From contig JALCMG010000001.1 in NCBI GenBank assembly GCA_022648325.1, positions 124,001 to 188,000 of the forward strand: a DNA stretch of 64,000 bases, written 5' to 3'. The translations under genes and the position numbers were made by a program. This DNA comes from Olsenella sp. Its GTDB lineage: Bacteria > Actinomycetota > Coriobacteriia > Coriobacteriales > Atopobiaceae. Positions 1 to 64,000 of this stretch are shown piece by piece (position 1 is the first letter of the stretch; every line of letters begins with the position of its first letter). Under the pieces are notes generated by a model, which was not told where the DNA came from, did not search any database, and was given only the letters and a program-made list of their open reading frames with translations.

Positions 1-1243
1 CACGGAAGCGCGGGCTGTGACGGAACTCATCGGCCAGCGTAGCGTTGGTGCGCGCGTTGCAGAGAGCCCCCAGGTCGCGCTGGATCTCGTCCATGTACTC
101 GCTCATCTGCGCACGCTCGTCACCAAGCACCACGCCCAGGCGGTTGGCAACGTAGTGGAGTTCCTTGGCATCGCGGCGGGCATCGTAGACGGCGTTGGCG
201 CTGGAGAGGTCAAGCCCAAAGAGGGCCTGGTCAAGGGTATCGAGCTCCTCGTCGAAACGAGACTTAAGGTCACCCTCGTTAAGACCACGAGCGAGCACCG
301 ACTTCTTCCACCGGAAGCCCGAAAGCTCCTCTACAAGGGCGTCGACCCTCTTGGCCAGCCCCTTCTTGCGCACCAGCTCCATGAATGAGCTGCGCTCGAG
401 CTTGCGCTCGTGGGCGCAGGCAACGGGGAGAAGGCTGTTCTCCCCTAGCTCGCCGGATTCCACGAGGTCGTCGACCGTCTGGGAGAAGATGTCTATCCCG
501 CGCAGGCGCGCGGTGGCGTCAAGCAGGTTGCGCAAGACCTTGTCGGCGCGCTCCGCCTGCTTCTTGGACTCCCAGGGCGAGAGGAACGAGACAAGCGAGC
601 GTAGCCTGCGCACTGCCATGCGAAAGTCGCAGAGGGCATCGGCGTCATCGGGGTTGTTGAAGAAGCGCTCGGCGCTGGCTGCGAGCTCTCCCGCGGAGGC
701 AGTGACCTCTCCCTCTATCGAGACGAGAGAGCCCCAGACGCTGGGCTTGGGGCCGTCGACAAACCACAGGAGGGACGCGGGCGCCGCAGCGGTAGAGGGC
801 ACCTCTCCCTCAGCGGGGACGAGCGGCTGCGAAAGCTCGATCGCAAGCGCCGCGCCCTTGCCCAGCCTGATCTCACGCCCAAGCAGATGGGAGGCTATTG
901 CGTCGAGCGAGGGAACGTGCCCAACGATAACCACGGTCTCCTCGGACGTGGTGGAGATCTGCGCAAGAATGGCGTCCACATTCTGGTCGTAGAGGGTCTG
1001 GTCAACCTCTATGCCGTCCACACCTAAGACATTCGCAATCACCTGGGCCGTCTGCATTACCCTAATGGCAGGGCTCGACCACACGTTCACGTCATCATAG
1101 TCTTCGAGCAGAGAGAACGTGCGCGGGTACGCAATCTCGAGGGCATGCCTGCCGTCTGGCGTAAGCTCGCGATAAAGGTCCGACGAGCCGTCCGGGGCCT
1201 TCTCGGCCTTGCCGTGCCGCACGAGAACAAGGGTCCTGACCAT
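1..1243 (-). CDS. SixA-type histidine phosphatase fused to CHAD domain (partial, runs off left edge)
   Basis: The ATG at 1243 has a GGAGG motif 7 bases upstream. Residues 1-120 form a histidine phosphatase fold: the phospho-accepting RHG triad lies at residues 9-11 and the second catalytic His at about 109 in IVGHVPS. From about residue 185 the protein is an Arg- and His-rich alpha-helical CHAD domain (motifs FRMAVRRLRS and DARRDAKELHYV) and continues beyond the window start, so the C-terminus is missing. CHAD domains bind inorganic polyphosphate, so this family is thought to act on polyphosphate or phosphoproteins near it; the substrate here is unknown. It is transcribed away from the esterase gene. 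Both domains are clear; the function of the fusion is inference. Confidence 0.88.
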   Translation of the reverse strand, partial: MVRTLVLVRHGKAEKAPDGSSDLYRELTPDGRHALEIAYPRTFSLLEDYDDVNVWSSPAIRVMQTAQVIANVLGVDGIEVDQTLYDQNVDAILAQISTTSEETVVIVGHVPSLDAIASHLLGREIRLGKGAALAIELSQPLVPAEGEVPSTAAAPASLLWFVDGPKPSVWGSLVSIEGEVTASAGELAASAERFFNNPDDADALCDFRMAVRRLRSLVSFLSPWESKKQAERADKVLRNLLDATARLRGIDIFSQTVDDLVESGELGENSLLPVACAHERKLERSSFMELVRKKGLAKRVDALVEELSGFRWKKSVLARGLNEGDLKSRFDEELDTLDQALFGLDLSSANAVYDARRDAKELHYVANRLGVVLGDERAQMSEYMDEIQRDLGALCNARTNATLADEFRHSPRFR

Positions 1244-1518
1244 GAGACAACCTCCGACATGACTAAACGCTGACGAACAGATGCAGGCTCCCGCCTACAC
1301 GAGGTTTTAGCATAGCAGTACGTGGTGACGTCGGCGTTGTCTGTAGGGTTCGACGGCGGGTCGGATTGGGTGGACGAAGTTACGCGACCTTGGCTTGTGG
1401 CGCACGAATGGATAACATAACAGTAGTCCTGTATTCTCAAGATTCGAAAACCACCCGAAACGCAGTTTTGCTACCATAAAGCTGCAACCTTGAGCCTGTA
1501 AATGAGGGGAGCGGTCAA
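1244..1518. other. Divergent intergenic region between phosphatase and esterase genes
   Basis: About 275 bases with no convincing coding frame; it must hold the promoters of both flanking genes. The part next to the esterase (about 1420-1500) is AT-richer than the flanks. The esterase ribosome site (GAGGGGAG, about 1504-1511) is clear. I could not place a -35/-10 pair with confidence. Confidence 0.4.
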
Positions 1519-2781
1519 ATGAATCGGGAAACGGTAACCGCGCATAGCAAGAACCTCGGCAAGGACATGACCATCCGCGTCTACGGTGAGTCGGGATGGC
1601 CCATCATCGCATTTCCCATCCAGGACGCCATGAGCGACTGCTACGAGCAGTTCGGCATGGTTGACGCGATGAAGGACTACATCGAGAGCGGTAAGGCGCA
1701 GCTCTTTGTCCTCGATTCCGTGGACGCCGAGGGCTGGTCCGACCGTGGTGGCGACAACACGCTTCGCGTCAACGTAATTGAGGCGTTCTACAACTACGTG
1801 TGTGAGGAGGTTGTTCCCTTCGTGCACGAGCGCAACAGCTCTGACCTGCGCCCCCTCACGATGGGCTGCTCGCTCGGCGCCACGCACGCACTTATCGCCT
1901 TCCTGCGCCGGCCGGACCTCTTCCAGGGCGTCATCGCGCTCTCCGGTGGCTACGACGCCCAGTTCTTCTTTGGTGACTGGATGAACACCACCCTGTACTT
2001 CAACTCCCCCGTTCACTTCCTGCCCAACACCCCGCACGACCACCCCTACATCGACCTCTACAACAAGCGCGAGATCGTTCTGTGCTGTGGCCAGGGTGCC
2101 TGGGAGGAGGAAGGCCTGCGCACCGAGCACATCGTGGATGATGCCTTCCGCGCACTCGGCGTGAACGCCTGGTGCGACTACTGGGGCAACGACGTCGACC
2201 ATGACTGGCCCTGGTGGCAGAAGCAGATTCAGTACTTCCTGCCCTATGTGCTTGACGAGGCCGAGAAGTACCACGCCGAGGAGGCTGCCGAGGCCGCCAA
2301 GAACGCTCCCGCCAAGCCCGTGACCGCAAGGAAGCCCGCAGGCACCAAGACCACACGTTCGTCTCGCGCAAAGACCTCGACCGCCGCGAAGAAGTCCGCG
2401 CCTGCCGCAAAGCCTGCGACGGCCACAAAGGCCAAGCCCAAGGCAGAGCCAGCTGCGAAGGCCGCACCTAAGGCCGCAGCCAAGAAGGCCGAGCCCAAGA
2501 CTGCGAAGGCCGCAACGCCCAAGAAGCCCGCCGCAGCCGCTAAGCCCGCCGCCACGAAGAAGGCTTCCGCCCCCAAGGCAGCCACAAAGAAGGCCGCGCC
2601 CAAGACCAAGGCAACCGAGGCGGCTAAGCCGGCTACGGAGGCCACTACGACGGCTACAAAGCCGGCTGCGGCTCCCAAGACCGCGGCCGAGAAGCCCGCT
2701 GCTGCCCCCAATGCAAAGCCCGCTCCGAAGACGGTACCCGCAGCCAAGAAGACTACGCGCACCCGCAAGTCGACACGCTAG
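1519..2781 (+). CDS. Alpha/beta-hydrolase esterase with Lys/Ala/Pro-rich histone-like tail
   Basis: This 420-residue protein starts at an ATG preceded by GAGGGGAG. Residues 1-250 form a hydrolase of the esterase D (PF00756) type with the nucleophile elbow GCSLGA (Ser at about 118) and a late His in VDHDWPWW (about 233) as the likely triad base. There is no signal peptide or membrane segment, so it should be cytosolic. Residues 255-420 are a low-complexity tail of AKPA, KKA and TRKSTR units, strongly basic, like bacterial histone H1-like tails. Such tails bind nucleic acid or other polyanions; the neighbouring CHAD phosphatase makes polyphosphate one possible partner. The substrate is unknown. 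The tail is in frame and ends just before a terminator, so it is not an assembly artefact of a lost stop. Confidence 0.85.
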   Translation: MNRETVTAHSKNLGKDMTIRVYGESGWPIIAFPIQDAMSDCYEQFGMVDAMKDYIESGKAQLFVLDSVDAEGWSDRGGDNTLRVNVIEAFYNYVCEEVVPFVHERNSSDLRPLTMGCSLGATHALIAFLRRPDLFQGVIALSGGYDAQFFFGDWMNTTLYFNSPVHFLPNTPHDHPYIDLYNKREIVLCCGQGAWEEEGLRTEHIVDDAFRALGVNAWCDYWGNDVDHDWPWWQKQIQYFLPYVLDEAEKYHAEEAAEAAKNAPAKPVTARKPAGTKTTRSSRAKTSTAAKKSAPAAKPATATKAKPKAEPAAKAAPKAAAKKAEPKTAKAATPKKPAAAAKPAATKKASAPKAATKKAAPKTKATEAAKPATEATTTATKPAAAPKTAAEKPAAAPNAKPAPKTVPAAKKTTRTRKSTR

Positions 2782-2806
2782 CAGCAATACTCAACGTTTC
2801 CAAAAG

Positions 2807-2842
2807 AGGCGAGGCAGGAGAAGTTCCTGCCTCGCCTTTCTC
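2807..2842 (+). terminator. Rho-independent terminator after esterase gene
   Basis: A 13-bp perfect stem (2807-2819 pairs with 2825-2837) with a 5-base loop is followed by a short pyrimidine run (TTCTC). It starts 26 bases after the esterase stop codon. Confidence 0.8.
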
Positions 2843-2880
2843 GTGTGCCTCGTTGTTCTCGCTCCCCGTCTCGCCCCGCG

Positions 2881-2922
2881 CGTCACCCTCCGCGCGTCAC
2901 CCTCCGCGCGTCGCCCTCCGTT
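2881..2922. repeat. Tandem 14-bp repeat, three copies
   Basis: Two exact copies of CGTCACCCTCCGCG (2881-2894, 2895-2908) and a third altered copy (2909-2922) lie in the spacer between the esterase terminator and the end of the convergent Dlt-like operon. No function is evident. Confidence 0.7.
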
Positions 2923-3014
2923 CTTTATCGGTCTTTGTGAAACGGAGGCTGCATTTGCCCAGTTGAGCATCGTCAAGAATAACAGGTTCCGCTAAAGAAC
3001 AATGTCACGGCATG

Positions 3015-4409
3015 TCATGAATTGTCCCATACGCCGTAACTCTCGAAGTCGACGTCAGACCCCACCTGGCGTGCGTCAACTCGCGCAGAGAGGCCGCCGT
3101 CCGCCGGTACCGGGCACGACACCGTTGTGTCGGAGCTCCAGTCCCTCAGTACGTCAGTCGCGTTGCCGTCGGAATCACACAGGCAGAACTTGTACTCCAC
3201 CTGCACATTCGTTCCCATGTACGGCGTTGCGACGAGCGTTGCCACGCCGTCCTCAACGCTCCCATCAAGTGTCACTGCCGAAATGTAGTCGATGGATGCC
3301 AGGTAATCCGACCAGTCCTCGTACGAGTAGGACAACTCCGAGACGTCCTCGCCCGCATCAAACCTCTCGAGGTAGTTGGCAAGCGTTGCGGAGAAGCTCT
3401 TCGCCCCCGTGGCATTGAGGTGCTCGCCGTCTGCGAAGTCAGTCGCAGTTGGGGCATAATAGCTGCGTTTGAGGAGGTTCGCATCGAGAAACACGCCGCC
3501 TGCCGCCTGAACCAGGTCGCGCACACGCGTCATCTGCTTGGGATATGCGTCACCGTAGCAGAGTACATTGAACGCGGGCCTCGTCGTCACAACAACTACG
3601 AGCTGCGCACCATTCTCGCGGCAGACGTCGGCAATCTTCTGCAGCGTGTCCATGTTTTCGTCCGTGAAGTCTTCAATGGGGTGACTCGTCGTGGACATGG
3701 ACACCCTTGCCTTACTCGTATCCAGCAGGTAGTCATAGTTGCCATAGCCCTTGCCAACGTAGGTCCAGCTGGGCTCACGCACCTTTGCCGCTTGGATGGG
3801 CGTCGTTCCGTCTAGACGCATGCGCACGTTATTTTCGATGCCCTGAACCCCGCCCTTCTCGTGCGCAAGCATCCACGGGGAGAGAACCTCAAGGAACTTC
3901 GAACTCGAGGAATACTCTGAACTCGAAAGCAGCCCCAGGTAGTCGCCAATCGCCTTGGGCAGCGACTCGTAAGCAGCCTTGGTCTGAACGTACGTGACGT
4001 TTGCCTTGTCCCAGGCATCAAGCGACATGGTCTCATAGTCAAGGCCCAGGATCACCCGGCTCACCCTGTGGCCCGAGATGACCTCCCTCACTGCAAGGTA
4101 ACTATCCTCGAGCGGCTGAGCGGGCGTCGCGAGCGTAAGGGTGCTGGTGCCAAGCGTGTCATCAAGTACGTTTGGGTCGATGCCTCGTTGCGCCGTCGAT
4201 GATCCAATAACCACGGCGTCAATATTCTGACTGGCAGACGAGAAATACTCGGACCACACGACCTCACTCGTGGAGCCATAGGGATAAAGCGCATAGACGA
4301 GAAGGACATCCAGGCCAACTACGATGGCGAGAATGACTAGGGTCTCAACGATGCATCGCGATACGCTGCGCTGAGCCCCAGAAGCGCGTTCCTCTGCATC
4401 TCTCGACAA
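3015..4409 (-). CDS. SGNH/DltD-like membrane-anchored acyltransferase partner, paralogue 1
   Basis: I chose the TTG start at 4409 because AAAGGAGGG lies 5 bases upstream; the frame is open 12 codons further. The 464-residue protein has one N-terminal membrane helix (about 18-42) and then an extracytoplasmic SGNH/GDSL-like domain: block I GSSTAQR (about 69-75) with the likely nucleophile Ser and the late catalytic pair in DGEHLN (about 327-332). The last 95 residues form a separate beta-rich domain (VQVEYKFCLCDSDG) shared by all three paralogues and resembling triple-tyrosine (Y_Y_Y) domains of surface proteins. DltD and AlgX-like proteins of this type work with an MBOAT partner in acylating wall polymers. 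It is the last gene of the operon, downstream of paralogue 2, without its own MBOAT. Confidence 0.85.
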   Translation of the reverse strand: MSRDAEERASGAQRSVSRCIVETLVILAIVVGLDVLLVYALYPYGSTSEVVWSEYFSSASQNIDAVVIGSSTAQRGIDPNVLDDTLGTSTLTLATPAQPLEDSYLAVREVISGHRVSRVILGLDYETMSLDAWDKANVTYVQTKAAYESLPKAIGDYLGLLSSSEYSSSSKFLEVLSPWMLAHEKGGVQGIENNVRMRLDGTTPIQAAKVREPSWTYVGKGYGNYDYLLDTSKARVSMSTTSHPIEDFTDENMDTLQKIADVCRENGAQLVVVVTTRPAFNVLCYGDAYPKQMTRVRDLVQAAGGVFLDANLLKRSYYAPTATDFADGEHLNATGAKSFSATLANYLERFDAGEDVSELSYSYEDWSDYLASIDYISAVTLDGSVEDGVATLVATPYMGTNVQVEYKFCLCDSDGNATDVLRDWSSDTTVSCPVPADGGLSARVDARQVGSDVDFESYGVWDNS

Positions 4410-4451
4410 AACAACCCTCCTTTGGAAGGCGCGACAACCAAGCAAGCTCGA

Positions 4452-5858
4452 TTAATGCGCCAGTCCCTGCATGCAATAGCGATCGTAGTCCGCAGTGGAG
4501 CCCACCTGCCGAGCGCAGACCGTCACCCGGCCACGCGACCCCTCCGGCACCTCACAGCTGTCCGAGCTGCCCCAATCCTGAAGGACCGTCATGCTGCCGT
4601 CCTCCCCCATCAGGAGGAAGCGATATTCCACCTGGACATCCGTCCCGGTATAGGACTGGGCGGTAACCGTAGCGGTACCGTCGCTGCTCACGTCAAGTCG
4701 AGAAACCACGGCAGAAATCTGACGAATCGATGCTAGGTACTGGTCCCATCCGTCGTAGGAGTACGAGAGGGACCCAACATCCTGCCCCTCATCAAGTGCC
4801 CGGAGCAAACTCGCAAACTCCTGCGAGAAACGCGTGGCACCGGCGTGGTTCAGGTGCTCTCCGTCGCCAAAGTCCGCATCCTGTGGGCTATATACATCGG
4901 CATGCAGCAGGTTGGCATCCACAAAGGTGGCACCTTGAGCTTCGGCCACATCCTGCAGGAGCTCCATCTGCTCAGGGTACTTCTCGCCGTAGACAAGGAC
5001 GTTGAAGGCGGGCCGCGGAGTCACCACCACCACGAGCTGCACGCCATTCTCGCGGCACAGGCGCGCGATGTCTGCCACCTGGTCGAGACAGGTCTGCTTG
5101 AAGTCGCTCAGGCCGTGGATGGCAACGGACGTCTCCTTCCTTGCCTGTGAGTAGTCGATGAGGTAGTCGTAGTTGCCGTACCCGCGGCCGTAGTAGGTCC
5201 AGCCACCGTTCACGACCTTTGCTGCCTCAAGCGCATCGTCCCCGCTTAGACGTTCGCGAACATTTGCCACAACGCTACTGGGGTCGAGCTTAACGTGGTT
5301 GTAGCCCCACGGGAAGAGCGCACAGAGCGAGTCTGCTCTGCGGACAAAAGCGGGACTTACAAGGAGCTTCCAGTAGTCGGCCGACGCCCTGGGCAGGGAC
5401 TCGCCCTCCATCTTGGCGCGGGCGAAGGCCACGTGCGAGCCCGCCCAGTTATCGTTCGAAAGCGACTCGTAGTCCACGCCCAGAATCACGCGGCGCACGT
5501 GGTGGTCCTCGATGGCCTGTCTGGCCGCGGTGTAGGAGTCATCGAGCGGCTGAGCGGGCGTTGCCATAGAGAAGGTGCTGGTGCCCAGCGCGTCATCGAG
5601 AGCCGTCGGGTCGAAGGCTCGCTGAGACGTGGAGGAGCCCACCACGACGGTGTCGATGTTCTCCCCTGCTGCCGCGCGATACTCGCTCCACATGACACTC
5701 GAGAGAGAGCCGTATTGCTCGAGGGCAAATGAAAAGAGCACATCCAGTGCCACAATGACGACAACCACGACGAGCGTCTCCACAACCCACCTGTTCCAGG
5801 TATGGGAGGCGGTACCTTGCGCGGCCTTAGTATTGCGACCCTCCTTAGAAGTTCGCAT
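4452..5858 (-). CDS. SGNH/DltD-like membrane-anchored acyltransferase partner, paralogue 2
   Basis: The ATG at 5858 overlaps the end of the upstream MBOAT gene by 14 bases, with a G-rich stretch about 10 bases upstream, so the two are translationally coupled. A longer reading from 5876 is possible but lacks a better ribosome site. The protein has a short Lys-rich cytosolic start, one membrane helix (about 25-48), an SGNH domain with GSSTSQR (about 74-80) and DGEHLN, and the C-terminal beta domain seen in paralogues 1 and 3. It is closer to paralogue 3 than to paralogue 1, sharing runs of identical DNA (for example around 5385-5439 against 11440-11489), a sign of local gene conversion. Predicted role: transfer or editing of acyl groups on surface polymers together with the MBOAT encoded just upstream. 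Confidence 0.85.
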   Translation of the reverse strand: MRTSKEGRNTKAAQGTASHTWNRWVVETLVVVVVIVALDVLFSFALEQYGSLSSVMWSEYRAAAGENIDTVVVGSSTSQRAFDPTALDDALGTSTFSMATPAQPLDDSYTAARQAIEDHHVRRVILGVDYESLSNDNWAGSHVAFARAKMEGESLPRASADYWKLLVSPAFVRRADSLCALFPWGYNHVKLDPSSVVANVRERLSGDDALEAAKVVNGGWTYYGRGYGNYDYLIDYSQARKETSVAIHGLSDFKQTCLDQVADIARLCRENGVQLVVVVTPRPAFNVLVYGEKYPEQMELLQDVAEAQGATFVDANLLHADVYSPQDADFGDGEHLNHAGATRFSQEFASLLRALDEGQDVGSLSYSYDGWDQYLASIRQISAVVSRLDVSSDGTATVTAQSYTGTDVQVEYRFLLMGEDGSMTVLQDWGSSDSCEVPEGSRGRVTVCARQVGSTADYDRYCMQGLAH

Positions 5859-7428
5859 ACATGAACCCCCCGGCAACGTTCTGGGTGAGGAAGCTCGTCA
5901 CGACGACAAGCGCAATAACAAGGAAGTAGAAGACGCCGCGTACCACGCAGTTCCAGCCGAGGATGCGCCCGCTCACATCCACGCCGCGCTCCTGCGCGAG
6001 GCTCACGGCAAAGACAAGGAGGCAGGCTACGGCCGAGAGGACCATGAACTTGAGCGTAGAGTCAAGCACTCCGGCCTGCATAAGCCACAGGTGGAACTGC
6101 TGCGGCGCGAAGTTGGTGAACGTGTTGCGCAGGCAGAGGAGGCTGTCGCCGAAGCCGTAGATGCGGTCGAAGTACCAGCCCACGTTGACCACGAGGAAGG
6201 TGCGGGCCACGCAGAGGGCGCGGTGGGCGCGGGAGGACTCGTCCACGCGCAGGGCGGCGTTCGCCCTGCTGAACGCGGGGGCGAGGAGGTCGGCCAGCGC
6301 GATCACCAGGCCGTTGTAGAGGCCCCAGGCCACGTAGTGGGGCTCCGCGCCGTGCCAGAGGCCGACGATGAGGAACACGAGGAGGTTCGCCACGCAGGCG
6401 GGGAGCGTCCGGCCCAGGTGCTCGCCCAGGCGCGAGGCCCGGGCGCCGAGGGCGCGCATGGGGCGCGAGACCGCGAACGGGAAGAACACGTAGTCGCGCA
6501 TCCAGGCGCCGAGCGTGATGTGCCAGCGGCGCCAGAAGTCCGCCAGCGAGACGGAGAAGTAGGGCCTGCGGAAGTTCTCGGCCATGCGCACGCCGAAGAG
6601 CGAGGAGGCCGCCTCCACCATGTCGATGCCGCCGGAGAAGTCGCCGTACTGCTGGGCCGAGTAGAGGAGTATGCCGAAGGCGACCACGCTGCCGGGGATG
6701 CCGGGGGTGACGTTGGAGAAGATCTGGTCAATGGTGCCGACGAGCATGTTGGCAATGGCGTACTTCTTGAGCGCACCGTAGCCAAAGCGGAGAAGCGACC
6801 GGCGCACGGGCACGCCCTTGGCAGAGTGTCCCTCGAGGAGCTGCGGCCCGAGGTCGGCGTACCGGTTGATGGGCCCCTGGATGACCTGCGGGAACCAGCA
6901 GACGAAGAGCAGGTGCTTGAGTGGGTTGCGCTGCGGCTCGAAGCGGCCGTTGTAGGCGTCCACCAGGTAGGAGGCCGCCTGGAAGGTGTAGAAGGAGACG
7001 CCGAGGGGCAGGAGCAGCCCCAGGCTCGAGGGCGAGGCCGCGAGCCCCACCTCGTAGAGCAGCACGTTCCAGTACTTGAGGTAGGCCAGCATCCCGAAGC
7101 AGGCCGCGAGCGAGGCCACCAGCACCGCGCGGCGGCGCCTCGCCCAGGCGGCCTTCGCGGCCCTCCTCGCGGCGCGGTCCGGGGCCGCGGCGCGCTCGGC
7201 CCGGCACGCCGCGTCCATGCGGGCGAGCCCGAGCGGGGCCGCCCAGGTGATCGCGGCGCAGGCCAGCATGTAGGCGAGCGTCTGCCACCTCCCCGCCAGG
7301 CAGTAGAAGGCGAGGCTCGCGGCGAGGAGGACCAGCCACTGCGCATTACGACAGATGCGGCCTACCAAGTAGTAGGCCGCAAGCGACACCGCAAGAAAAA
7401 GTACAAACGAGAGTGAGAGCAGGTCCAA
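5845..7428 (-). CDS. MBOAT-family O-acyltransferase (DltB-like), copy 1
   Basis: This 527-residue polytopic protein starts at a TTG with AAGGAGT 6 bases upstream, 11 bases after the carrier protein gene. It has the MBOAT signatures: the FWRRWHITLGAWMRDYVFFP block (shared with DltB and AlgI) and the catalytic His in FLIVGLWHGAEP. MBOATs of this class move acyl groups from a cytosolic carrier across the membrane to a surface acceptor. Here the likely donor is the carrier protein encoded just upstream. Residues of the core (DNA 6109-7338) match copy 2 without a visible difference, while the first 30 residues and a stretch near the C-terminus diverge without any indel. The core is also very GC-rich compared with the flanks. 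Confidence 0.93.
   Translation of the reverse strand: MDLLSLSFVLFLAVSLAAYYLVGRICRNAQWLVLLAASLAFYCLAGRWQTLAYMLACAAITWAAPLGLARMDAACRAERAAAPDRAARRAAKAAWARRRRAVLVASLAACFGMLAYLKYWNVLLYEVGLAASPSSLGLLLPLGVSFYTFQAASYLVDAYNGRFEPQRNPLKHLLFVCWFPQVIQGPINRYADLGPQLLEGHSAKGVPVRRSLLRFGYGALKKYAIANMLVGTIDQIFSNVTPGIPGSVVAFGILLYSAQQYGDFSGGIDMVEAASSLFGVRMAENFRRPYFSVSLADFWRRWHITLGAWMRDYVFFPFAVSRPMRALGARASRLGEHLGRTLPACVANLLVFLIVGLWHGAEPHYVAWGLYNGLVIALADLLAPAFSRANAALRVDESSRAHRALCVARTFLVVNVGWYFDRIYGFGDSLLCLRNTFTNFAPQQFHLWLMQAGVLDSTLKFMVLSAVACLLVFAVSLAQERGVDVSGRILGWNCVVRGVFYFLVIALVVVTSFLTQNVAGGFMYANF
6109..7338. repeat. 1,230-bp repeat, copy A (core of MBOAT copy 1)
   Basis: This block lines up base for base with 12158-13387 at a constant offset of 6,049 bases, with no mismatch seen by eye. 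The flanking DNA of the same two genes differs at many positions. Such a sharp boundary is the mark of recent gene conversion or partial duplication. Confidence 0.9.
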
Positions 7429-7439
7429 TGGTCGACTCC

Positions 7440-7691
7440 TTAGCCCTCCTCGTCCACCAGCCGCTTCACCATCTCGAGCATGGCCTGAGCGCTGTTGAAG
7501 TTGTCGGGGACGATGTCCTTGGCGGGCACCGAGACGTCAAACTCGTCGTTGATGGAGCTGATGATCGAGAGGATGTCGAAGGAGTCCAGGACACGGTCGT
7601 CCACGAGTGTGGTGCAGTTCTCGTAGTCAACATTGCCCTTAACGTCCTCAAGCAGCTCAATCATGTGGTCGAGAGTCAGATCGTCATCCAT
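7440..7691 (-). CDS. Acyl carrier protein (DltC-like)
   Basis: I start this gene at the ATG at 7691 because TTGGAGG lies 6 bases upstream; an upstream in-frame start has no ribosome site. The 83-residue acidic protein has the carrier motif DSFDIL, whose Ser should take the 4-phosphopantetheine arm, followed by helix 3 and the typical acidic C-terminus. Size and sequence resemble DltC and stand-alone peptidyl carriers. It sits between the PLP enzyme and MBOAT copy 1, the position expected for a carrier charged by the adenylating ligase and discharged by an MBOAT. Low similarity within this family prevents saying which acyl group it carries. Confidence 0.9.
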   Translation of the reverse strand: MDDDLTLDHMIELLEDVKGNVDYENCTTLVDDRVLDSFDILSIISSINDEFDVSVPAKDIVPDNFNSAQAMLEMVKRLVDEEG

Positions 7692-7766
7692 GGTTGCCTC
7701 CAAAAATGTCCAACACATTTCGCAGTTCCCGATGAAAGCCTATCGCAGTCCGGGAGTGACCTGTCC

Positions 7767-8954
7767 CTAGCAACAGTTGTTCTGCCAAGTCTCCATGGGC
7801 TCGCGGACCACTCGGACCCCGCGGGCGTCGCTCAGGGCAACGGTGGGCATGGTCCTGCTCAGGAAGAGGTAGATTCCCTCCGTCACGGAGTAGGCACCGA
7901 TGTTCTCAAAGGCGAGAAGGTCGCCCACGCGCAGGTCGGGGAAGGGCGCCTTGCGAACCAGCACGTCGGCCGTGGTGCAGAGGCTGCCGCAGAGCGCCCA
8001 GTCGCGGGTGGCTTCTGTGGCCTGGCCCGCACGCACGCGCCCCTCGTGCGTAAGGTCTCGAATTCGCGGCTCCTTCATGCCCATCATCTGTCCGAAGTAC
8101 GTCACATGGTTCATGCCGCCATCGATGAAGGCGTAGCTTGTGCCCTCGTTGTCCTTCTCGTCCACCACGCGCGCAAGGTAGTAGCCGCACTCGGTGGCCA
8201 GGAAGCGTCCCATCTCCACCTGCAGCTCCACGCGGTCGGCGATGGCCGCGAGCTCTGGTGCGATCTGGCGAGCGGGAGCAAGGGTGTCGGAGAAGTCCTG
8301 CCCCTCAAAGAGCGGCACGGCAAGACCGGGGCCATACTCCAGGCGCTGCGCGGTCCAGCCGTGCTCGCGCTCGAGCTCGTCAATCAGGCCGGCGAGCATA
8401 GCAAGCTCCTTCTGCTGCCACTTGAGCTTTGTGCGCTGGGTGCCCACGAAGTAGTGGATGCCCACTAGGTCGCAGCCGGTAAGCTGGTCTCGGCGGTCGA
8501 TGGCGTGGATGAGGTCCTCTCGGCTCATCCCAAACTGGCTGCCGCCATTGAGACGTAGGAGCGTTGGCACGCGCACGCCGGCTGCGGCGGCCTCGGCGTC
8601 CACGAGGGTTAGCTGCCCCAGCGACTCCGCCGTGAAGGTACCCGCGCCATAGCGCAGGGCCTCTCGGACGTCTGCCTCCTGTTTGCACACGCCGGAGTAG
8701 ACAATGCGCGCCGGGTCGACACCGTCGCGCTCGCAGATGGCCAGCTCGCCGGGGCTGCAGACCTCAAGCGCGTAGCCGTGCGCCAGAGCCGTGGGGGCAA
8801 GGAAGGGGTTCGCCTTTATCGAGTAGCAGAGGTCGACCTTTGGCCCCCAGATCTTACGCACGGTGTCGAGACGCGCACCAAAGGCCTGGGTTTCAAAGAC
8901 GTAGGTAGGCGTTCCCAGCTTTGTGGCACAGGCGAGAAGCTCCTCGTTGGTCAT
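7767..8954 (-). CDS. Fold-type III PLP-dependent decarboxylase (LysA/ODC-like)
   Basis: I chose the ATG at 8954 (GGGGAGG 8 bases upstream); a GTG at 8958-8960 overlaps the ligase stop codon but is too close to that ribosome site. The 396-residue protein has the alanine racemase-like barrel with the PLP lysine in YSIKANPF (about residue 47), the family loop GIHYFVGTQ, and a C-terminal domain with CGSLCTTADVL in place of the usual C-E-S-D motif plus GAYSVTEG. This class decarboxylates D- or L-stereocentres of diamino acids. Relatives next to adenylating enzymes and carrier proteins, such as BtrK in butirosin synthesis, decarboxylate carrier-bound amino acids. Neighbours therefore suggest action on the amino acid that is loaded on the carrier protein. 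Racemase activity is an alternative; the substrate cannot be read from sequence. The extreme C-terminus is Asn-Asn-Cys-Cys. Confidence 0.85.
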   Translation of the reverse strand: MTNEELLACATKLGTPTYVFETQAFGARLDTVRKIWGPKVDLCYSIKANPFLAPTALAHGYALEVCSPGELAICERDGVDPARIVYSGVCKQEADVREALRYGAGTFTAESLGQLTLVDAEAAAAGVRVPTLLRLNGGSQFGMSREDLIHAIDRRDQLTGCDLVGIHYFVGTQRTKLKWQQKELAMLAGLIDELEREHGWTAQRLEYGPGLAVPLFEGQDFSDTLAPARQIAPELAAIADRVELQVEMGRFLATECGYYLARVVDEKDNEGTSYAFIDGGMNHVTYFGQMMGMKEPRIRDLTHEGRVRAGQATEATRDWALCGSLCTTADVLVRKAPFPDLRVGDLLAFENIGAYSVTEGIYLFLSRTMPTVALSDARGVRVVREPMETWQNNCC

Positions 8955-8959
8955 GCTCA

Positions 8960-10471
8960 CTACCTCCCCATCTCGTCGAGCGCCCTGCGGTCGATCTTGC
9001 CGTTCTTGGTGAGCGGCATCTGGTCCACGCGACGCACGTGGTTGGGCTCCATGTAGGGCGGGAGCGCCACGGCAAGCGCGTCTGCCAAGCCCTTCTCGTC
9101 AAGCGTACCAACATAGTACAGGCGGATGCGCTTGCGGCGCTGATCATAGGTGCAGCAGGCACGCTCGACGCCGTCGGTGGCCTGGGCAGCCGCCTCGATG
9201 TCGCCTAGCTCGATGCGCTGGCCCATGTGCTTGATCTGGAAGTCCTTGCGCGACGAGTACACCAGGTTGCCGTCCTGGTCGTACGTCGCCAGGTCACCGG
9301 TTCGGTAAATGGGCTCGAGCCAGCGGTCGTTGAGCGGGTTCTGGGTGAACGCGGCGGCGGTGCGCTCGGCGTCTCCCAGGTAGCCAAGGCCCAGCGCCGT
9401 GCCCGAGACGCAGACCTCGCCCTCGACGCCTGCCCCGGTGACCTCGTGGTCGTTCTCGTCCAGAAGAAAGACGCGCTCGTTGGGGAAGGCCTTGCCCATG
9501 GGGATGACCTCGTGCTTGCCAAACTCGCGCTCCACCACGTAGTACGTGCAGTTGCACGTAATCTCGGTGGGGCCATAGAGGTTCACGTAGGTAGCTTGGG
9601 GCAGGTAGCGACGCCACACGGCCAGCTGCTTGGGCGGCATGACCTCACCCGAGAAGAGCACTCGGCGCACCGTGGTGGGCACGCGGTAGTCGAAGCCGTT
9701 CATGATCGAGACAAAGCACATCGCCGAGACCGCCCAGGTGAGCGAGGTGACCTGGTTATCGGCAAGGTAGTCCATGAGCTTAGTGGGCTGGGTGAAGTAC
9801 TCTCGCGGAATGAGCTGCAGTCGGGCGCCACAGCGCAGCGCCGAGTAGATGTCTTTCACCGAGACGTCGAAGTCGAAGGGCGCCTGGTTGGCAATCACGT
9901 CACTCTCGTCGATGCCAAAGAGCTGGTCAAACACGGGGATAAAGTCGATGACCGAACGGTGCGAGACAACCACACCCTTGGGCGTGCCCGTACTGCCGCT
10001 CGTGAAGTTACAGTAGAGCGGGTCCACATCAAAGGCCTGGGCGCACCTGCGTGCGAGAAGGTCCTCGTCGACGGGGCCGCCCACGATGTCCTCGATGCGC
10101 GCAACCTCGACGCCCATGGAGCCGAGAAGCTCTTGGGCACGTGCGGCGTTCGCGGCATCTGTGAGGACGCACGATGGCGCCAACGCGTCTACGATGGCAT
10201 GGACGCGGCCCTCGGGCTGACGGACGTCGATCACCGAGTAGAACCCACCCGCGTAGACGGCTCCGAGCATACAGGCGAGGGCGCCACAGCTCTTCTCGAG
10301 GTAGAGGGCAACTGCCTGGCGGGGCTGGGTGCGCGCGGCGAGCCAGGTTCCGGCAGCCTGTGCCTCTCGGCGCAGCTCGCCGTAGGTGAGGCTCGAGTCC
10401 GGATCGGCAACGGCCACGCGCTCCGGCGTCGCCACTGCCGTAGCCTCAAGCCACTCGATTACATTTCTCAT
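8960..10471 (-). CDS. Amino-acid adenylating ligase (DltA-like A domain)
   Basis: The ATG at 10471 has GGGAGG 8 bases upstream and is preferred over a TTG at 10492. The 503-residue stand-alone adenylation domain shows core motif A3 (TSGSTGTPKG, about 157-166), A4 with an Asp in FDFDVSVKDIYSAL (about 202), A5 NLYGPTE, A7 YRTGDLA, A8 with KHMGQRIELGDIE and the A10 lysine in PLTKNGKIDRRAL. The A4 Asp is the residue that holds the substrate amino group in DltA and NRPS domains, so the substrate is an amino acid and not a fatty acid. It should activate this amino acid with ATP and load it on the adjacent carrier protein. Whether the substrate is D-alanine is open: the PLP enzyme next door, overlapping its stop, points to another amino acid. 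Confidence 0.9.
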   Translation of the reverse strand: MRNVIEWLEATAVATPERVAVADPDSSLTYGELRREAQAAGTWLAARTQPRQAVALYLEKSCGALACMLGAVYAGGFYSVIDVRQPEGRVHAIVDALAPSCVLTDAANAARAQELLGSMGVEVARIEDIVGGPVDEDLLARRCAQAFDVDPLYCNFTSGSTGTPKGVVVSHRSVIDFIPVFDQLFGIDESDVIANQAPFDFDVSVKDIYSALRCGARLQLIPREYFTQPTKLMDYLADNQVTSLTWAVSAMCFVSIMNGFDYRVPTTVRRVLFSGEVMPPKQLAVWRRYLPQATYVNLYGPTEITCNCTYYVVEREFGKHEVIPMGKAFPNERVFLLDENDHEVTGAGVEGEVCVSGTALGLGYLGDAERTAAAFTQNPLNDRWLEPIYRTGDLATYDQDGNLVYSSRKDFQIKHMGQRIELGDIEAAAQATDGVERACCTYDQRRKRIRLYYVGTLDEKGLADALAVALPPYMEPNHVRRVDQMPLTKNGKIDRRALDEMGR

Positions 10472-10497
10472 GTCCGCTTCCTCCCTGGTCAAGGTTG

Positions 10498-11907
10498 CTA
10501 GCCCGAAATGTCCTGAATGCAGTAGCGCTCGTAGCCCACGGTTGTACCCGCCCTTCGCACGCAGACCTCAACCTGCGAGGACCCCTCGGGAAGTTGGCCG
10601 TCTGGGATTGTGCAGGTGTCGCTTGCGCCCCAGTCCTGGATGGTGGTCGTGGTACCGTCTTCCGCCACCAGCGAGAAGCGGTATTCCACCTGCACGCTTG
10701 ATCCCGTGTAGGCGGTGGCCATCACGACGGTCCCGTTGTCCTCCTGGGACACGGTAGATATGACCGCAGAGATGCTGTCAACCGAGGCAAGGTAGTCGTC
10801 CCAGTGGTCGTAGGAGTACGTGAGGTTCGCGGTCGAACCACCAGCGTCCAACGTCTGGAGAGCCTGGGCAAACGCACGCGAGAAGCGAGCGGCGCCGTCG
10901 TGGTTCAGGTGCTCGCCGTCGTAGAAGTCGACGTCACGTGGCTCCCACCAGCCACCTTTTGCCATATTGGCATCGATGAAGGTGCCGCCGCCCTGCTCGA
11001 CCACCTGTTGGAGACGCGACATCTGCTCTGGGTACTTCTCGCCGTAGGCAAGGACGTTGAAGGCGGGCCGCGGAGTCACCACCACCACGAGCTGGACGCC
11101 GTTCTCGCGGCAAAGGTCGCAGATGTTCTGGATCCAATCGAGACCCTGCTGGTCGAAGTCGGCCGGACCCTCTTCCGTCACCGAGAGGCGATCACGCGCG
11201 GTGGAGTAGTCGAGCACGCCGTCGTAGTTGCCGTAACCACGACCGTAGTAGGTCCAGCCGTCCATGACGCGCGCGGCGGCCTCAACTGGGCTCGTGCCAC
11301 TAATACGGTCGTGGAAGTTGGTGGCAATGTGCTCGGCGTCAAGCTCCACGTGGTTGTACCCCCAAGGGAAGAGGGCGCAAATAGAGTCTGCCCCATCAAA
11401 GAACGAGGAGCTGGTGAGGAGCTTCCAGTAGTCGGCCGCCGCCCTGGGCAGGGACTCGCCCTCCATCTTGGCGCGGGCGAAGGCCACGTGGGAGCCAGGC
11501 CACTTGACCGTCGAGATCGACTCGTAGTCAACCGCAAGAATCACGCGGCGCACGTGGTGGTCCTCGATGGCCTGTCTGGCCGCAGTGTAGGAGTCATCCA
11601 ACTCCTGCGCGGGCGTGGCCATGTTGAAGGTGGTGGCGCCCAAGGTCGCATCGAGGACCGCAGGGTCGAAGGAGCGCTGACCGGTTGAGGATCCCACGAC
11701 TACGGTATCGATGTTCTCGCTTGCAGCGCTGCGATACTCGTCCCACATCACGTTTGCCAGCGAGCTGTAAAGCTCGAAGCCCAGGTTGATAATGACATTT
11801 GCGGCGACGATAAGGACAACGATAATGAAGACCTCAAGCGCGCGGCGCCGCCCATGGCGAGGGGCGCGTCCCCTAGCCTTGTTGTCCTTCTCGCTAGAAG
11901 TTCGCAT
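10498..11907 (-). CDS. SGNH/DltD-like membrane-anchored acyltransferase partner, paralogue 3
   Basis: The ATG at 11907 overlaps the upstream MBOAT gene by 14 bases, exactly as in paralogue 2, and is taken as the start for the same reason. The protein has a basic cytosolic start, one membrane helix (about 24-47), the SGNH block GSSTGQRSFDP, the DGEHLN catalytic pair and the C-terminal beta domain (VQVEYRFSLVAEDG). It pairs with MBOAT copy 2 as paralogue 2 pairs with copy 1, so the whole MBOAT-SGNH module has been duplicated around the ligase, PLP enzyme and carrier genes. The stop is 27 bases before the ligase start, so it is cotranscribed. Confidence 0.86.
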   Translation of the reverse strand: MRTSSEKDNKARGRAPRHGRRRALEVFIIVVLIVAANVIINLGFELYSSLANVMWDEYRSAASENIDTVVVGSSTGQRSFDPAVLDATLGATTFNMATPAQELDDSYTAARQAIEDHHVRRVILAVDYESISTVKWPGSHVAFARAKMEGESLPRAAADYWKLLTSSSFFDGADSICALFPWGYNHVELDAEHIATNFHDRISGTSPVEAAARVMDGWTYYGRGYGNYDGVLDYSTARDRLSVTEEGPADFDQQGLDWIQNICDLCRENGVQLVVVVTPRPAFNVLAYGEKYPEQMSRLQQVVEQGGGTFIDANMAKGGWWEPRDVDFYDGEHLNHDGAARFSRAFAQALQTLDAGGSTANLTYSYDHWDDYLASVDSISAVISTVSQEDNGTVVMATAYTGSSVQVEYRFSLVAEDGTTTTIQDWGASDTCTIPDGQLPEGSSQVEVCVRRAGTTVGYERYCIQDISG

Positions 11908-13477
11908 ACATGAACCCCCCGGCAACGTTCTGGGTGAGGAAGCTCGTGATCACGATGAGGCTGAGCACGAGGAAGTAAAGAGCTGCCCGGGCGACGCAGT
12001 TCCAGCCGAGGATGCGCCCGCCCACATCCACGCCGCGCTCCTGCGCGAGGCTCACGGCAAAGACAAGGAGGCAGGCAAGTGCAGCAAACACGAGGAACTG
12101 CAGGTTGAGAGCAGTGATGCCATCCTCATGCAGCGTTAGGAAGAAGGCCCCGGGATTGAAGTTGGTGAACGTGTTGCGCAGGCAGAGGAGGCTGTCGCCG
12201 AAGCCGTAGATGCGGTCGAAGTACCAGCCCACGTTGACCACGAGGAAGGTGCGGGCCACGCAGAGGGCGCGGTGGGCGCGGGAGGACTCGTCCACGCGCA
12301 GGGCGGCGTTCGCCCTGCTGAACGCGGGGGCGAGGAGGTCGGCCAGCGCGATCACCAGGCCGTTGTAGAGGCCCCAGGCCACGTAGTGGGGCTCCGCGCC
12401 GTGCCAGAGGCCGACGATGAGGAACACGAGGAGGTTCGCCACGCAGGCGGGGAGCGTCCGGCCCAGGTGCTCGCCCAGGCGCGAGGCCCGGGCGCCGAGG
12501 GCGCGCATGGGGCGCGAGACCGCGAACGGGAAGAACACGTAGTCGCGCATCCAGGCGCCGAGCGTGATGTGCCAGCGGCGCCAGAAGTCCGCCAGCGAGA
12601 CGGAGAAGTAGGGCCTGCGGAAGTTCTCGGCCATGCGCACGCCGAAGAGCGAGGAGGCCGCCTCCACCATGTCGATGCCGCCGGAGAAGTCGCCGTACTG
12701 CTGGGCCGAGTAGAGGAGTATGCCGAAGGCGACCACGCTGCCGGGGATGCCGGGGGTGACGTTGGAGAAGATCTGGTCAATGGTGCCGACGAGCATGTTG
12801 GCAATGGCGTACTTCTTGAGCGCACCGTAGCCAAAGCGGAGAAGCGACCGGCGCACGGGCACGCCCTTGGCAGAGTGTCCCTCGAGGAGCTGCGGCCCGA
12901 GGTCGGCGTACCGGTTGATGGGCCCCTGGATGACCTGCGGGAACCAGCAGACGAAGAGCAGGTGCTTGAGTGGGTTGCGCTGCGGCTCGAAGCGGCCGTT
13001 GTAGGCGTCCACCAGGTAGGAGGCCGCCTGGAAGGTGTAGAAGGAGACGCCGAGGGGCAGGAGCAGCCCCAGGCTCGAGGGCGAGGCCGCGAGCCCCACC
13101 TCGTAGAGCAGCACGTTCCAGTACTTGAGGTAGGCCAGCATCCCGAAGCAGGCCGCGAGCGAGGCCACCAGCACCGCGCGGCGGCGCCTCGCCCAGGCGG
13201 CCTTCGCGGCCCTCCTCGCGGCGCGGTCCGGGGCCGCGGCGCGCTCGGCCCGGCACGCCGCGTCCATGCGGGCGAGCCCGAGCGGGGCCGCCCAGGTGAT
13301 CGCGGCGCAGGCCAGCATGTAGGCGAGCGTCTGCCACCTCCCCGCCAGGCAGTAGAAGGCGAGGCTCGCGGCGAGGAGGACCAGCCAGGCATTTTTTCGT
13401 GCAATATGGCCCACCACGTGGTAAGCAGCAAGGGCCGTCACAAGAAACAGCAGGAAATGCAATGAGAACAGTTCCAA
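11894..13477 (-). CDS. MBOAT-family O-acyltransferase (DltB-like), copy 2; first gene of the Dlt-like operon
   Basis: This 527-residue protein is the same length as copy 1 and starts at a TTG with GGGAG 8 bases upstream. It carries the same FWRRWHITLGAW block and catalytic LWHGAEP His. The DNA from 12158 to 13387 matches 6109-7338 of copy 1 with no difference that I could see, and smaller shared blocks lie near the 3' end (11896-11947). Between these blocks the two copies differ clearly, in a 45-residue periplasmic or loop segment (about 438-480) and in the first 30 residues. If the divergent segments set acceptor or partner choice, the two copies may serve different SGNH partners with the same donor carrier. 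It heads the operon. Confidence 0.93.
   Translation of the reverse strand: MELFSLHFLLFLVTALAAYHVVGHIARKNAWLVLLAASLAFYCLAGRWQTLAYMLACAAITWAAPLGLARMDAACRAERAAAPDRAARRAAKAAWARRRRAVLVASLAACFGMLAYLKYWNVLLYEVGLAASPSSLGLLLPLGVSFYTFQAASYLVDAYNGRFEPQRNPLKHLLFVCWFPQVIQGPINRYADLGPQLLEGHSAKGVPVRRSLLRFGYGALKKYAIANMLVGTIDQIFSNVTPGIPGSVVAFGILLYSAQQYGDFSGGIDMVEAASSLFGVRMAENFRRPYFSVSLADFWRRWHITLGAWMRDYVFFPFAVSRPMRALGARASRLGEHLGRTLPACVANLLVFLIVGLWHGAEPHYVAWGLYNGLVIALADLLAPAFSRANAALRVDESSRAHRALCVARTFLVVNVGWYFDRIYGFGDSLLCLRNTFTNFNPGAFFLTLHEDGITALNLQFLVFAALACLLVFAVSLAQERGVDVGGRILGWNCVARAALYFLVLSLIVITSFLTQNVAGGFMYANF
12158..13387. repeat. 1,230-bp repeat, copy B (core of MBOAT copy 2)
   Basis: Partner of the block at 6109-7338, in the same orientation. 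Recombination between the copies would delete the ligase, PLP enzyme, carrier protein and one SGNH gene, leaving one chimeric MBOAT. Confidence 0.9.
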
Positions 13478-14087
13478 AACGCAGTCTCCCGGCTTTCGGT
13501 ACCCTTTGTTCGTTGGCAGATGCGTTCACTGTATCCAACTGTTGCCAAGCCACCGGATATCCGACATAAGAAACACGAAACGCGACCAAATCCGTGCGGG
13601 CGGGCGTCTCGCGCGCAACCCGGACGCACGCCCGAAGCCGCATTACCGCAGGGATTACGTACGAAAGGGCCTCTCGGGCGCCGTTTTGTCGCCGGAACGA
13701 ACGTGTTAGCAGGGCCGCACCGCGTGCAGAGCATTTCTCTCCGCATCGCTCAGATTATTGCGCGTTTTTCCGTACAATTTCGGTATTTGACCAGTTGACA
13801 CTGTTTGATACCAGCATTTTCGTTCAATAATTGCCTACCGAGCCGCATCGGGAGACACCGGGACACGCCGGAGCGTACCGGGACGCGCCGAGCCGCATCG
13901 GGACGTGCGGGGACGTGCCGGGACACGCCAAGAAGTTTGCGTGCCAGAAGCTCTGAGAAGCTACAGGCACACCGAGAAGAAACTCCAGGTACGCCGAGAA
14001 AGACCAGATGGCCTTATCATTAGCCTTGGAAACACGAACAGAACCATGAACTCCAGCCGCAACCCCACCAGCAGCAGGGAGGGCAAC
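13478..14087. other. Long divergent regulatory region with GGGAC-rich repeats
   Basis: About 610 bases between the Dlt-like operon and the ATP-grasp gene hold no convincing gene, although frames are open by GC bias. An AT-richer stretch at about 13752-13835 contains TTGACC and TTGACA hexamers and an AATAAT (13825-13830) that could serve the plus strand, but spacings are poor, so I do not call a promoter firmly. Direct repeats start at 13838 (see separate entry). Confidence 0.5.
13838..13929. repeat. Imperfect direct repeats rich in CGGGAC
   Basis: The 14-base string CGAGCCGCATCGGG occurs at 13839-13852 and again at 13889-13902, 50 bases apart, and CGGGAC-type hexamers recur between and after them. 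The block lies about 160 bases upstream of the ATP-grasp start. It may be a decayed tandem repeat or a protein-binding region. Confidence 0.6.
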
Positions 14088-15347
14088 ATGAACTTCGTCT
14101 TCATCTCGCCTCAGTTCCCCGAGACCTACTGGCTGTGGTGCGACCGCCTGCGCTCGTGCGGCGCCTCGGTCTACGGCATTGGCGACACCCCTGCGGAGGC
14201 AATCTCGTCGGAGCTGCACCGCGCGCTCGACGAGTACGTTCAAGTTGATTCCCTTGAGAACTACGACCAGGTGTTTCGCGCCGTCGCGTACCTCTCCTGG
14301 AAGCACGGGCACATGGACTGGGTCGAGTCGATGAACGAGCACTGGCTGCCACTGGATGCCCGGCTTCGCGACGACTTCCACGTCACCACCGGCGCCAGCC
14401 TGGCGACCATTGACCAATGGCAGTCAAAGGCCCAGATGAAGCCGCTCTACGCAGCGGGAAACGTCCCCACCGCCAGGCAGGTTCGCGTCGGCTCGCTCGA
14501 TGACGCTCGCCGCGCCGTGTGGGAGTGGGGCGGGTTTCCGGCCTTCGCCAAGCCTGAATACGGCGTGGGCGCCGGAGGCGCCATGCGCATCGAGAACGAC
14601 GACCAGCTCAGAGGCCTTGTCGGCCGCTGCTCGTGGCAGGGGGCGGAGTCCTACGTGCTCGAGGAGTTTGTCCCCGCCAGCGGCATCGCCGCCTACGATG
14701 CGATCATTGACCCCTGGGGCAAGCCGATCTTCGAGAATCAGGAGGAGTTCCCGCCATCGATGTCCGACGTCGCGCGGCAGGGCCTTGACCTCTCGTACTA
14801 CTGCTGCCCCGGCATCGACCCCCGCCTGCGCGACCTGGGCCACGCTGCAGTGCACGCCTTTGGGATTCGGGCACGCTTCGTCCACCTTGAGTTCTTCCGT
14901 CTCGCCGAGGACCGCGAGGGCCTGGGGCACGCGGGCGATTACGTGGGCCTTGAGGTCAACTGCCGCCCAGCCGGCGGCTACACGCCAGACATGATGAACT
15001 TCGCACACTCCACCGACGTCTACCGCATCTGGGCCGAGATGGTCTGCTTTGGCGAGCGTCGCCTGCACGACGCGCACGACAACTGGTTCGCCGTGTACGC
15101 CGGCCGGCGAGACAACCACAGTTACGTGCACAGCCACCGCGAGATACTTTCGCGCTGGGGCGGAAGCATCATGATGGAGAGGCGCGTGCCTGGGGTTCTC
15201 TCAGATGACATGGGCAACCACATGTACGTTGCGCGCGTGCGCACCGAGGCGGCGCGCGAGGAATTCATCGCTTTCGTGCAGGAGCGCGCGCCCGAGGGCT
15301 TCTCGGAGGCAAACGCTGGCGAGAACAACGATGCACAGGAAGGGTAG
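14088..15347 (+). CDS. ATP-grasp domain carboxylate-amine ligase-like protein
   Basis: I start at the ATG at 14088, which follows AGGGAGGGC; the open frame further upstream has no ribosome site and no sensible sequence. The 419-residue protein has an N-terminal Rossmann-like part (FVFISPQFPETYW) and a central ATP-grasp domain: the nucleotide-binding lysine in FAKPEYGVGAGG, a YVLEEFV strand, and the metal-binding GLEVNCRPAGGY loop. Relatives join a carboxylate to an amine through an acylphosphate. The substrate is unknown. It is divergent from the Dlt-like operon and is followed 10 bases later by a GNAT gene, so the pair could modify an amino acid or peptide; a link with the operon is only a proximity argument. 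Confidence 0.82.
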   Translation: MNFVFISPQFPETYWLWCDRLRSCGASVYGIGDTPAEAISSELHRALDEYVQVDSLENYDQVFRAVAYLSWKHGHMDWVESMNEHWLPLDARLRDDFHVTTGASLATIDQWQSKAQMKPLYAAGNVPTARQVRVGSLDDARRAVWEWGGFPAFAKPEYGVGAGGAMRIENDDQLRGLVGRCSWQGAESYVLEEFVPASGIAAYDAIIDPWGKPIFENQEEFPPSMSDVARQGLDLSYYCCPGIDPRLRDLGHAAVHAFGIRARFVHLEFFRLAEDREGLGHAGDYVGLEVNCRPAGGYTPDMMNFAHSTDVYRIWAEMVCFGERRLHDAHDNWFAVYAGRRDNHSYVHSHREILSRWGGSIMMERRVPGVLSDDMGNHMYVARVRTEAAREEFIAFVQERAPEGFSEANAGENNDAQEG

Positions 15348-15357
15348 GGCCACATAC

Positions 15358-15837
15358 ATGCAGGTGAGAAGGGCCACAGACGCCGACGTCCCGGGAATCG
15401 ACAACTGCCTCTCGCAAGTGCTCGAGGTGCATGCCAAGGGGCGTCCAGACCTCTTTCGCTCCGGGACGCGCAAGTACACCGACGACGAGCTGCGCCAGAT
15501 CATCGCGGATGACGAGAGGCCCGTCTTTGTCGCCGTAGACGAGGACGCCGCCCCCGGCGAGATACTTGGCTATGGCTTCTGCATCGTGGAGGACCACGCG
15601 CACTCCAACAACCTGCAGCCCATCCGAACCCTCTACATCGACGACATCTGCGTGGATGAAGCGGCACGCGGACACGGCGTGGCGACCGCCGTATACCAGC
15701 ACATCATTGCCTTTGCACGCGAGGGCGGCTTCCACAACGTGACCCTCAACGTGTGGGAGTGCAACCCCGGCGCACGCAAGTTCTACGAGGCGATGGGCAT
15801 GGGCGTGCAGAAGACCTGCATGGAGCAGGTGCTGTAG
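15358..15837 (+). CDS. GNAT-family N-acetyltransferase
   Basis: This 159-residue protein begins at the ATG at 15358, 10 bases after the ATP-grasp stop, and is probably cotranscribed with it. The GNAT fold is visible: the beta4 strand TLYIDDICVDEAARGHGVAT holds the acetyl-CoA pyrophosphate loop (R/Q-x-x-G-x-G/A form ARGHGVA), and the C-terminal NPGARKFYEAMGM helix is typical of the family. The substrate is not known; relatives acetylate small amines or protein N-termini. The ribosome site is weak (GGGTAGGG about 10 bases upstream). Confidence 0.85.
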   Translation: MQVRRATDADVPGIDNCLSQVLEVHAKGRPDLFRSGTRKYTDDELRQIIADDERPVFVAVDEDAAPGEILGYGFCIVEDHAHSNNLQPIRTLYIDDICVDEAARGHGVATAVYQHIIAFAREGGFHNVTLNVWECNPGARKFYEAMGMGVQKTCMEQVL

Positions 15838-15864
15838 CGGCGGGCGACAGCCGGACGCGCGACC

Positions 15865-16578
15865 CTAGTGCACCACCGGGCCGGCCCAGGCAAAGTTCTC
15901 CGTACCGGCGCCAAGCTCAAAGTGAAGCTTCACGATGCCAAGGTCAACGCGGGCGCAGGGGCCACCGTTGGTGCTCAACGCAACAAGCGGAAGCCCGTTG
16001 GCATTCGTTTTTCTCGTCATCTGCACCCAGAAGGTCTGCTGGTTCATGGCCGTCGGGGTGAGCAGTGCATAGCGCACGCCTCGCGCAAACCACTCGGGCA
16101 CGTTGTTCACCGGCCGGGACACCTGCGCGATCGTCCGCGAACGGTGCGCCTCGCCCTGCGTGGTGCCGTGGCCAAGCGCAATGATTGCCACGAGCTTGTC
16201 CTTCTGGGCGAGCGTTTGGCGCACGGCGCGACGCTTGGCGGTGCCGGCGACCCAGCAGCTGTTGAGGCCAAGTCGCTGCGCCTCGAGCACGACCTTCTCG
16301 GCAAAGTAGCCCGCGCGCATGTCCAGGTTGTTGCTCTCGTGGCCAGCCACCACCAGGTAGTTGTTGGCGTTGACAAAGCCCGCTCGACGGGCGAGCGTGC
16401 TCGAGAACACCTCGGGGTCGTCGTACGCCAGCCGCATGTGAAGCGCCCCGTCAGCGTTTGCCGCGGCAACGGCCTCCTCAAGCGCCGCACGTTCCTCGGC
16501 CGAGATGGGCTCCTCGGTGTAGCGCCTGACGGCATGCCGCGACTCCACGGCCTCGTCGATGCTCATGCGATAATCCAT
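15865..16578 (-). CDS. Nitroreductase-family FMN oxidoreductase
   Basis: The ATG at 16578 with AAAGGGTGAC upstream gives a 237-residue protein that starts in the usual way for the family (MSIDEAVESRHAVRRYTEEPIS, the Arg-rich FMN phosphate-binding segment). Further family features are the GLNSCWVAG segment and a central domain expected to build the dimer and FMN pocket. Members reduce nitro compounds, quinones or flavins with NAD(P)H. The last 70 residues are less conserved. It converges on the GNAT gene with a 27-base gap. Confidence 0.86.
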   Translation of the reverse strand: MDYRMSIDEAVESRHAVRRYTEEPISAEERAALEEAVAAANADGALHMRLAYDDPEVFSSTLARRAGFVNANNYLVVAGHESNNLDMRAGYFAEKVVLEAQRLGLNSCWVAGTAKRRAVRQTLAQKDKLVAIIALGHGTTQGEAHRSRTIAQVSRPVNNVPEWFARGVRYALLTPTAMNQQTFWVQMTRKTNANGLPLVALSTNGGPCARVDLGIVKLHFELGAGTENFAWAGPVVH

Positions 16579-16814
16579 CTCGTCACCCTTTCGATTGGAT
16601 TCAGTACGCCCCATAGTAGCGTTCCCGTTGGCGACGTCTCTTGTCGGAGCCGCCCGGTGCGCCGGAATTACGCACGGGGTTGGGGTCATCCTTGCCCAGG
16701 ACAAAATTAGATTGTGTGCAATTTATTTTTCTCGCCTGCGCGCGTAACCATCGAATGTGCCGCATCTACACTAGGCGACGAGAAAGAATTGCTACGCCAG
16801 CGATAGGAGTTACC
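16579..16814. other. Divergent promoter region, nitroreductase and DUF1304 genes
   Basis: A 236-base spacer without a gene. An AT-rich stretch around 16700-16735 is the likely promoter area. No operator palindrome was recognised. Confidence 0.4.
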
Positions 16815-17171
16815 ATGTCCATCATCACCACTGTCCTCGCCGTACTGGTTACGGCGGAGTTCCTCTTCATCTTCTACCTTGAGACCGTCGCGACCACCTC
16901 GGCACGCACGGCGCAGACATTCAACATGACTGTCGACGAGCTGTCGCGTCCCTCCGTGAGCACACTCTTCAAGAACCAGGGCGTTTACAACGGCATCCTT
17001 GCGGTTCTGCTGCTTGTTGCCGCGCTGGCCATCCCCAGCAAGGCGGCGGTGATTGCCCTAAGCGCGTCGATGTTTGCCGTCGCCGCGTACGGAGCCGCCA
17101 CCAGCGACCCCAAGATCATCTTCAAGCAGGGCTTTCTGCCTGCGATTCTCCTGGTGAGCTGCCTTATCTAG
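16815..17171 (+). CDS. DUF1304 family small membrane protein
   Basis: The ATG at 16815 follows ATAGGAGTTACC, an ideal ribosome site. The 118-residue protein has four hydrophobic segments (about 4-24, 52-70, 73-92, 98-117) and the DUF1304 pattern with an early Glu in a helix (TAEFLFIFYLETV) and the NQGVYNG loop. The family is widespread and its function is not known. It stands alone and its end overlaps the end of the convergent CPBP protease gene by 8 bases. Confidence 0.88.
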   Translation: MSIITTVLAVLVTAEFLFIFYLETVATTSARTAQTFNMTVDELSRPSVSTLFKNQGVYNGILAVLLLVAALAIPSKAAVIALSASMFAVAAYGAATSDPKIIFKQGFLPAILLVSCLI

Positions 17172-18150
17172 CGACGTCCGCGCTCGGGGCGCCAAGGTGC
17201 CCCAACAGCCAGACCGCGAGCAGCACCACCGGGATACAGGCGAGAAGCCCCAACGGCATTGGTCCCAGAATGCCGCCTGCGCTGCGGCTAAACCACATGC
17301 CCAGCCCGGCCACGGCGTTGAGCGACCCATGGGCGAGCGCGCAAGGCCAGACGCTTCCCGAGCGGTCGCGGAGAAGGCAGAGAAACGTTCCAAACGCCAT
17401 GCAGAAGATGGTCATGGCAACAATGCCCAGCACGGGAAATCCCAGGTAGTCAGTGCCGTAGTTGTACCCCATGGCAATGAGGGGCGCATGCCAGAGGCCC
17501 CATGCAACTCCAGTGAGAATCGCCGCGCGGGGGTGCGGATTCTGCTCCCTCAGCGCGGGATAGAGAAACCCACGCCAGCCCGCCTCCTCGCCAATGGCCA
17601 GCAGCATGTTGACGAACGGGGCGATAATCACAGCATTTGCCACCTGGACGGCGAAGATTGCCGGAACCTGGTCGGCGCCAACACCCAACTGAGCGATAGC
17701 GGCGGCGGAGAAGCGCGAGGCCTCCGGATCGAAGTCCCCGGAGAGGAAGAGAAAGTACACCACGGAGCCAGCCAGCGTAAGGGCTGGTGGGATGGCCAGC
17801 GCCAGCAGGTACCAGCGCACGCCGCCCTTGATGTGGGGCCGCCAGCCAGCGTCGACGGTGGACTTTCTCGTCACACGCACTATAACCGCAGCGACGAGCG
17901 GTCCGAACATCGAGACGGCAAGCAGCGTGCCCCACATGCCGTTGGACTCGTCGATGGTCCATCCAGACTGCGCGCCAGCAAGGAGCCAGCTCACCCAATC
18001 CAGCGCAAACGCCACCACCAGGAAGAGGACGACGGTCCTCCTCGCGGACTGAACCGGCTCATCCGAATCCACAGGCATCATCTCCCGCACAAAACCCGCC
18101 ACCGACGCATAGTACCACCACGCGAGCGCTGCGGGGCCGATACTCGACAC
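17164..18150 (-). CDS. CPBP-family intramembrane metalloprotease
   Basis: This polytopic protein shows the three CPBP motifs: the glutamate pair in GEEAGWRGF, then WGLWHAPL, then HGSLN, whose Glu and His residues bind the metal in the membrane. Relatives include Rce1-type CAAX proteases and bacteriocin-immunity (Abi) proteins. The longest reading starts at a GTG at 18150 with CGGAG 5 bases upstream; ATGs at 18081 and 18078 are alternatives (GGGAG immediately before), so the N-terminus is uncertain by 24 residues. The substrate is unknown. It is the gene after the ABC exporter on the same strand, 91 bases apart; that spacer carries a short direct repeat TCTCAGAGAGAAA (about 18163 and 18178). 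Confidence 0.87.
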   Translation of the reverse strand: MSSIGPAALAWWYYASVAGFVREMMPVDSDEPVQSARRTVVLFLVVAFALDWVSWLLAGAQSGWTIDESNGMWGTLLAVSMFGPLVAAVIVRVTRKSTVDAGWRPHIKGGVRWYLLALAIPPALTLAGSVVYFLFLSGDFDPEASRFSAAAIAQLGVGADQVPAIFAVQVANAVIIAPFVNMLLAIGEEAGWRGFLYPALREQNPHPRAAILTGVAWGLWHAPLIAMGYNYGTDYLGFPVLGIVAMTIFCMAFGTFLCLLRDRSGSVWPCALAHGSLNAVAGLGMWFSRSAGGILGPMPLGLLACIPVVLLAVWLLGHLGAPSADVAR

Positions 18151-18240
18151 ATAACTCCGTTCTCAGAGAGAAACCTCTCAGAGAGAAAACGTCTGAAAAC
18201 AGCCCGAGGGCACCGGCCGCAAGGCCCTACCCCACTCATC

Positions 18241-19986
18241 CTACTCCCCCACGGTATAGAGTGCCCGGAAGTAGCCGTCCGGCACGGCCATGAGCTCGTC
18301 GAAGGTGCCCTGCTCGCACACGCGGCCATCGCGCAGCACCACGATGCCGTCAAAGAGCCGCAGCTGCCCGGCGTCCAGGCGGTGCGTCACCATGAGGCGC
18401 GTGGTCCCGGTAAGTGCCGCCACCGAGCGCGTGACCTGGTCGGCCGTCTCCTGGTCCAGGGCCGACGTCGCCTCGTCGAGAAGCAATATCCCCGACCCAT
18501 GCAGAAGGCTCCGCGCGATGCACACCCGCTGCCGCTCGCCGCCGGATAGGTTGGACCCTCCCTCGCCGCACGGGTAGTCCATACCGTGCGCTGCCACAAA
18601 GCTGGCAAGGCCTGCCCGCCGCACGGCCGAATCCAGCTCAGAGGCATCGACATTGACGAACATGGTGACGTTCTCCCGCAACGTGGCATCAAAAAGGAAC
18701 GTATCCTGCCGCACCAGCGACACCGTCTCGTAGAGCGACTCAAGGCTCGCATCGCGCAGCTCGCAGCCGTCGAAGGCAATCCGGCCACCGTAGCTGGGAT
18801 GCGCGCCCATGAGCAGCGAGAGAAGCGTCGACTTGCCGCTGCCAGATGCTCCCACCACGGCGTAGCAGCCGCCTGCGGCAAACTCCGCGTTCAGGTGAGC
18901 GAGCACCGGGCGGTTCTCGCCATAGCCAAAGGTCACGTTTGAAAGCGAGATGCCCTGGGCAAGCGTAGCGGGCAGCATCGTGCCACCCGTACGCTCGCGG
19001 TTCTCGTCGAGCATCTGGGAGAGCTTTCCCACCAGCCCCAGCGATGCCCGACGAGCGGCGAAAAGGGACGGCAGGTCTTGGATCGGCTGGGCGATGCTGT
19101 TCATGAGCTGCGTGGCCATAAGGATGCCACCCACCGTCATCCTGCGGCCAGAAAGCGCGAGCCACGCGCCAAAGAACATGACAGAAAGCTGCGAGACGCC
19201 CTGCGCAGTCATGGCCAGCGCGCGAATGCCCAGCTCCGTGCGGCGTCGGAGGCGCTTGTCGGCCTCAAGCGCGCCGTCGGCGGCCTCGAAGCGCTCGCGC
19301 GCAGCGGGCTCGGCGCAAAAACTCTTGATGAGCGGGAAGCCGCAGGCAAGGTCGTGGACCACACCCACAAAGCGCCCCGTGGCATCGGAGACCGCGTGCT
19401 GGCGCGAGGCAAGCCGGCCTCCGGACGCAAGACCAATCACAAGCGGTACCAGCGCAGACACAATTGCCACCAGAGCCAGCGGCACGCTCTGGACCAGGAG
19501 CATGGCAACGGAGCCCGCCAGCGAGACAACCTCGGTGACCATCGTGAAGATCTTCTCAAGGTACGTTGTCTCGATGGTGGTCACGTCATTGGTGAGCGCA
19601 GATTCGTAGCGGCTCGCCCCGCCGCCATCGAAGGCGCCAATGCCCTTGCCCAGCAGCCGGTCGAAGACGGCACGACGATACCCGCTCACCGCGCGGCGGA
19701 GAAACGCTGGGAGAGTCGAACGCATGGCCAGCTCGGTTGCAAGCTCAGCTGCTATCAGCAGGGCAACCACTTGACCCGTCTGGGCGAGAAGGCCGAGGAA
19801 CCCCGCGGCCACGGCGTCGAAGGTCTGCTTGAGTACGTAGGCAAAGGCAAGCGTGAGGATGGCCTGCGCCAGATACAGCGCCATGTTTGCTGAGAAGAGC
19901 AGCCAGTTCCCACGAAACATGCTGGCCCACAGCTCGCGCGCGACTTCCTCTCTGCGTGCCATGGGCGTTGTTCTCTGCGCATCCAT
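18241..19986 (-). CDS. ABC exporter, fused membrane and ATPase domains
   Basis: A 581-residue half-transporter that should work as a homodimer. Residues 1-330 are a six-helix exporter domain and 345-581 the ATPase with Walker A GASGSGKST, Q-loop VRQDTFLFD, signature LSGGERQR, Walker B ILLLDEATSALD and the switch His in MVTHRLD. Related proteins export lipids, peptides or drugs. The usual heterodimer partner gene is absent. The ATG at 19986 overlaps a possible second in-frame ATG 9 codons later; the first is kept because the reading starts directly after TTA and GGGGGC. A divergent AraC-type gene across 219 bases is its likely regulator. Confidence 0.9.
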   Translation of the reverse strand: MDAQRTTPMARREEVARELWASMFRGNWLLFSANMALYLAQAILTLAFAYVLKQTFDAVAAGFLGLLAQTGQVVALLIAAELATELAMRSTLPAFLRRAVSGYRRAVFDRLLGKGIGAFDGGGASRYESALTNDVTTIETTYLEKIFTMVTEVVSLAGSVAMLLVQSVPLALVAIVSALVPLVIGLASGGRLASRQHAVSDATGRFVGVVHDLACGFPLIKSFCAEPAARERFEAADGALEADKRLRRRTELGIRALAMTAQGVSQLSVMFFGAWLALSGRRMTVGGILMATQLMNSIAQPIQDLPSLFAARRASLGLVGKLSQMLDENRERTGGTMLPATLAQGISLSNVTFGYGENRPVLAHLNAEFAAGGCYAVVGASGSGKSTLLSLLMGAHPSYGGRIAFDGCELRDASLESLYETVSLVRQDTFLFDATLRENVTMFVNVDASELDSAVRRAGLASFVAAHGMDYPCGEGGSNLSGGERQRVCIARSLLHGSGILLLDEATSALDQETADQVTRSVAALTGTTRLMVTHRLDAGQLRLFDGIVVLRDGRVCEQGTFDELMAVPDGYFRALYTVGE

Positions 19987-20054
19987 TAAGTGCCCCCGTA
20001 CCTATTTCCTGAGATTTCGTCGTTCAAGCAATGTGAATTACATGCGGCGCGCAT

Positions 20055-20078
20055 CCTGAATCCTTGCTGGTATTCAGG
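20055..20078. promoter_or_regulatory. Inverted repeat between ABC exporter and AraC-type regulator genes
   Basis: CCTGAAT (20055-20061) and ATTCAGG (20072-20078) are perfect inverted arms with a 10-base spacer, in the divergent promoter region. Position and symmetry suggest an operator, possibly for the AraC-type protein encoded beside it. This is inference. Confidence 0.45.
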
Positions 20079-20205
20079 CTAAAACAGGGAGCATATCCCC
20101 TATTGCACTAGGGCGCTACACCTAAATACCCAGCGGTAGATACCAGAAATTCTGATGTACCATGGGGATACAGGCAGGCCTCTGCGCAGTGGAGAGGGAG
20201 GGCCC

Positions 20206-21099
20206 ATGGACGAAGCAAGGCTTAAGCGCGCGCTGGACATACTGCTCTCGGAGCGGCTGGAGCACCTGGAGCCGGGGTCGGGCACGCTCCTCGTGGCATA
20301 CCGGATGCGCGATAAACCAGCCATCCCTACCTCAGCGCCCTGTCACATTCTGAGGACCACGTACGACGCGAGGCATCCGGCGCACCTGCTGCTTGACCGC
20401 CGCACCAGACCAGACGACATCACGGTCTATGCCTTTCTCGGCAAGCAACAACTGGACCGGGTGCTCATGGCCCTCGCGCCCTCCTCTTCCAACTTCTTCC
20501 AGGTATTAGTCGACAACCTTGGCCAAGAGCAGTCAGGCACCACGGAGATATCGAAGGTGGGCAATGTCGACCCCTCGATACTGCAGGACATCTTCTCGCT
20601 CATGGTGGTGACCTACGTCGAGCGCCAAGAGGAGTGGGAACTTGTAATAGACGGCCTGGCCTCCGCCGCCATCGCGCTGGCAAGTCCCGCGATCCGCCAT
20701 CAGCCCGGGCGCCAAAGTCCCGACGAGCTTGTCGCCCTGCTTCTCACCGAGATAGCCGCGCATCCCGAGAGCGTCACGCTTCACGGGTTGGCGGAGCGCT
20801 TCTCTTATAACCCCACCTACCTCTCTGGGTTGCTTCACGAGCAGTGCGGACGGACCTTCTCGCAGCTAGTTCGCGAGCAGCGCATGCTTCGTGCCCATCA
20901 GCTGCTTACGGATACGGGGCTTCCCGTGGCAAAGGTCGCGGCAATGGTTGGATATGAGGGAACCAGCAACTTCCATCGGCTGTTTCGCAAGCGCTTTGGT
21001 GTGTCCCCTGCGCAGGCGCGAGCTGGGCGTGGGACGAGCGACGCGGCTATGATGGATGTTTCAGCCTCACGACGACCGGTTGTAGGAGGTGCACGATGA
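20206..21099 (+). CDS. AraC-family transcriptional regulator
   Basis: The ATG at 20206 follows GGGAGGGCC and is preferred over an in-frame ATG 17 codons upstream. In the 297-residue protein the C-terminal 100 residues contain the two AraC helix-turn-helix units (LAERFSYNPTYLSGLLHEQCG and VAAMVGYEGTSNFHRLFRKRFG). The N-terminal 190 residues do not show a recognisable sugar cupin; they look like the PucR-like or CdaR-like sensor parts of gut Firmicutes regulators. Its ATGA end overlaps the cupin gene, so both are cotranscribed, and it faces the ABC exporter, the likely target. The ligand is unknown. Confidence 0.87.
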   Translation: MDEARLKRALDILLSERLEHLEPGSGTLLVAYRMRDKPAIPTSAPCHILRTTYDARHPAHLLLDRRTRPDDITVYAFLGKQQLDRVLMALAPSSSNFFQVLVDNLGQEQSGTTEISKVGNVDPSILQDIFSLMVVTYVERQEEWELVIDGLASAAIALASPAIRHQPGRQSPDELVALLLTEIAAHPESVTLHGLAERFSYNPTYLSGLLHEQCGRTFSQLVREQRMLRAHQLLTDTGLPVAKVAAMVGYEGTSNFHRLFRKRFGVSPAQARAGRGTSDAAMMDVSASRRPVVGGAR

Positions 21100-21575
21100 C
21101 CAAGGATGACAGCAGCGCGGCTGCAGATGGCACGCCGCAGCTCACCAGCTACGCGCGGCATGTCATCAACGAACTTGGGCTGGCTCCACACCCGGAGGGC
21201 GGATGGTATCGCCGCACGTGGCAGCCGGCGCTGCCCGCAGATACAGACGGGGATCGCCCACTTGCATCGTGCATCTACTTCCTGCTTCCGGCGGGTGACG
21301 CCAGCGCGTGGCATGTTGTCGACGCGGACGAGTTGTGGCTCTGGCACGGCCCCGGGGCAGTGGCGCTCGAGCTGGGCGGTGCAGGCGAGCAGCCTGACGA
21401 GCGCGACGCCCGGCGCATGACACTGCGCGTTAACGAGAGCGATGTCTGCGGCGAGCTGGTTGTCCCCGCAGGGGTCTGGCAGCGTACGATTCCCTCCAGC
21501 GAGGACGCGCTGGTCTCCTGCGTAGTGAGCCCGGGCTTTACCTTCGACGGCTTCAAGCTGGCCTCACAGGACTAG
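21096..21575 (+). CDS. DUF985 (cupin_5) family protein
   Basis: This 159-residue protein begins inside the ATGA overlap with the AraC gene. It carries the family's opening motif HPEGGWYRRTW, the YFLLPAGDASAWHVVDADELW strand pair with His and Glu ligand candidates, and the final FDGFKLA. The DUF985 fold is a one-domain cupin, in plants and bacteria sometimes annotated as sugar-binding or epimerase-like; no reaction is established. Translational coupling to the regulator suggests it is part of the same response. Confidence 0.85.
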   Translation: MTKDDSSAAADGTPQLTSYARHVINELGLAPHPEGGWYRRTWQPALPADTDGDRPLASCIYFLLPAGDASAWHVVDADELWLWHGPGAVALELGGAGEQPDERDARRMTLRVNESDVCGELVVPAGVWQRTIPSSEDALVSCVVSPGFTFDGFKLASQD

Positions 21576-21583
21576 GGGCATAC

Positions 21584-22294
21584 GTGGTGCGCGAGGACGA
21601 CATACCCTGCCAGCAGTGCGAGGGCTGCAGCTTCAAGGCGGCAAACGGAACCTGTGTGAACAGGATTCGCCTGTTCGCAGGCCTGCCCGACAACGCGAAG
21701 CACGATCTTCTCGCCCGCTCCGTGCGTTCCACCCACCGGCGCGGAGACATCCTGGTACACGAGGGCGACCCCATCGACTCGGTCCTCATTGTGCGATCGG
21801 GCCGCATCAAGACCTTCCGCATCGACCCCGACGGCGTGGAGTACGTGCTCGACGTGCTGCACGACGGGCAGGCGATCTGGCATGGGATGTTCCTCGAGGA
21901 CAACGTCTACCACTACTCCGTGGGATGCCTTACCAGCGTTGAGCTGTGCTCCATTCACCGCACGGACTTCAAGGCCATGCTCGCAAAACACCCCGACGCC
22001 GCGCTTGGGCTAATTCGCATGGTGTGCACCGAGCTCGATGACGCCGAGGAAAAGGCCATGATGCTGGGCATTCGCGACCCGCGGCGACGCGTGGCGCAGT
22101 ACCTGCTGCTTCGTGACGAGCGCTGCATGGGCACCGAGATCCACCTTGGGTTGGAAGACATTGCTGCCTCGGTGGGTCTGCGCCCTGAGACCGTCTCTCG
22201 CGCCATTTCCTCGCTGAGCAAGGAGGGCCTGGTCGAACGCGTTGGCCGCGGACGTCTGCGCCTACTCAATCGCAGTGCCATTCGTAGAATCTAA
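21584..22294 (+). CDS. Crp/Fnr-family regulator with N-terminal cysteine cluster
   Basis: The reading starts at a GTG 8 bases after the cupin stop; its ribosome site is weak (AGGGG). The 236-residue protein has a cyclic-nucleotide-type beta-barrel (about 27-140), a dimerisation helix and a C-terminal winged helix (LEDIAASVGLRPETVSRAISSL). Before the barrel are cysteines 9, 12, 15 and 24 (CQQCEGC and GTC), similar to the cluster that binds [4Fe-4S] in FNR, though the spacing is not the E. coli one. The residues for cAMP binding are not obvious. A perfect FNR box lies 406 bases downstream in front of pflA, making an anaerobic regulator of pfl a strong hypothesis. Confidence 0.87.
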   Translation: MVREDDIPCQQCEGCSFKAANGTCVNRIRLFAGLPDNAKHDLLARSVRSTHRRGDILVHEGDPIDSVLIVRSGRIKTFRIDPDGVEYVLDVLHDGQAIWHGMFLEDNVYHYSVGCLTSVELCSIHRTDFKAMLAKHPDAALGLIRMVCTELDDAEEKAMMLGIRDPRRRVAQYLLLRDERCMGTEIHLGLEDIAASVGLRPETVSRAISSLSKEGLVERVGRGRLRLLNRSAIRRI

Positions 22295-22325
22295 GTGTCC
22301 AACGTCGGCTTCTCCATAAGGCCGG

Positions 22326-22350
22326 GCAGCAAAAAGTCCTCTATCTAACA
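22326..22350 (+). repeat. 26-bp intergenic repeat, copy 1 of 4
   Basis: First copy of a motif that begins GC(A/T)GCA, runs through AAAAGTNCT and ends CTATCTAACA. This copy lacks one base in the middle compared with the others. Confidence 0.75.
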
Positions 22351-22364
22351 GGATTTGGAATCCC

Positions 22365-22390
22365 GCTGCACAAAAGTGCTCCATCTGACA
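22365..22390 (+). repeat. 26-bp intergenic repeat, copy 2 of 4
   Basis: Same strand as copy 1, starting 39 bases later. It ends CCATCTGACA, two substitutions from the consensus CTATCTAACA. Confidence 0.75.
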
Positions 22391-22512
22391 TGGTCTCACG
22401 CAGTTATATATCAAGTATTTAACTGATTATGTATTGTTTTGCATGATCAATACTAAATATCCATAATTATGCAAAGTCTGTTAGAATGTTTATATTCTAT
22501 TCAGATTCGTCT

Positions 22513-22538
22513 TGTTAGATAAGGCACTTTTATGCTGC
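22513..22538 (-). repeat. 26-bp intergenic repeat, copy 3 of 4
   Basis: Opposite orientation to copies 1 and 2. On the minus strand it reads GCAGCATAAAAGTGCC then TTATCTAACA. Confidence 0.78.
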
Positions 22539-22552
22539 AAAAGCCAAAAATC

Positions 22553-22578
22553 CGTTAGATAGAGCGTTTTTATGCAGC
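22553..22578 (-). repeat. 26-bp intergenic repeat, copy 4 of 4
   Basis: Opposite orientation, 40 bases after copy 3, so the two pairs mirror each other in both orientation and spacing. Confidence 0.78.
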
Positions 22579-22699
22579 ACGAAGCGCTCCGGCCCGTAGC
22601 CCGAAGCCCCCGCTGCACCTCCCGGCCACAAGAATCGCGCCTATCAACCCAGCATTCCTGTCGCCGAACCCCCATATTTGCTCGGCATTTTCGAATTAC

Positions 22700-22713
22700 T
22701 TGATTTCAATCAA
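22700..22713. promoter_or_regulatory. Perfect FNR-type operator upstream of pflA
   Basis: TTGATTTCAATCAA fits the FNR consensus TTGAT-N4-ATCAA without mismatch. Its centre is 78 bases from the pflA middle start region, and a TACATT at 22736-22741 would place transcription start near 22748, putting the box centre at about -41.5, the usual class II activator position. The Cys-cluster Crp/Fnr protein encoded just upstream is the likely binder. Confidence 0.75.
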
Positions 22714-22790
22714 GGAATCCGCCTCATCCGCCCCTTACATTTGAGACTGAAAAGCCGGTTTGGGATATTCGCTCAGGACGGAGGTCGGCC

Positions 22791-23537
22791 ATGAAGGGGC
22801 GTGTTCACTCGACAGAGTCTTTTGGCTCGGCGGACGGCCCGGGCGTACGCTTTATCGTCTTCCTCCAGGGTTGCCCCATGCGCTGCCGCTATTGCCACAA
22901 CCCCGACACCTGGGCCCTCGACCGCGGCACCCTCGTGGAACCGGCGGATCTCCTCGACCAGGCAGAGCGTTACCGCAGCTACTGGGGACGCGAGGGTGGC
23001 ATAACCGTCTCGGGTGGCGAGGCGCTCCTCCAGCCCGAGTTCGTGGCGGAGCTCTTCGAGGCTGCCCATGCCCGCGGCATCAACACGTGCCTGGACACCT
23101 CTCTTGCGCCATTCGCCCACCGGCAGCCCTTCTACCAGGCATGGGAGCGCATCATGGCCGCCTGTGACCTGGTTTTGGCAGACATCAAGCACATCGACCC
23201 CGCCGAGCACCGCGCCCTCACCGGCCACTCCAATGAGAACATCCTCGACGCCCTGCGCTGGCTCTCCGACGCAGGCGTCCCCGTGTGGATCCGCCACGTG
23301 CTGGTCCCCGGAATCACCGATAACGACGAGTACCTCCGTCGCACCGCGGACTTCATCAAGACGCTCTCGAACGTCCGCCGCGTCGACGTGCTCCCCTACC
23401 ACAGCCTGGGCGTCTACAAGTGGGACGAGCTCGGCATACCTTACACGCTGCGCGACACCCAGCCGCCCAGCAAGGAACGGGTGGAAAACGCGGAACGAAT
23501 CCTCGGCGCAGCCGTGTCGGGGCTTCCGCAGGCATAG
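22791..23537 (+). CDS. pflA: Pyruvate formate-lyase activating enzyme (radical SAM)
   Basis: A 248-residue radical SAM protein with the cluster motif CPMRCRYC (CxxxCxxC, about residues 28-35), the GG(E) motif in ITVSGGEALLQ, and the short length of PFL activases. It uses SAM and a [4Fe-4S] cluster to place the glycyl radical on the pyruvate formate-lyase encoded 18 bases downstream. The ATG follows CGGAGG. It is the first gene of a pflA-pflB pair, the reverse of the E. coli order, and its promoter region carries the FNR box. Confidence 0.95.
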   Translation: MKGRVHSTESFGSADGPGVRFIVFLQGCPMRCRYCHNPDTWALDRGTLVEPADLLDQAERYRSYWGREGGITVSGGEALLQPEFVAELFEAAHARGINTCLDTSLAPFAHRQPFYQAWERIMAACDLVLADIKHIDPAEHRALTGHSNENILDALRWLSDAGVPVWIRHVLVPGITDNDEYLRRTADFIKTLSNVRRVDVLPYHSLGVYKWDELGIPYTLRDTQPPSKERVENAERILGAAVSGLPQA

Positions 23538-23555
23538 CAACTACAGGAGGAACGC

Positions 23556-25826
23556 ATGGCACTACGTGAAGAATGGCAGGGCTTCTCGGCAGGTCACTGG
23601 ACGGCCGACGTGAACGTCCGTGACTTCATCCAGCGCAACTACACCCAGTACGAGGGCGACGAGTCGTTCCTCGCCGGGCCCACCGAGGCCACCGACAAGC
23701 TCTGGGGCAAGGTCCAGGAGCTCCAGAAGCAGGAGCGCTCCAACGGCGGCGTGCTCGACTGCGAGACCGAGGTCGTCTCGGGCCTCACCGCATACGGCCC
23801 CGGCTACATCGACCCCGAGCTCAAGGACCTCGAGAAGGTCGTTGGCCTTCAGACCGACAAGCCCCTGAAGCGCGCCTTCATGCCCTACGGCGGCATCAAG
23901 ATGGCCCAGCAGGCGGCAGAGAGCTACGGCTACAAGATCAACTCCAAGTACGACCAGATCTTCAGTGAGTACCACAAGACCCACAACCAGGCCGTCTTTG
24001 ACGCCTACACCCCCGAGATGCGCGCCGCCCGCCACAGCCACGTAATTACTGGCCTGCCCGACACCTATGGCCGCGGCCGCATCGTGGGCGACTACCGTCG
24101 CGTGGCGCTCTACGGCATCGACTTCCTTATCGCCAAGAAGCAGGAGGACCTGCTCAACTGCGGCGACGGCACCATGACCGACGACGTCATCCGCCTGCGC
24201 GAGGAGATCTCCGAGCAGATCCGCGCGCTCAGGGGCATCAAGGCTATGGCCAAGATCTACGGCTACGACATCTCCCAGCCTGCGCGCGACGCGCACGAGG
24301 CGGTGCAGTGGCTCTACTTTGGCTACCTGGCTGCCATCAAGACCCAGAACGGCGCCGCCATGTCCGTGGGCCGCATCTCCACGTTCCTTGACATCTACAT
24401 CCAGCGCGACCTCGTGGCGGGCAAGATCGACGAGGCCCAGGCGCAGGAGCTCATCGACCACCTGGTCCTCAAGTTCCGCATGGTCAAGTTCGCGCGCATC
24501 CCCAGCTACAACGAGCTGTTCTCCGGCGACCCCGTGTGGGCCACGCTCGAGATGGCCGGCCTTGGCCAGGACGGCCGCCACATGGTGACCAAGAACGATT
24601 TCCGCTTCCTGCACACGCTCGAGAACATGGGCCCCGCGCCCGAGCCCAACCTCACGGTGCTCTACTCTAAGCGCCTGCCCGAGGCCTTCCGTCGCTACGC
24701 GGCCAAGATCTCCATCACCACCAGCTCGATCCAGTACGAGAACGACGACGTCATGCGCCCGGTGTGGGGTGACGATTACAGCATCTGCTGCTGCGTCTCG
24801 GCGACCCAGACCGGCAAGGAGATGCAGTTCTTTGGCGCCCGCGCGAACCTCGCCAAGTGCCTGAACTACGCCATCAACGGCGGCAAGGACCTCAAGTACA
24901 CCGACAAGCAGGGCAACCACATGCAGGTTGGCCCCGAGCTTGCCCCCATCACGAGCGAGTACCTCGACTACGATGAGGTCATGCACAAGTTCGGCATCAT
25001 GATGGACTGGCTGGCCGGCCTGTACGTGAACATCCTCGACCTCATCCAGTACATGCACGACAAGTACTACTACGAGGCCGCTGAGATGGCCCTCATCGAC
25101 ACCGACGTGCGCCGCACCTTCGCCACCGGCATCGCGGGCTTCAGCCACGTGGTGGACTCGCTCTCGGCCATCAAGTACGCCCGCGTGCGCACCGTGCGCG
25201 ACGAGTCCGGCCTGGTCGTCGACTACGTGCCCGAGGGCGACTTCCCGCGCTACGGCAACGACGACGACCGCGCCGACGACATCGCCGTGTGGCTGCTCAA
25301 GACCTTCATGGCCAAGATCAAGAAGCACCACACCTACCGCAACTCCGAGCCCACGACATCCATCCTCACCATCACGTCCAACGTGGTGTACGGCAAGGCC
25401 ACCGGCGCGCTGCCCGACGGCCGCCCTGCCTACACGCCCTTCTCGCCCGGTGCCAACCCCAGCTACGGCGCCGAGAAGAACGGCCTGCTCGCAAGCCTCA
25501 ACTCTGTGGCGAAGCTGCCCTACGAGTACGCACTCGACGGCATCTCCAACACGCAGACCATCAACCCCGGCGCGCTTGGCACCGACGAGCAGCAGCGCAT
25601 CGGTAACCTGGTGAACGTGCTTGACGGCTACTTTGCCAACGGCGCGCACCACCTCAACGTCAACGTCTTTGGCGTCGAGAAGCTCAAGGACGCTATGGAG
25701 CACCCCGAGAAGCCCGAGTACGCCAACTTCACGATCCGCGTCTCCGGCTATGCGGTGAAGTTCATCGACCTCACGCGCGAGCAGCAGCTCGACGTTATCG
25801 CACGCACCTGCCACGACCACATGTAG
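23556..25826 (+). CDS. pflB: Formate C-acetyltransferase (pyruvate formate-lyase)
   Basis: A 756-residue glycyl radical enzyme close to E. coli PflB in length. It cleaves pyruvate with CoA to acetyl-CoA and formate in the cytosol under anaerobic conditions. The catalytic cysteines lie in [13 protein letters not shown] (three adjacent Cys, one more than the usual pair), and the radical glycine is in RVSGYAVKF near the C-terminus. Residues W/R for pyruvate binding and the two barrel halves are intact. The ATG follows AGGAGGAAC. The gene is codon-biased (almost all C- or G-ending), as expected for high expression, and ends before a strong terminator. Confidence 0.97.
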
Positions 25827-25831
25827 GACGG

Positions 25832-26077
25832 TTACGCGAGAGGCATACTCACTAGGAGGGCCAGCTCACTTTGAGCTGGCCCTCTGCCACTTGGAATGAA
25901 TGATGTTTTCTGCTGCGAGCAGAATGCTTGATCGAGCGCAGTGGAGATACTTCGGCAATAACTCCTTCCTCGGTTTGTTCCCACTGACCCACAACTGGCC
26001 AGGCCCAGGCACACGACCATGACGCACGTAAGGGCGACCGTCCATGTGCAGAGCTTGGCTTTCCTCATGTTTGCCAT
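25832..26077 (-). CDS. Small putative lipoprotein, possibly a truncated gene
   Basis: The ATG at 26077 is preceded by GAGGG. The first 30 residues are a convincing lipoprotein signal: MRKAK, a hydrophobic core VALTCVMVVCLGLA, and the lipobox LASC with Cys at residue 29. The remaining 52 residues are unlike a structured protein and run across the pflB terminator sequence read backwards, so the 3' part is probably not original. I read this as the signal peptide of a lipoprotein gene whose body was lost, though a real 81-residue lipoprotein cannot be excluded. Confidence 0.45.
   Translation of the reverse strand: MANMRKAKLCTWTVALTCVMVVCLGLASCGSVGTNRGRSYCRSISTALDQAFCSQQKTSFIPSGRGPAQSELALLVSMPLA
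25856..25884 (+). terminator. Terminator after pflB
   Basis: A perfect 13-bp stem (25856-25868 with 25872-25884) around a 3-base loop, 30 bases after the pflB stop. The trailing T-run is poor, but the stem is the strongest in the area. Confidence 0.75.
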
Positions 26078-26141
26078 TCGCGAGACCCTCGACTCATAGG
26101 CGGCGTAAACGGATAATCAGGCTGTCTCGTCAACCGGCGGA

Positions 26142-26174
26142 GTCGCGCCTCACACGGGGCGCGTGGATTGAAAC
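26142..26174 (+). CRISPR. Solitary type I-C-like CRISPR repeat, no array
   Basis: A 33-base element that begins GTCGCGCC, has an 8-bp stem (26144-26151 with 26156-26163, one G-T pair) around the loop ACAC, and ends with GTGGATTGAAAC, the standard 3' handle of type I-C repeats. No second repeat was found within the window and no cas gene is present. The element ends 20 bases before the start codon of the YdcF-like gene, so it is now in that gene's 5' region. Most likely a relic terminal repeat of a deleted array. Confidence 0.72.
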
Positions 26175-26194
26175 TTCTGTTCACGGAGGTCCGT

Positions 26195-26935
26195 ATGTCA
26201 CTCCTGCTCATCGCACTCGGGGCGGCTTCGATCGCCTACGGCGTCTCGGTCATGCTTATCTGGTCCGGCTCGGCTTTCTTCGCGGTGTGGTACGCAATCG
26301 GCGCTGCGCTGGCAGGATGCGGCATCGCCATGCGCCAGGACATATGGCAGGCACTTCCCTGGGCGCTGCGCGTTTTAGTCGGCGTGGTGGCAGCGCTCGC
26401 TGGAGCGATAACACTCGGCGTGGCCGCGCTTATCCTCACGACGGCCCACACGCCCGCGCCCGGAGACCTCGACGCGCTCGTCGTGCTGGGTGCGCAGGTC
26501 CGCTCCGACGGCTCCCCCAGCACCGTGCTTCGCTACCGCCTGGACACCGCGGCCGATTACCTGATTGACAACCCCGGCACACGCTGCATCGTCTCGGGCG
26601 GCAGGGGTGCCAACGAGCCCTGCACCGAGGCGGAGGGCATGGCCCGCTACCTCGAGTCGCGTGGCATCGACGCGAGTCGTATCCAGCTCGAGGGCGCCTC
26701 GACCAACACGGTCGAGAACCTCCGCAACTCGAAGGCGCTTCTCGATGCCTCCAGCGATCGGGTCGGCATCGTGACAAACGACTTCCACCTGCTGCGCGCC
26801 ATGCGTATCGCGGCCAAGCAAGGCTACGTGAACGCACACGGCATCGCCGCCCCCTCGGATGCATGGTACATGCCGAACAACGTGCTCCGCGAGGTCATGG
26901 GCATCGCAAGGGACTTCTTGCTCGGCAATATATAA
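26195..26935 (+). CDS. YdcF/SanA-like DUF218 membrane protein
   Basis: The ATG at 26195 follows CACGGAGGTCC; a start 9 codons earlier has no ribosome site. The 246-residue protein has three N-terminal membrane helices (about 2-24, 28-46, 52-75) and then a DUF218 domain: LDALVVLGAQVRSDGSPS, the CIVSGGRG loop, the EAEGMARYLESRGI helix and TNDFHLLRA. ElyC and SanA of this family affect envelope assembly and permeability; the exact reaction is not known. It stands alone, with the CRISPR-like hairpin just upstream of its ribosome site, which could affect its translation. Confidence 0.85.
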   Translation: MSLLLIALGAASIAYGVSVMLIWSGSAFFAVWYAIGAALAGCGIAMRQDIWQALPWALRVLVGVVAALAGAITLGVAALILTTAHTPAPGDLDALVVLGAQVRSDGSPSTVLRYRLDTAADYLIDNPGTRCIVSGGRGANEPCTEAEGMARYLESRGIDASRIQLEGASTNTVENLRNSKALLDASSDRVGIVTNDFHLLRAMRIAAKQGYVNAHGIAAPSDAWYMPNNVLREVMGIARDFLLGNI

Positions 26936-27530
26936 GGCCTCGAGGTGTACGACCAGCGGCTATAAGGATGTAGCCCACGGCCCACCGGCTACGGACTACT
27001 TCTTATGCATCCACCTGCGGCGGTGCTAGCTTGCTAGCAAACTACACCCCCCACCTGGCAAGCCCTCGGCGCATGGGACAAGCGCTTCAATCGGCAAGAC
27101 ATGTATGCCGTCGGGCGCCACATACGTCGGCATCGCATGCCCGATGACGACGCGCTTTACAGACGAACGCCTCGAGACATCCGGCGTTATGCCTCTCGAG
27201 AATCACAGACAAGCCGACAGCCATCCTCTATAGTGCCGTCGTCACTGCCTTGCGCATGCAGTCGGACCACTCCCTCTCCCCAAAGTCAATGGCGACGGCC
27301 ATTGAGCATGGGAACTTCACGTTGACGTTTACGAGGGACTCCCAGAAAGCGCTGGCCTCCCCCTGCGGGCGTACCATTCACTCGCCCAGCTCCCCTGGGT
27401 AGCCCCCATGCTCGCACGTCTCCCACCGTAGGTCATCAAACTGCCCATCCTCGGGGAGCGACAGCTGCTCGACGGCACTATTTTCCTACCTTTGTTGGAC
27501 TCGGACGCAACATCGGCAGCGGACCAAGCG
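26936..27530. other. Gene-poor stretch, probably decayed DNA
   Basis: Nearly 600 bases without an intact gene or good ribosome site on either strand. Several short frames give protein-like phrases broken by stops (for example ATYVGIACPMTTRFTDERLE near 27120-27180), which suggests a degraded gene, but I cannot name it. Composition is mixed. No repeats or tRNA were recognised. Confidence 0.5.
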
Positions 27531-28586
27531 CTATTTGACCAATCGGAATCCAAAGCCATCCCGGATATAGGGAAGCAAACGAGTGTCTCCATCGGACACA
27601 CTCCCGACGACATTCATGCGAGCATCTCCTGCCAGTTCGCGGCGAGCGATCTCGAGCTCTCCCTCATACCGCTGATACTCACTATTAGAGACCGCGATTG
27701 TTCCCGCGGGCCTTTCACGGCCCGCGCCGTTATCGGGAACGATTGGACCAGGCCTCAGGCTTGTCCGAGACTCCTGCGACCTGATGATATCCTCTGAGGA
27801 ATCAGGCCGGTCGTGATGCACCTGGCGATACAGATAGCTGTAGCGCTCATCGATGGAGGCAGCCAGATTGACATATCCCTCGGATAGTTGATGGAATCGT
27901 TCCCAGGACTCATCCGTCAACCCTGGATCGCCTACTAGCACGATGTCGCACCCTGCGCCATATGACGCTTCAAGCATATTGAGAGCCAGATCGTCCTTCC
28001 GCTCGCGCTGTGCCTCGATCGTGGGCAGCCCCTCCTGAAGAGGGCCGCGAAGATCTCTATTGCCTGGAACGAACCCCATCACGTCAAAACCGAATGCTGC
28101 CAGACGATCGTTAATTCGGCGCACGCCTTCTGCCGCGAGGCCGGTATACCGTTTGGGGTAAAAATTATGACAGGCAGCAAATCGCGAAAAATCAGCGCCC
28201 GCGGTACGCCAAGCTCCAACTTCCGCCTTTGTTGCCGTCGAAGCATTAAACACAATATGAAACACTCGCGAGAGCGCAACTGTTTGCTCAGCCGAGAATC
28301 CATAATCGAGCCGGATATGGGTAATGCCAAGATCTCGAAGCTCCCCGAGCCTGTTGCACCCTAACTTTTCGCACGTATCTGGGCCGACATCAACTATCAG
28401 AGCCATTCCGGCATTTCGCAACAACTTCAGTAGATGCCGGGCAGCATGTTGATAAGCAATCCCCTCCTCTTCCGGGATATGCATCGAGGTGAACGCATAT
28501 GCTGCGCCAGCTTTACGAGCACGCTCTATCAACCGCTCGTTATGCTCTATACCGTCACTGAAGTAGACAGAGATTCCAGTTTTCAC
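27531..28586 (-). CDS. mupG: 6-phospho-N-acetylmuramidase (MupG/DUF871 family)
   Basis: I chose the GTG at 28586 because GGGAGG lies 5 bases upstream and family members begin close to the first strand (KTGISVYFSDG). The 351-residue protein has the DUF871 layout: a TIM-barrel half (AFTSMHIPEEEG, LIVDVGPDTCEKLG, HIRLDYGFS, FHIVFNAS, CHNFYPKRYTGL, GFVPGNRDLRGPLQEGLPTIE) and a C-terminal small domain. MupG splits MurNAc-6-phosphate from the intracellular disaccharide GlcNAc-MurNAc-6P or related sugars during wall recycling. It follows murP and murQ on the same strand. A hairpin lies between murP and this gene. Confidence 0.9.
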   Translation of the reverse strand: MKTGISVYFSDGIEHNERLIERARKAGAAYAFTSMHIPEEEGIAYQHAARHLLKLLRNAGMALIVDVGPDTCEKLGCNRLGELRDLGITHIRLDYGFSAEQTVALSRVFHIVFNASTATKAEVGAWRTAGADFSRFAACHNFYPKRYTGLAAEGVRRINDRLAAFGFDVMGFVPGNRDLRGPLQEGLPTIEAQRERKDDLALNMLEASYGAGCDIVLVGDPGLTDESWERFHQLSEGYVNLAASIDERYSYLYRQVHHDRPDSSEDIIRSQESRTSLRPGPIVPDNGAGRERPAGTIAVSNSEYQRYEGELEIARRELAGDARMNVVGSVSDGDTRLLPYIRDGFGFRLVK

Positions 28587-28607
28587 CACTACCTCCCATC
28601 GAATAAA

Positions 28608-28650
28608 GCGGGGCACTTCCGCAAACGCAAAGCGCTGCGGAAGTGCCCGC
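28608..28650 (-). terminator. Hairpin between murP and mupG (intra-operon terminator or attenuator)
   Basis: Arms 28608-28623 and 28636-28650 pair over 15 bases with one bulge. On the minus strand the stem is followed by TTTATT, so it could partly stop transcripts coming from murP and lower mupG expression. Confidence 0.6.
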
Positions 28651-28678
28651 TTACTCCATGGCGCTTGAGCGATAAGGA

Positions 28679-30109
28679 CTATTCGCCGTAGAACTCGTTG
28701 ATTCGCTGCTCATCCACACCGAAGAACCAGGTAAGGACAAAACCGCCCGCATAGGCGGCGAGCATGGCAAGCACGTAGAACAACTGCTGCCCGGGAACCA
28801 CGATCAGCAGGCCAAACAGGCCTGACACTCCCTGGGAAACCGTACCGATGTGGAACAAGGCCGCTAGGATACCGCCAAATCCGGCGCCAAGGCATGCAGT
28901 CACGAACGGCTTCACCAGAGGGAGCGTCACCGCATACATAAGGGGCTCACCAATGCCGAGGATGCCGACAGGGATAGAGTCGCCAATAAACTTACGGAGT
29001 TTCTTGTTCTTGGTCTTGAGGTACAGCGCCAGACCGGCTCCCACCTGACCACCGCCCGCCATCATCAAAATGGGCAGCAGGTAGTTGATACCGTGCGTCG
29101 CGCCATTCGGATCATTCAGAAGAGCATGAATGGGCGTAAGGGCCTGATGCAGACCGACAGAAACGAGCGGGAGGAAGCCAGCGGCCAGGATATATCCACC
29201 AACGATGCCCATCTTCTCATACACGAACGAAAGAACGGCGAAAATCCCCGTGGTCAACCAGGCGCCCAACGGCTGGATGACCAGCATGAGAGCAAAGGCA
29301 CCGATGACTAGCACGCACAGCGGAGTAAGAAAGGTGTCCACGATGTTGGGCATCACCTTGCGAATCTGCTTCTCCAGGAAGGCAAAGAACGCGCCTGCGA
29401 TGAGGGCGGCAATCATACCGCCGGCGGCCGGGTTGTAGGCAGCATTGGTTAGCGGAAGCAGTATTGCCTTATCGGGATCAGCTGCACCCGCAGCAAGCAG
29501 CGGCATGGCTGCGTTGGCGATGCACATCATGCCGGCGATGCCGCCAAGGGACGCGGAACCGCCGAATTCGCGCGCCGCATTGTAACCAACCAAGATGGGC
29601 AGGTAAGCAAAGAGCGCCCAACCCATGGAACGGATACCCTGGTACCACCAGGCCTCAGCAAACATGTTGCCAGAGGCAACATTGATAACGTTGCAGATGC
29701 CGTTGATCAGGCCCGCGGCGATGATACCGGGAAGCAGTGCGACGAAGATATTGGCGATCTTTTTCATGAACGCCTGGACAGGCTTATGCTCGTACTTGGC
29801 CTTCTGGGCAGCCTTGTTCTCGGCAGCAGCGTCTGTCACGCTTTCTTCCGCCACGCCTTTGGCAAGACCGGTGAGCTTGGAGAACTCCTCCAGTACCTTG
29901 TTGACCTTACCCGGACCAAGTATGATCTGCATCGTCTCGTCTTCGACCACGCCCATCACGCCGTCGAGCGCCTTGATGCCGGCGACGTCTACCTTGTCCA
30001 AATCTCGTACGGTCACACGCAGGCGAGTCATGCAAGCGGCGTTTGCCGTCACATTCTCCTTCCCGCCGAGCAGAGCGAGCAGCTTCTCGCTCAATTCTTT
30101 GTCGCTCAT
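28679..30109 (-). CDS. murP: PTS EIIBC component for N-acetylmuramic acid
   Basis: A 476-residue glucose-superfamily PTS permease. The N-terminal EIIB domain (1-90) has the phosphorylated Cys in NAACMTRLRV (about residue 26); the EIIC membrane domain follows from about 110 with the substrate-loop motif GIGEPLMYAV. As in E. coli MurP, no EIIA is attached, so phosphate must come from an EIIA encoded elsewhere. It imports MurNAc as MurNAc-6-phosphate, the substrate of the MurQ etherase encoded 79 bases upstream. The specificity is taken from the neighbours murQ and mupG. The ATG follows AAGGAG. Confidence 0.88.
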   Translation of the reverse strand: MSDKELSEKLLALLGGKENVTANAACMTRLRVTVRDLDKVDVAGIKALDGVMGVVEDETMQIILGPGKVNKVLEEFSKLTGLAKGVAEESVTDAAAENKAAQKAKYEHKPVQAFMKKIANIFVALLPGIIAAGLINGICNVINVASGNMFAEAWWYQGIRSMGWALFAYLPILVGYNAAREFGGSASLGGIAGMMCIANAAMPLLAAGAADPDKAILLPLTNAAYNPAAGGMIAALIAGAFFAFLEKQIRKVMPNIVDTFLTPLCVLVIGAFALMLVIQPLGAWLTTGIFAVLSFVYEKMGIVGGYILAAGFLPLVSVGLHQALTPIHALLNDPNGATHGINYLLPILMMAGGGQVGAGLALYLKTKNKKLRKFIGDSIPVGILGIGEPLMYAVTLPLVKPFVTACLGAGFGGILAALFHIGTVSQGVSGLFGLLIVVPGQQLFYVLAMLAAYAGGFVLTWFFGVDEQRINEFYGE

Positions 30110-30188
30110 TGTCGCTCTCCTTCTAACGATACGGTACGTCCTATAACTACGCTAGCCTTCCAACTGGGAATGGCTATCAACAACCTGA

Positions 30189-31082
30189 CTACGCGAGCGC
30201 AGCTCGAACATGCCCTTTCGCCTTAGCCAACCGGGCGCGTGCGTCATCGGCATTGCAGCCCAGCAAGACCATGACAACTGCCACTTTCACATATCCGCCA
30301 GCTTGGGCAAGAGCCTCTTTCGCCTCAGCACGCGTACACTCCGTGGCTTGCATCACGATGTTCTGCGCTCGCACGACAAGCTTCTCGTTCGTCTGCTGCA
30401 CGTCGACCATAAGGTTCTGGTATGCCTTGCCCGCACCGACCATGCTGCCCGTGGAGATCATGTTCAGGATGAGCTTTTGGACCGTCCCTGCCTTCAAGCG
30501 CGTCGAACCGGTGAGCACTTCAGGACCCGGCACCGGCTCGATTGCGAGCTCGGCTTCGGCCCCAATCTCCGATTCCCGATTGCAGGCGATGGCAACCGTC
30601 CTGCAGCCCACTGCCCGCGCATAGCGCAGGGCATATACGACATACGGGGTGCGTCCACTGGCAGCCAGCCCAATCACGATGTCATTTTTAGAGAGGCCGA
30701 TGTCCTTGAGGTCATCCGTGCCCATCGTATGGCTGTCCTCAGCACCCTCAACCGCCTTCGCAAACGCTCTCTCTCCACCGGCGATGAGCCCAATCACCAA
30801 ATCGGGTGAAACGCCGAATGTCGGGGGACACTCCACCGCATCCAGTACGCCCAGCCTGCCGCTCGTTCCCGCACCCATATAGACGATGCGACCGCCGCAC
30901 CTGAGCGCCTCGGCCGCCCATTCGATAGCCTTGGCGATCTGGGGCAGCACTTCGGTAACGGAAGCAACCGCTTTTGCATCCTCTCGGTTCATGGCGGTAG
31001 CAATCTGCAGCGGGGTCATCTGGTCGAGGTCCATGGTTTGGGGATTACGCGTCTCAGTGGACAGCCTCGTCAAATCGATCAT
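30189..31082 (-). CDS. murQ: N-acetylmuramic acid 6-phosphate etherase
   Basis: A 297-residue SIS-domain protein with the MurQ signature: TETRNPQTMDLDQM at the N-terminus, YMGAGTSGRLGVLDAVECPPTFG, and the catalytic stretch GLAASGRTPYVVYAL. It cleaves the lactyl ether of MurNAc-6P to give GlcNAc-6P and lactate in the cytosol. Length equals the E. coli enzyme. It lies between the RpiR-type regulator and murP, all on the minus strand. The ATG is followed by a clean reading; GGAGATGAG is the ribosome site. Confidence 0.95.
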   Translation of the reverse strand: MIDLTRLSTETRNPQTMDLDQMTPLQIATAMNREDAKAVASVTEVLPQIAKAIEWAAEALRCGGRIVYMGAGTSGRLGVLDAVECPPTFGVSPDLVIGLIAGGERAFAKAVEGAEDSHTMGTDDLKDIGLSKNDIVIGLAASGRTPYVVYALRYARAVGCRTVAIACNRESEIGAEAELAIEPVPGPEVLTGSTRLKAGTVQKLILNMISTGSMVGAGKAYQNLMVDVQQTNEKLVVRAQNIVMQATECTRAEAKEALAQAGGYVKVAVVMVLLGCNADDARARLAKAKGHVRAALA

Positions 31083-31138
31083 TTCTCATCTCCTCTCCTA
31101 AAATCGGGGTATCTCGCCCCACTCGCGTCGCTTGCCGC

Positions 31139-31987
31139 TCACTTCTTCTCGTCGTAGTTGTGACGCATCACATTCGTGCACCGTTCGAAATCCTTTGTCA
31201 CGTATACGGCGAACAATGCGTCAACAACCATGAGCTGAGACATGCGTGACGCCATGGCAGCACTGCGCACCAGCGGCTCACTCGCAGCGATGCCGAGCAC
31301 CCAATCGGCCTCCTCGCACAGCCTTCCAGCACCCAAAGCCCGGGTTACTGCGATAACCTTTGCTCCTCGCTTATGAGCAAAACGAGCCGCCTCGATCATC
31401 TCTCTCGTCATGCCCGAATAGCTGAAAACCACAGCCAAGTCATCCTTATGCATGTTCTTGGCACAAAGCATCTGGTTGTGCCAATCGTCGTATACATGAC
31501 ATTCCTTGTCTGCTCGGACCAACTTGAGCTGAAGATCTCGGGCTGCCAATAGCGAGGCACCAACACCGAACAAATCGATGATTCTGCTATGCACCATCGC
31601 AATGGCACACCGTTCAAGCGTTGGAATATCAAGCAAGCGCTCTGTCGCTTCTATAGAACGAATGTTGCTGTTCATCACCTTCTTTACTACGCGGGCGGCG
31701 ACGTCATTTGGGGTGATGTCATCTAGCGAGATGTCGTCTCCTTCGCCCATGGACGCCAGTTCGTATATCAGCTCACGCTGAAAATCTTTGTAGCCATCGC
31801 ATCCCAGCGTGCGACAGAAGCGGACGACCGTCGAAGCAGAGGTGTTCGTAGTTACCGCAAGGTCATGGATGCTCTGCGAGACAACTGCCTGCGGATTTTT
31901 GTCGATGTAATCAAGGATGCTCCGCACCGCAGGACTCGCATCCTGCTTCCGTTCCCTCATGCGTAAGAAAAGCCCCCCGCTTGGCAT
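31139..31987 (-). CDS. RpiR-family regulator of the MurNAc cluster (MurR-like)
   Basis: A 282-residue regulator with an N-terminal helix-turn-helix (SIHDLAVTTNTSASTVVRFCRTLGCDG) and a C-terminal SIS domain (IDLFGVGASLLAARDLQLKL, VVFSYSGMTREMIEAARFA) that binds a phosphosugar. First gene of the minus-strand murR-murQ-murP-mupG cluster, so the effector is probably MurNAc-6P as for E. coli MurR. An ATG at 31960 (MRERKQ) is an alternative start; the one at 31987 has GGGGAAG just upstream. A 19-base palindrome in the divergent spacer is the likely operator. Confidence 0.88.
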   Translation of the reverse strand: MPSGGLFLRMRERKQDASPAVRSILDYIDKNPQAVVSQSIHDLAVTTNTSASTVVRFCRTLGCDGYKDFQRELIYELASMGEGDDISLDDITPNDVAARVVKKVMNSNIRSIEATERLLDIPTLERCAIAMVHSRIIDLFGVGASLLAARDLQLKLVRADKECHVYDDWHNQMLCAKNMHKDDLAVVFSYSGMTREMIEAARFAHKRGAKVIAVTRALGAGRLCEEADWVLGIAASEPLVRSAAMASRMSQLMVVDALFAVYVTKDFERCTNVMRHNYDEKK

Positions 31988-32041
31988 CTCTTCCCCTTCC
32001 GTTGCCCCACATTAAACACATATAGTCAGAATCTGTCATCG

Positions 32042-32060
32042 TTTTGTCTTAAATACAAAA
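32042..32060. promoter_or_regulatory. Candidate operator for the MurNAc regulator
   Basis: TTTTGT (32042-32047) and ACAAAA (32055-32060) form a symmetric site with a 7-base AT-rich spacer, in the spacer between the regulator gene and the divergent PBP4B-like gene. It is placed to control both sides. The assignment rests on position and symmetry only. Confidence 0.5.
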
Positions 32061-32253
32061 CTTTATTTCATGTTTGGTAAAAAGCCGACCATTTCCCAGC
32101 CGCTTGCCATGGAAAGCCAACCGTTTGAAAGTTGTGCAGGCGAGATATTTGCCATCTTGGCAAACCGCTCAAGATTTTCCACGGACTACGAGTATCGTTC
32201 GCCTCGCCATCGCATCGAGAGTTGTTGGACAGTTCAGCTGAGGAGAAACGAGT

Positions 32254-34227
32254 ATGGAAAAGGGCAGTCTCCTTCGTCAGCCTTCGATTTCCCGCAGAAG
32301 TCTCCTGTTGAATGGCACCGCTATCGCTGGCGTCGGGGCCTTGATAGGACTTTTCGGATGCAGCAACACGGGTGTCGAATCGGGCGGTGCTGTGGCGGAT
32401 AACAAGGCTACGGGCTCCGTGACAAATGGTGTCAAAGCAGATGGTAGCTACCAGCTCGATAAGACCTTCCCTGTACTTGCCGATAGCGATGCCTTCGACG
32501 ACTCCCTTATCACGAATGCCATGGATACCTTCATTGGCTTCGAGAAGCAAGGGTCGCTTCTCGTCAACGCTACTGATCCGTCAAAGTTCAAAATCTTCGT
32601 TAACGGAACTACCGTAGCTCTGGATGACATAGAGAAAGACGATTGGGCTTTAATCGATATATCGTCCATCACGGTTAATGGCAACAACAGACTCCAGGTA
32701 AGTGGAATCGATGCTGGCAAAGATACGATAGCGGTCCGCATCCCCTATCCAGAGCTCGTCGATGCCACCGATGAGTACAGGAACAACGACAACTTCAAAC
32801 TGTTGGATGAGATCATTCAGGCAGAAATTGATAACGGATTCACGTCTGCTCAACTGGTTGTTGCCCGCAATGGGCGAATCATAAAGCAGTCAGCCTACGG
32901 GCAATGCAATTCCTATTCAAAAGATGGGAAACGTCTGAATGATGGAGCGAAGGTCACCAACGACACGCTATACGATCTTGCAAGCAATACGAAAATGTAT
33001 TGCACAAACTATGCGGTGCAAAAGCTAGCCTCAGAAGGCAAGCTCAAGGTGACGGAGCTTGTGAGTGCCTACATCCCAGAATTCAAGGACCAGCCAAATG
33101 ATGCCATCAAAGGCAAGGACGTGCTGACTGTGCAGGAAATCCTTCAGCACCAGGCGGGATTCCCTGCCGATCCCCAGTATCACAATATCGATTACAACCC
33201 TGCTACGAAAAAGACTGAGGCAGGGAGCCGTGCCAATCAGGCTCTGTACACACAGAAGCGCGACGAAGCTCTGAAGAAGATCATCGAAACGCCACTTGAA
33301 TACATGCCTGGGACCAGCACGAAGTACTCCGATGTCGACTATATGCTTCTCGGATTCATCGTCGAAAAGATCACCGGTCAGCGACTCGATGAATATGTTG
33401 GTGACTCTTTCTATAAGCCTCTCGGCCTCAAGCACGTTACGTTCAATCCGCTCGATAACGGCTTCACCAAGGATGACTGCGCCGCCACAGAGCTCAACGG
33501 CAACACGCGCGATGGCGTGATTAGCTTTGAGAACATTCGCACTGACACCATTCAGGGCGAAGTACACGACGAAAAGGCCTTCTATACCATGGAAGGAATT
33601 TCGGGGCACGCGGGTCTCTTCTCAAATGCAAGGGATCTTGCGGTCCTTACCCAAATCATCATCAACCGTGGTGGCTACGGTGATCACCGCTTCTTTGATG
33701 GGGATACGCTTGATCAGTTTATCAAGCCAAAAGATACCAATGCGAGCTATGGCTTGGGCTGGCGTCGCAAGGCAACCTCATTGTACTCGTGGGCGTTCTC
33801 CCCCATCTCAGATACCTCGACCGTCGGACATACCGGCTGGACCGGAACACTCACCGTTATTGATCCTGTCGAGAACGTTTCTGTTGTCCTGCTTACCAAC
33901 ACAAAGAACAGCCCAGTTCTGGATAAGGAGGCGAACCCTAACGACTTCGTCGGCAACCATTACCTCACCGGAAACTACGGAATGCCCGCTACCATCTCCT
34001 TTGATGACGAGGGGGCAAATGCCGACTGCAACGATGCCAAGCTTATCGACCTCATTCGAGCAAAGTATCAACTTATCGATACAAACGTAGCGTATCAGAC
34101 CAATCCCGACATAGCTGAACTAAAAGCGCTCATGAGTATCGCCGATCAGCGGAAGGACAGCGAGCTGATCTCGGCATTCAAAAAGACCGAGGTCTGGGAG
34201 AGCGCCGACAATCTTGCTGGCAAATAA
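32254..34227 (+). CDS. PBP4B/YfeW-like serine hydrolase (beta-lactamase fold) with twin-arginine lipoprotein signal
   Basis: A 657-residue exported protein. Its start SRRSLLLNGTAIAGVGALIGLFGC combines a twin-arginine motif with a lipobox, so it should be a lipoprotein on the outer face of the membrane. An N-terminal beta-rich part (about 60-180) is followed by a class C beta-lactamase/PBP fold: SxxK in ASNTKMY (Ser nucleophile), a tyrosine motif at YSDVDY, and HTGWTG near the end as the K-T-G equivalent. In E. coli, yfeW (PBP4B) is also beside murQ-murP, supporting a role in releasing or trimming peptidoglycan pieces for uptake. Base composition is visibly lower in GC than the window average, like the regulator gene next to it. 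The ATG follows GAGGAGAAACG. Confidence 0.85.
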   Translation: MEKGSLLRQPSISRRSLLLNGTAIAGVGALIGLFGCSNTGVESGGAVADNKATGSVTNGVKADGSYQLDKTFPVLADSDAFDDSLITNAMDTFIGFEKQGSLLVNATDPSKFKIFVNGTTVALDDIEKDDWALIDISSITVNGNNRLQVSGIDAGKDTIAVRIPYPELVDATDEYRNNDNFKLLDEIIQAEIDNGFTSAQLVVARNGRIIKQSAYGQCNSYSKDGKRLNDGAKVTNDTLYDLASNTKMYCTNYAVQKLASEGKLKVTELVSAYIPEFKDQPNDAIKGKDVLTVQEILQHQAGFPADPQYHNIDYNPATKKTEAGSRANQALYTQKRDEALKKIIETPLEYMPGTSTKYSDVDYMLLGFIVEKITGQRLDEYVGDSFYKPLGLKHVTFNPLDNGFTKDDCAATELNGNTRDGVISFENIRTDTIQGEVHDEKAFYTMEGISGHAGLFSNARDLAVLTQIIINRGGYGDHRFFDGDTLDQFIKPKDTNASYGLGWRRKATSLYSWAFSPISDTSTVGHTGWTGTLTVIDPVENVSVVLLTNTKNSPVLDKEANPNDFVGNHYLTGNYGMPATISFDDEGANADCNDAKLIDLIRAKYQLIDTNVAYQTNPDIAELKALMSIADQRKDSELISAFKKTEVWESADNLAGK

Positions 34228-34605
34228 CTGAGGACAATAGAGAAGCAAGCAGATCATTTGACGAGCTAACTCTTGGCAACAAGCTAGCCTAGATGTCTGC
34301 CACGCCCCGATGGACGCCATTGTACAGGCGCCTGGCAGTTCCGCCCTGGACTCGAATCGGGGTTGGAACCGCTCTTTTTAGGCTCTCCCCTATTTCGGGT
34401 GAGTAGCCAATGAAGTGGCGAGCTGGGCCGAGAAGCCCAGCCGCCCGAGCCCGAGGAATGCCACTGTGTCTTAAAGTACTCGATGTTCCTGAACCCCCTC
34501 CCCACCCCTTTGATGGGCTGGGCTATCGAGCCAAGCCATCCAGCCAACGAAAAGCAGCACCGGGTAGCCCAACGCACTGCAGAGATCGGCAGCGGAGCAT
34601 CAACC
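34228..34605. other. Intergenic stretch without a gene
   Basis: About 380 bases between the hydrolase and the end of the convergent MFS gene. A short perfect hairpin (34422-34428 with 34435-34441) could end MFS transcription but is 165 bases away. A fragment around 34345-34365 resembles a tRNA T-arm but no cloverleaf can be built. Confidence 0.4.
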
Positions 34606-35943
34606 TCACCTGCGCCGCCGGCCCACCGCCACCAGCGTGGGAACAACCGCCAGCGACACCAGCGCACCCGCCAGGAAGATGAGCGACGAGGGCGTGAAGC
34701 CATCGCCCACCACGCCAAAGCCGCCGATGGCTCCAGACCCAGAACTCACCGCCGACCCAATCCACGGCCCCACAAGCATGGGGACCAGCACCACCATGAA
34801 CATGCGCACGCCCTGGAGAACTCCCGCGCGGTCGGCTGGCGTGTTGTTGCGCACCTCGGCGGCAAAGCAGGCCACGGCTCCCAGGTACCCGCACAACATG
34901 AGAACCGAGCCCACAAACACGCTCACCACACTCGTGATCAGCGTGAGAGTCAGGCACCCCGCCACAAACAGCACCAGAGGCAGGCGGACGGCACGCTCGA
35001 AGCCAAGCTTGTCCAGGCGTCGACCATAAAAGATGGTGAAGACGGCTGCAATCACAATGCCCGGGGCCATCACAAACACGTATCCTTCGCCAAGCACATA
35101 GGGGAGCCGCAGGTAGAGCACGTAATACGGCATAAAGACCTGAAGCGCCGTCGAGAAGATGCAATAGCCAAGAAGCACCAGGTAGAGCACGGGGTTGCCG
35201 CGCATCGCCGCCGGTGAGAAGCCCTTGGCCACCCCGCGCAGCCGGCCCTGCTCGGTCGTCGGCTCCGGATGTGAGTCCCGCATCAAGAAGCCGGCAACCA
35301 AGGCGGCCGCGCCCACCAGCGTGCCGACCGCCACAAACAGTGCGGAGTAGTCGTAGGTCACGGTCCCGTCGTCGCCCACGCGCATGAGGGCCATCGCACC
35401 GCCAAAGACGGCGAGCATCGCGATGAGCGGCATCGCGGAGTTCACGCCCTCCACGCGTCCGCGGTTTGTCTCGTCCGTCACGTCGGTTAGCCAGGCGTTG
35501 AACGCGGCATCGTTGGAGAGGCTCCCAAAGAGGGTCATCACGCAGTCAAAGACGATGGTCAGCGTGACACCCATGCGTGCCGCACTGGCTACGTCCGGCG
35601 CAAGCGAGTCCGAGATGCCCTGGATGACAGCGAACCCGATGATTGAGACGCCCCAAAGCGCGGCGCCGGCCACCACAAAGACCTTGCGCCGGCGCACACG
35701 GTCGGACCAAGTACCCACGAACAGCGTTGTCAGCGTAGCCGTGAGCGCCGAGGCGGAGACCATGAGCGCCACGTCCTGCAGTGATGCGCCAAAGGAGTCC
35801 TGGGCGAACAGGTTGAGAAAGTTGTTTTCGACCGCCCAGGCAACCTGGCCCACAAAGGCGAGAAGCACGATGACCAGCCAAGTGGTTCGAGATATTGTGG
35901 GGTTGGTAGCACGCGATGTGGTATGCCTGGTCTTGTCTGCCAT
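34606..35943 (-). CDS. Major facilitator superfamily permease
   Basis: The ATG at 35943 follows GGGGAGGGAC; upstream in-frame ATGs lack a ribosome site. The 445-residue protein has twelve predicted membrane helices, the MFS loop 2-3 motif as GTWSDRVRRRKVF, and a cytoplasmic central loop (about 225-245). Related sequences occur with glycosidases and are annotated as sugar permeases. The GH2 glycosidase gene lies directly upstream on the same strand (152-base gap), so the two likely form a unit that imports and cleaves an oligosaccharide. No cation-binding motif allows a finer call. Confidence 0.87.
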   Translation of the reverse strand: MADKTRHTTSRATNPTISRTTWLVIVLLAFVGQVAWAVENNFLNLFAQDSFGASLQDVALMVSASALTATLTTLFVGTWSDRVRRRKVFVVAGAALWGVSIIGFAVIQGISDSLAPDVASAARMGVTLTIVFDCVMTLFGSLSNDAAFNAWLTDVTDETNRGRVEGVNSAMPLIAMLAVFGGAMALMRVGDDGTVTYDYSALFVAVGTLVGAAALVAGFLMRDSHPEPTTEQGRLRGVAKGFSPAAMRGNPVLYLVLLGYCIFSTALQVFMPYYVLYLRLPYVLGEGYVFVMAPGIVIAAVFTIFYGRRLDKLGFERAVRLPLVLFVAGCLTLTLITSVVSVFVGSVLMLCGYLGAVACFAAEVRNNTPADRAGVLQGVRMFMVVLVPMLVGPWIGSAVSSGSGAIGGFGVVGDGFTPSSLIFLAGALVSLAVVPTLVAVGRRRR

Positions 35944-36095
35944 GGTTGTCCCTCCCCTTCTCGACATCTTTGCCCCCGACATGCCTCCCGGTGCTGTTAG
36001 GAACTTTTCGGACGTTTTAGGCCGTGCGGAGACGTGATTCCGTCTACTTCCTTCTCAACAGCACCCGCAGCGCAAGCGAGCCATGCCGTAGCCGC

Positions 36096-37922
36096 TTAGG
36101 GCAACAGCTTGTTCACCCGGCGGTCGTAGCTGAGAAGGCCGTTGGTCTCCTCCTCCACGTCCGAGAGCTGCGTGTACACGTAGCCGGAAAGCCCCTTGGC
36201 CTCGAGCGCGTTTGCCTCGTCGAAAAGCGCCCGCACCGCGCGACGCCATTCCCCCAGGCTCTCGAAGCCCGCGTAACCATAGGGTTCCGAGAAGGAGCTG
36301 TGACCCTCAACGTACCAGGCGAGCCCGCCAAACTCAGAGATTACAAAGGCGCGAGAGGAGCCGCGCGTCAGGTGCACACGAAGCTTTCGGAAGTAGTTAT
36401 GCTCGCTTACAAAGTCGCCGCAGCCCTGGTCAAACCACCCGCTGGTAGCGTCAATGGGCCGCGTGGGATCAATTGCGCGCACGCGACGAACGGCGCCGCG
36501 CGCGTTAAACTGCCCCCAACCCTCGTTGAAGAGCACCCATGTCACGATGCAGGGGTGATTGCGCAGGTAACGCAAACAGCCCTCGCAGTCGTGCGCCCAC
36601 TCTTCCTGGAAGGCTGGGTCTGCCGAGGACAGTCGCGCCTGGTGGGAGGCAATGTCATCCCGGAAGTGGCCGCAGGCAAAGCGGGAAAGCGTGGGCTTCT
36701 GGTTAACCTGCCACAAGTTGTAGGGAGCCGTGCCGCCGCTCACCATGTCCTGCCAGACAAGCATGCCCATGCGGTCACAGAGCCAGTACCAGCGGTCCTG
36801 CTCAACTTTGATGTGTTTGCGCAGCATATTAAAGCCAAGGTCTCTTGCAGCCTTGATGTCTGCCTCAAGCGCCTCCGTCGAGGGTGCCGTGAGCAGACCG
36901 TCCGACCAATACCCCTGGTCGAGAAGGCCACGCAAGAAGAGCGGCTGGTGGTTGAGGCAGAAGCGCGGCACGCCCGCCGCGTCCGACTCAACCGAGACGG
37001 TGCGAAAGGCGCAATAGCTCGTCACCACATCCATGCCGTACTCGATACGTAGACCGTAGAGATATGGGTCGTCCGGGCACCACAGATGCGGTGCCTCCAC
37101 GGGAATGCATGCGGCCACGCTCCTCTCGGTAGCAACCGCCGTGCCACGGGCGACCAACGCACCATCCGCCGAGAGGAGCAACACGCGCAGCTCCAAACCC
37201 GGCCGCATAACCCGTGCACACACCGTGACGTCCCCGGCATCCGGGCTGGCGTCGACGAGCAGCTCCTCGATGTGGTTCTCGGGCACGCGCTCCCACCAGA
37301 CGTCCTGCCAGATTCCGCTTTGCGCGGTGTACCAGATGGTCCCGCACTGGAGGAGCTGCTTGCCACGCGGATGCGGCTCGGTGTCGCTGGGATCGCGGAT
37401 GCACAGGAGAAGCTCATTCCTCTCGCCAGGCGTCAAGAGATCCGTCACGTCAAACGAGAAGGGCAGGTAGCCGCCGGCATGAGTGCCCGCAAGGTACCCA
37501 TTCACGTAGCAGGCGCAGGCGTAGTCCACGGCGTCAAAGTGGAGGAGCAGCCGCTCGCCGGCCTGGAGCGCGGGCGCTTCGAACGCGCGACGATACCACA
37601 GCAGCTCGTCTGGCTTGAGCTGGCGCCCCACTCCCGAAAGCAGGGCCTCTGGCGAGAAGGGCACACGTATGCGCTGGGGGAATGTGGCAGGCGCGGTGGC
37701 CGTGCGCTCCGGCGTACCACCGCCGAGGCTGGTGACAAACGCGCACTCCCACCAGCCGTTGAGGCTTCCCCACGCGCTGCGGACAAACTGGGGGTGCGGG
37801 TGGGTGGACGGCACGTCTTCACCGCCGGTACGCAGTTTCTCTCCCCAAGACGTCCAGAGGGGCAGCGGATCTTGCCTGTCATGCGTGCGGAGCCTGCCCG
37901 CAAGCATGCGTCGGATGTCCAT
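36096..37922 (-). CDS. Glycoside hydrolase family 2 protein
   Basis: The ATG at 37922 has GGAGGTGCC directly upstream. The 608-residue protein has the GH2 order: jelly-roll sugar-binding domain (about 45-210; YRRAFEAP, YVNGYLAGTHAGGYLPFSFD), immunoglobulin-like domain (210-310) and TIM barrel (310-600). The acid/base Glu is in LFNEGWGQF and the likely nucleophile Glu in VISEFGGLAW. There is no signal peptide, so it is cytosolic. Family members are beta-galactosidases, glucuronidases or mannosidases; the sequence alone does not choose. It probably supplies the reaction for the sugar brought in by the downstream MFS permease. Confidence 0.9.
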   Translation of the reverse strand: MDIRRMLAGRLRTHDRQDPLPLWTSWGEKLRTGGEDVPSTHPHPQFVRSAWGSLNGWWECAFVTSLGGGTPERTATAPATFPQRIRVPFSPEALLSGVGRQLKPDELLWYRRAFEAPALQAGERLLLHFDAVDYACACYVNGYLAGTHAGGYLPFSFDVTDLLTPGERNELLLCIRDPSDTEPHPRGKQLLQCGTIWYTAQSGIWQDVWWERVPENHIEELLVDASPDAGDVTVCARVMRPGLELRVLLLSADGALVARGTAVATERSVAACIPVEAPHLWCPDDPYLYGLRIEYGMDVVTSYCAFRTVSVESDAAGVPRFCLNHQPLFLRGLLDQGYWSDGLLTAPSTEALEADIKAARDLGFNMLRKHIKVEQDRWYWLCDRMGMLVWQDMVSGGTAPYNLWQVNQKPTLSRFACGHFRDDIASHQARLSSADPAFQEEWAHDCEGCLRYLRNHPCIVTWVLFNEGWGQFNARGAVRRVRAIDPTRPIDATSGWFDQGCGDFVSEHNYFRKLRVHLTRGSSRAFVISEFGGLAWYVEGHSSFSEPYGYAGFESLGEWRRAVRALFDEANALEAKGLSGYVYTQLSDVEEETNGLLSYDRRVNKLLP

Positions 37923-38312
37923 GGCACCTCCGTCCCTTGTCGGCTGCGTGCCCATGTACCTGCGGAGAGTTTAGCAGCAATGCCGTTCGCAATCGCAGCA
38001 CCCCCGCAACCGGTGGATGCGTGCGCCCCAACTTTACTCCCAGCTGTGTTCCAAAGCAGTAATGCGGCACGATGACGGGCTTGCGTGAACAAGTGGCGCA
38101 AAAGAAAGTCCGATAATTACGTGCAGAAGTCGACATATGTGGGTTATTTTCCTTACCGACAGCGGTGACTAGCACCCGGGGGAGCGCACGAATGGAACGG
38201 CCAGGTATCCGTTTCATCCGCCAAAGCATCACATGCTGTTCGGACAGCAAACGCCAGCCGCTACAGATTCATACTCGAATGTGTGACGTGCCTAGGTCGC
38301 AACGCAATCGCA
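37923..38312. other. Divergence-free spacer holding two dispersed repeats
   Basis: About 390 bases between the GH2 gene start and the UvrA-like gene stop. It contains the promoter of the GH2 unit, a 39-base repeat (38115-38153) also found at 55587-55625, and the main part of a 60-base repeat (38272-38331) that has a partner at 59986-60046. No gene was found. Confidence 0.55.
38115..38153 (+). repeat. 39-bp dispersed repeat, copy 1
   Basis: Begins AATTACGTGC and ends ATATGTGGGTTATTTTCCT. It matches 55587-55625 at 34 of 39 positions; the last 18 bases are identical. Confidence 0.75.
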
Positions 38313-38331
38313 TCACGAATGTGTAGCGCGC
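38272..38331. repeat. 60-bp dispersed repeat, copy 1, at the 3' end of the uvrA-like gene
   Basis: Contains CGAATGTGTGACG (38276-38288) and a second, altered CGAATGTGTAGCG (38316-38328) exactly 40 bases later. The reverse complement of 59986-60046 aligns over its full length with the same 40-base spacing. It overlaps the last codons and stop of the UvrA-like gene. Confidence 0.72.
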
Positions 38332-40883
38332 GAAGATGCCTTAGCTCCGAGAAGGCGTCCCAGCTCCTTGGCCAGATACCGCCCGGTCACCGACGCCGTG
38401 CACCAGGCGACTTCCTCCGGCGTCCCGGCGCACACGATGCGACCACCCTCTTCGCCGCCGCCCGGCCCCAGGTCAATCACGTAGTCGGCGTTGGCAATCA
38501 TGTCCAGGTCGTGCTCGATCACCACAACGGTAGCGCCGTGCTCCACCAGCCCCTGCAATACGCCGAGAAGCACCTCCACGTCGAGCGGGTGCAGGCCGAT
38601 CGTGGGCTCGTCGAACACAAAAAGCGTGCCCTCCTGGCTGCAGCCGATCTCGCTCGAGAGCTTGAGGCGCTGCGCCTCTCCGCCAGAGAGCGCCGGCGTG
38701 GCCTCGCCCAGCGTGAGGTAGCCAAGCCCAATGTCCGAGAGCGTCTGCAGCTTGGCGGCAACGCTGCGCAGCCTCCCCAGCCGGCCGAGCGCCTCGTCCA
38801 CCGTCATCTCCATGAGCTGCGGCAGGCTCACGTAGTCGCCCTTCTCGCCGCCCGCACCGCGCGTTGTGTGACGGCGAACCTCCCAGGCAGCCGGTGCGTA
38901 GCGCGATCCGTGGCAGTCTGGGCAATCGATCTCCACATCGGGAAGAAACTGCACGTCAAGCGATATGGTTCCCGTCCCGTCACAGGTGGGGCACCTCAGC
39001 GACCCGGTGTTGTACGAGAAGTCCCCGGCACGCAGACCCCGGGCCTTGGCGTCGGTGGTCTGGGCGAATGCGCGCCGCAGGTCATCCATCACGCCGGAGT
39101 ACGTGGCCACAGTCGAGCGCACGTTCGCGCCGATGGGCGTCGAGTCGATGAGGCACACGCGGCGGATGCCCGGCGCGTCGCAGCCACGCACGTGCGCAGG
39201 CAGCGCCTCTCCCGCAATGCCCGCCTGGAGCGCAGGCACCAGGCTTTCGAGCACCAGCGTGGTCTTGCCGGAGCCCGAGACCCCGGTCACGGCGACCATG
39301 CGACCCTGCGGCACGTCCACGGAAAGCGACCGCACGGTGTGGATCTGACCCATCTCAAGATGAATGCGTCCCAGGTCAAACATGGCGTCTCGCTCGGCGC
39401 GGCGTCGCGTGCGAATCACGCGCTCTCCCGAGAGAAAAGGCGCAATGCGAGAGGCCCCGTCCTTCTCGACTTCCTTGACGCTTCCCTGGCAGATGATGGT
39501 GCCGCCATTCTCACCGGAACCAGGCCCCACCTCGATGAGGTGGTCAGCATGGCGCAGTACCCGCACATCATGGTCCACCACCACAACCGAGTTGCCGTCG
39601 GCGAGAAGGTCGTCCACCACGCCGAGAAGCCCCTCGACGTTCGAGGGGTGCAGGCCAATGGACGGCTCGTCAAGCACGTAGAGCACGCCCATCGTGCGGT
39701 TGCGCACGGCACGGGCAAGCTGGACGCGCTGGCGCTCGCCGTTGGAGAGCGTGGAGCTGGCACGGTCGAGCGCCAGGTAGCCCAGGCCCAACTGCCGCAG
39801 CCGCGCGATGGGCTCTTTCATCTCGTCCGCTATGGTCCGAGCGATGGGCTGGACCTCCTCCGACAGCGTTTCTGCCACGCCGGGCAGCCAAGCCGCAAGC
39901 TCGTCCAGCGTCATCGCCGTGGCCTCGGCCAGGTTGATGCCACGCACCTGCGGGTCTCTAGCCGCGGCCGAGAGGCGCGTGCCATGGCAGTCCGGGCACG
40001 GCCCCTCCTTGAGGAAGCGAGCGATGCGCTTCATGGCGCTCTCGGTCTTGGCCTTGGCCAGCGCGTTCTCCACCGCGCGCACGGCCGAGTAGTACGTGAA
40101 GTCCAGCTCGGTGGCCGTGTCGGTGCCCTTGTTGTGCACCACGATGTGGCGCTTCTCGGCCGGGCCATGAAAGACAATTTTGCGCTCCTCGGGCGTGAGC
40201 TCGCTAAACGGCACGTTGGTGCGCACGCCCATCTCGCGGCAGACGTCCTTCATGAGCGACCACATGAGGGTGCCCCACGGCGCCACGGCGCCCTCGTCGA
40301 TGGTCTTGGACTCGTCGGGGACAAGCGCCGCCTCGTCCACCTGCCGCATGACGCCGGTTCCCCCGCAGGTGGGGCAGGCACCGTCGCTGTTGAAGGCCAG
40401 GTCCTCGGCGCCGCGGCCAAAGAACTTCTCGCCGCACACGGGACACACAATGGGCTGCTCGAGCGCCACGTTCATGGTGGGCGGGCAGCGGTGCCCGTTT
40501 GGGCAGGTGTACGAGCCGGCCCGCGAGAAGAGCAGCCGCAGGCCGTTGAGCAGCTCAGTCGAGGTGCCAAAGGTCGAGCGCACGCCGGGCACGCCCGGGC
40601 GCTGCCGCAGCGCGAGGGCGGCGGGCACGTGTTCGACCAGGTCGACGTCGGCGCGGGTGGACTGCGTGAGCCGACGGCGCGTGTAGGTCGAGAGTGCCTC
40701 GAGGTAGCGGCGGCTGCCCTCGGCGTAGAGCACGCCCAGCGCGAGGCTCGACTTGCCGGAGCCCGAGACCCCGGCGATGCCCACAAGCTCGCCAAGCGGC
40801 ACGGATACGTCAACGTTCTTGAGGTTGTGCACGCGCGCGCCGCGGACCTCGATAGCGCGTGGGGCCGAATTGCTGCGAGACAT
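38313..40883 (-). CDS. UvrA-like ABC ATPase (class II, UvrA2 type)
   Basis: The ATG at 40883 follows AAAGGACCC. The 856-residue protein has two ABC modules with Walker A GVSGSGKSS and GVSGSGKTT, signatures LSNGERQRV and LSGGEAQRL, two Walker B DEPSIGLHP/DEPTIGLHP, and zinc-finger cysteine pairs (CPDCHGTR, CPTCDGTG, CPDCHGSR). It is about 80-100 residues shorter than housekeeping UvrA, and lacks most of the UvrB-binding insertion region, as in the UvrA2/drug-resistance class. Such proteins are linked to tolerance of DNA-binding antibiotics or DNA adducts. It stands alone with a repeat at its 3' end. A second, housekeeping uvrA is expected elsewhere in the genome. Confidence 0.88.
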   Translation of the reverse strand: MSRSNSAPRAIEVRGARVHNLKNVDVSVPLGELVGIAGVSGSGKSSLALGVLYAEGSRRYLEALSTYTRRRLTQSTRADVDLVEHVPAALALRQRPGVPGVRSTFGTSTELLNGLRLLFSRAGSYTCPNGHRCPPTMNVALEQPIVCPVCGEKFFGRGAEDLAFNSDGACPTCGGTGVMRQVDEAALVPDESKTIDEGAVAPWGTLMWSLMKDVCREMGVRTNVPFSELTPEERKIVFHGPAEKRHIVVHNKGTDTATELDFTYYSAVRAVENALAKAKTESAMKRIARFLKEGPCPDCHGTRLSAAARDPQVRGINLAEATAMTLDELAAWLPGVAETLSEEVQPIARTIADEMKEPIARLRQLGLGYLALDRASSTLSNGERQRVQLARAVRNRTMGVLYVLDEPSIGLHPSNVEGLLGVVDDLLADGNSVVVVDHDVRVLRHADHLIEVGPGSGENGGTIICQGSVKEVEKDGASRIAPFLSGERVIRTRRRAERDAMFDLGRIHLEMGQIHTVRSLSVDVPQGRMVAVTGVSGSGKTTLVLESLVPALQAGIAGEALPAHVRGCDAPGIRRVCLIDSTPIGANVRSTVATYSGVMDDLRRAFAQTTDAKARGLRAGDFSYNTGSLRCPTCDGTGTISLDVQFLPDVEIDCPDCHGSRYAPAAWEVRRHTTRGAGGEKGDYVSLPQLMEMTVDEALGRLGRLRSVAAKLQTLSDIGLGYLTLGEATPALSGGEAQRLKLSSEIGCSQEGTLFVFDEPTIGLHPLDVEVLLGVLQGLVEHGATVVVIEHDLDMIANADYVIDLGPGGGEEGGRIVCAGTPEEVAWCTASVTGRYLAKELGRLLGAKASSRATHS

Positions 40884-40983
40884 GTTTGGGTCCTTTCCCT
40901 TGCTACTGCACCGTATGGTACGGCAGGGGCATGCCTGCAGTAAGAGAGCCACGCCGCCGCCCGCGACACCGGCCGCCGTTATT

Positions 40984-41009
40984 CGAACACTTTACGTATA
41001 ATATGTTCG
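40984..41009. promoter_or_regulatory. Promoter with flanking inverted repeat for the PTS EIIC gene
   Basis: A consensus TATAAT (40997-41002) lies between inverted arms CGAACA (40984-40989) and TGTTCG (41004-41009). The -35 region is weak, so an activator, or a repressor bound to the arms, is plausible. The EIIC start is 34 bases further on. Confidence 0.5.
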
Positions 41010-41042
41010 TTATTCATCCGAGAACAGCGAATGTGAGCGTCC

Positions 41043-42203
41043 ATGAGCGAAACAGGTCAGCCCAAGGCTCCCTCCCCGGCAACGTCGACCACTGGATCTA
41101 CGCGCCGCTTGTGCAAGGCGGCGCTGGACTACCTCTCGGGCGCTATGGTCAAGATGATTCCCATCCTTCTCGTCTGCGGCATGTTCAAGACCGCGCAGAC
41201 GCTGATTGGTCCCTCCATGCTGGGCCTTATTGGCGAGACGGACGACCTCTATGCGCTTCTCGGCATGGCCTATGACGCCGGGTTCTACTTCATGCCCATC
41301 TACCTTGGATATTCTTGCGCCGAGAAGCTCGGCGGCACGCCCGTGCTGGGGTCTTTGCTCGGCGGCATCATGATGGTGCCTGCATTTGCCCAGCTTGCTG
41401 GCAACGGCGACGCGTTCACCGTGTACGGCATCCCCTGCACGCCCGTCGATTACAGCCGCACGGTGCTTCCCATCGTGATGTCCGCCGCGCTTCTCGCGGT
41501 GCTGGAGTTCTGCCTGCGCCACGTACTTCCCAAGGTCCTCGCCCCCATGTTTGCGCCGCTGCTGGCGATGGCAATCACGCTGCCTGCCGCGCTCTGCGTG
41601 CTGGGCCCTTTGGGCTCGTGGTGCGGAAACGCGCTGGGGGCGGCGCTCTTCTCGCTGGGCGACCAAGGCGGGCTGGTCACGGTGCTGGGCGTGGGCATCA
41701 TTGCCGCCAGCTGGGAGTTTCTCGTCATCGCGGGGATGCGGTCACTCTTACTTGCGCTTGGGCTTGCCAACATGCTTGCCGTGGGGACGGACTCGTTTGT
41801 GCTGGTGGGAGCTGGTGTTGCCATCTGGGCGGCGTTTGGCATGGCGCTCGGCGGCTTCCTGCGGCTGCGCGGCACGACGGAGGGCGGAGAGGCACTGGGC
41901 TACTTTGTCTCGGGCATCGTTGGGGGCGTCACGGAGCCTGCGCTGTACGGCCTGGGCCTTCGCTACCGCCGGCCACTCATCGGACTTGCCGTGGGCGGGT
42001 TTGTCGGCGGGGTTTGGGCTGGTGCCACGCACGTGACGGCCTACATCATGGGCTCGTCGAGCTTCCTCTCGATTTTGGGCTACGTAGGCGGCGGTGTTCT
42101 CAACACGGTGAACGCAGGGATATCCGACCTGCTCGCCATGGGCATTGCTGCTGCGGTGACCTACGCCACCTGGCGAGACGCCAGTGCCCAGAGCCACAGG
42201 TAG
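41043..42203 (+). CDS. Orphan PTS EIIC permease domain (glucose/sucrose/beta-glucoside superfamily)
   Basis: A 386-residue membrane protein with about ten hydrophobic segments and the EIIC loop motif GGVTEPALYGLGLRYRRPL, which in full PTS permeases binds the sugar. The EIIB domain (phospho-Cys) and EIIA domain (phospho-His) that should accompany it are both absent, and neither is encoded in the neighbouring genes. It would need domains from another permease, or work as a non-phosphorylating transporter or a sensor. The substrate cannot be inferred. The ribosome site before the ATG is poor. Confidence 0.85.
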   Translation: MSETGQPKAPSPATSTTGSTRRLCKAALDYLSGAMVKMIPILLVCGMFKTAQTLIGPSMLGLIGETDDLYALLGMAYDAGFYFMPIYLGYSCAEKLGGTPVLGSLLGGIMMVPAFAQLAGNGDAFTVYGIPCTPVDYSRTVLPIVMSAALLAVLEFCLRHVLPKVLAPMFAPLLAMAITLPAALCVLGPLGSWCGNALGAALFSLGDQGGLVTVLGVGIIAASWEFLVIAGMRSLLLALGLANMLAVGTDSFVLVGAGVAIWAAFGMALGGFLRLRGTTEGGEALGYFVSGIVGGVTEPALYGLGLRYRRPLIGLAVGGFVGGVWAGATHVTAYIMGSSSFLSILGYVGGGVLNTVNAGISDLLAMGIAAAVTYATWRDASAQSHR

Positions 42204-42249
42204 AGCCACAACGGGGCAGTCGACCTCCAACAGCCAATACAATCGGCAC

Positions 42250-43614
42250 CTATAGCAGATGCGCCATATAAAGCGGCAGGTAGACCCTGCTCTTCTCGGT
42301 TGCAAGTTGACGCGGGTGCATGACATACTCCGTGCCCGCCTGCTTGCCAAACTTCTTCGAGAACTTATCTAGAGAGAGCGTCGAATAGCGCTTGCCCGAC
42401 TTCACCTCAATTGGTGACACGCGGGGCTTCATTGCGGCATCTGAGAAAGGCCGAACGACAAGGAAGTCTATTTCCATGCGCTCATCCTTTTCAGCCGAGT
42501 TCTTTGAGTAGAAGTACAGCTCGTGCCCCGCTGTAGCAAGCTGCTGGGCGACTGCATTCTCCACGAGCATGCCCTGATTCACGCCATCGTCACCCAAAAG
42601 GACCTGCCTGTAGGCGTCGGGCACCAAATCTCCCGCCGCGCTGAACGCCATGGTCGAGAGAAGTCCGGTATCAGCCATGTAGCATTTGACCGTCGAATCA
42701 TCCGCACCAAGTGCAAGGCTTACGGAAGGGTCGGTGCAGCGCGTGCAGATGTTGACGGTACCCGCCTCCCTCATCCAGGAGAAGGCCATCACGTAGTCAC
42801 GAGCGCGCGAGCCTTCTTCAACCTGGGAATACACGAGCTTCTTCTCGTGCTTTGAAAGCTGTCCCGGAATCGCATCAAAGACCGCTTTCACGCGCTTTGC
42901 CGCAATGCCCCCATACTTCTCGACATCATCGCGATAAATCTTGAGAACAAGCCGTTTTGCTCGGTCCGCTGCCAATAGATCACGCTTGGGGAGATAGGCC
43001 GCAACAGCCTGTGGCATACCGCCCACGATCAAATACTCGTTCCAAAGGCGCAGCGCCTTTCGGTGGAGATTGTCAGGCAAAGGCTTCTTGTCTTGGAATG
43101 CAAGAGCGATTGCCCGCGCAAGGGGTTCCTCCCCAGCAGCCCACAGGAACTCTTCGAAGTCCATGGGGCCCATCTCGAGAGACTCCTCTTCTGAAGGAAT
43201 GAGGATGTCTTGCACATTTGTCTTCAGCGATATGAGCGAACCAGTTTCAAGGTAGTCATATCGTCCATCGGCAACCAGGTGCTTGATGAACTCACGCGCC
43301 TGAGGAAAGAGCTGCACCTCATCGAAAATGATAAGCGAGCCACGCTCAACAAGGTTTGCCCCATAAGCAGCGGTAAGGTAGAGGAAGAAGCTGTCTAGAT
43401 TATTCCTCGTATCGAGAAATGTCTGCTTGAACTCACTAGTAACCCTCGAGAAGTCGACAATGAGATACGAAGCGTATTCTCGACGGGCAAACTCTTCGGC
43501 GATTGTCGACTTTCCAACACGCCGGGCCCCCTCGATGAGCATCGCACTCTTACCAGCACTTTCCTGCTTCCAGCCAAGGAGCTTGTCGTATATTTTGCGT
43601 CTGTACAGCGCCAT
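42250..43614 (-). CDS. AAA ATPase with DUF4143 nuclease-like C-terminus
   Basis: A 454-residue protein of the AAA_14-DUF4143 family, common in gut bacteria and archaea. Walker A is GARRVGKST (about 29-37), Walker B LIIFDEVQLFPQARE, and the C-terminal domain has the pattern MEIDFLVV-18-PIEVKSGKRYS, typical of PD-(D/E)xK nucleases. Function is unknown; roles as mobile or selfish elements and in defence have been proposed for relatives. It is a single gene, and its promoter region holds 34-base direct repeats, so autoregulation is possible. The ATG follows GGGGCTAAGG. Confidence 0.9.
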   Translation of the reverse strand: MALYRRKIYDKLLGWKQESAGKSAMLIEGARRVGKSTIAEEFARREYASYLIVDFSRVTSEFKQTFLDTRNNLDSFFLYLTAAYGANLVERGSLIIFDEVQLFPQAREFIKHLVADGRYDYLETGSLISLKTNVQDILIPSEEESLEMGPMDFEEFLWAAGEEPLARAIALAFQDKKPLPDNLHRKALRLWNEYLIVGGMPQAVAAYLPKRDLLAADRAKRLVLKIYRDDVEKYGGIAAKRVKAVFDAIPGQLSKHEKKLVYSQVEEGSRARDYVMAFSWMREAGTVNICTRCTDPSVSLALGADDSTVKCYMADTGLLSTMAFSAAGDLVPDAYRQVLLGDDGVNQGMLVENAVAQQLATAGHELYFYSKNSAEKDERMEIDFLVVRPFSDAAMKPRVSPIEVKSGKRYSTLSLDKFSKKFGKQAGTEYVMHPRQLATEKSRVYLPLYMAHLL

Positions 43615-43658
43615 GCCTTAGCCCCACATTCTTCTCGCAAGGATCAGGACATTCTATG

Positions 43659-43749
43659 TTGCCACTTTTTGAGGGTATAGCAAAGTCTCAAATTGCCACT
43701 TTTCGAGGGTATGGCAAAGTCTCAAATTGCCACTTTTCGAGGGTTTAGC
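43659..43749. repeat. 34-bp tandem repeat, 2.7 copies, at the promoter of the DUF4143 gene
   Basis: Units start at 43659, 43693 and 43727, each beginning TTGCCACTTTT(T/C)GAGGG; the third is cut after 23 bases. Unit 2 carries inverted ends TTGCCA and TGGCAA around a 13-base middle, like an operator. On the minus strand a TAGAAT lies between the repeats and the gene. Confidence 0.8.
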
Positions 43750-43937
43750 AGTACCCCCCCTCAGTGCCAGGCAGCTGCAGGCCCCCTCGCCCACCGAACT
43801 ACGCACGGTCGCGATTCAGCTTTGTGTGGTGCTGGGCCTTTGTCGGTGCCGCGCCCGACCGTGCGTAATTCGCGTGCCGAGAAGCACCGGGAAACTCGCA
43901 GGCGAGAGCGCCGCGCCCGCAGACCCCAACGAAAAGC

Positions 43938-43967
43938 GGCGCCAAGGCCCCAACGGGCCCCGGCGCC
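43938..43967 (-). terminator. Terminator of the FAD oxidoreductase gene
   Basis: Nested stems GGCGCC/GGCGCC (43938-43943, 43962-43967) and GGCCC/GGGCC (43946-43950, 43955-43959). On the minus strand the hairpin is followed by CTTTTCGTT, and it lies 27 bases after the oxidoreductase stop. Confidence 0.65.
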
Positions 43968-43993
43968 GCCGCGTTACGCTCCGTCAGCGCACC

Positions 43994-45370
43994 CTACGAG
44001 AAGAACCTTCTCACCAGGTCGCGGGAGTACTCGACCGTCTCCTCCATGTCGCCAAAGGCCATGACCTCGCCGGCATAGAAGGTGTTGTTCTCGCCCTGCA
44101 TGGCCTCGACCTTGTCGTACCAGCCGTCCGCGTAGTCCGCAGAGCTCACATGCGGGAAGTAGTACCAGTCGTCGATGCGCTCGGTCTTTGTAACGGGCAG
44201 GCCGGACTTTGCCATGTCGGCAAGCGTGGTGTCGCGCGCCTCGTCAAACGGCACGTCCTCCATGCCCTCATGGTTGCGCAGCGTGAAGGTGACCAGCGGC
44301 TGCGGGCCGGCGTCCGGCCAGCGGTGATAGAAGACCATGAGGTGCCCGCGAGTCTCGGGCGTCATGTTGTCGAAGTAGTAATACGAGATCTCCGGCGCCT
44401 TCTCCTCCTCCGTGCGCACAGCCATCGTGAAGTACTCCTTGTGCACAATCTTAGAGAAGAACTCGCGCTCGGCCTGGTTGGCGTCGCCGTACTCTAGGAA
44501 GAGCTCCAGCGGCGTGCAGATAACCAGCTTGTCGAAGGCCTGCTCCTCCCCGCCGCTCACGGTGATGTAGACCTTCTCGGGCGTGCGGCGAATTGCCGTG
44601 ATGGTGCTGTTGAGCTCGGCCGGATGCTTGAGGTGGTCGTTCACGCCCTCCCAGATGGACTGCGTGCCGTTCTTCCAGGTCCAGAGCTTGCCGGTGGAGA
44701 GGAACTGCCTCACAGTGAAGGCGTCTAGGTACTTGAGAACGTAGGCAGCGGGAATCTCGTCAAAGTAGCCATAGCCAAACGAGGTGAAGGGGCCCTTCCA
44801 GACCAGTTCGGCGTCCTCGCAGCCGTTCTTCTTGAGGAACTCCGAGAAGGGCATCGAGAGGTCCTTGAGGTTGGGGTTCTCACCCTCGATGTGCGCGAGC
44901 TTGAGCTCCGGCGAAGGGCAGGGACCCTCGTAGCGGCCCTGCGCCACCCTGCGGTGTCCGTTTACGTCGTAGCCCTTGTACTTCTTGTCGAGCAGGCGCG
45001 ACAGCTTGTTCATCTTCATGACCTTCTTGAGGAGGTCGATCTTCTTGGACTTGAGCGGCGTGCCGTCGGTGTTCATGAACCTACGGCCCATCTTGGGGCC
45101 GTCCTCGTGAGTGGTGCCGCCGAACTCCTCGCACTCGTGGACGGCGAAGTAGGTGTCGCAGCCCATGACCGCGCCCATCTCTATGGTGCGGTCCTCCCAC
45201 TCGCCGTTAGCGTTCTTGACCTTCATGAGCGGCGAGAAGGCCTTGCCGCCTACGCGGTCTGCTCGCTCGAAGATGCGGTAGTTGTTGTAGCCGTTCTTCT
45301 CGAGGTACATTGCCAGCGAGAGTCCTGCGGGGCCGCCGCCAACGATGCAGATACTAGAGTTCTTGTCCAC
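43994..45370 (-). CDS. FAD-dependent amine oxidase-like flavoprotein
   Basis: A 458-residue protein with an N-terminal dinucleotide fold (ICIVGGGPAGLSLAMYLEKNG, residues 7-27), the second FAD motif ERADRVGGKAFS, and the C-terminal FAD-contact motif FYAGEVMAFGDMEETVEYS. This layout is that of amine oxidases, protoporphyrinogen oxidase-like and desaturase-like flavoproteins. Gut relatives are annotated NAD(P)-binding or FAD-dependent oxidoreductase without known substrate; some act on fatty acids. No signal peptide is present. It is a single gene with its own terminator. Confidence 0.85.
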   Translation of the reverse strand: MDKNSSICIVGGGPAGLSLAMYLEKNGYNNYRIFERADRVGGKAFSPLMKVKNANGEWEDRTIEMGAVMGCDTYFAVHECEEFGGTTHEDGPKMGRRFMNTDGTPLKSKKIDLLKKVMKMNKLSRLLDKKYKGYDVNGHRRVAQGRYEGPCPSPELKLAHIEGENPNLKDLSMPFSEFLKKNGCEDAELVWKGPFTSFGYGYFDEIPAAYVLKYLDAFTVRQFLSTGKLWTWKNGTQSIWEGVNDHLKHPAELNSTITAIRRTPEKVYITVSGGEEQAFDKLVICTPLELFLEYGDANQAEREFFSKIVHKEYFTMAVRTEEEKAPEISYYYFDNMTPETRGHLMVFYHRWPDAGPQPLVTFTLRNHEGMEDVPFDEARDTTLADMAKSGLPVTKTERIDDWYYFPHVSSADYADGWYDKVEAMQGENNTFYAGEVMAFGDMEETVEYSRDLVRRFFS

Positions 45371-45585
45371 CGTGCCTACCTTTCAAAGGAATATGCTCGA
45401 AAGCAAACAAATTCACGTAATCTCGATGTTATACCGACATCATCACGGTGGAAATGACTATTGGGCGAGCGCGAAAGGTCTCGAAACGTCGTTATGCAAG
45501 ATTGCCGTGACTGCACAGCAAAGGGCGCAGCCGGAGATGGAGCCACAGCAAGTCGCTCATGTTCGCTTTAGTCTGCTGAACAGGT
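45371..45585. other. Intergenic region
   Basis: 215 bases; it contains the promoter of the FAD oxidoreductase gene and the 3' end region of the broken membrane gene. No feature could be defined further. Confidence 0.4.
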
Positions 45586-46342
45586 CTATTGCACAGTACC
45601 AGCTGCGGCAGCTCTCCTTGTGTCCCACCAACGGAAGAATCTGTCTATCAGATAGACGTAGACACCAAAAGCAAGGGGCCCAATCAACAGACGGGCTACT
45701 TCCAAGGCCTCCCCTAATGTCGTTGCAGAATCTGGCTTTGGAAGAACCGCTGCGATTCCAAACAAGACAACCAGAGACAGAATATCCAAGATGATGCCCG
45801 CAGCCATTCCCGGCTTGGTGAGAGGTACGCGCTCGGTATTGGGTCCATCGAACACATTTGCCCCGGTTGCGTTGTAGAACAGCACCTCCGTAATGAGCAG
45901 GGCAAGGCCAAAAAAAAGATTAGAGCCCCAAGCACTAAAAGCGCGGCAACGACAATAAATGAAGAGGATTGGCCTTCATTGAGAGCCATGATACCTGGTA
46001 GACCGGCAATCAACTTTGCAACGAGGTTAATTAGCGGCAGGAATTGAGCGACAAATTGATTAAGCCCAAGTCCAATAAACGCAGAGCAAAAGAATAGCAG
46101 CGACACTCCAACCGAAGTCCCAAATCTCCCTTGTGGGGTCATGCCTTTAAAAGACTGCGACGCTGAAGAGCAGAATGCAGCTGCCCTTCTACCAAAGGTC
46201 CGAAGTGGTTCAGCTGCACTGGACTGTTCTGTGTCACCACTATCCTTAGGCGCCTTCAGGTTAATAGCACCGACCAGGTTTGACCCAATGAAACGAGTGT
46301 CCCGAGAAAACCGAAGAGCTTACCAAGTAATTCGAGGTCCAT
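45586..46342 (-). pseudogene. Membrane protein gene split by two frameshifts
   Basis: Three consecutive reading frames join into one sensible membrane protein of about 250 residues. It begins at ATG 46342 (MDLELLGKLFGFLGTLVSLG), shifts by one base near 46283 into a frame containing SNLVGAINLKAPKD and the helix-rich part up to LVLGALIFF, and shifts again at a run of eight A (plus strand, about 45911-45918) into the third frame (GLALLITEVLFYNATG to the stop at 45586). Both shifts equal one missing base. The A-run may slip in replication or transcription, or both shifts may be sequence errors. I do not recognise the family; at least five membrane helices are visible. It follows the ribbon-helix-helix gene by 25 bases. 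Confidence 0.65.
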
Positions 46343-46367
46343 CGAAGAGCCTCCGACACACCATGCG

Positions 46368-46643
46368 CTATTGACCCTCGATGCTTTCGCCTGGCTCCTC
46401 CAGCAGCTCGGAATCCCCAGCCGCACCCTGGTCGCGCAGCGCCAGGTCGATGGCGCGGCGGAAGAAGTCCGATTTTGATTCACTCGCCCTCTGGCTCTGT
46501 TCCTCGATTCGAGTGGCATAGGACTCTGGAATCCTGAACGAAACGGTCACCATCCGATTGCCATAGAAGGACGGCCTACCGCGCATGCTGCTGTTGCGGC
46601 CAGACGATCTGGGGCTGTGGGAAGGGTTGCCGAAGCCATCCAT
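46368..46643 (-). CDS. Ribbon-helix-helix (CopG-type) DNA-binding protein
   Basis: The ATG at 46643 is chosen because an AGGAGAGG lies about 12 bases upstream; a later start at 46586 (MRGRPS) is also possible. The MVTVSFRIPESYATRIEEQSQRA part is a ribbon-helix-helix strand and first helix, followed by SKSDFFRRAIDLAL as the second helix. Proteins of this size are plasmid or chromosomal antitoxins or small repressors. No toxin gene follows; the downstream gene is the broken membrane protein. Role unknown. Confidence 0.7.
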   Translation of the reverse strand: MDGFGNPSHSPRSSGRNSSMRGRPSFYGNRMVTVSFRIPESYATRIEEQSQRASESKSDFFRRAIDLALRDQGAAGDSELLEEPGESIEGQ

Positions 46644-46856
46644 CCGTTTAGAAGAGGTCCTCTCCTGGCGAAAGAGTGACGTATTGCATAATAAATTGCA
46701 AGAACGAAAGCCATGTACGTTAGGCGAAATAAGACGTTTGAACAATTGTTGGGCTATGGGTCATAGGAACTCGTCTTTCGTATTGGAGCCTTTGTACTCC
46801 TAACGTAATCGACGATGTCAGGAATTCCCCCAGCAAGTCAAATATCAGCGCTCAAG

Positions 46857-46890
46857 CAAAGGGGCCAGCTCATCGAGTCCGGCCCCTTCC
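46857..46890 (-). terminator. Terminator after fruK
   Basis: AAGGGGCC (46859-46866) pairs with GGCCCCTT (46881-46888), 20-50 bases after the fruK stop, followed on the minus strand by TTTGCTTG. Confidence 0.65.
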
Positions 46891-46910
46891 CATCACCCTA
46901 ACCCGGATGC

Positions 46911-47816
46911 TTACATCTTTGCGAGCAAGGCCTCGACCTCGGGCCTCGTGGCAAGGTTGTCCGAGAACGCGCTGGCAGACCCAGTGCAGACACCCATCTT
47001 GAACGCCGTCTCGTAGTCGCCCTTGCTCTCGACCCAACCGGTGAGGAAGCCGGCGACCATCGAGTCGCCTGCGCCAACGGTGTTGACCATGGTCCCCTTG
47101 GGGGCCTCGCTCATGATGACGTCGCCCTTCTCGGGAACAAGGACGGCACCCTCTCCGCCCATGGAAACCAACACGTTTCTGGCACCGCGCTCCTGGAGCA
47201 TGCGCGCGTAGGGCTCGACCTCCTCGCGATGCGTGATGGTGGCACCCACGATGTCGCCCAGCTCGTGGTTGTTGGGTTTGATGAGGAAGGGGTGATACGG
47301 AAGGACGTTCACCAGGAGCTCTCGCTCGGCGTCCACCACAATATCGATGCCCCGGCCGTCGAGGCGGCTCATGATGCGCTCGTAGATGTCGGAGGGCAGC
47401 ATTGAGGGCACGTTTCCAGCGATGACGAGCAGATCGCCAGCCTTGATGGCATCAAGCTTTGCATAGAGGGCGTCGATGTCCTCCTGCGTGATTTTGGGAC
47501 CAAGGCCGTTGATGGCCGTCTCCTCCTTTGCCTTCGCCTTAACGTTGATACGGCTCATGCCCTCCTTGACCTCGATGAAGTCACAGGCGGCACCGTAGGC
47601 GCTCATGCGCGCCTCGATCTCTTTGCCGGTGAAGCCAGCAACAAAGCCCAGCGCCGTCGAGGCATGCCCTAAGTTGGAAAGCACAATGGAGACGTTGATC
47701 CCCTTGCCGCCGGGCAGGATCTGCTCGTAGTTCACGCGGTTTATCTCGCCAAGGCGAAGATCGTCGAGACGAACAATGTAGTCGAGCGACGGGTTGAACG
47801 TTACGGTGTAGATCAT
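46911..47816 (-). CDS. fruK: 1-phosphofructokinase
   Basis: A 301-residue PfkB-family kinase that closely follows Bacillus FruK: FNPSLDYIVRLDDL, the glycine loop PGGKGINVS, FVAGFTGKEIE, the NGLGP segment, and the C-terminal GAGDSMVAGF with the catalytic Asp. It phosphorylates fructose 1-phosphate to the 1,6-bisphosphate. The start ATG overlaps the regulator gene stop (ATGA), so translation is coupled. A fructose PTS gene would be expected after it but is absent; the next downstream gene is unrelated. Confidence 0.9.
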   Translation of the reverse strand: MIYTVTFNPSLDYIVRLDDLRLGEINRVNYEQILPGGKGINVSIVLSNLGHASTALGFVAGFTGKEIEARMSAYGAACDFIEVKEGMSRINVKAKAKEETAINGLGPKITQEDIDALYAKLDAIKAGDLLVIAGNVPSMLPSDIYERIMSRLDGRGIDIVVDAERELLVNVLPYHPFLIKPNNHELGDIVGATITHREEVEPYARMLQERGARNVLVSMGGEGAVLVPEKGDVIMSEAPKGTMVNTVGAGDSMVAGFLTGWVESKGDYETAFKMGVCTGSASAFSDNLATRPEVEALLAKM

Positions 47817-48577
47817 GAGCTGTTCCCCACTTCCACGACGTTGTCGGCATCCTGAAAGCCCCCGTCCTTCGGGAGCTGGTCGGTGAGTATGGTCGCGTCC
47901 TCGAAGGGCGCAAAGGTGATGAGAGACACCTGGTCGAACTTGCTTTGGTCGGCCAGCACGTAGCGCCTGAGCGTGTGAGCCATGCTGACCTCCTTTACCT
48001 TTGCCTCGCTGTACTCTGGAGTAGTGAACCCCGCCTCACGCGAGATGCCGTTGGTCCCCCAAAAGCCCAGCGTAAAGTGTAGGTTCTGGAGCGAGGCAAT
48101 GGCTGCCTCCCCCACCAGCGCCTCCGTGAGCGGCTTGATTGAGCCGCCAGGAAGGTATGTCTTGCACCCCTTGGAAAGCAGGAGCTGCGCGTGGGGGATG
48201 GAGTTGGTGAAGAACGTGGCAGACGTTTGAGTGATGGCCTGCGCGAGCTGCATGGTCGATGTGCCGGCGTCGATGTAGACGAAGTCGTCCGGGCCAACAA
48301 GCGCAGCAGCGCGGCAACCTATGGCTCGCTTTGCAGCGATGTTGATGTCACGCTTCTGAGCAACGGAGGCATCATGGAGGACGAGACGTGCGTGGGAGAC
48401 CGCCGCCGTGGCGCCGCCGCGCACACGAATGAGTTGGTTCTGCTCGTCCAGCATTTCAAGGTCGCGGCGGATGGTGGACTCCGAGGTCCCGAGCGCTTCC
48501 ATGAGCTCTGGAGTAGAGATGGAGCCGCGCTCGCGCACGAGCCGAACGATGATGCCCTGGCGCTCACGCGCAAGCAT
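47813..48577 (-). CDS. DeoR-family repressor (FruR-like)
   Basis: I chose the ATG at 48577 (MLARERQGIIVRLV, the usual DeoR start) with GGGGGGG 8 bases upstream; an ATG at 48640 has no ribosome site. The 254-residue protein has a DeoR helix-turn-helix (ISTPELMEALGTSESTIRRDLEML) and a sugar-phosphate sensor domain (VGPDDFVYIDAGTSTMQLAQAI). It is coupled to fruK, so fructose 1-phosphate is the expected effector. The promoter carries a 37-base palindrome and phased 10-base repeats. Confidence 0.9.
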   Translation of the reverse strand: MLARERQGIIVRLVRERGSISTPELMEALGTSESTIRRDLEMLDEQNQLIRVRGGATAAVSHARLVLHDASVAQKRDINIAAKRAIGCRAAALVGPDDFVYIDAGTSTMQLAQAITQTSATFFTNSIPHAQLLLSKGCKTYLPGGSIKPLTEALVGEAAIASLQNLHFTLGFWGTNGISREAGFTTPEYSEAKVKEVSMAHTLRRYVLADQSKFDQVSLITFAPFEDATILTDQLPKDGGFQDADNVVEVGNSS

Positions 48578-48685
48578 GCGTGCCACCCCCCCAAAGACCC
48601 CTCTGGACTCGAGACGGTGCCAGAGCGAGTTAACGCTCATTCAAGATAGTAAAGAAGTACGCACGTGAGGCCCGCACACTCCCCC

Positions 48686-48722
48686 AATGAACCTACGTGC
48701 GGGCCTCGCACGTAGGTTCATT
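48686..48722. promoter_or_regulatory. 37-base perfect palindrome at the fruRK transcription start
   Basis: Two 15-base arms beginning AATGAACCTACGTGC (48686-48700) and its complement (48708-48722) enclose GGGCCTC. The arms overlap the -10 element of the minus-strand promoter and the probable start point. The loop-proximal part (48697-48707) can instead pair with 48666-48676, giving two exclusive hairpins in the leader RNA. It may be operator, attenuator, or both. Confidence 0.72.
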
Positions 48723-48747
48723 ATCGCGTAATTTATATCAAATTCAA
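48720..48747 (-). promoter_or_regulatory. Promoter of fruR-fruK
   Basis: On the minus strand TTGAAT (48747-48742) and GATAAT (48725-48720) stand 16 bases apart, matching the consensus at 4 and 5 of 6 positions. Confidence 0.6.
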
Positions 48748-48770
48748 TCAATTTCAGTCATATTCAGTCA
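48741..48770. repeat. Three tandem 10-bp units upstream of the fruRK promoter
   Basis: Units AATTCAATCA, ATTTCAGTCA and TATTCAGTCA follow each other without spacer (48741-48770). Each is one DNA turn, so a protein could bind three faces in line with the -35 element, which overlaps the first unit. Confidence 0.6.
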
Positions 48771-48816
48771 AGCTTCGCAAAGGGCAGCAGATTCTTCTAA
48801 GACACCCGCGCCATTC

Positions 48817-49161
48817 TCATCCGCGCAAGACGCCCAAGAAGGTGACAAAGCCTGGAAGCAGCACAATCGCCGCCGCTGCGCCGCCATCTAGTTGCCCAGA
48901 CATACCGTAGTAGAGAAGTGACAGGGCAAAGATCGCAATCACGGAGACAAGCCCGCCCCAGGTACCGGGCCTGGGTTGTGCGTCTGACCCAAAGAACGTA
49001 CGGAGCACGCAGATGGGGAGCCCAACCATCACGCTGATGCCGGCCGCGCAGACAATGGCGCGAGCGAAGGTCCCAAGCTGCTCGGCAATCTGGAAGGCAA
49101 CCGCAATGCCGATGAACACCGCAAAGGCAACCCCCATCAGCTTGAGCGACTTGTCCTCCAT
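48817..49161 (-). CDS. Small conserved membrane protein, function unknown
   Basis: The ATG at 49161 follows GTGAGGAGGCG, so the open frame further upstream is not used. The 114-residue protein has three membrane segments (about 8-27, 38-57, 70-112 in two parts) and no recognised motif. It is a single gene divergent from the next gene. Confidence 0.7.
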   Translation of the reverse strand: MEDKSLKLMGVAFAVFIGIAVAFQIAEQLGTFARAIVCAAGISVMVGLPICVLRTFFGSDAQPRPGTWGGLVSVIAIFALSLLYYGMSGQLDGGAAAAIVLLPGFVTFLGVLRG

Positions 49162-49273
49162 GGCGCGCCTCCTCACAGGCACTCTACCCAAAGAGGTGGC
49201 CATCGCATCCTCAAATCGGGGATTATGACCTGCTAGCATCATATGTGGTTAGGCGATGCGCGAGAGGAGCTTC

Positions 49274-50149
49274 ATGTCAGCTGGACAGGGCGGAAAGCGT
49301 CGCGCCGGCCACGTGGCCAAGACCGTCCTCGCCGTCATTGGCGGCATAGCGGTGACGGCCGTGCTCCTTGTGGCCGCGCTGGTATACGAGGTCAACTACG
49401 CCGTGAGCACCGTCGACACGTCGACCTCACCAGACGGCAGGTATACGCTTGAGCTACAGGCCGTTGGCGAGCCAATGTTCTTCTCCTCGGCGGACGCTCG
49501 TCTCGTGCTCAAGCTGGGCCGCTACGAGGTCTCGTGCGTGGACACAGAAATTGCTGACGACGGCGCACCGGTGCGACCCACGAGCTGGCAGGTGAGCTGG
49601 GAAGACACCGGCGCCGAGGTGCGGCTCAAGGGCTCCGAGCAGTCCGACGAACTTGTGGCCATGGGGTTTGACGGAGGCGTATCAAAGGGCCGAGCCAAAA
49701 CGGACGAGAGCCTGGGCAACCTGCCGGACTCGGGGACAAGCGAGATGGCCACGCCCACCGAGGACAACGACACGTCCTTCGTGGTCGCCCAGCAGGAGGC
49801 CGAAGAGATTGACACTGGCTACAAAGCCATCTACGATGCTGCGCTCAAGGAGCAGGGCTACGGCTTCCAAGTGACCTATAGCGCAAAGGGTGATGAGCAG
49901 GTCATTCTCTCCAAGGACAGCGAGAAAATTGTTCTTCTCGTCTATGACCGCGAGTCGGCAAACGGCGCATGCGCGCTCTTTGCCCTGGAGAGCTGCCCCG
50001 TGGAAGGCTATGGCAGCTGGTCGATAGACGGCGCCACGCTGCTCGACGAGTACGCCTATGTGCACGAGACAGGCGAGGTCATTGCATCTGGGAAGACCTC
50101 GTGGTCCGACACCGGCACGCAGGAGTTTCGCGACGCAACCGGGGAGTAG
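49274..50149 (+). CDS. Membrane-anchored extracytoplasmic protein, function unknown
   Basis: The ATG at 49274 follows AGGAGCTTC; an in-frame ATG 6 codons earlier lacks it. The 291-residue protein has a basic start, a single membrane helix (about 19-40) and an outside part. The first outside section (45-125) contains STSPDGRYTLEL and looks like a DUF5412-type domain; the second (190-285) has a Cys pair. No enzyme motif was recognised. Confidence 0.7.
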   Translation: MSAGQGGKRRAGHVAKTVLAVIGGIAVTAVLLVAALVYEVNYAVSTVDTSTSPDGRYTLELQAVGEPMFFSSADARLVLKLGRYEVSCVDTEIADDGAPVRPTSWQVSWEDTGAEVRLKGSEQSDELVAMGFDGGVSKGRAKTDESLGNLPDSGTSEMATPTEDNDTSFVVAQQEAEEIDTGYKAIYDAALKEQGYGFQVTYSAKGDEQVILSKDSEKIVLLVYDRESANGACALFALESCPVEGYGSWSIDGATLLDEYAYVHETGEVIASGKTSWSDTGTQEFRDATGE

Positions 50150-50166
50150 GCTCTTTTGTGCCCCAC

Positions 50167-50195
50167 TTGACGCTCTTGGCGGTCCCTTGTATTGT
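50167..50195 (+). promoter_or_regulatory. Promoter of the zur-znu operon
   Basis: TTGACG (50167-50172) and TATTGT (50190-50195) are 17 bases apart. The palindromic operator begins 3 bases after the -10, so bound repressor would block initiation. Confidence 0.65.
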
Positions 50196-50197
50196 TA

Positions 50198-50224
50198 AAT
50201 TGAAATTGGAGTTCAATTTCAATT
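50198..50224. promoter_or_regulatory. Palindromic operator, probable Zur/Fur box
   Basis: AATTGAAATTG (50198-50208) and CAATTTCAATT (50214-50224) are perfect inverted arms with a 5-base spacer, between promoter and the Fur-type gene. The site is AT-rich in a GC-rich region, as Zur and Fur boxes are. Self-regulation by the encoded protein is the natural reading. Confidence 0.72.
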
Positions 50225-50261
50225 AGAGCAAAAATGACCGCAAGCGTTGGGAGGCAGTCGC

Positions 50262-50687
50262 GTGGCGAACAGGCGCACATACAACACGCGCCAGCGCCAG
50301 GCGGTGCTCGACTATCTCGCCGCTCACAGAGATTGCTACGCAAGCGTCGATGGGGTCTTTGATGCGCTGAAGTCCCAAGGAGTCGAGATTGGCCGGTCGA
50401 CCATCTACCGCAACCTTGAGGCGCTCGTCGACGAAGGTATGGCGTCGAAAATCGTTGCCCCCCGCAGGGAGGTTGCTCTCTATCGCCTGGTAAACCAGGG
50501 CGAGGGGGACGCAGGCCAGCTTGTCTGTGTGGAGTGCGGCCGCGTCTCAACCATCGACTGCGACGCCTTCCAGGAGTTCTCTCACCACGTAAGCACAGTG
50601 CATGGCTTTGCCATCGACCTCTCTCGGACCGTGCTCTATGGGCGCTGTCCCCTTTGCGCAAAAAGGCAGGTCACAGCACATGCGTAA
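50262..50687 (+). CDS. zur: Fur-family regulator, probable zinc-responsive Zur
   Basis: I start at the GTG at 50262 because GGGAGG lies 7 bases upstream. The 141-residue protein has the Fur helix-turn-helix (DALKSQGVEIGRSTIYRNLEALVDEG), the DNA-arm and two CxxC pairs (CVECG and CPLC) that build the structural zinc site, and a His-rich middle (FSHHVSTVHG). The neighbours downstream are a zinc-type importer, so the metal is probably zinc; iron or manganese cannot be ruled out by sequence. First gene of the operon. Confidence 0.9.
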   Translation: MANRRTYNTRQRQAVLDYLAAHRDCYASVDGVFDALKSQGVEIGRSTIYRNLEALVDEGMASKIVAPRREVALYRLVNQGEGDAGQLVCVECGRVSTIDCDAFQEFSHHVSTVHGFAIDLSRTVLYGRCPLCAKRQVTAHA

Positions 50688-51006
50688 GAGCTTTCTCGGC
50701 TGTGCCCACCGCGCGATTGCCGTCCGCGCGTTTGCGCTCGTACTCTCCGTCCTTCTCGCCGTGGGTACGTTCCTCTCGGCAGTGGCGCTTGGCAAAGAGG
50801 TCCACCACCGGTGTACGGGCGAGGACTGCCCGGTCTGCCGGCTCATGGCCGGCGCTGCCAGGGTGGTTGGCCGCAGCGCCACGCTAGCGCCTCATCCGCC
50901 ACACATCTCCTCCGCGCGTCTTGTTCTCTCGCAGGCCACGCAACTTATAGGCGTTGTCCTTGTCGTACTATCCCCTGTTCTTCTGGGGGTTCGTCTCGAC
51001 ATCTGA
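50680..51006 (+). CDS. Small membrane protein with Cys motif in the zinc operon
   Basis: The ATG overlaps the end of the Fur-type gene by 8 bases. The 108-residue protein has membrane segments at about 13-37 and 81-104 and, between them, HHRCTGEDCPVCRLM: a C-x5-C-x2-C motif with preceding His pair that could bind zinc on the outer side. The layout resembles DUF2946 proteins, which also carry HxxCPxC between two helices. Its location between regulator and binding protein suggests a part in zinc capture or handover. Not well known. Confidence 0.72.
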   Translation: MRKSFLGCAHRAIAVRAFALVLSVLLAVGTFLSAVALGKEVHHRCTGEDCPVCRLMAGAARVVGRSATLAPHPPHISSARLVLSQATQLIGVVLVVLSPVLLGVRLDI

Positions 51007-51071
51007 TGGGTTCGGACTGCCTCATACAGCAATTCGCAACCGGTATCAGATAAGAGACTGGAGACGTCTTC

Positions 51072-52046
51072 ATGGACAACCGCATAATCTCGCGCCTTAA
51101 CCCAACGATGGGTCGGCGCACCCTTCTCGGACTTCTCGCTATCTCGGCCGGGACGGCCCTTGTGGGCTGCTCGAACGCCGGCAAAGGCGCCTCGGCGCAG
51201 GAAGGCGACAAGGGCACCGACGCACTCTCTATCTGTGCGAGCTTCTATCCCATGTACGACTTCGCCGGCAAGCTTGCCGGTGACCGAGCTGTGGTCACCT
51301 GCCTGGTACCCGCGGGAACCGAACCGCACGATTGGGAACCATCGACCACGGACGTCCGCACCATCTCGACCTGCGACATGCTCGTCTACAACGGCGCGGG
51401 CATGGAGCACTGGATTGGGGACGTTTCGAACGGTATCTCTGGCGAGAAGCCCGTCCTCGTGTGCGCAAGCGACGGCCTTGAGCTTCGCGAGCTTCCGGAG
51501 GGGGAAGGCGACGAGGACGAGACGGGAACCGATCCTCACGTCTGGCTCTCGCCCGTAAATGCCAAGCACGAGCTTGGAGTCATACGCGACGCCATTGTTT
51601 CGCTCGATCCTGCCGGGCGCGAGGAGTACGACGCAAACTACGAGCGCTGGGCTGCCGAGTTCGAAAAGCTGGACTCCGAATTCTCCGACGGCCTCTCGAA
51701 CCTATCGAACAGAACCCTCGTTGTCTCTCACGAGGCCTTTGGCTATCTCTGTGACGCATACGGGCTCACACAGAAATCCATCGCCGGCATCGACGCGGAT
51801 GGCGAACCAAGCGCTCAGCAAATGGCCGAGATAGCTACCTTTGTGCGCGAGAACAACGTGAAGACCATCTTCACCGAGGAGCTCGTGAGCCCAAAGGTCG
51901 CCGAGGCAATCGCCAGCGAGACAGGCGCCACGGTGGAGGAGCTCAACCCGCTCGAGGGACTCTCCGACGAGGAGCTTGCGAACGGCGAGGACTACTTCTC
52001 CGTCATGCGCAAGAACCTCGCGGCACTGAGGGAGGCACTGGCATGA
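51072..52046 (+). CDS. znuA: Metal ABC transporter substrate-binding lipoprotein (ZnuA/AdcA type)
   Basis: A 324-residue cluster A-I binding protein. The N-terminus has an Arg-Arg signal (GRRTLLGLLAISAGTALVGC) with lipobox Cys at about 33. Metal ligands are the His in EPHDWEPS, the His in DPHVWLSP, the His in SHEAFGYL and an acidic residue in FTEELVSPK. An acidic run (EGEGDEDETG) sits where zinc-type proteins have their flexible acidic-His loop. It delivers metal, most likely zinc, to the ABC pair encoded next; its stop overlaps the ATPase start by 4 bases. Confidence 0.92.
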   Translation: MDNRIISRLNPTMGRRTLLGLLAISAGTALVGCSNAGKGASAQEGDKGTDALSICASFYPMYDFAGKLAGDRAVVTCLVPAGTEPHDWEPSTTDVRTISTCDMLVYNGAGMEHWIGDVSNGISGEKPVLVCASDGLELRELPEGEGDEDETGTDPHVWLSPVNAKHELGVIRDAIVSLDPAGREEYDANYERWAAEFEKLDSEFSDGLSNLSNRTLVVSHEAFGYLCDAYGLTQKSIAGIDADGEPSAQQMAEIATFVRENNVKTIFTEELVSPKVAEAIASETGATVEELNPLEGLSDEELANGEDYFSVMRKNLAALREALA

Positions 52047-52750
52047 CGGACGCGGTACTCCAAGCGCCTGAGTCACGCTTGCCGCCGGTGGATCTTTTTG
52101 GCGTGCACTTCTCCTACGGCCGCGACGAGGTTCTCCGTGGGGTGGACCTGACGCTTGGACCAGGCGAGATCTGCTCGCTTGTGGGTGACAACGGAGCAGG
52201 GAAGTCGACCATAGCCCGTCTCGCCGTTGGGGAGCTGAGACCCACAGCGGGCACCGTCCGCCTCTTTGGCGAGAACCCCGCGCGCTTTGGCAGGTGGGAC
52301 CTCGTGGGATACCTCCCCCAGCTTCCCCCGGAGGCCGCATCGCGCTTCCCTGCCACGGCAATCGAGCTTGTCAGCGCCTTCCAGGGTACGGGCGCGCGGC
52401 GGTGCCGACCGTCACGTGCGCAACGCCGTGAGCAGAGTCTGGATGCCCTGGCACAGGTGGGAATGGCCGAACACGCCGCGCGGATGGTGCGGGAGCTCTC
52501 GGGCGGGCAGCTCCAGCGCGTTCGCCTTGCCTGCGCTCTGGCAAACGACCCGAGGCTCCTCGTCCTCGACGAGCCCACGACGGGGCTTGATCGAGAGAGC
52601 CGCAGGGAGCTCTGCGCGCTGGTGGCCGCTGCGCACTCGAGCCGCGGGCTGGCAGTACTTCTCGTCACGCACGACCAGGGAGTCCTGGGGAGTCTTGGGG
52701 GAAGCGTCCTTGTTGTTGAGAACGGTCTGGTTTCGAGAAGGGAGGACTAG
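52043..52750 (+). CDS. znuC: Metal ABC transporter ATP-binding protein
   Basis: A 235-residue ATPase with Walker A GDNGAGKST, Q-loop YLPQ, signature LSGGQLQRV and Walker B LLVLDEPTTGLD. It starts inside the ATGA overlap with the binding protein gene and is followed after 3 bases by the permease gene, so all are made together. It powers metal import through the permease. An Arg-rich insert (GARRCRPSRAQRREQS) lies before the signature, where relatives have a short loop. Confidence 0.93.
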   Translation: MTDAVLQAPESRLPPVDLFGVHFSYGRDEVLRGVDLTLGPGEICSLVGDNGAGKSTIARLAVGELRPTAGTVRLFGENPARFGRWDLVGYLPQLPPEAASRFPATAIELVSAFQGTGARRCRPSRAQRREQSLDALAQVGMAEHAARMVRELSGGQLQRVRLACALANDPRLLVLDEPTTGLDRESRRELCALVAAAHSSRGLAVLLVTHDQGVLGSLGGSVLVVENGLVSRRED

Positions 52751-52753
52751 GCG

Positions 52754-53551
52754 ATGCTCGAGTACGCGTTCATGCAGCGCGGGCTCCTTGCCGGGCTGCT
52801 TCTGGGGGCCGTGATTCCCCTCGTTGGCATGACCATTGTGCAGCGGAGGCTCTCGATGATTGGGGACGCGCTCTCGCACGCGTCGCTCGCAGGCGTGGCG
52901 GCAGGCCTCGTGGGCGGGGTGAGCCCCATCGCCGGGGCAATTGTGGCGTGCCTGGTAGGCACCCTCTGCATAGAGGGCGCGCGGCGCGGCCTGAGAGACC
53001 AGGCCGAGCTCGCCGTGGCAATTATCCTGGCCGCTGGCGTGGGCACCGCAGGCGTGCTCTCGGGCTTTGTCCCCAATGCCTCGAGCCTCAACAGCTACCT
53101 CTTTGGCAGCATTCTCACTATGTCGAACGACGAGGTGGCCACCATAGTCGCGGTGTGCGCCATAACGCTTTTTACCTGCGGCTTCCTTCGCCGAAGCCTC
53201 TTTCTCATGGCCTTTGACGAGCGGCAGGCACGCACCGCAGGGGTTGCCGTGGAGACGGTCAACCTTGCCTTCATGGTGGTGGTCGCCTTGGTGGTGGCCG
53301 TAGCATCCCGCACCGTGGGTTCGCTCATCGTCTCGTCGATGATGGTAGTCCCGGTTGCCTGTGGACTCGAGATGGCGCGCAGCTGGCGTCAGGCGTGTAT
53401 CCTCTCGAGCCTTGCGGGAGTGGCAGCAACGGCGCTTGGCCTTGTCGCCTCGTACTACCTTGGGCTAAGGCCGGGCGGCACGATAGTCCTGATAGCTATT
53501 GCGCTCCTTGTGCTGGCGTTTGTCGGCAGGCGACTGGTTGGAAGGGCGTAA
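52754..53551 (+). CDS. znuB: Metal ABC transporter permease
   Basis: A 265-residue ABC-3 family permease with eight or nine membrane helices, the conserved start helix (GLLAGLLLGAVIPLVGMTIVQRRLSMIGDALSHASLAGVA) and the coupling region near LMAFDERQARTAGV. It forms the channel of the importer of zinc or a similar ion. It ends 15 bases before the convergent LysR gene, with no room for a long terminator. Confidence 0.92.
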   Translation: MLEYAFMQRGLLAGLLLGAVIPLVGMTIVQRRLSMIGDALSHASLAGVAAGLVGGVSPIAGAIVACLVGTLCIEGARRGLRDQAELAVAIILAAGVGTAGVLSGFVPNASSLNSYLFGSILTMSNDEVATIVAVCAITLFTCGFLRRSLFLMAFDERQARTAGVAVETVNLAFMVVVALVVAVASRTVGSLIVSSMMVVPVACGLEMARSWRQACILSSLAGVAATALGLVASYYLGLRPGGTIVLIAIALLVLAFVGRRLVGRA

Positions 53552-53566
53552 GGCTGCGGCCCCCAC

Positions 53567-54424
53567 TCACAGGTACTCGAGGAAGCGACGCGCGGCCCGC
53601 GGCAGGGCACCGTCGCGATAGACCACGCGGATGTCTCGGTACGCGGCCGGCTCGAGCGGCTTGGCCACTATGGCGTAGGGGTTCCTCCTTAAGATGAGCG
53701 CCGGCAGGATCGAGAGGCCAAGGCCGTTCTCGACCATCGACATGATGGCGTAGTCATCCCAGGTGGAGAAGCGCGCATTTGGCGAGAGGCCCGCGCGCTG
53801 GAAGATGGGGGTTATCTCGTCGTCTTGCCCGCGTTCGAGCACGATGAAGGGCCCCTCGCAGAGAGCCGAGACGGACACAGCCCCCTCCCCGGCAAGCCTG
53901 TGGCCCACCGGGAGCACTGCCATGAGCTTGTCTCGCTCGATCACGCGCTCGGCAAGACCCGATGCGCGCGGCGCGCGCGGCAAGAAGCCAAAGTCCACGC
54001 GGCCGGATGCAACCCACCCGTCTATCTCAGTGTAGTCGCCCATGAGCAGCTCGTACTCGATGGCGGGGTAATCCTTCTGGAAGCGTCCGATCACCTTTGG
54101 AAGGATGTGCGTGGCCACAGATGAGAACGTTCCTATGCGAATGCTGCCTGCCGCAAGGCCGTTGAGGTCGTCTATCTGCGACTCGAGGCGACGATAGTCA
54201 TCGCAGACACCCTCCACGAACGGCAGCACCGCGCGGCCCTCGCTGGTAAGCGTGACGCCCGCGCGGCTACGCTCAAGGAGCGTCATGCCCCAGTCGCGCT
54301 CGAGATCGGCGATCATGCGGCTTACGCCGGATTGTGTATACGAAAGCGAGCGGGCGGCACGCGTGAAGCTTCCCGTGCGCACGGTCTCTACAAACGCCTG
54401 GTACTTCTGGATGCTCGCGTCCAC
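53567..54424 (-). CDS. LysR-family regulator
   Basis: I start at the GTG at 54424 (GGAGGG 4 bases upstream). The 285-residue protein has the LysR helix-turn-helix (FVETVRTGSFTRAARSLSYTQSGVSRMIADLERDWG) and the two-lobe effector domain (IRIGTFSSVATHILPKVIGRFQKDYP). It is divergent from the EamA transporter gene, across 165 bases, and very likely controls it. The inducer is unknown. Confidence 0.9.
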   Translation of the reverse strand: MDASIQKYQAFVETVRTGSFTRAARSLSYTQSGVSRMIADLERDWGMTLLERSRAGVTLTSEGRAVLPFVEGVCDDYRRLESQIDDLNGLAAGSIRIGTFSSVATHILPKVIGRFQKDYPAIEYELLMGDYTEIDGWVASGRVDFGFLPRAPRASGLAERVIERDKLMAVLPVGHRLAGEGAVSVSALCEGPFIVLERGQDDEITPIFQRAGLSPNARFSTWDDYAIMSMVENGLGLSILPALILRRNPYAIVAKPLEPAAYRDIRVVYRDGALPRAARRFLEYL

Positions 54425-54589
54425 AGGACCCTCCTTCTTGCAACGGCGAGAAGGCCGGCTTTGTCGCGGCCGACCTCTGGTTCTTTGCATGCTATTTTCT
54501 CATGCAGCATATGACAAACATTCGCTTTTTTCAGCATGCGCATTCTGCCAGAGTGATTGAGGAAATATAGGTGCCACGGGAGGTCATGA

Positions 54590-55513
54590 ATGTCGCGCGC
54601 ATCAAGGAAGTACCTGCTCTCACTGCTCGTCTTTGGCTCGAACGGCATCATTGCTAGTCAGATTTCGCTTCCCAGCTGGCAGATAGTCCTACTCCGCACC
54701 CTTCTCGGCGGCGCGCTGCTTGCCCTCATCGTGCTGGGTGCCCACAAGCGCCCTGCCTTCCTCGACCACCCGCGTGATACCGCCCACCTCGCCGCCTCTG
54801 GTGCGGCGCTGGGGGTAGGCTGGATTTTCCTCTTTGAGGCATACCGCCTCATTGGCGTAGGCATCGCTTCCCTCTCCTACTACTGCGGACCGGTGATTGT
54901 GATGGCGCTCTCGCCCGTCCTCTTCCACGAGCGGCTCACCCCCGCAAAGCTGCTCGGCTTTGCAGCCGTTATCTGCGGCGTATTCCTCGTGGTAGCACAG
55001 GGCCAGGGGGCGTCCCTCTCGCCGTGGGGCCTTGTATGCGGTGGCATGTCGGCCGTGATGTACGCAGTGATGGTCATCTGCAGCAAGCGTGCGAGCAACG
55101 CCGTGGCCGGCATTGAGGCTTCGGCAATCCAGCTGGTCGCAAGCTTTGCCGCAGTTGCCGTGTACGCGCTCGCCGTCCATGGCTCCGAGATGGCAATTCC
55201 CCTCACAGCCAATTGGCCTGCGGTTCTCTGCCTTGGTCTTGCGAACACCGGCCTTGGCTGCTACCTGTACTTCTCTGCTATGGGCCAGCTGCCCGTACAG
55301 CGCGTCTCGGTGTGGGGCTACCTCGAGCCTCTCTCGGCCGTGATTCTCTCGGCACTGGTCCTGGGCGAGGCTCTTACCCCCGCAAACGTTGTGGGCACAG
55401 CTCTTATCCTGGGCGGCGCCATCTTCTGTGAGGTGGCCGGCAAGCGCCGCGGCACCGTCGAGACTGAGCGGTGCCTTGCAGGCAGCCGCTCCGCTGGCAA
55501 CCTCGCGGCGTAG
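54590..55513 (+). CDS. EamA/DMT-family transporter
   Basis: A 307-residue protein with ten membrane helices in two EamA halves (residues 5-130 and 140-280), including the conserved YYCGPVIVMALSPVLFHERLTP end of half one and PLSAVILSALVLGEALTP in half two. Relatives export amino acids and metabolites. The ATG follows GGGAGGTC. Its partner gene is the divergent LysR regulator, the usual arrangement for this family. Substrate unknown. Confidence 0.9.
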   Translation: MSRASRKYLLSLLVFGSNGIIASQISLPSWQIVLLRTLLGGALLALIVLGAHKRPAFLDHPRDTAHLAASGAALGVGWIFLFEAYRLIGVGIASLSYYCGPVIVMALSPVLFHERLTPAKLLGFAAVICGVFLVVAQGQGASLSPWGLVCGGMSAVMYAVMVICSKRASNAVAGIEASAIQLVASFAAVAVYALAVHGSEMAIPLTANWPAVLCLGLANTGLGCYLYFSAMGQLPVQRVSVWGYLEPLSAVILSALVLGEALTPANVVGTALILGGAIFCEVAGKRRGTVETERCLAGSRSAGNLAA

Positions 55514-55586
55514 ATTCTCGCGCCGGCGGCTCTTGAGTGATGCGCGCATTGGTCTTGTGAGGCCTACGCGCAAGTTATCTCTCCAA

Positions 55587-55625
55587 AATTACGTACAAAA
55601 GCCTAGATATGTGGGTTATTTTCCT
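55587..55625 (+). repeat. 39-bp dispersed repeat, copy 2
   Basis: Partner of 38115-38153 (34 of 39 bases equal). It begins AATTACGTAC and ends ATATGTGGGTTATTTTCCT. It lies between the EamA stop and the hairpin at 55644. Confidence 0.75.
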
Positions 55626-55643
55626 GCGATGGGGCGCCAATTT

Positions 55644-55669
55644 GGCGTTCCGCAGGCATGCGGAACGCC
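55644..55669 (+). terminator. Probable terminator downstream of the EamA gene
   Basis: Arms GGCGTTCCGCA (55644-55654) and TGCGGAACGCC (55659-55669) pair perfectly over 11 bases around GGCA. No strong T-run follows at once (GATTAGCCGTTTT). Confidence 0.5.
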
Positions 55670-56109
55670 CGATTAGCCGTTTTCCCGCTTTTCAGTCGTT
55701 TTTGAAAGTCCCTAATGACCTCAAATTGCTGATCTTTCGCTCCGAGCGCAGTGACCCACTTACACACTGCTCCGCTTTTGCACGTAGTTTGGAAGCTTTT
55801 CCTTGCACAGAGGTCATTGTTGTCGGGGATGCGATGCCAAGCCCTTTGAATGGTGTCTCTCGAACGCTATCCACTCCCATCCGATATGCACTTTTTACCG
55901 CTACCTTTCGATTCGCTTTGATCAGCTGCGAAAAGTGTCATCAATCCAGCCAAAGACACGTAGTAGCTTGGGCGCACAGCAGATGGGGAGGCGTTTCCAT
56001 CGCAAACTCCGTAGGATTCCCAAGAGAACTTGAAAGAGCAAGCCAGCTGAGAACAAAGTTGGCGCATACTATCCCTTTGAAGAAATGCAGATGGGGATGA
56101 GGGAATCGC

Positions 56110-56355
56110 ATGGGGTGTAAGACAGACGGACAGACGCATGCCAAGACGGACAAGTGCCCCTCGTCTAACCCCATGCATAAACCATCGCACCTTGCCAACG
56201 TGATGGCCAATGTTGGCCGCATTGACAGTCGCACGCTTGTTTACGTGCTGCTTATCATTGTGGCGTGCGCATTGGTCATAGTTGCCATCGCTGCGGTCTC
56301 GCAGATGCTTATTTCATCTCCATCGGCAGCAAGCTCACTTCCAAGGCACCACTAA
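56110..56355 (+). CDS. Possible small membrane protein
   Basis: The ATG has GATGAGGG 7 bases upstream. The 81-residue reading has one clear membrane helix near its end (TLVYVLLIIVACALVIVAIAAV). The first 35 residues are polar and not protein-like, so a shorter form starting at MANVGRID is also possible. Weak evidence overall. Confidence 0.35.
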   Translation: MGCKTDGQTHAKTDKCPSSNPMHKPSHLANVMANVGRIDSRTLVYVLLIIVACALVIVAIAAVSQMLISSPSAASSLPRHH

Positions 56356-56399
56356 CAAGCGGGGTTCGCTCTTGGAATTAGCCCGAGGGGGGGCAGGTC

Positions 56400-56762
56400 C
56401 TACCCCAGCACTCCCATTGCGAACAGCACAACCAGAAGCACGACCACAGCCACCGCAACAATTGCGATAGTTTTCAGCATGCCACGGTGAGCCTCTTCGC
56501 GACGACGCTTCACATAGATCTGTGCCTCGGCATCACGCGCATCAACAGCCCCATAGCTACCCGTCTCGAACGAAGACGCTGCTGGCCCACGGCCTGCCGG
56601 AGCAGCTCCTCGCACAGCCGGCGACGCAGGAGGTGCACTCGTCACGCGCCGCCTGGCGCCACGGCCAGCCGTGTGGCCGTCGTGTCGCGACGCGGTGGGA
56701 GGCACGCGCACAGCACCGGATGCCGCACGCGAACCTTTTGTTTTTCTGTCGAACAACGCCAT
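56400..56762 (-). CDS. Small tail-anchored membrane protein, function unknown
   Basis: The ATG at 56762 has GGGGGTC upstream and opens with MALFDRKTKG. The 120-residue protein has a long Ala/Arg/Pro-rich unstructured part (10-85) and a single membrane helix at its C-terminal end (TIAIVAVAVVVLLVVLFAMGVL). A similar basic-disordered part with a membrane helix opens the polysaccharide deacetylase encoded upstream, so the two may be located together. No family recognised. Confidence 0.6.
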   Translation of the reverse strand: MALFDRKTKGSRAASGAVRVPPTASRHDGHTAGRGARRRVTSAPPASPAVRGAAPAGRGPAASSFETGSYGAVDARDAEAQIYVKRRREEAHRGMLKTIAIVAVAVVVLLVVLFAMGVLG

Positions 56763-56937
56763 AAGAGACCCCCGCCCCCACTGGGGCAGTTGGCCCCTTA
56801 ATATGCGGCGCGCAAAGAAGGCACACCGTCTGCACAGTGATGATACCGACAAAAGCGGCGGGTCAAACCGCAACCACGCAACTTCCGGCTTGCGGACAAA
56901 TGCCTTGCGACAGGCATAGGGGCCCGCGCTGTGCACC

Positions 56938-58374
56938 CTACCCTAGGCCGTGCGCGGCCTGATACTCAAAGCTCCCCAGCTCGTACGTGCCAAACACGCG
57001 CATGCGCTTGAGCTGCGTTGGGTCGTCGCCAACGTGGACCTGCCCGTACTGCGTGGTAAAGGCGAGGAGGAACCCCGCCTGTTTCACCCCCGAGGACGCA
57101 GCGTTAGAGACATCGCCAAACGGGTACGCAAAGGCATCGCTCGTCTTGAGGATGTCTGCAGACTGCTCGAGGTCCGCAGCAACCTCTGCAGTCGAAAGGT
57201 CGTAGATGCGTCCGCCGTGTCCCTTGCCCGAGGTGCCCGCCCGATGCATGTCGTACGAGTGAGACTGGTAGTCCACATAGGGGCTGGCGTAGTTCGAAAG
57301 CTTGTCCTGGATGTCGGAGTCGCTGCAGATAACGAATGAAGTCGCAGAAATCTTGTGACTCTCCAGCAGGGGGATCGCATTGGTGAGAAAGCCCTCCGAG
57401 CCATCGTCGAATGTGAGCACCACCGACTTCGCGGGAAGGGAGTGACCGCCCTCGATGTATGCCCGCACCTCAGCCCACGACGGAAAGTAGTAGCCGTTGT
57501 CGTTGAGCCAAGAGAGCTGCTGGTCGAGCAGGGTGGTCGAGATAAGGTTTTGGTCTTCCGAAGCGCCCTCGGGCGGGTTGGCCGCGTCGTAGACGTCGTG
57601 GTACATGAAGACCGAGATGCCATCACTATCCCAGCCGCCATCAACGTCGTCAACCACATGAATGATGCGAGTGGCGGTTGCCACCATGCCGGCAGAGTCC
57701 TCGACGGTATAGGTAACGTCATAGTCTCCTAGCGTAGTGGTGTCGACCTCGCCCGAGGCGGTGACCTTATCTGTGATCATGCCATCTGTGCGGTCATGCG
57801 CGTAGCAGCCTCCATCAACGTAGCCCTCGCCGCGTTTGACATAGGTGTCTGCGCTTCCGCCGAGCGTCATCACAATGCTACCGTCGTTCGCGGCAGCAGC
57901 CCGTGTGCCCTGGTCAGCATCCTGCGTATCAGAGGTGCCCTGCGTTGCCTCGGTGCCTCCATCATCATTCGAGCCTGCCCCAAAGGAAGGCAGGGAGAGG
58001 CCGGCACCACCCTTTGCCACCACAACGCCAACGACAAGCGCTACCACGCAGGCAATGGCGATGAGAACCCCACGGCGCACGGCACGGGAGCGCTGTTCCT
58101 TGCGGTGACGCTCGGCGTAAGCCTGAGCCTGTTCCGCCCGGGCAGGAGGCTGCGTGCGAAACTCACCCTCGGGGCGCAGAATGCGCACCTCATTGGAGGA
58201 ATGGCGGTATCGCTGGCCGCCGTGCCGCCCGGCCCGCTGCTGTGCCACCTGACGAGAGGCACCGGCAGCTTTGTCCCCGGCGTCACCGGCGTCCGAGTCC
58301 GTGGGCACGTAGCGTGAGACACGAATGTCGTCTCGCTCTATGCGTCCCCTATGGTTGTTCTCCCTGTTTGCCAT
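56938..58374 (-). CDS. Polysaccharide deacetylase (NodB type) with Ig-like domain, membrane-anchored
   Basis: A 478-residue protein: charged, disordered cytosolic part (1-98), one membrane helix (about 100-122), a bacterial Ig-like (DUF5011) domain at about 165-250, and a NodB deacetylase domain at 255-470. The metal triad is visible as TFDDG (first Asp pair) and the HSYDMH His pair; FAYPFGD is motif 3. Such enzymes remove acetyl groups from peptidoglycan or capsule glycans, often giving lysozyme resistance. The gene is divergent from the glycosyltransferase gene. Confidence 0.9.
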   Translation of the reverse strand: MANRENNHRGRIERDDIRVSRYVPTDSDAGDAGDKAAGASRQVAQQRAGRHGGQRYRHSSNEVRILRPEGEFRTQPPARAEQAQAYAERHRKEQRSRAVRRGVLIAIACVVALVVGVVVAKGGAGLSLPSFGAGSNDDGGTEATQGTSDTQDADQGTRAAAANDGSIVMTLGGSADTYVKRGEGYVDGGCYAHDRTDGMITDKVTASGEVDTTTLGDYDVTYTVEDSAGMVATATRIIHVVDDVDGGWDSDGISVFMYHDVYDAANPPEGASEDQNLISTTLLDQQLSWLNDNGYYFPSWAEVRAYIEGGHSLPAKSVVLTFDDGSEGFLTNAIPLLESHKISATSFVICSDSDIQDKLSNYASPYVDYQSHSYDMHRAGTSGKGHGGRIYDLSTAEVAADLEQSADILKTSDAFAYPFGDVSNAASSGVKQAGFLLAFTTQYGQVHVGDDPTQLKRMRVFGTYELGSFEYQAAHGLG

Positions 58375-58512
58375 GAACCATCACCAATCCAATTGAGGTC
58401 GCCCAACTCGACCTTCTTGGCCTTAAAGGATAGCAAAGCACGTAGTTTACAATTGGGCAAGGCGTACCAGCACGGATTGCGCCCAGGAAACGGCCTCGTC
58501 GAGAGGGGCGTC

Positions 58513-59889
58513 ATGCCCAAGGTAAGCATCATAGTTCCTGTCTACAACGCCCAAGAGACGCTTCGCAGGTGCGTCGACAGCATCCTCGGACAGGAGTTCC
58601 GCGACTTCGAGCTCATCCTGGCCGACGACGGGAGCATCGATGGCTCCCCCGCGCTTTGCGACGAGTACGCCGAGAAGGACAACCGCGTGCGCGTGCTCCA
58701 CAAGGAGAACTCCGGCGTCTCGGACACGCGCAACAAGGCGCTTGACGCTGCCTGCGGCGACTACGTGCAGTTCCTCGACTCGGATGACTGGATTGCGCCC
58801 GAGGCAACACGCCTTCTCGTGCGCGCCATCGAGGAGAACGACTGCGACATGGTCATCGCGGACTTCTACCGCGTGATTGGCAGCAAGGTCTCGCGCAAGG
58901 GTGACATCGACGCCGAGGGGGTTCTCTCGCGCGAGGAGTTTGGCGACTACATGATCCAGAACCCCTCCGACTTCTATTTTGGCGTGGTATGGAACAAGCT
59001 CTATCGCCGCGACATAATTGAGAAGTATCAGCTGCGCATGGACGTTACGCTCAGCTGGTGTGAGGACTTCATCTTTAACATGGAGTACGAGCTGCACTGC
59101 AAGCGCATCTACCCGCTGCAGGTCCCCATCTACTACTACGTGCGCACCAGGGGATCGCTGGCCAGCCAGGGCGCCAATCCCGCCAAGGTCGTGCAGATGA
59201 AGCTCAACGTGATTGAGTACTACAACGACTTCTACAAGCAGGTCTTTGACGAGGAGGACTACAAGGCCAGGCGCCCAGACATCTACCGCTTCTATATCGA
59301 GTCTGCGGGCGACGGTGACATCATGCCGTGGCAGCGCTCGGCCAAGCTGGGCGAGGAGCGCGTGCCCGTCTACGTAAACCCTGAGATGGAAGACGATGCC
59401 CTTCTCGCCCTGTACCTCGAGGGGAAGCTCGTTGAGAGGAACCTCGAGCTTGTGGCGGCACGGTTTGACCTCACCCCGCGCGACGTGCGACTTCTTGACT
59501 TCGTGCGGCTGGGTACGGTCTTTTCGGGCAGGGAGGAGCTTGCCGACTACTGCGGCCTCTCCGCGCTGCAGCTTGCTCGCACCTTGCAGCGTCTGCAATC
59601 TAAGCGCCTGATAACCGTAGAGACACGCGCCGGGCGCACCGAGGCGAGCGACGAGGCGCCGGCTGTCACCGGCACCACCGCTGGCGCGACGGCTCTCTCC
59701 GGGACGACAAAGACCAAGCTCCTCGTGGTAACTCCAACCGAACAGGCCCAGCCCGTGATGGAGGCGATTGCGCAGGCGCTTCGCGACTGCGACCGCGTGC
59801 GCTGCTCGTCCATGAGCGAAGACGAGGCAAACCACTACAGGAGCGACCGCAAGAAGGCGCTTGAGAGCATCCGGGGCACGCTGGCATAG
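58513..59889 (+). CDS. Family 2 glycosyltransferase with C-terminal winged-helix-like extension
   Basis: The ATG at 58513 follows GAGAGGGGCG. The 458-residue protein starts with a GT2 domain (1-235): VSIIVPVYNAQETLRRC, LADDGSIDGS, and the DXD-like LDSDDW at about 88-93, with WCEDFIFN as acceptor motif. There is no membrane anchor. Residues 310-375 look like a winged helix (DVRLLDFVRLGTVFSGREELADYCGLSALQLARTLQRLQSKRLITVE), followed by a Thr/Ala linker and a last alpha/beta piece (401-458). A GT2 enzyme with a DNA-binding-like domain is unusual; the domain might instead bind protein or sugar. Donor and acceptor are unknown. Confidence 0.86.
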   Translation: MPKVSIIVPVYNAQETLRRCVDSILGQEFRDFELILADDGSIDGSPALCDEYAEKDNRVRVLHKENSGVSDTRNKALDAACGDYVQFLDSDDWIAPEATRLLVRAIEENDCDMVIADFYRVIGSKVSRKGDIDAEGVLSREEFGDYMIQNPSDFYFGVVWNKLYRRDIIEKYQLRMDVTLSWCEDFIFNMEYELHCKRIYPLQVPIYYYVRTRGSLASQGANPAKVVQMKLNVIEYYNDFYKQVFDEEDYKARRPDIYRFYIESAGDGDIMPWQRSAKLGEERVPVYVNPEMEDDALLALYLEGKLVERNLELVAARFDLTPRDVRLLDFVRLGTVFSGREELADYCGLSALQLARTLQRLQSKRLITVETRAGRTEASDEAPAVTGTTAGATALSGTTKTKLLVVTPTEQAQPVMEAIAQALRDCDRVRCSSMSEDEANHYRSDRKKALESIRGTLA

Positions 59890-59955
59890 CGTTAGCATCA
59901 GGTGGCGAGGGTGGTCGTCGCTTCTCGGCACCGTATTTCTCGCCCGTTATGGTTC

Positions 59956-59990
59956 GGGCCGGTCGCGCGGGATTCCCGCTCGGCCGGCCC
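59956..59990 (+). terminator. Hairpin after the glycosyltransferase gene
   Basis: GGGCCGG (59956-59962) pairs with CCGGCCC (59984-59990), with an inner stem GCGGG/CCCGC. It sits about 70 bases after the stop and directly next to the 60-base repeat. Confidence 0.5.
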
Positions 59991-60046
59991 GTCACACATT
60001 CGTTGCGCGATTGTGTATCAACCTGCGCGCGTCACACATTCGAATA
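59986..60046. repeat. 60-bp dispersed repeat, copy 2, at the 3' side of the dehydrogenase gene
   Basis: Contains CGTCACACATTCG at 59990-60002 and again at 60030-60042 (40-base spacing). Its reverse complement aligns with 38272-38331. A third half-copy in the other orientation (CGAATCTGTGACGCG, 60047-60061) makes a hairpin with the second. Confidence 0.72.
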
Positions 60047-60116
60047 CGAATCTGTGACGCGTGCGGTGCAAAGCGCATGCGGGCAGCACCGCACCCTATT
60101 GCCGGGAAGCCCTTCC

Positions 60117-61097
60117 CTACTCCTGTGCGGGGGGCTCGGGCATGACCTGGTCAACGTAGCCGCGGATGATGGAGCACGAGTTGCGCATGGCGCGGCGCTC
60201 GTTGTAGGAGAGGTCGATCTCGAGCACGGCGTCAATGCCGTTGGAGCCCACGATGCAGGGTGTACCAGCGGAGATGCCAGACTCGCCGTACTCGCCCCCA
60301 AGGTGCACCGAGAGCGGCAGCATGCGCTTCTCGTTATGCAGGATGGCGGTGATGATCTCGGCGACAACCGAGGCAATGCCAAACTCGGTGCAGCCCTTGC
60401 CGCCAACGATCTTGCTGCCGGACTCCTTGACCATGCGCTTGACCTCGTCGAAGTCGATGTTGGTGCCGGAGTGGTGATTCATCGCAAGGTATTCGCGAAG
60501 CGAGATGGAGCCAACGGTCACGTGCGAGGTGGGGATGAACGAGGAGTCGCCGTGCTCGCCCATGCAGAAGGCCTGGATCTGCTTGGCGTCCACGTCGATG
60601 ATGCCCGAAAGGATGCGGCGCAGGCGCACCGAGTCGAGCGCGGTACCGGTGCCAAAGACGTGCTCGCGCGGCAGGCCGAGGTTGCGGTAGAGGTACTCGG
60701 TCACGATGTCGGCGGGGTTGGAGACGCTCAGCACGATGCCGTTGAAACCGGAGTCGCGCACGGGCCCCACGATGCCCTCGAGCACCTTCATGGTGCCACC
60801 GAGCATGTCGAGGCGGGTCTCGCCGGGCCTGCGGCTGCGGCCGGCAGTGAGGACGATGAAGTGGGCATCCGCGCAGTCGGCGTAGTCGCCAACGTGGATG
60901 GTGAACGAGTCTCCCATGCCCGAGGCAAGGTCCTCGAGGTCCATGACCTGCGCCTCCGCCGCCTCACGGTTGACGTCGAGAAACACGATCTCGTTCACGA
61001 GGTGGCGAAACATGAGGCACAGCGCAACGTGGCTGCCAACGCGCCCGGCGCCGATAATGACGACCTTACGCGTCTGAAATAGCTTCTCAATTGGCAT
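60117..61097 (-). CDS. ldh: L-lactate dehydrogenase-family enzyme with malate-type specificity residue
   Basis: A 326-residue NAD-dependent dehydrogenase of the lactate/malate family: GAGRVG NAD loop (16-21), DVNREAAEAQVMDLEDL, the proton-relay His in GEHGDSS, and the substrate Arg in LDSVRLR. The loop that closes over the substrate reads GRSRRPGETRLD, with Arg 89 where lactate dehydrogenases have the Gln known as residue 102. In other lactate dehydrogenases a Gln-to-Arg change at this place turns the enzyme to oxaloacetate. The PGETR part is lactate-type. So the enzyme may reduce oxaloacetate or another 2-oxo acid; the ldh symbol is a family name only. Good ribosome site AAGGAGG. Confidence 0.85.
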   Translation of the reverse strand: MPIEKLFQTRKVVIIGAGRVGSHVALCLMFRHLVNEIVFLDVNREAAEAQVMDLEDLASGMGDSFTIHVGDYADCADAHFIVLTAGRSRRPGETRLDMLGGTMKVLEGIVGPVRDSGFNGIVLSVSNPADIVTEYLYRNLGLPREHVFGTGTALDSVRLRRILSGIIDVDAKQIQAFCMGEHGDSSFIPTSHVTVGSISLREYLAMNHHSGTNIDFDEVKRMVKESGSKIVGGKGCTEFGIASVVAEIITAILHNEKRMLPLSVHLGGEYGESGISAGTPCIVGSNGIDAVLEIDLSYNERRAMRNSCSIIRGYVDQVMPEPPAQE

Positions 61098-61213
61098 TGC
61101 TTCCTCCTTGATGGACGGACAAGTACTGTGCGACTACTCACCAAGGGGAAATGATACGTCACAAGAAAGCAAGCGGGCGACCACAAGGCCACCCGCTCGC
61201 CGACCGGTTGAGA

Positions 61214-61242
61214 TGAGACAAAGGGACTGTCCCTTTGTCTCA
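61214..61242. repeat. Palindrome overlapping the ettA stop codon
   Basis: A 14-base arm TGAGACAAAGGGAC (61214-61227) faces its complement (61229-61242) with one base between. Sequence of this kind (GACAAAGGGAC with GTCCCTTTGTC) is known as a dispersed palindrome in many Gram-positive genomes. Here it may act as the ettA terminator. Confidence 0.65.
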
Positions 61243-62919
61243 GTCGCGGGTGAGCTTGCGGTGAAGGCGGTGGGGCTTTGATGCCTCCGGGCCAAGACGA
61301 CGCTCACGGTCGGCCTGATAGGCCTCGAAGTTGCCCTCGAACCAATGCCAGCAGCCGGGATTCTCGTCCGTACCCTCCCAGGCTAGGATGTGCGTGGCTA
61401 CGCGGTCGAGGAACCAGCGGTCATGGCTCGTGACCACCGAGCAGCCAGGGAAGCGCTCAAGCGCGTCCTCAAGGCCCTCGCTCGTCTCGGTATCAAGGTC
61501 GTTGGTGGGCTCGTCCAGAAGCAGGAGGTTTCCACCCTGGCGAAGGGTGAGGGCCAGGTTCAGGCGGTTCCTCTCGCCGCCAGAGAGCACACCCGCGGGT
61601 TTCTGCTGGTCCGTGCCCTTGAAGCCAAAGGTCGCCACGTAGGCGCGGCTCGGGATCTTGGTGTCTCCCACGGTGATGTAGTCGTTGCCGTCCGAGACAA
61701 CCTCCCAGACGTTCCTCTTGGGGTCGATGCCGGCGCGCATCTGGTCCACGTAGGAAAGCTTTACCGTCTCGCCAAGCTCCAGCGTGCCCGAGGTTGGCTG
61801 CTCCTGGCCAACGATCATCTTGAAGAGCGTGGTCTTGCCCACGCCGTTGGGGCCAATCACGCCCACGATGCCGTTGCGGGGCAGGTCGAAGGAGAGGTCG
61901 TCGATAAGGACGCGGTCGCCAAACGCCTTGGTGAGGTGCTCGACCGTGAGCACCTTGGCACCCAGGCGCGGGCCAACGGGAATCTGGATCTCGGAGAAGT
62001 CGAGCTTCTTGGTTGCCCTGGCCTCGGCCTCCATCTGCTCGTAGCGCTCAAGGCGCGCACGGTTCTTGGCCTGGCGCGCCTTGGGGCTCTGGCGCACCCA
62101 CTCCAGCTCGGAGCGCATCTTCTTGGCGCGCTTGGCGTTCTCGCGGCCCTCCGCCTCCAGGCGGGCGGCCTTCTTCTCCAGGTACGTGGAGTAGTTGCCC
62201 TCGTAGGGGTAGAGCTGGCCGCGGTCCACCTCGCAGATCCAGCCGGCAACGTCGTTCAGGAAGTAGCGGTCGTGCGTGACGGCCATGACGGCGCCGGGAT
62301 AGTTGTGCAGGAACTGCTCGAGCCAGAGGACGCTCTCGGCATCTAGGTGGTTGGTGGGCTCGTCGAGAAGGAGCAGGTCAGGGGCATCGAGGAGCAGGCG
62401 GCACAGGGCCACGCGGCGTCGCTCGCCGCCGGAGAGCTGGGTCACCGGGGCGTCCGGGTCTGGGCACTGGAGGGCGTCCATCGCCTGCGAGAGCTGGGAG
62501 TCCAGGTCCCAGCCGTTGGCTGCGTCTATCTCGTCCTGGAGGCGGCCCATCTCGGCCATGAGCGCATCATAGTCTGCATCGGGGTTCGCCATCTCCTCGC
62601 CGATCTGGTTGAAGCGGTTGACCTTGGCGATAACGTCCGAGAAGGCCATCTCGATGTTCTCGCGCACGGTCTTGTCCTCGTCGAGGGGAGGTTCCTGCTG
62701 GAGAAGGCCCACCGAGTAGCCGGGCGTGAGGCGCGCCTCGCCGTTGGAGACGTCCTCGAGGCCGGCCATGACCTTGAGGAGCGTGGACTTGCCCATGCCG
62801 TTGGGACCTACCACGCCGATTTTGGCGCCAGGATAGACGCCCACGGTGACGTCGTCGAGGATGACCTTCTCGCCCACGACCTTGCGGGCCTTGTACATCT
62901 GGTACACGAACTCTGCCAT
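61240..62919 (-). CDS. ettA: Energy-dependent translational throttle protein EttA (ABC-F ATPase)
   Basis: The ATG at 62919 follows AAAGGAGCAGC. The 559-residue protein has two ATPase domains (Walker A GPNGMGKST and GPNGVGKTT; signatures LSGGERRRV and LSGGERNRL) joined by a charged P-site tRNA interaction linker (about 240-325), and no membrane part. Length and the arm insertion match EttA, which gates the first steps of translation at the ribosome according to ATP level. Single gene, with a repeat palindrome at its end. Confidence 0.94.
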   Translation of the reverse strand: MAEFVYQMYKARKVVGEKVILDDVTVGVYPGAKIGVVGPNGMGKSTLLKVMAGLEDVSNGEARLTPGYSVGLLQQEPPLDEDKTVRENIEMAFSDVIAKVNRFNQIGEEMANPDADYDALMAEMGRLQDEIDAANGWDLDSQLSQAMDALQCPDPDAPVTQLSGGERRRVALCRLLLDAPDLLLLDEPTNHLDAESVLWLEQFLHNYPGAVMAVTHDRYFLNDVAGWICEVDRGQLYPYEGNYSTYLEKKAARLEAEGRENAKRAKKMRSELEWVRQSPKARQAKNRARLERYEQMEAEARATKKLDFSEIQIPVGPRLGAKVLTVEHLTKAFGDRVLIDDLSFDLPRNGIVGVIGPNGVGKTTLFKMIVGQEQPTSGTLELGETVKLSYVDQMRAGIDPKRNVWEVVSDGNDYITVGDTKIPSRAYVATFGFKGTDQQKPAGVLSGGERNRLNLALTLRQGGNLLLLDEPTNDLDTETSEGLEDALERFPGCSVVTSHDRWFLDRVATHILAWEGTDENPGCWHWFEGNFEAYQADRERRLGPEASKPHRLHRKLTRD

Positions 62920-63054
62920 TGCTGCTCCTTTCTCAGGGAGCGTCCCGTCAACAAAGTGAAGAGTACCTTTATAACATGAGTGCATCTTGGGATAGACAAT
63001 ATCTGTCTGATGCGGCCTGTATACTAATTGAAGTCTATCAAGCGAGGGAGGCTT

Positions 63055-64000
63055 ATGCGCTCTTCCGAAAACCAGCAGCCGACTGCCGTCTCCCTTTTTT
63101 CGGGCGCGGGCGGTATGGACCTTGGGTTCACTAAGGCTGGCTTTCGCGTGCTTTTCTCGAATGAAATGGACTCAGATGCAGCAGCCACCTACTGCTCAAA
63201 CACCGCTTAACTCAATCCTGACGTGATGCACGTTGGCGATATTCATGATTTCCTCCCCAAGATGGGCAAGTTCCGTGGTACCGACCTTGTCTTCGGGGGA
63301 CCCCCCTGCCAGGGGTTCTCGGTTGCAGGGAAAATGAACCCCTCTGATGCCAGAAGCGAGCTTGTGTTCACTTTCATGAACGTAGTGGAGAGTATCAAGC
63401 CACGCGTGTTTGTCATGGAGAACGTAAGGGCCCTTGCCAAGCTGTCAAAATGGCAGCCTGTACGAGAGAGACTTTTTGAACAGGCAAGAGAGTTTGGCTA
63501 TGGATGCTGCCTTCTCCTGCTTAACGCTGCTGACTATGGAGTTCCCCAAGCACGAGAGCGAATGTTCTTCATTGGTGCGGCTGGGATGTCATCCTCGATG
63601 GTTGAGGAGCTTATCAAAGACAAACTGTCTAGATGCAGACAGGTACCTCAAACAGCCGGAGAGGTTCTCTCCTCCCTACCGGCGTACGGTTCTGATGGCA
63701 ACCCTGTTACCTGCACCGCTGCAATTCATCTAGCGAAGAACCCAATAATCAGAAGAAGTCCGTACTCGGGATCCCTTCTCTTTAACGGCCGAGGAAGACC
63801 AATGAATCTCAATGCAGTCGCAAAAACTCTTCCAGCGGAAATGGGAGGCAACCACACCCCCATTGTCAATCAGAAACTCCTCGAGAATCCATCTGCTGAG
63901 GATTGGCTTGTCGCGTATCACGCGGCCCTTTGCTCTGGAACCATAGCTCCAGAGACAGCTCGCATTCCCGACGATTATCGAAGACTCACCGTCCGCGAAG
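63055..64000 (+). pseudogene. C5-cytosine DNA methyltransferase gene with in-frame stop (partial, runs off right edge)
   Basis: The ATG at 63055 follows GGGAGGCTT. Motif I ([13 protein letters not shown]) is intact, but a TAA at 63208-63210 ends the frame after 51 codons. The same frame then continues without shift through motif IV with the catalytic Cys (GGPPCQGFSVAGKMN), VI (FVMENVRAL), VIII (QARERMFFIGA) and beyond the window end. A single base change, for example from CAA or GAA, explains it. Unless restart downstream of the stop or a sequence error saves it, the enzyme is inactive. A restriction gene may lie beyond the window. An inverted AGACA/TGTCT pair (62994-63008) lies in the divergent promoter region. 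Confidence 0.85.

Follow-up and report, generated by a model that had tools for sequence, protein, structure and literature searches.

Does a single CRISPR-type repeat in front of a chromosomal gene mark the end of an array that has disappeared, or is it an element of another kind? This question is raised by a 33-nt sequence in a 64,000-nucleotide stretch of Olsenella sp. DNA (the whole of which is called the window here), where the repeat directly precedes a gene for a YdcF/DUF218 protein (Table 1). The evidence leans to a solitary repeat unit (SRU) in the ydcF leader over the stump of a lost array, with neither origin proven.

Table 1. Features of the ydcF locus (coordinates are those of the window)
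Feature	Position	Strand	Basis
Strain-specific slot with cargo genes, flanked by pflB and an MFS gene	25828..34612		blastn against seven same-genus genomes; Pfam
Short ORF with lipobox-like N terminus, possibly a broken gene	25832..26077	-	Plausible lipobox; no Pfam match
Sigma-70-like promoter candidate, TCGACT-17-GATAAT	26089..26117	+	Consensus scan; ends 24 nt before the repeat; weak
Solitary type I-C CRISPR repeat, 33 nt	26142..26174	+	Matches all 33 bases of a repeat in a Selenomonas flueggei type I-C array; occurs once in the genome
5' arm of repeat stem, CGCGCCTC	26144..26151	+	Fold
3' arm of repeat stem, GGGGCGCG	26156..26163	+	Fold
11-nt 3' tail, TGGATTGAAAC	26164..26174	+	Sequence
GGAGG ribosome-binding site of ydcF	26185..26189	+	Sequence
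YdcF/DUF218 protein, 246 aa, ATG start	26195..26935	+	PF02698, E 3e-32

The element, GTCGCGCCTCACACGGGGCGCGTGGATTGAAAC on the forward strand, has the same 33 bases as a repeat copy within a large type I-C array of Selenomonas flueggei, where the canonical repeat agrees with it at 32/33 positions. Its predicted fold in isolation is an 8-bp stem closed by a 4-nt loop, with the 11-nt tail left unpaired (-15.1 kcal/mol, z -2.85); one stem pair is a U-G wobble here and C-G in related arrays, and the stem is kept. The fold of a longer piece of the leader is not unusual in stability (z -0.77). In type I-C systems, the 3' tail of the repeat (TGGATTGAAAC in this case) becomes the 5' handle of the crRNA after cleavage by Cas5c.

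The 2.45-Mb genome has a single match to the template GTCGC-N-GTGGATTGAAAC; by a rough estimate, 1.5e-4 chance matches per genome are expected for its fixed bases and ∼1e-6 when the rest of the stem is included. The Rfam model CRISPR-DR9 spans the repeat from end to end, with a score of only 19.9 bits (E 0.33; gathering score 45). Because the exact 33-mer is present in a real array and so few matches with the stem are expected, we conclude that the element is a genuine lone type I-C repeat, as the initial annotation had called it. Chance resemblance, for which no supporting point was found, was rejected on the 33-base identity and is scarcely credible. As in known SRUs, the sequence closely matches a known CRISPR repeat and has its fold, and it is intergenic with flanks that contain no other full or partial repeat. 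The best other local match to the repeat covers 18/33 bases, and no degenerate, second full, or partial repeats were found in positions 25827-26700. No second repeat was detected locally or genome-wide, so that the array definition of at least two repeats with spacers does not describe this locus.

The same repeat architecture recurs in arrays of 8 out of 140 genomes from the bacterial family. Array repeats from three family members (G078, G083, and G032) are 2 bases off the window repeat (31/33), and the sister species G006 and G005 contain I-C type arrays with repeats differing by 5 and 6 bases, respectively. The type I-C arrays of the family and of S. flueggei thus share the 33-nt repeat at 31-33 of 33 bases, but they consist of many copies with spacers and a cas operon, whereas the element here is one copy only. 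The genome that contains the window (99.4% complete) has no array elsewhere and no match to Cas5d (PF09704) or Cas1 (PF01867), the only two cas families searched; both models match control genomes, and four sister species have Cas1. The initial annotation was right that the repeat stands without spacers and, for the cas genes tested, without cas genes.

The repeat and ydcF lie in a slot where the genomes of the genus diverge. When this region was compared by blastn with seven same-genus genomes, pflA-pflB was conserved at 88-95% up to positions 25826-25842, and similarity to the sisters resumed at ∼34613 in three of the seven. According to Pfam, the slot encodes in this strain the YdcF/DUF218 protein, MupG, a PTS EIIBC, a SIS-domain protein, an RpiR regulator, and a serine hydrolase, and this cargo includes genes for the use of N-acetylmuramic acid (mupG and those for the PTS EIIBC, SIS protein, and RpiR regulator). 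The cargo differs in all seven sister species compared, ydcF is absent from the slot elsewhere in the genus, and a CRISPR array was found in the slot in none of the seven genomes. Within the slot no clear phage or plasmid gene was recognized, and the neighbors look like chromosomal metabolic genes. The one PHROG match, of a tail lysin to the serine hydrolase, probably reflects a shared beta-lactamase-like fold. No tRNA was found in the window, and no plasmid match was found for the ydcF region.

Behind the repeat tail, the order is TTCTGTTCAC (10 nt), GGAGG, TCCGT (5 nt), and the ydcF ATG (26195), which places the repeat sense to ydcF and 20 nt before its start codon. This ATG is supported by the orthologues, which align from residues 1-4. 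A promoter consensus scan returned one weak match when 0.2 were expected, and if this site is live, transcription would start ∼18 nt before the repeat. Of 396 genomes of the class, 69 (this one among them) encode YdcF relatives with 36-61% identity, and no repeat was found in the ∼3.7-kb loci around the 33 orthologues examined. On the other side of the repeat, what had been described as a truncated lipoprotein start supporting a deletion is a minus-strand ORF that does have a plausible lipobox, but its truncation is not demonstrable. Between ydcF and mupG there are ∼600 nt of apparently decayed coding sequence (26936-27530), in which no Pfam family matches were found.

SRUs have been described in viruses and plasmids, frequently a short way downstream of a promoter, and several function as RNA anti-CRISPRs (PMC10651486). 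One of these, RacrIC1 from a Bifidobacterium pseudocatenulatum prophage, lies 11 nt after the prophage gene acrIC5 in one (bicistronic) transcript (PMC10651486). The element in the window resembles these SRUs and RacrIC1 in being a single I-C repeat with an intact stem and tail, intergenic, with no spacer and no cas gene. Like RacrIC1, it would share a transcript with a gene, here ydcF, with which it is predicted to be co-transcribed. The differences are that the repeat precedes a chromosomal ydcF, whereas RacrIC1 follows an acr gene, and that the present element lies in DNA with no recognizable phage or plasmid origin and in a host with no I-C system found.

The position of solitary I-C repeats in viruses was surveyed by scanning IMG/VR viral contigs with GTCGC-N10-16-GCGTGGATTGAAAC, a single repeat template, and adding earlier scans. 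Removal of arrays and contig edges left 74 solitary sites among the matches listed, 70 of them with a stem of at least 4 bp; gene calling was simple, only near-identical flanks were removed as duplicates, and the contigs may include host DNA. Among the matches listed, 16 of the 70 solitary repeats have the same orientation as an ORF of at least 60 aa whose start codon, preceded by a ribosome-binding site, lies 10-35 nt downstream. The antisense count is 2 of 70 (Fisher p 6e-4), and random positions show such a placement in 4% of cases (p 1.6e-8); the placement rule was set after inspection of the window repeat and a few viral cases. The 16 sense-placed repeats are L156:463-495 and 15 other IMG/VR sites. 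The window repeat, at 20 nt, falls within the same range. When both neighboring genes are on one strand, the repeat runs with them in 35/45 cases among the matches listed (p 2.5e-4).

In an alignment of the 36 viral repeats of 32 nt among the matches listed, the stem is 96% paired, and 33 cells are changed on both sides versus 8.8 in shuffles. Because the stem is kept by compensatory changes, the viral solitary repeats are structured repeats. The sense-placed viral repeats precede genes of many kinds (head decoration, tail chaperone, sigma factor, SbcC-like nuclease, tail lysin, and unknown), a variety that would suit a decoy carried on mRNA better than control of one gene. Neither the exact 33-mer nor its canonical variant had a match in the viral contigs, and plasmids and annotated phages gave only weak matches to arrays.

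A collapsed array is a serious rival to the SRU as an account of the element. A horizontally acquired I-C array could have lost its spacers by recombination between repeats and then its cas operon, so that one repeat was left. Such a history would fit the near-identical repeats in arrays of the family, the arrays within the genus, the behavior of the slot as a hot spot for gain and loss, and the non-coding stretches and broken-looking ORF on either side of the element. Against it, no degenerate repeats were found around the element and no Cas1 or Cas5d in the genome, and the flanks are not leader- or trailer-like: their likeness to those of related arrays or the Selenomonas array was not above shuffles (a weak test, since leaders diverge fast), with one G082 leader as a marginal exception (8 of 200 shuffles). 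In addition, no sister species has an array at the same place, the repeats of the genus are 5-6 bases different, and by a simple estimate a repeat dropped into the 368-nt gap at random, in either orientation, would come to lie this close in sense only ∼3% of the time. The proposal in the initial annotation that the repeat marks the place of a lost array is therefore unsupported by the seven same-genus genomes, in which the slot holds other cargo; we regard it as somewhat less probable than an SRU.

Other origins appear less probable. If a donor ydcF had adjoined an I-C array, the last repeat could have been carried along as a passenger, which would agree with the absence of ydcF from the slot in the rest of the genus and its occurrence elsewhere in the class, but the closest orthologue is only 61% identical and none of the examined orthologue loci has a YdcF-linked repeat, so that we consider this route unlikely. 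The initial annotation had alternatively suggested a leader hairpin, and part of this idea stood, as the geometry (sense orientation with 20 nt to the start codon, a placement shared by a significant fraction of viral solitary repeats) fits a leader element better than a lost array. A co-opted hairpin with a Cas-independent effect on ydcF translation or RNA stability is, however, highly improbable: a stable hairpin does stand directly before the ribosome-binding site, but no orthologue examined has a comparable repeat, the longer leader has no unusual stability, and the conserved unpaired tail would be needless for this role. Off-target spacer integration was dismissed by reasoning, since it would duplicate local sequence and not create a canonical repeat.

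Based on the single genomic match, the failure to find Cas5d or Cas1, the lack of an array in the slot in sister species, and the viral-like geometry, we favor a foreign origin for the element, as a solitary I-C repeat unit placed sense in the ydcF leader within a strain-specific slot, over its being the end of an array that once stood here. This assignment is tentative, and we give it close to an even chance of being correct. The repeat would be transcribed together with ydcF from the promoter-like site, and in a cell with type I-C Cas proteins, Cas5c would be expected to recognize the hairpin and cleave the RNA at the 3' base of the stem. The cut or bound ydcF transcript might then compete with genuine crRNA precursors, by analogy with what has been described for RacrIC1 (PMC10651486). 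In the present host, which has no apparent target, the element is probably silent and merely a hairpin in front of a ribosome-binding site.

The main weakness of the SRU reading is that no recognizable mobile element and no matching CRISPR system were found. The surroundings of the repeat, with their metabolic-looking genes and without a recognized phage or plasmid gene or a tRNA, argue against it, as do the weakness of the promoter match and the fact that no YdcF relative turned up in the viral contigs. A matching CRISPR-Cas subtype in the host is usual, although not obligatory, for I-C Racr elements; the tested cas genes are absent here, whereas among prophage SRUs whose hosts have cas genes, 82.9% encounter the matching subtype (PMC10651486). 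Moreover, the geometry is shared by only 16/70 viral cases among the matches listed, from IMG/VR contigs that can include host DNA.

Solitary repeats are known from phages and plasmids; the present one belongs to a chromosomal gene leader, with no matching CRISPR system detectable in the host. The apparent tendency of viral solitary I-C repeats to lie in sense a short distance (10-35 nt) upstream of a ribosome-binding site and start codon was not described in the literature searched. If confirmed with proper gene calling, the pattern would imply that RNA anti-CRISPRs are commonly carried on ordinary mRNAs, and whether Cas5c cuts or controls these messages becomes a question that can be tested. 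A more speculative idea, which we consider a long shot, is that leader SRUs form a distinct class in which a repeat before the ribosome-binding site makes the mRNA a Cas5c substrate, with the message soaking up Cas proteins and being switched or re-ended by cleavage; the chromosomal ydcF leader would then be a domesticated example.

An order-wide scan found matches to the repeat in 18 of 395 genomes, mostly in arrays. Five apparent single-repeat genomes (G030, G009, G036, G325, and G043) proved to contain arrays or a contig edge; the single copy in G325 belongs to an array with diverged copies, and that in G043 lies at a contig edge. True single copies remained only in the genome of the window and in G096, a member of the same family. 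This second lone chromosomal I-C repeat (L123:4986-5017, minus strand) follows the 3' end of a macro-domain-like gene, and AAA-ATPase and nuclease-like genes close by may form a defense island.

Repeat-like guide RNAs of the CreA/CreR type stand beside cas genes and guide Cascade. The element in the window is like them in being a single repeat-like unit followed by non-repeat sequence, but their cas genes are adjacent and none were found here. A better candidate is a degenerate single I-C repeat in G088 (GTCGCTGCCCTTAGGCGGCGTGGATTGAAAC, L116:4124-4154), which lies ∼150 nt upstream of cas3 and 8 kb before an array and is followed by ∼30 nt and a terminator-like hairpin; it looks like a guide RNA of this type for the I-C operon. 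In the sister species G005, locus L127 contains very long I-C-like arrays in which the repeat ends in GAAAT instead of GAAAC and blocks of spacers are duplicated.
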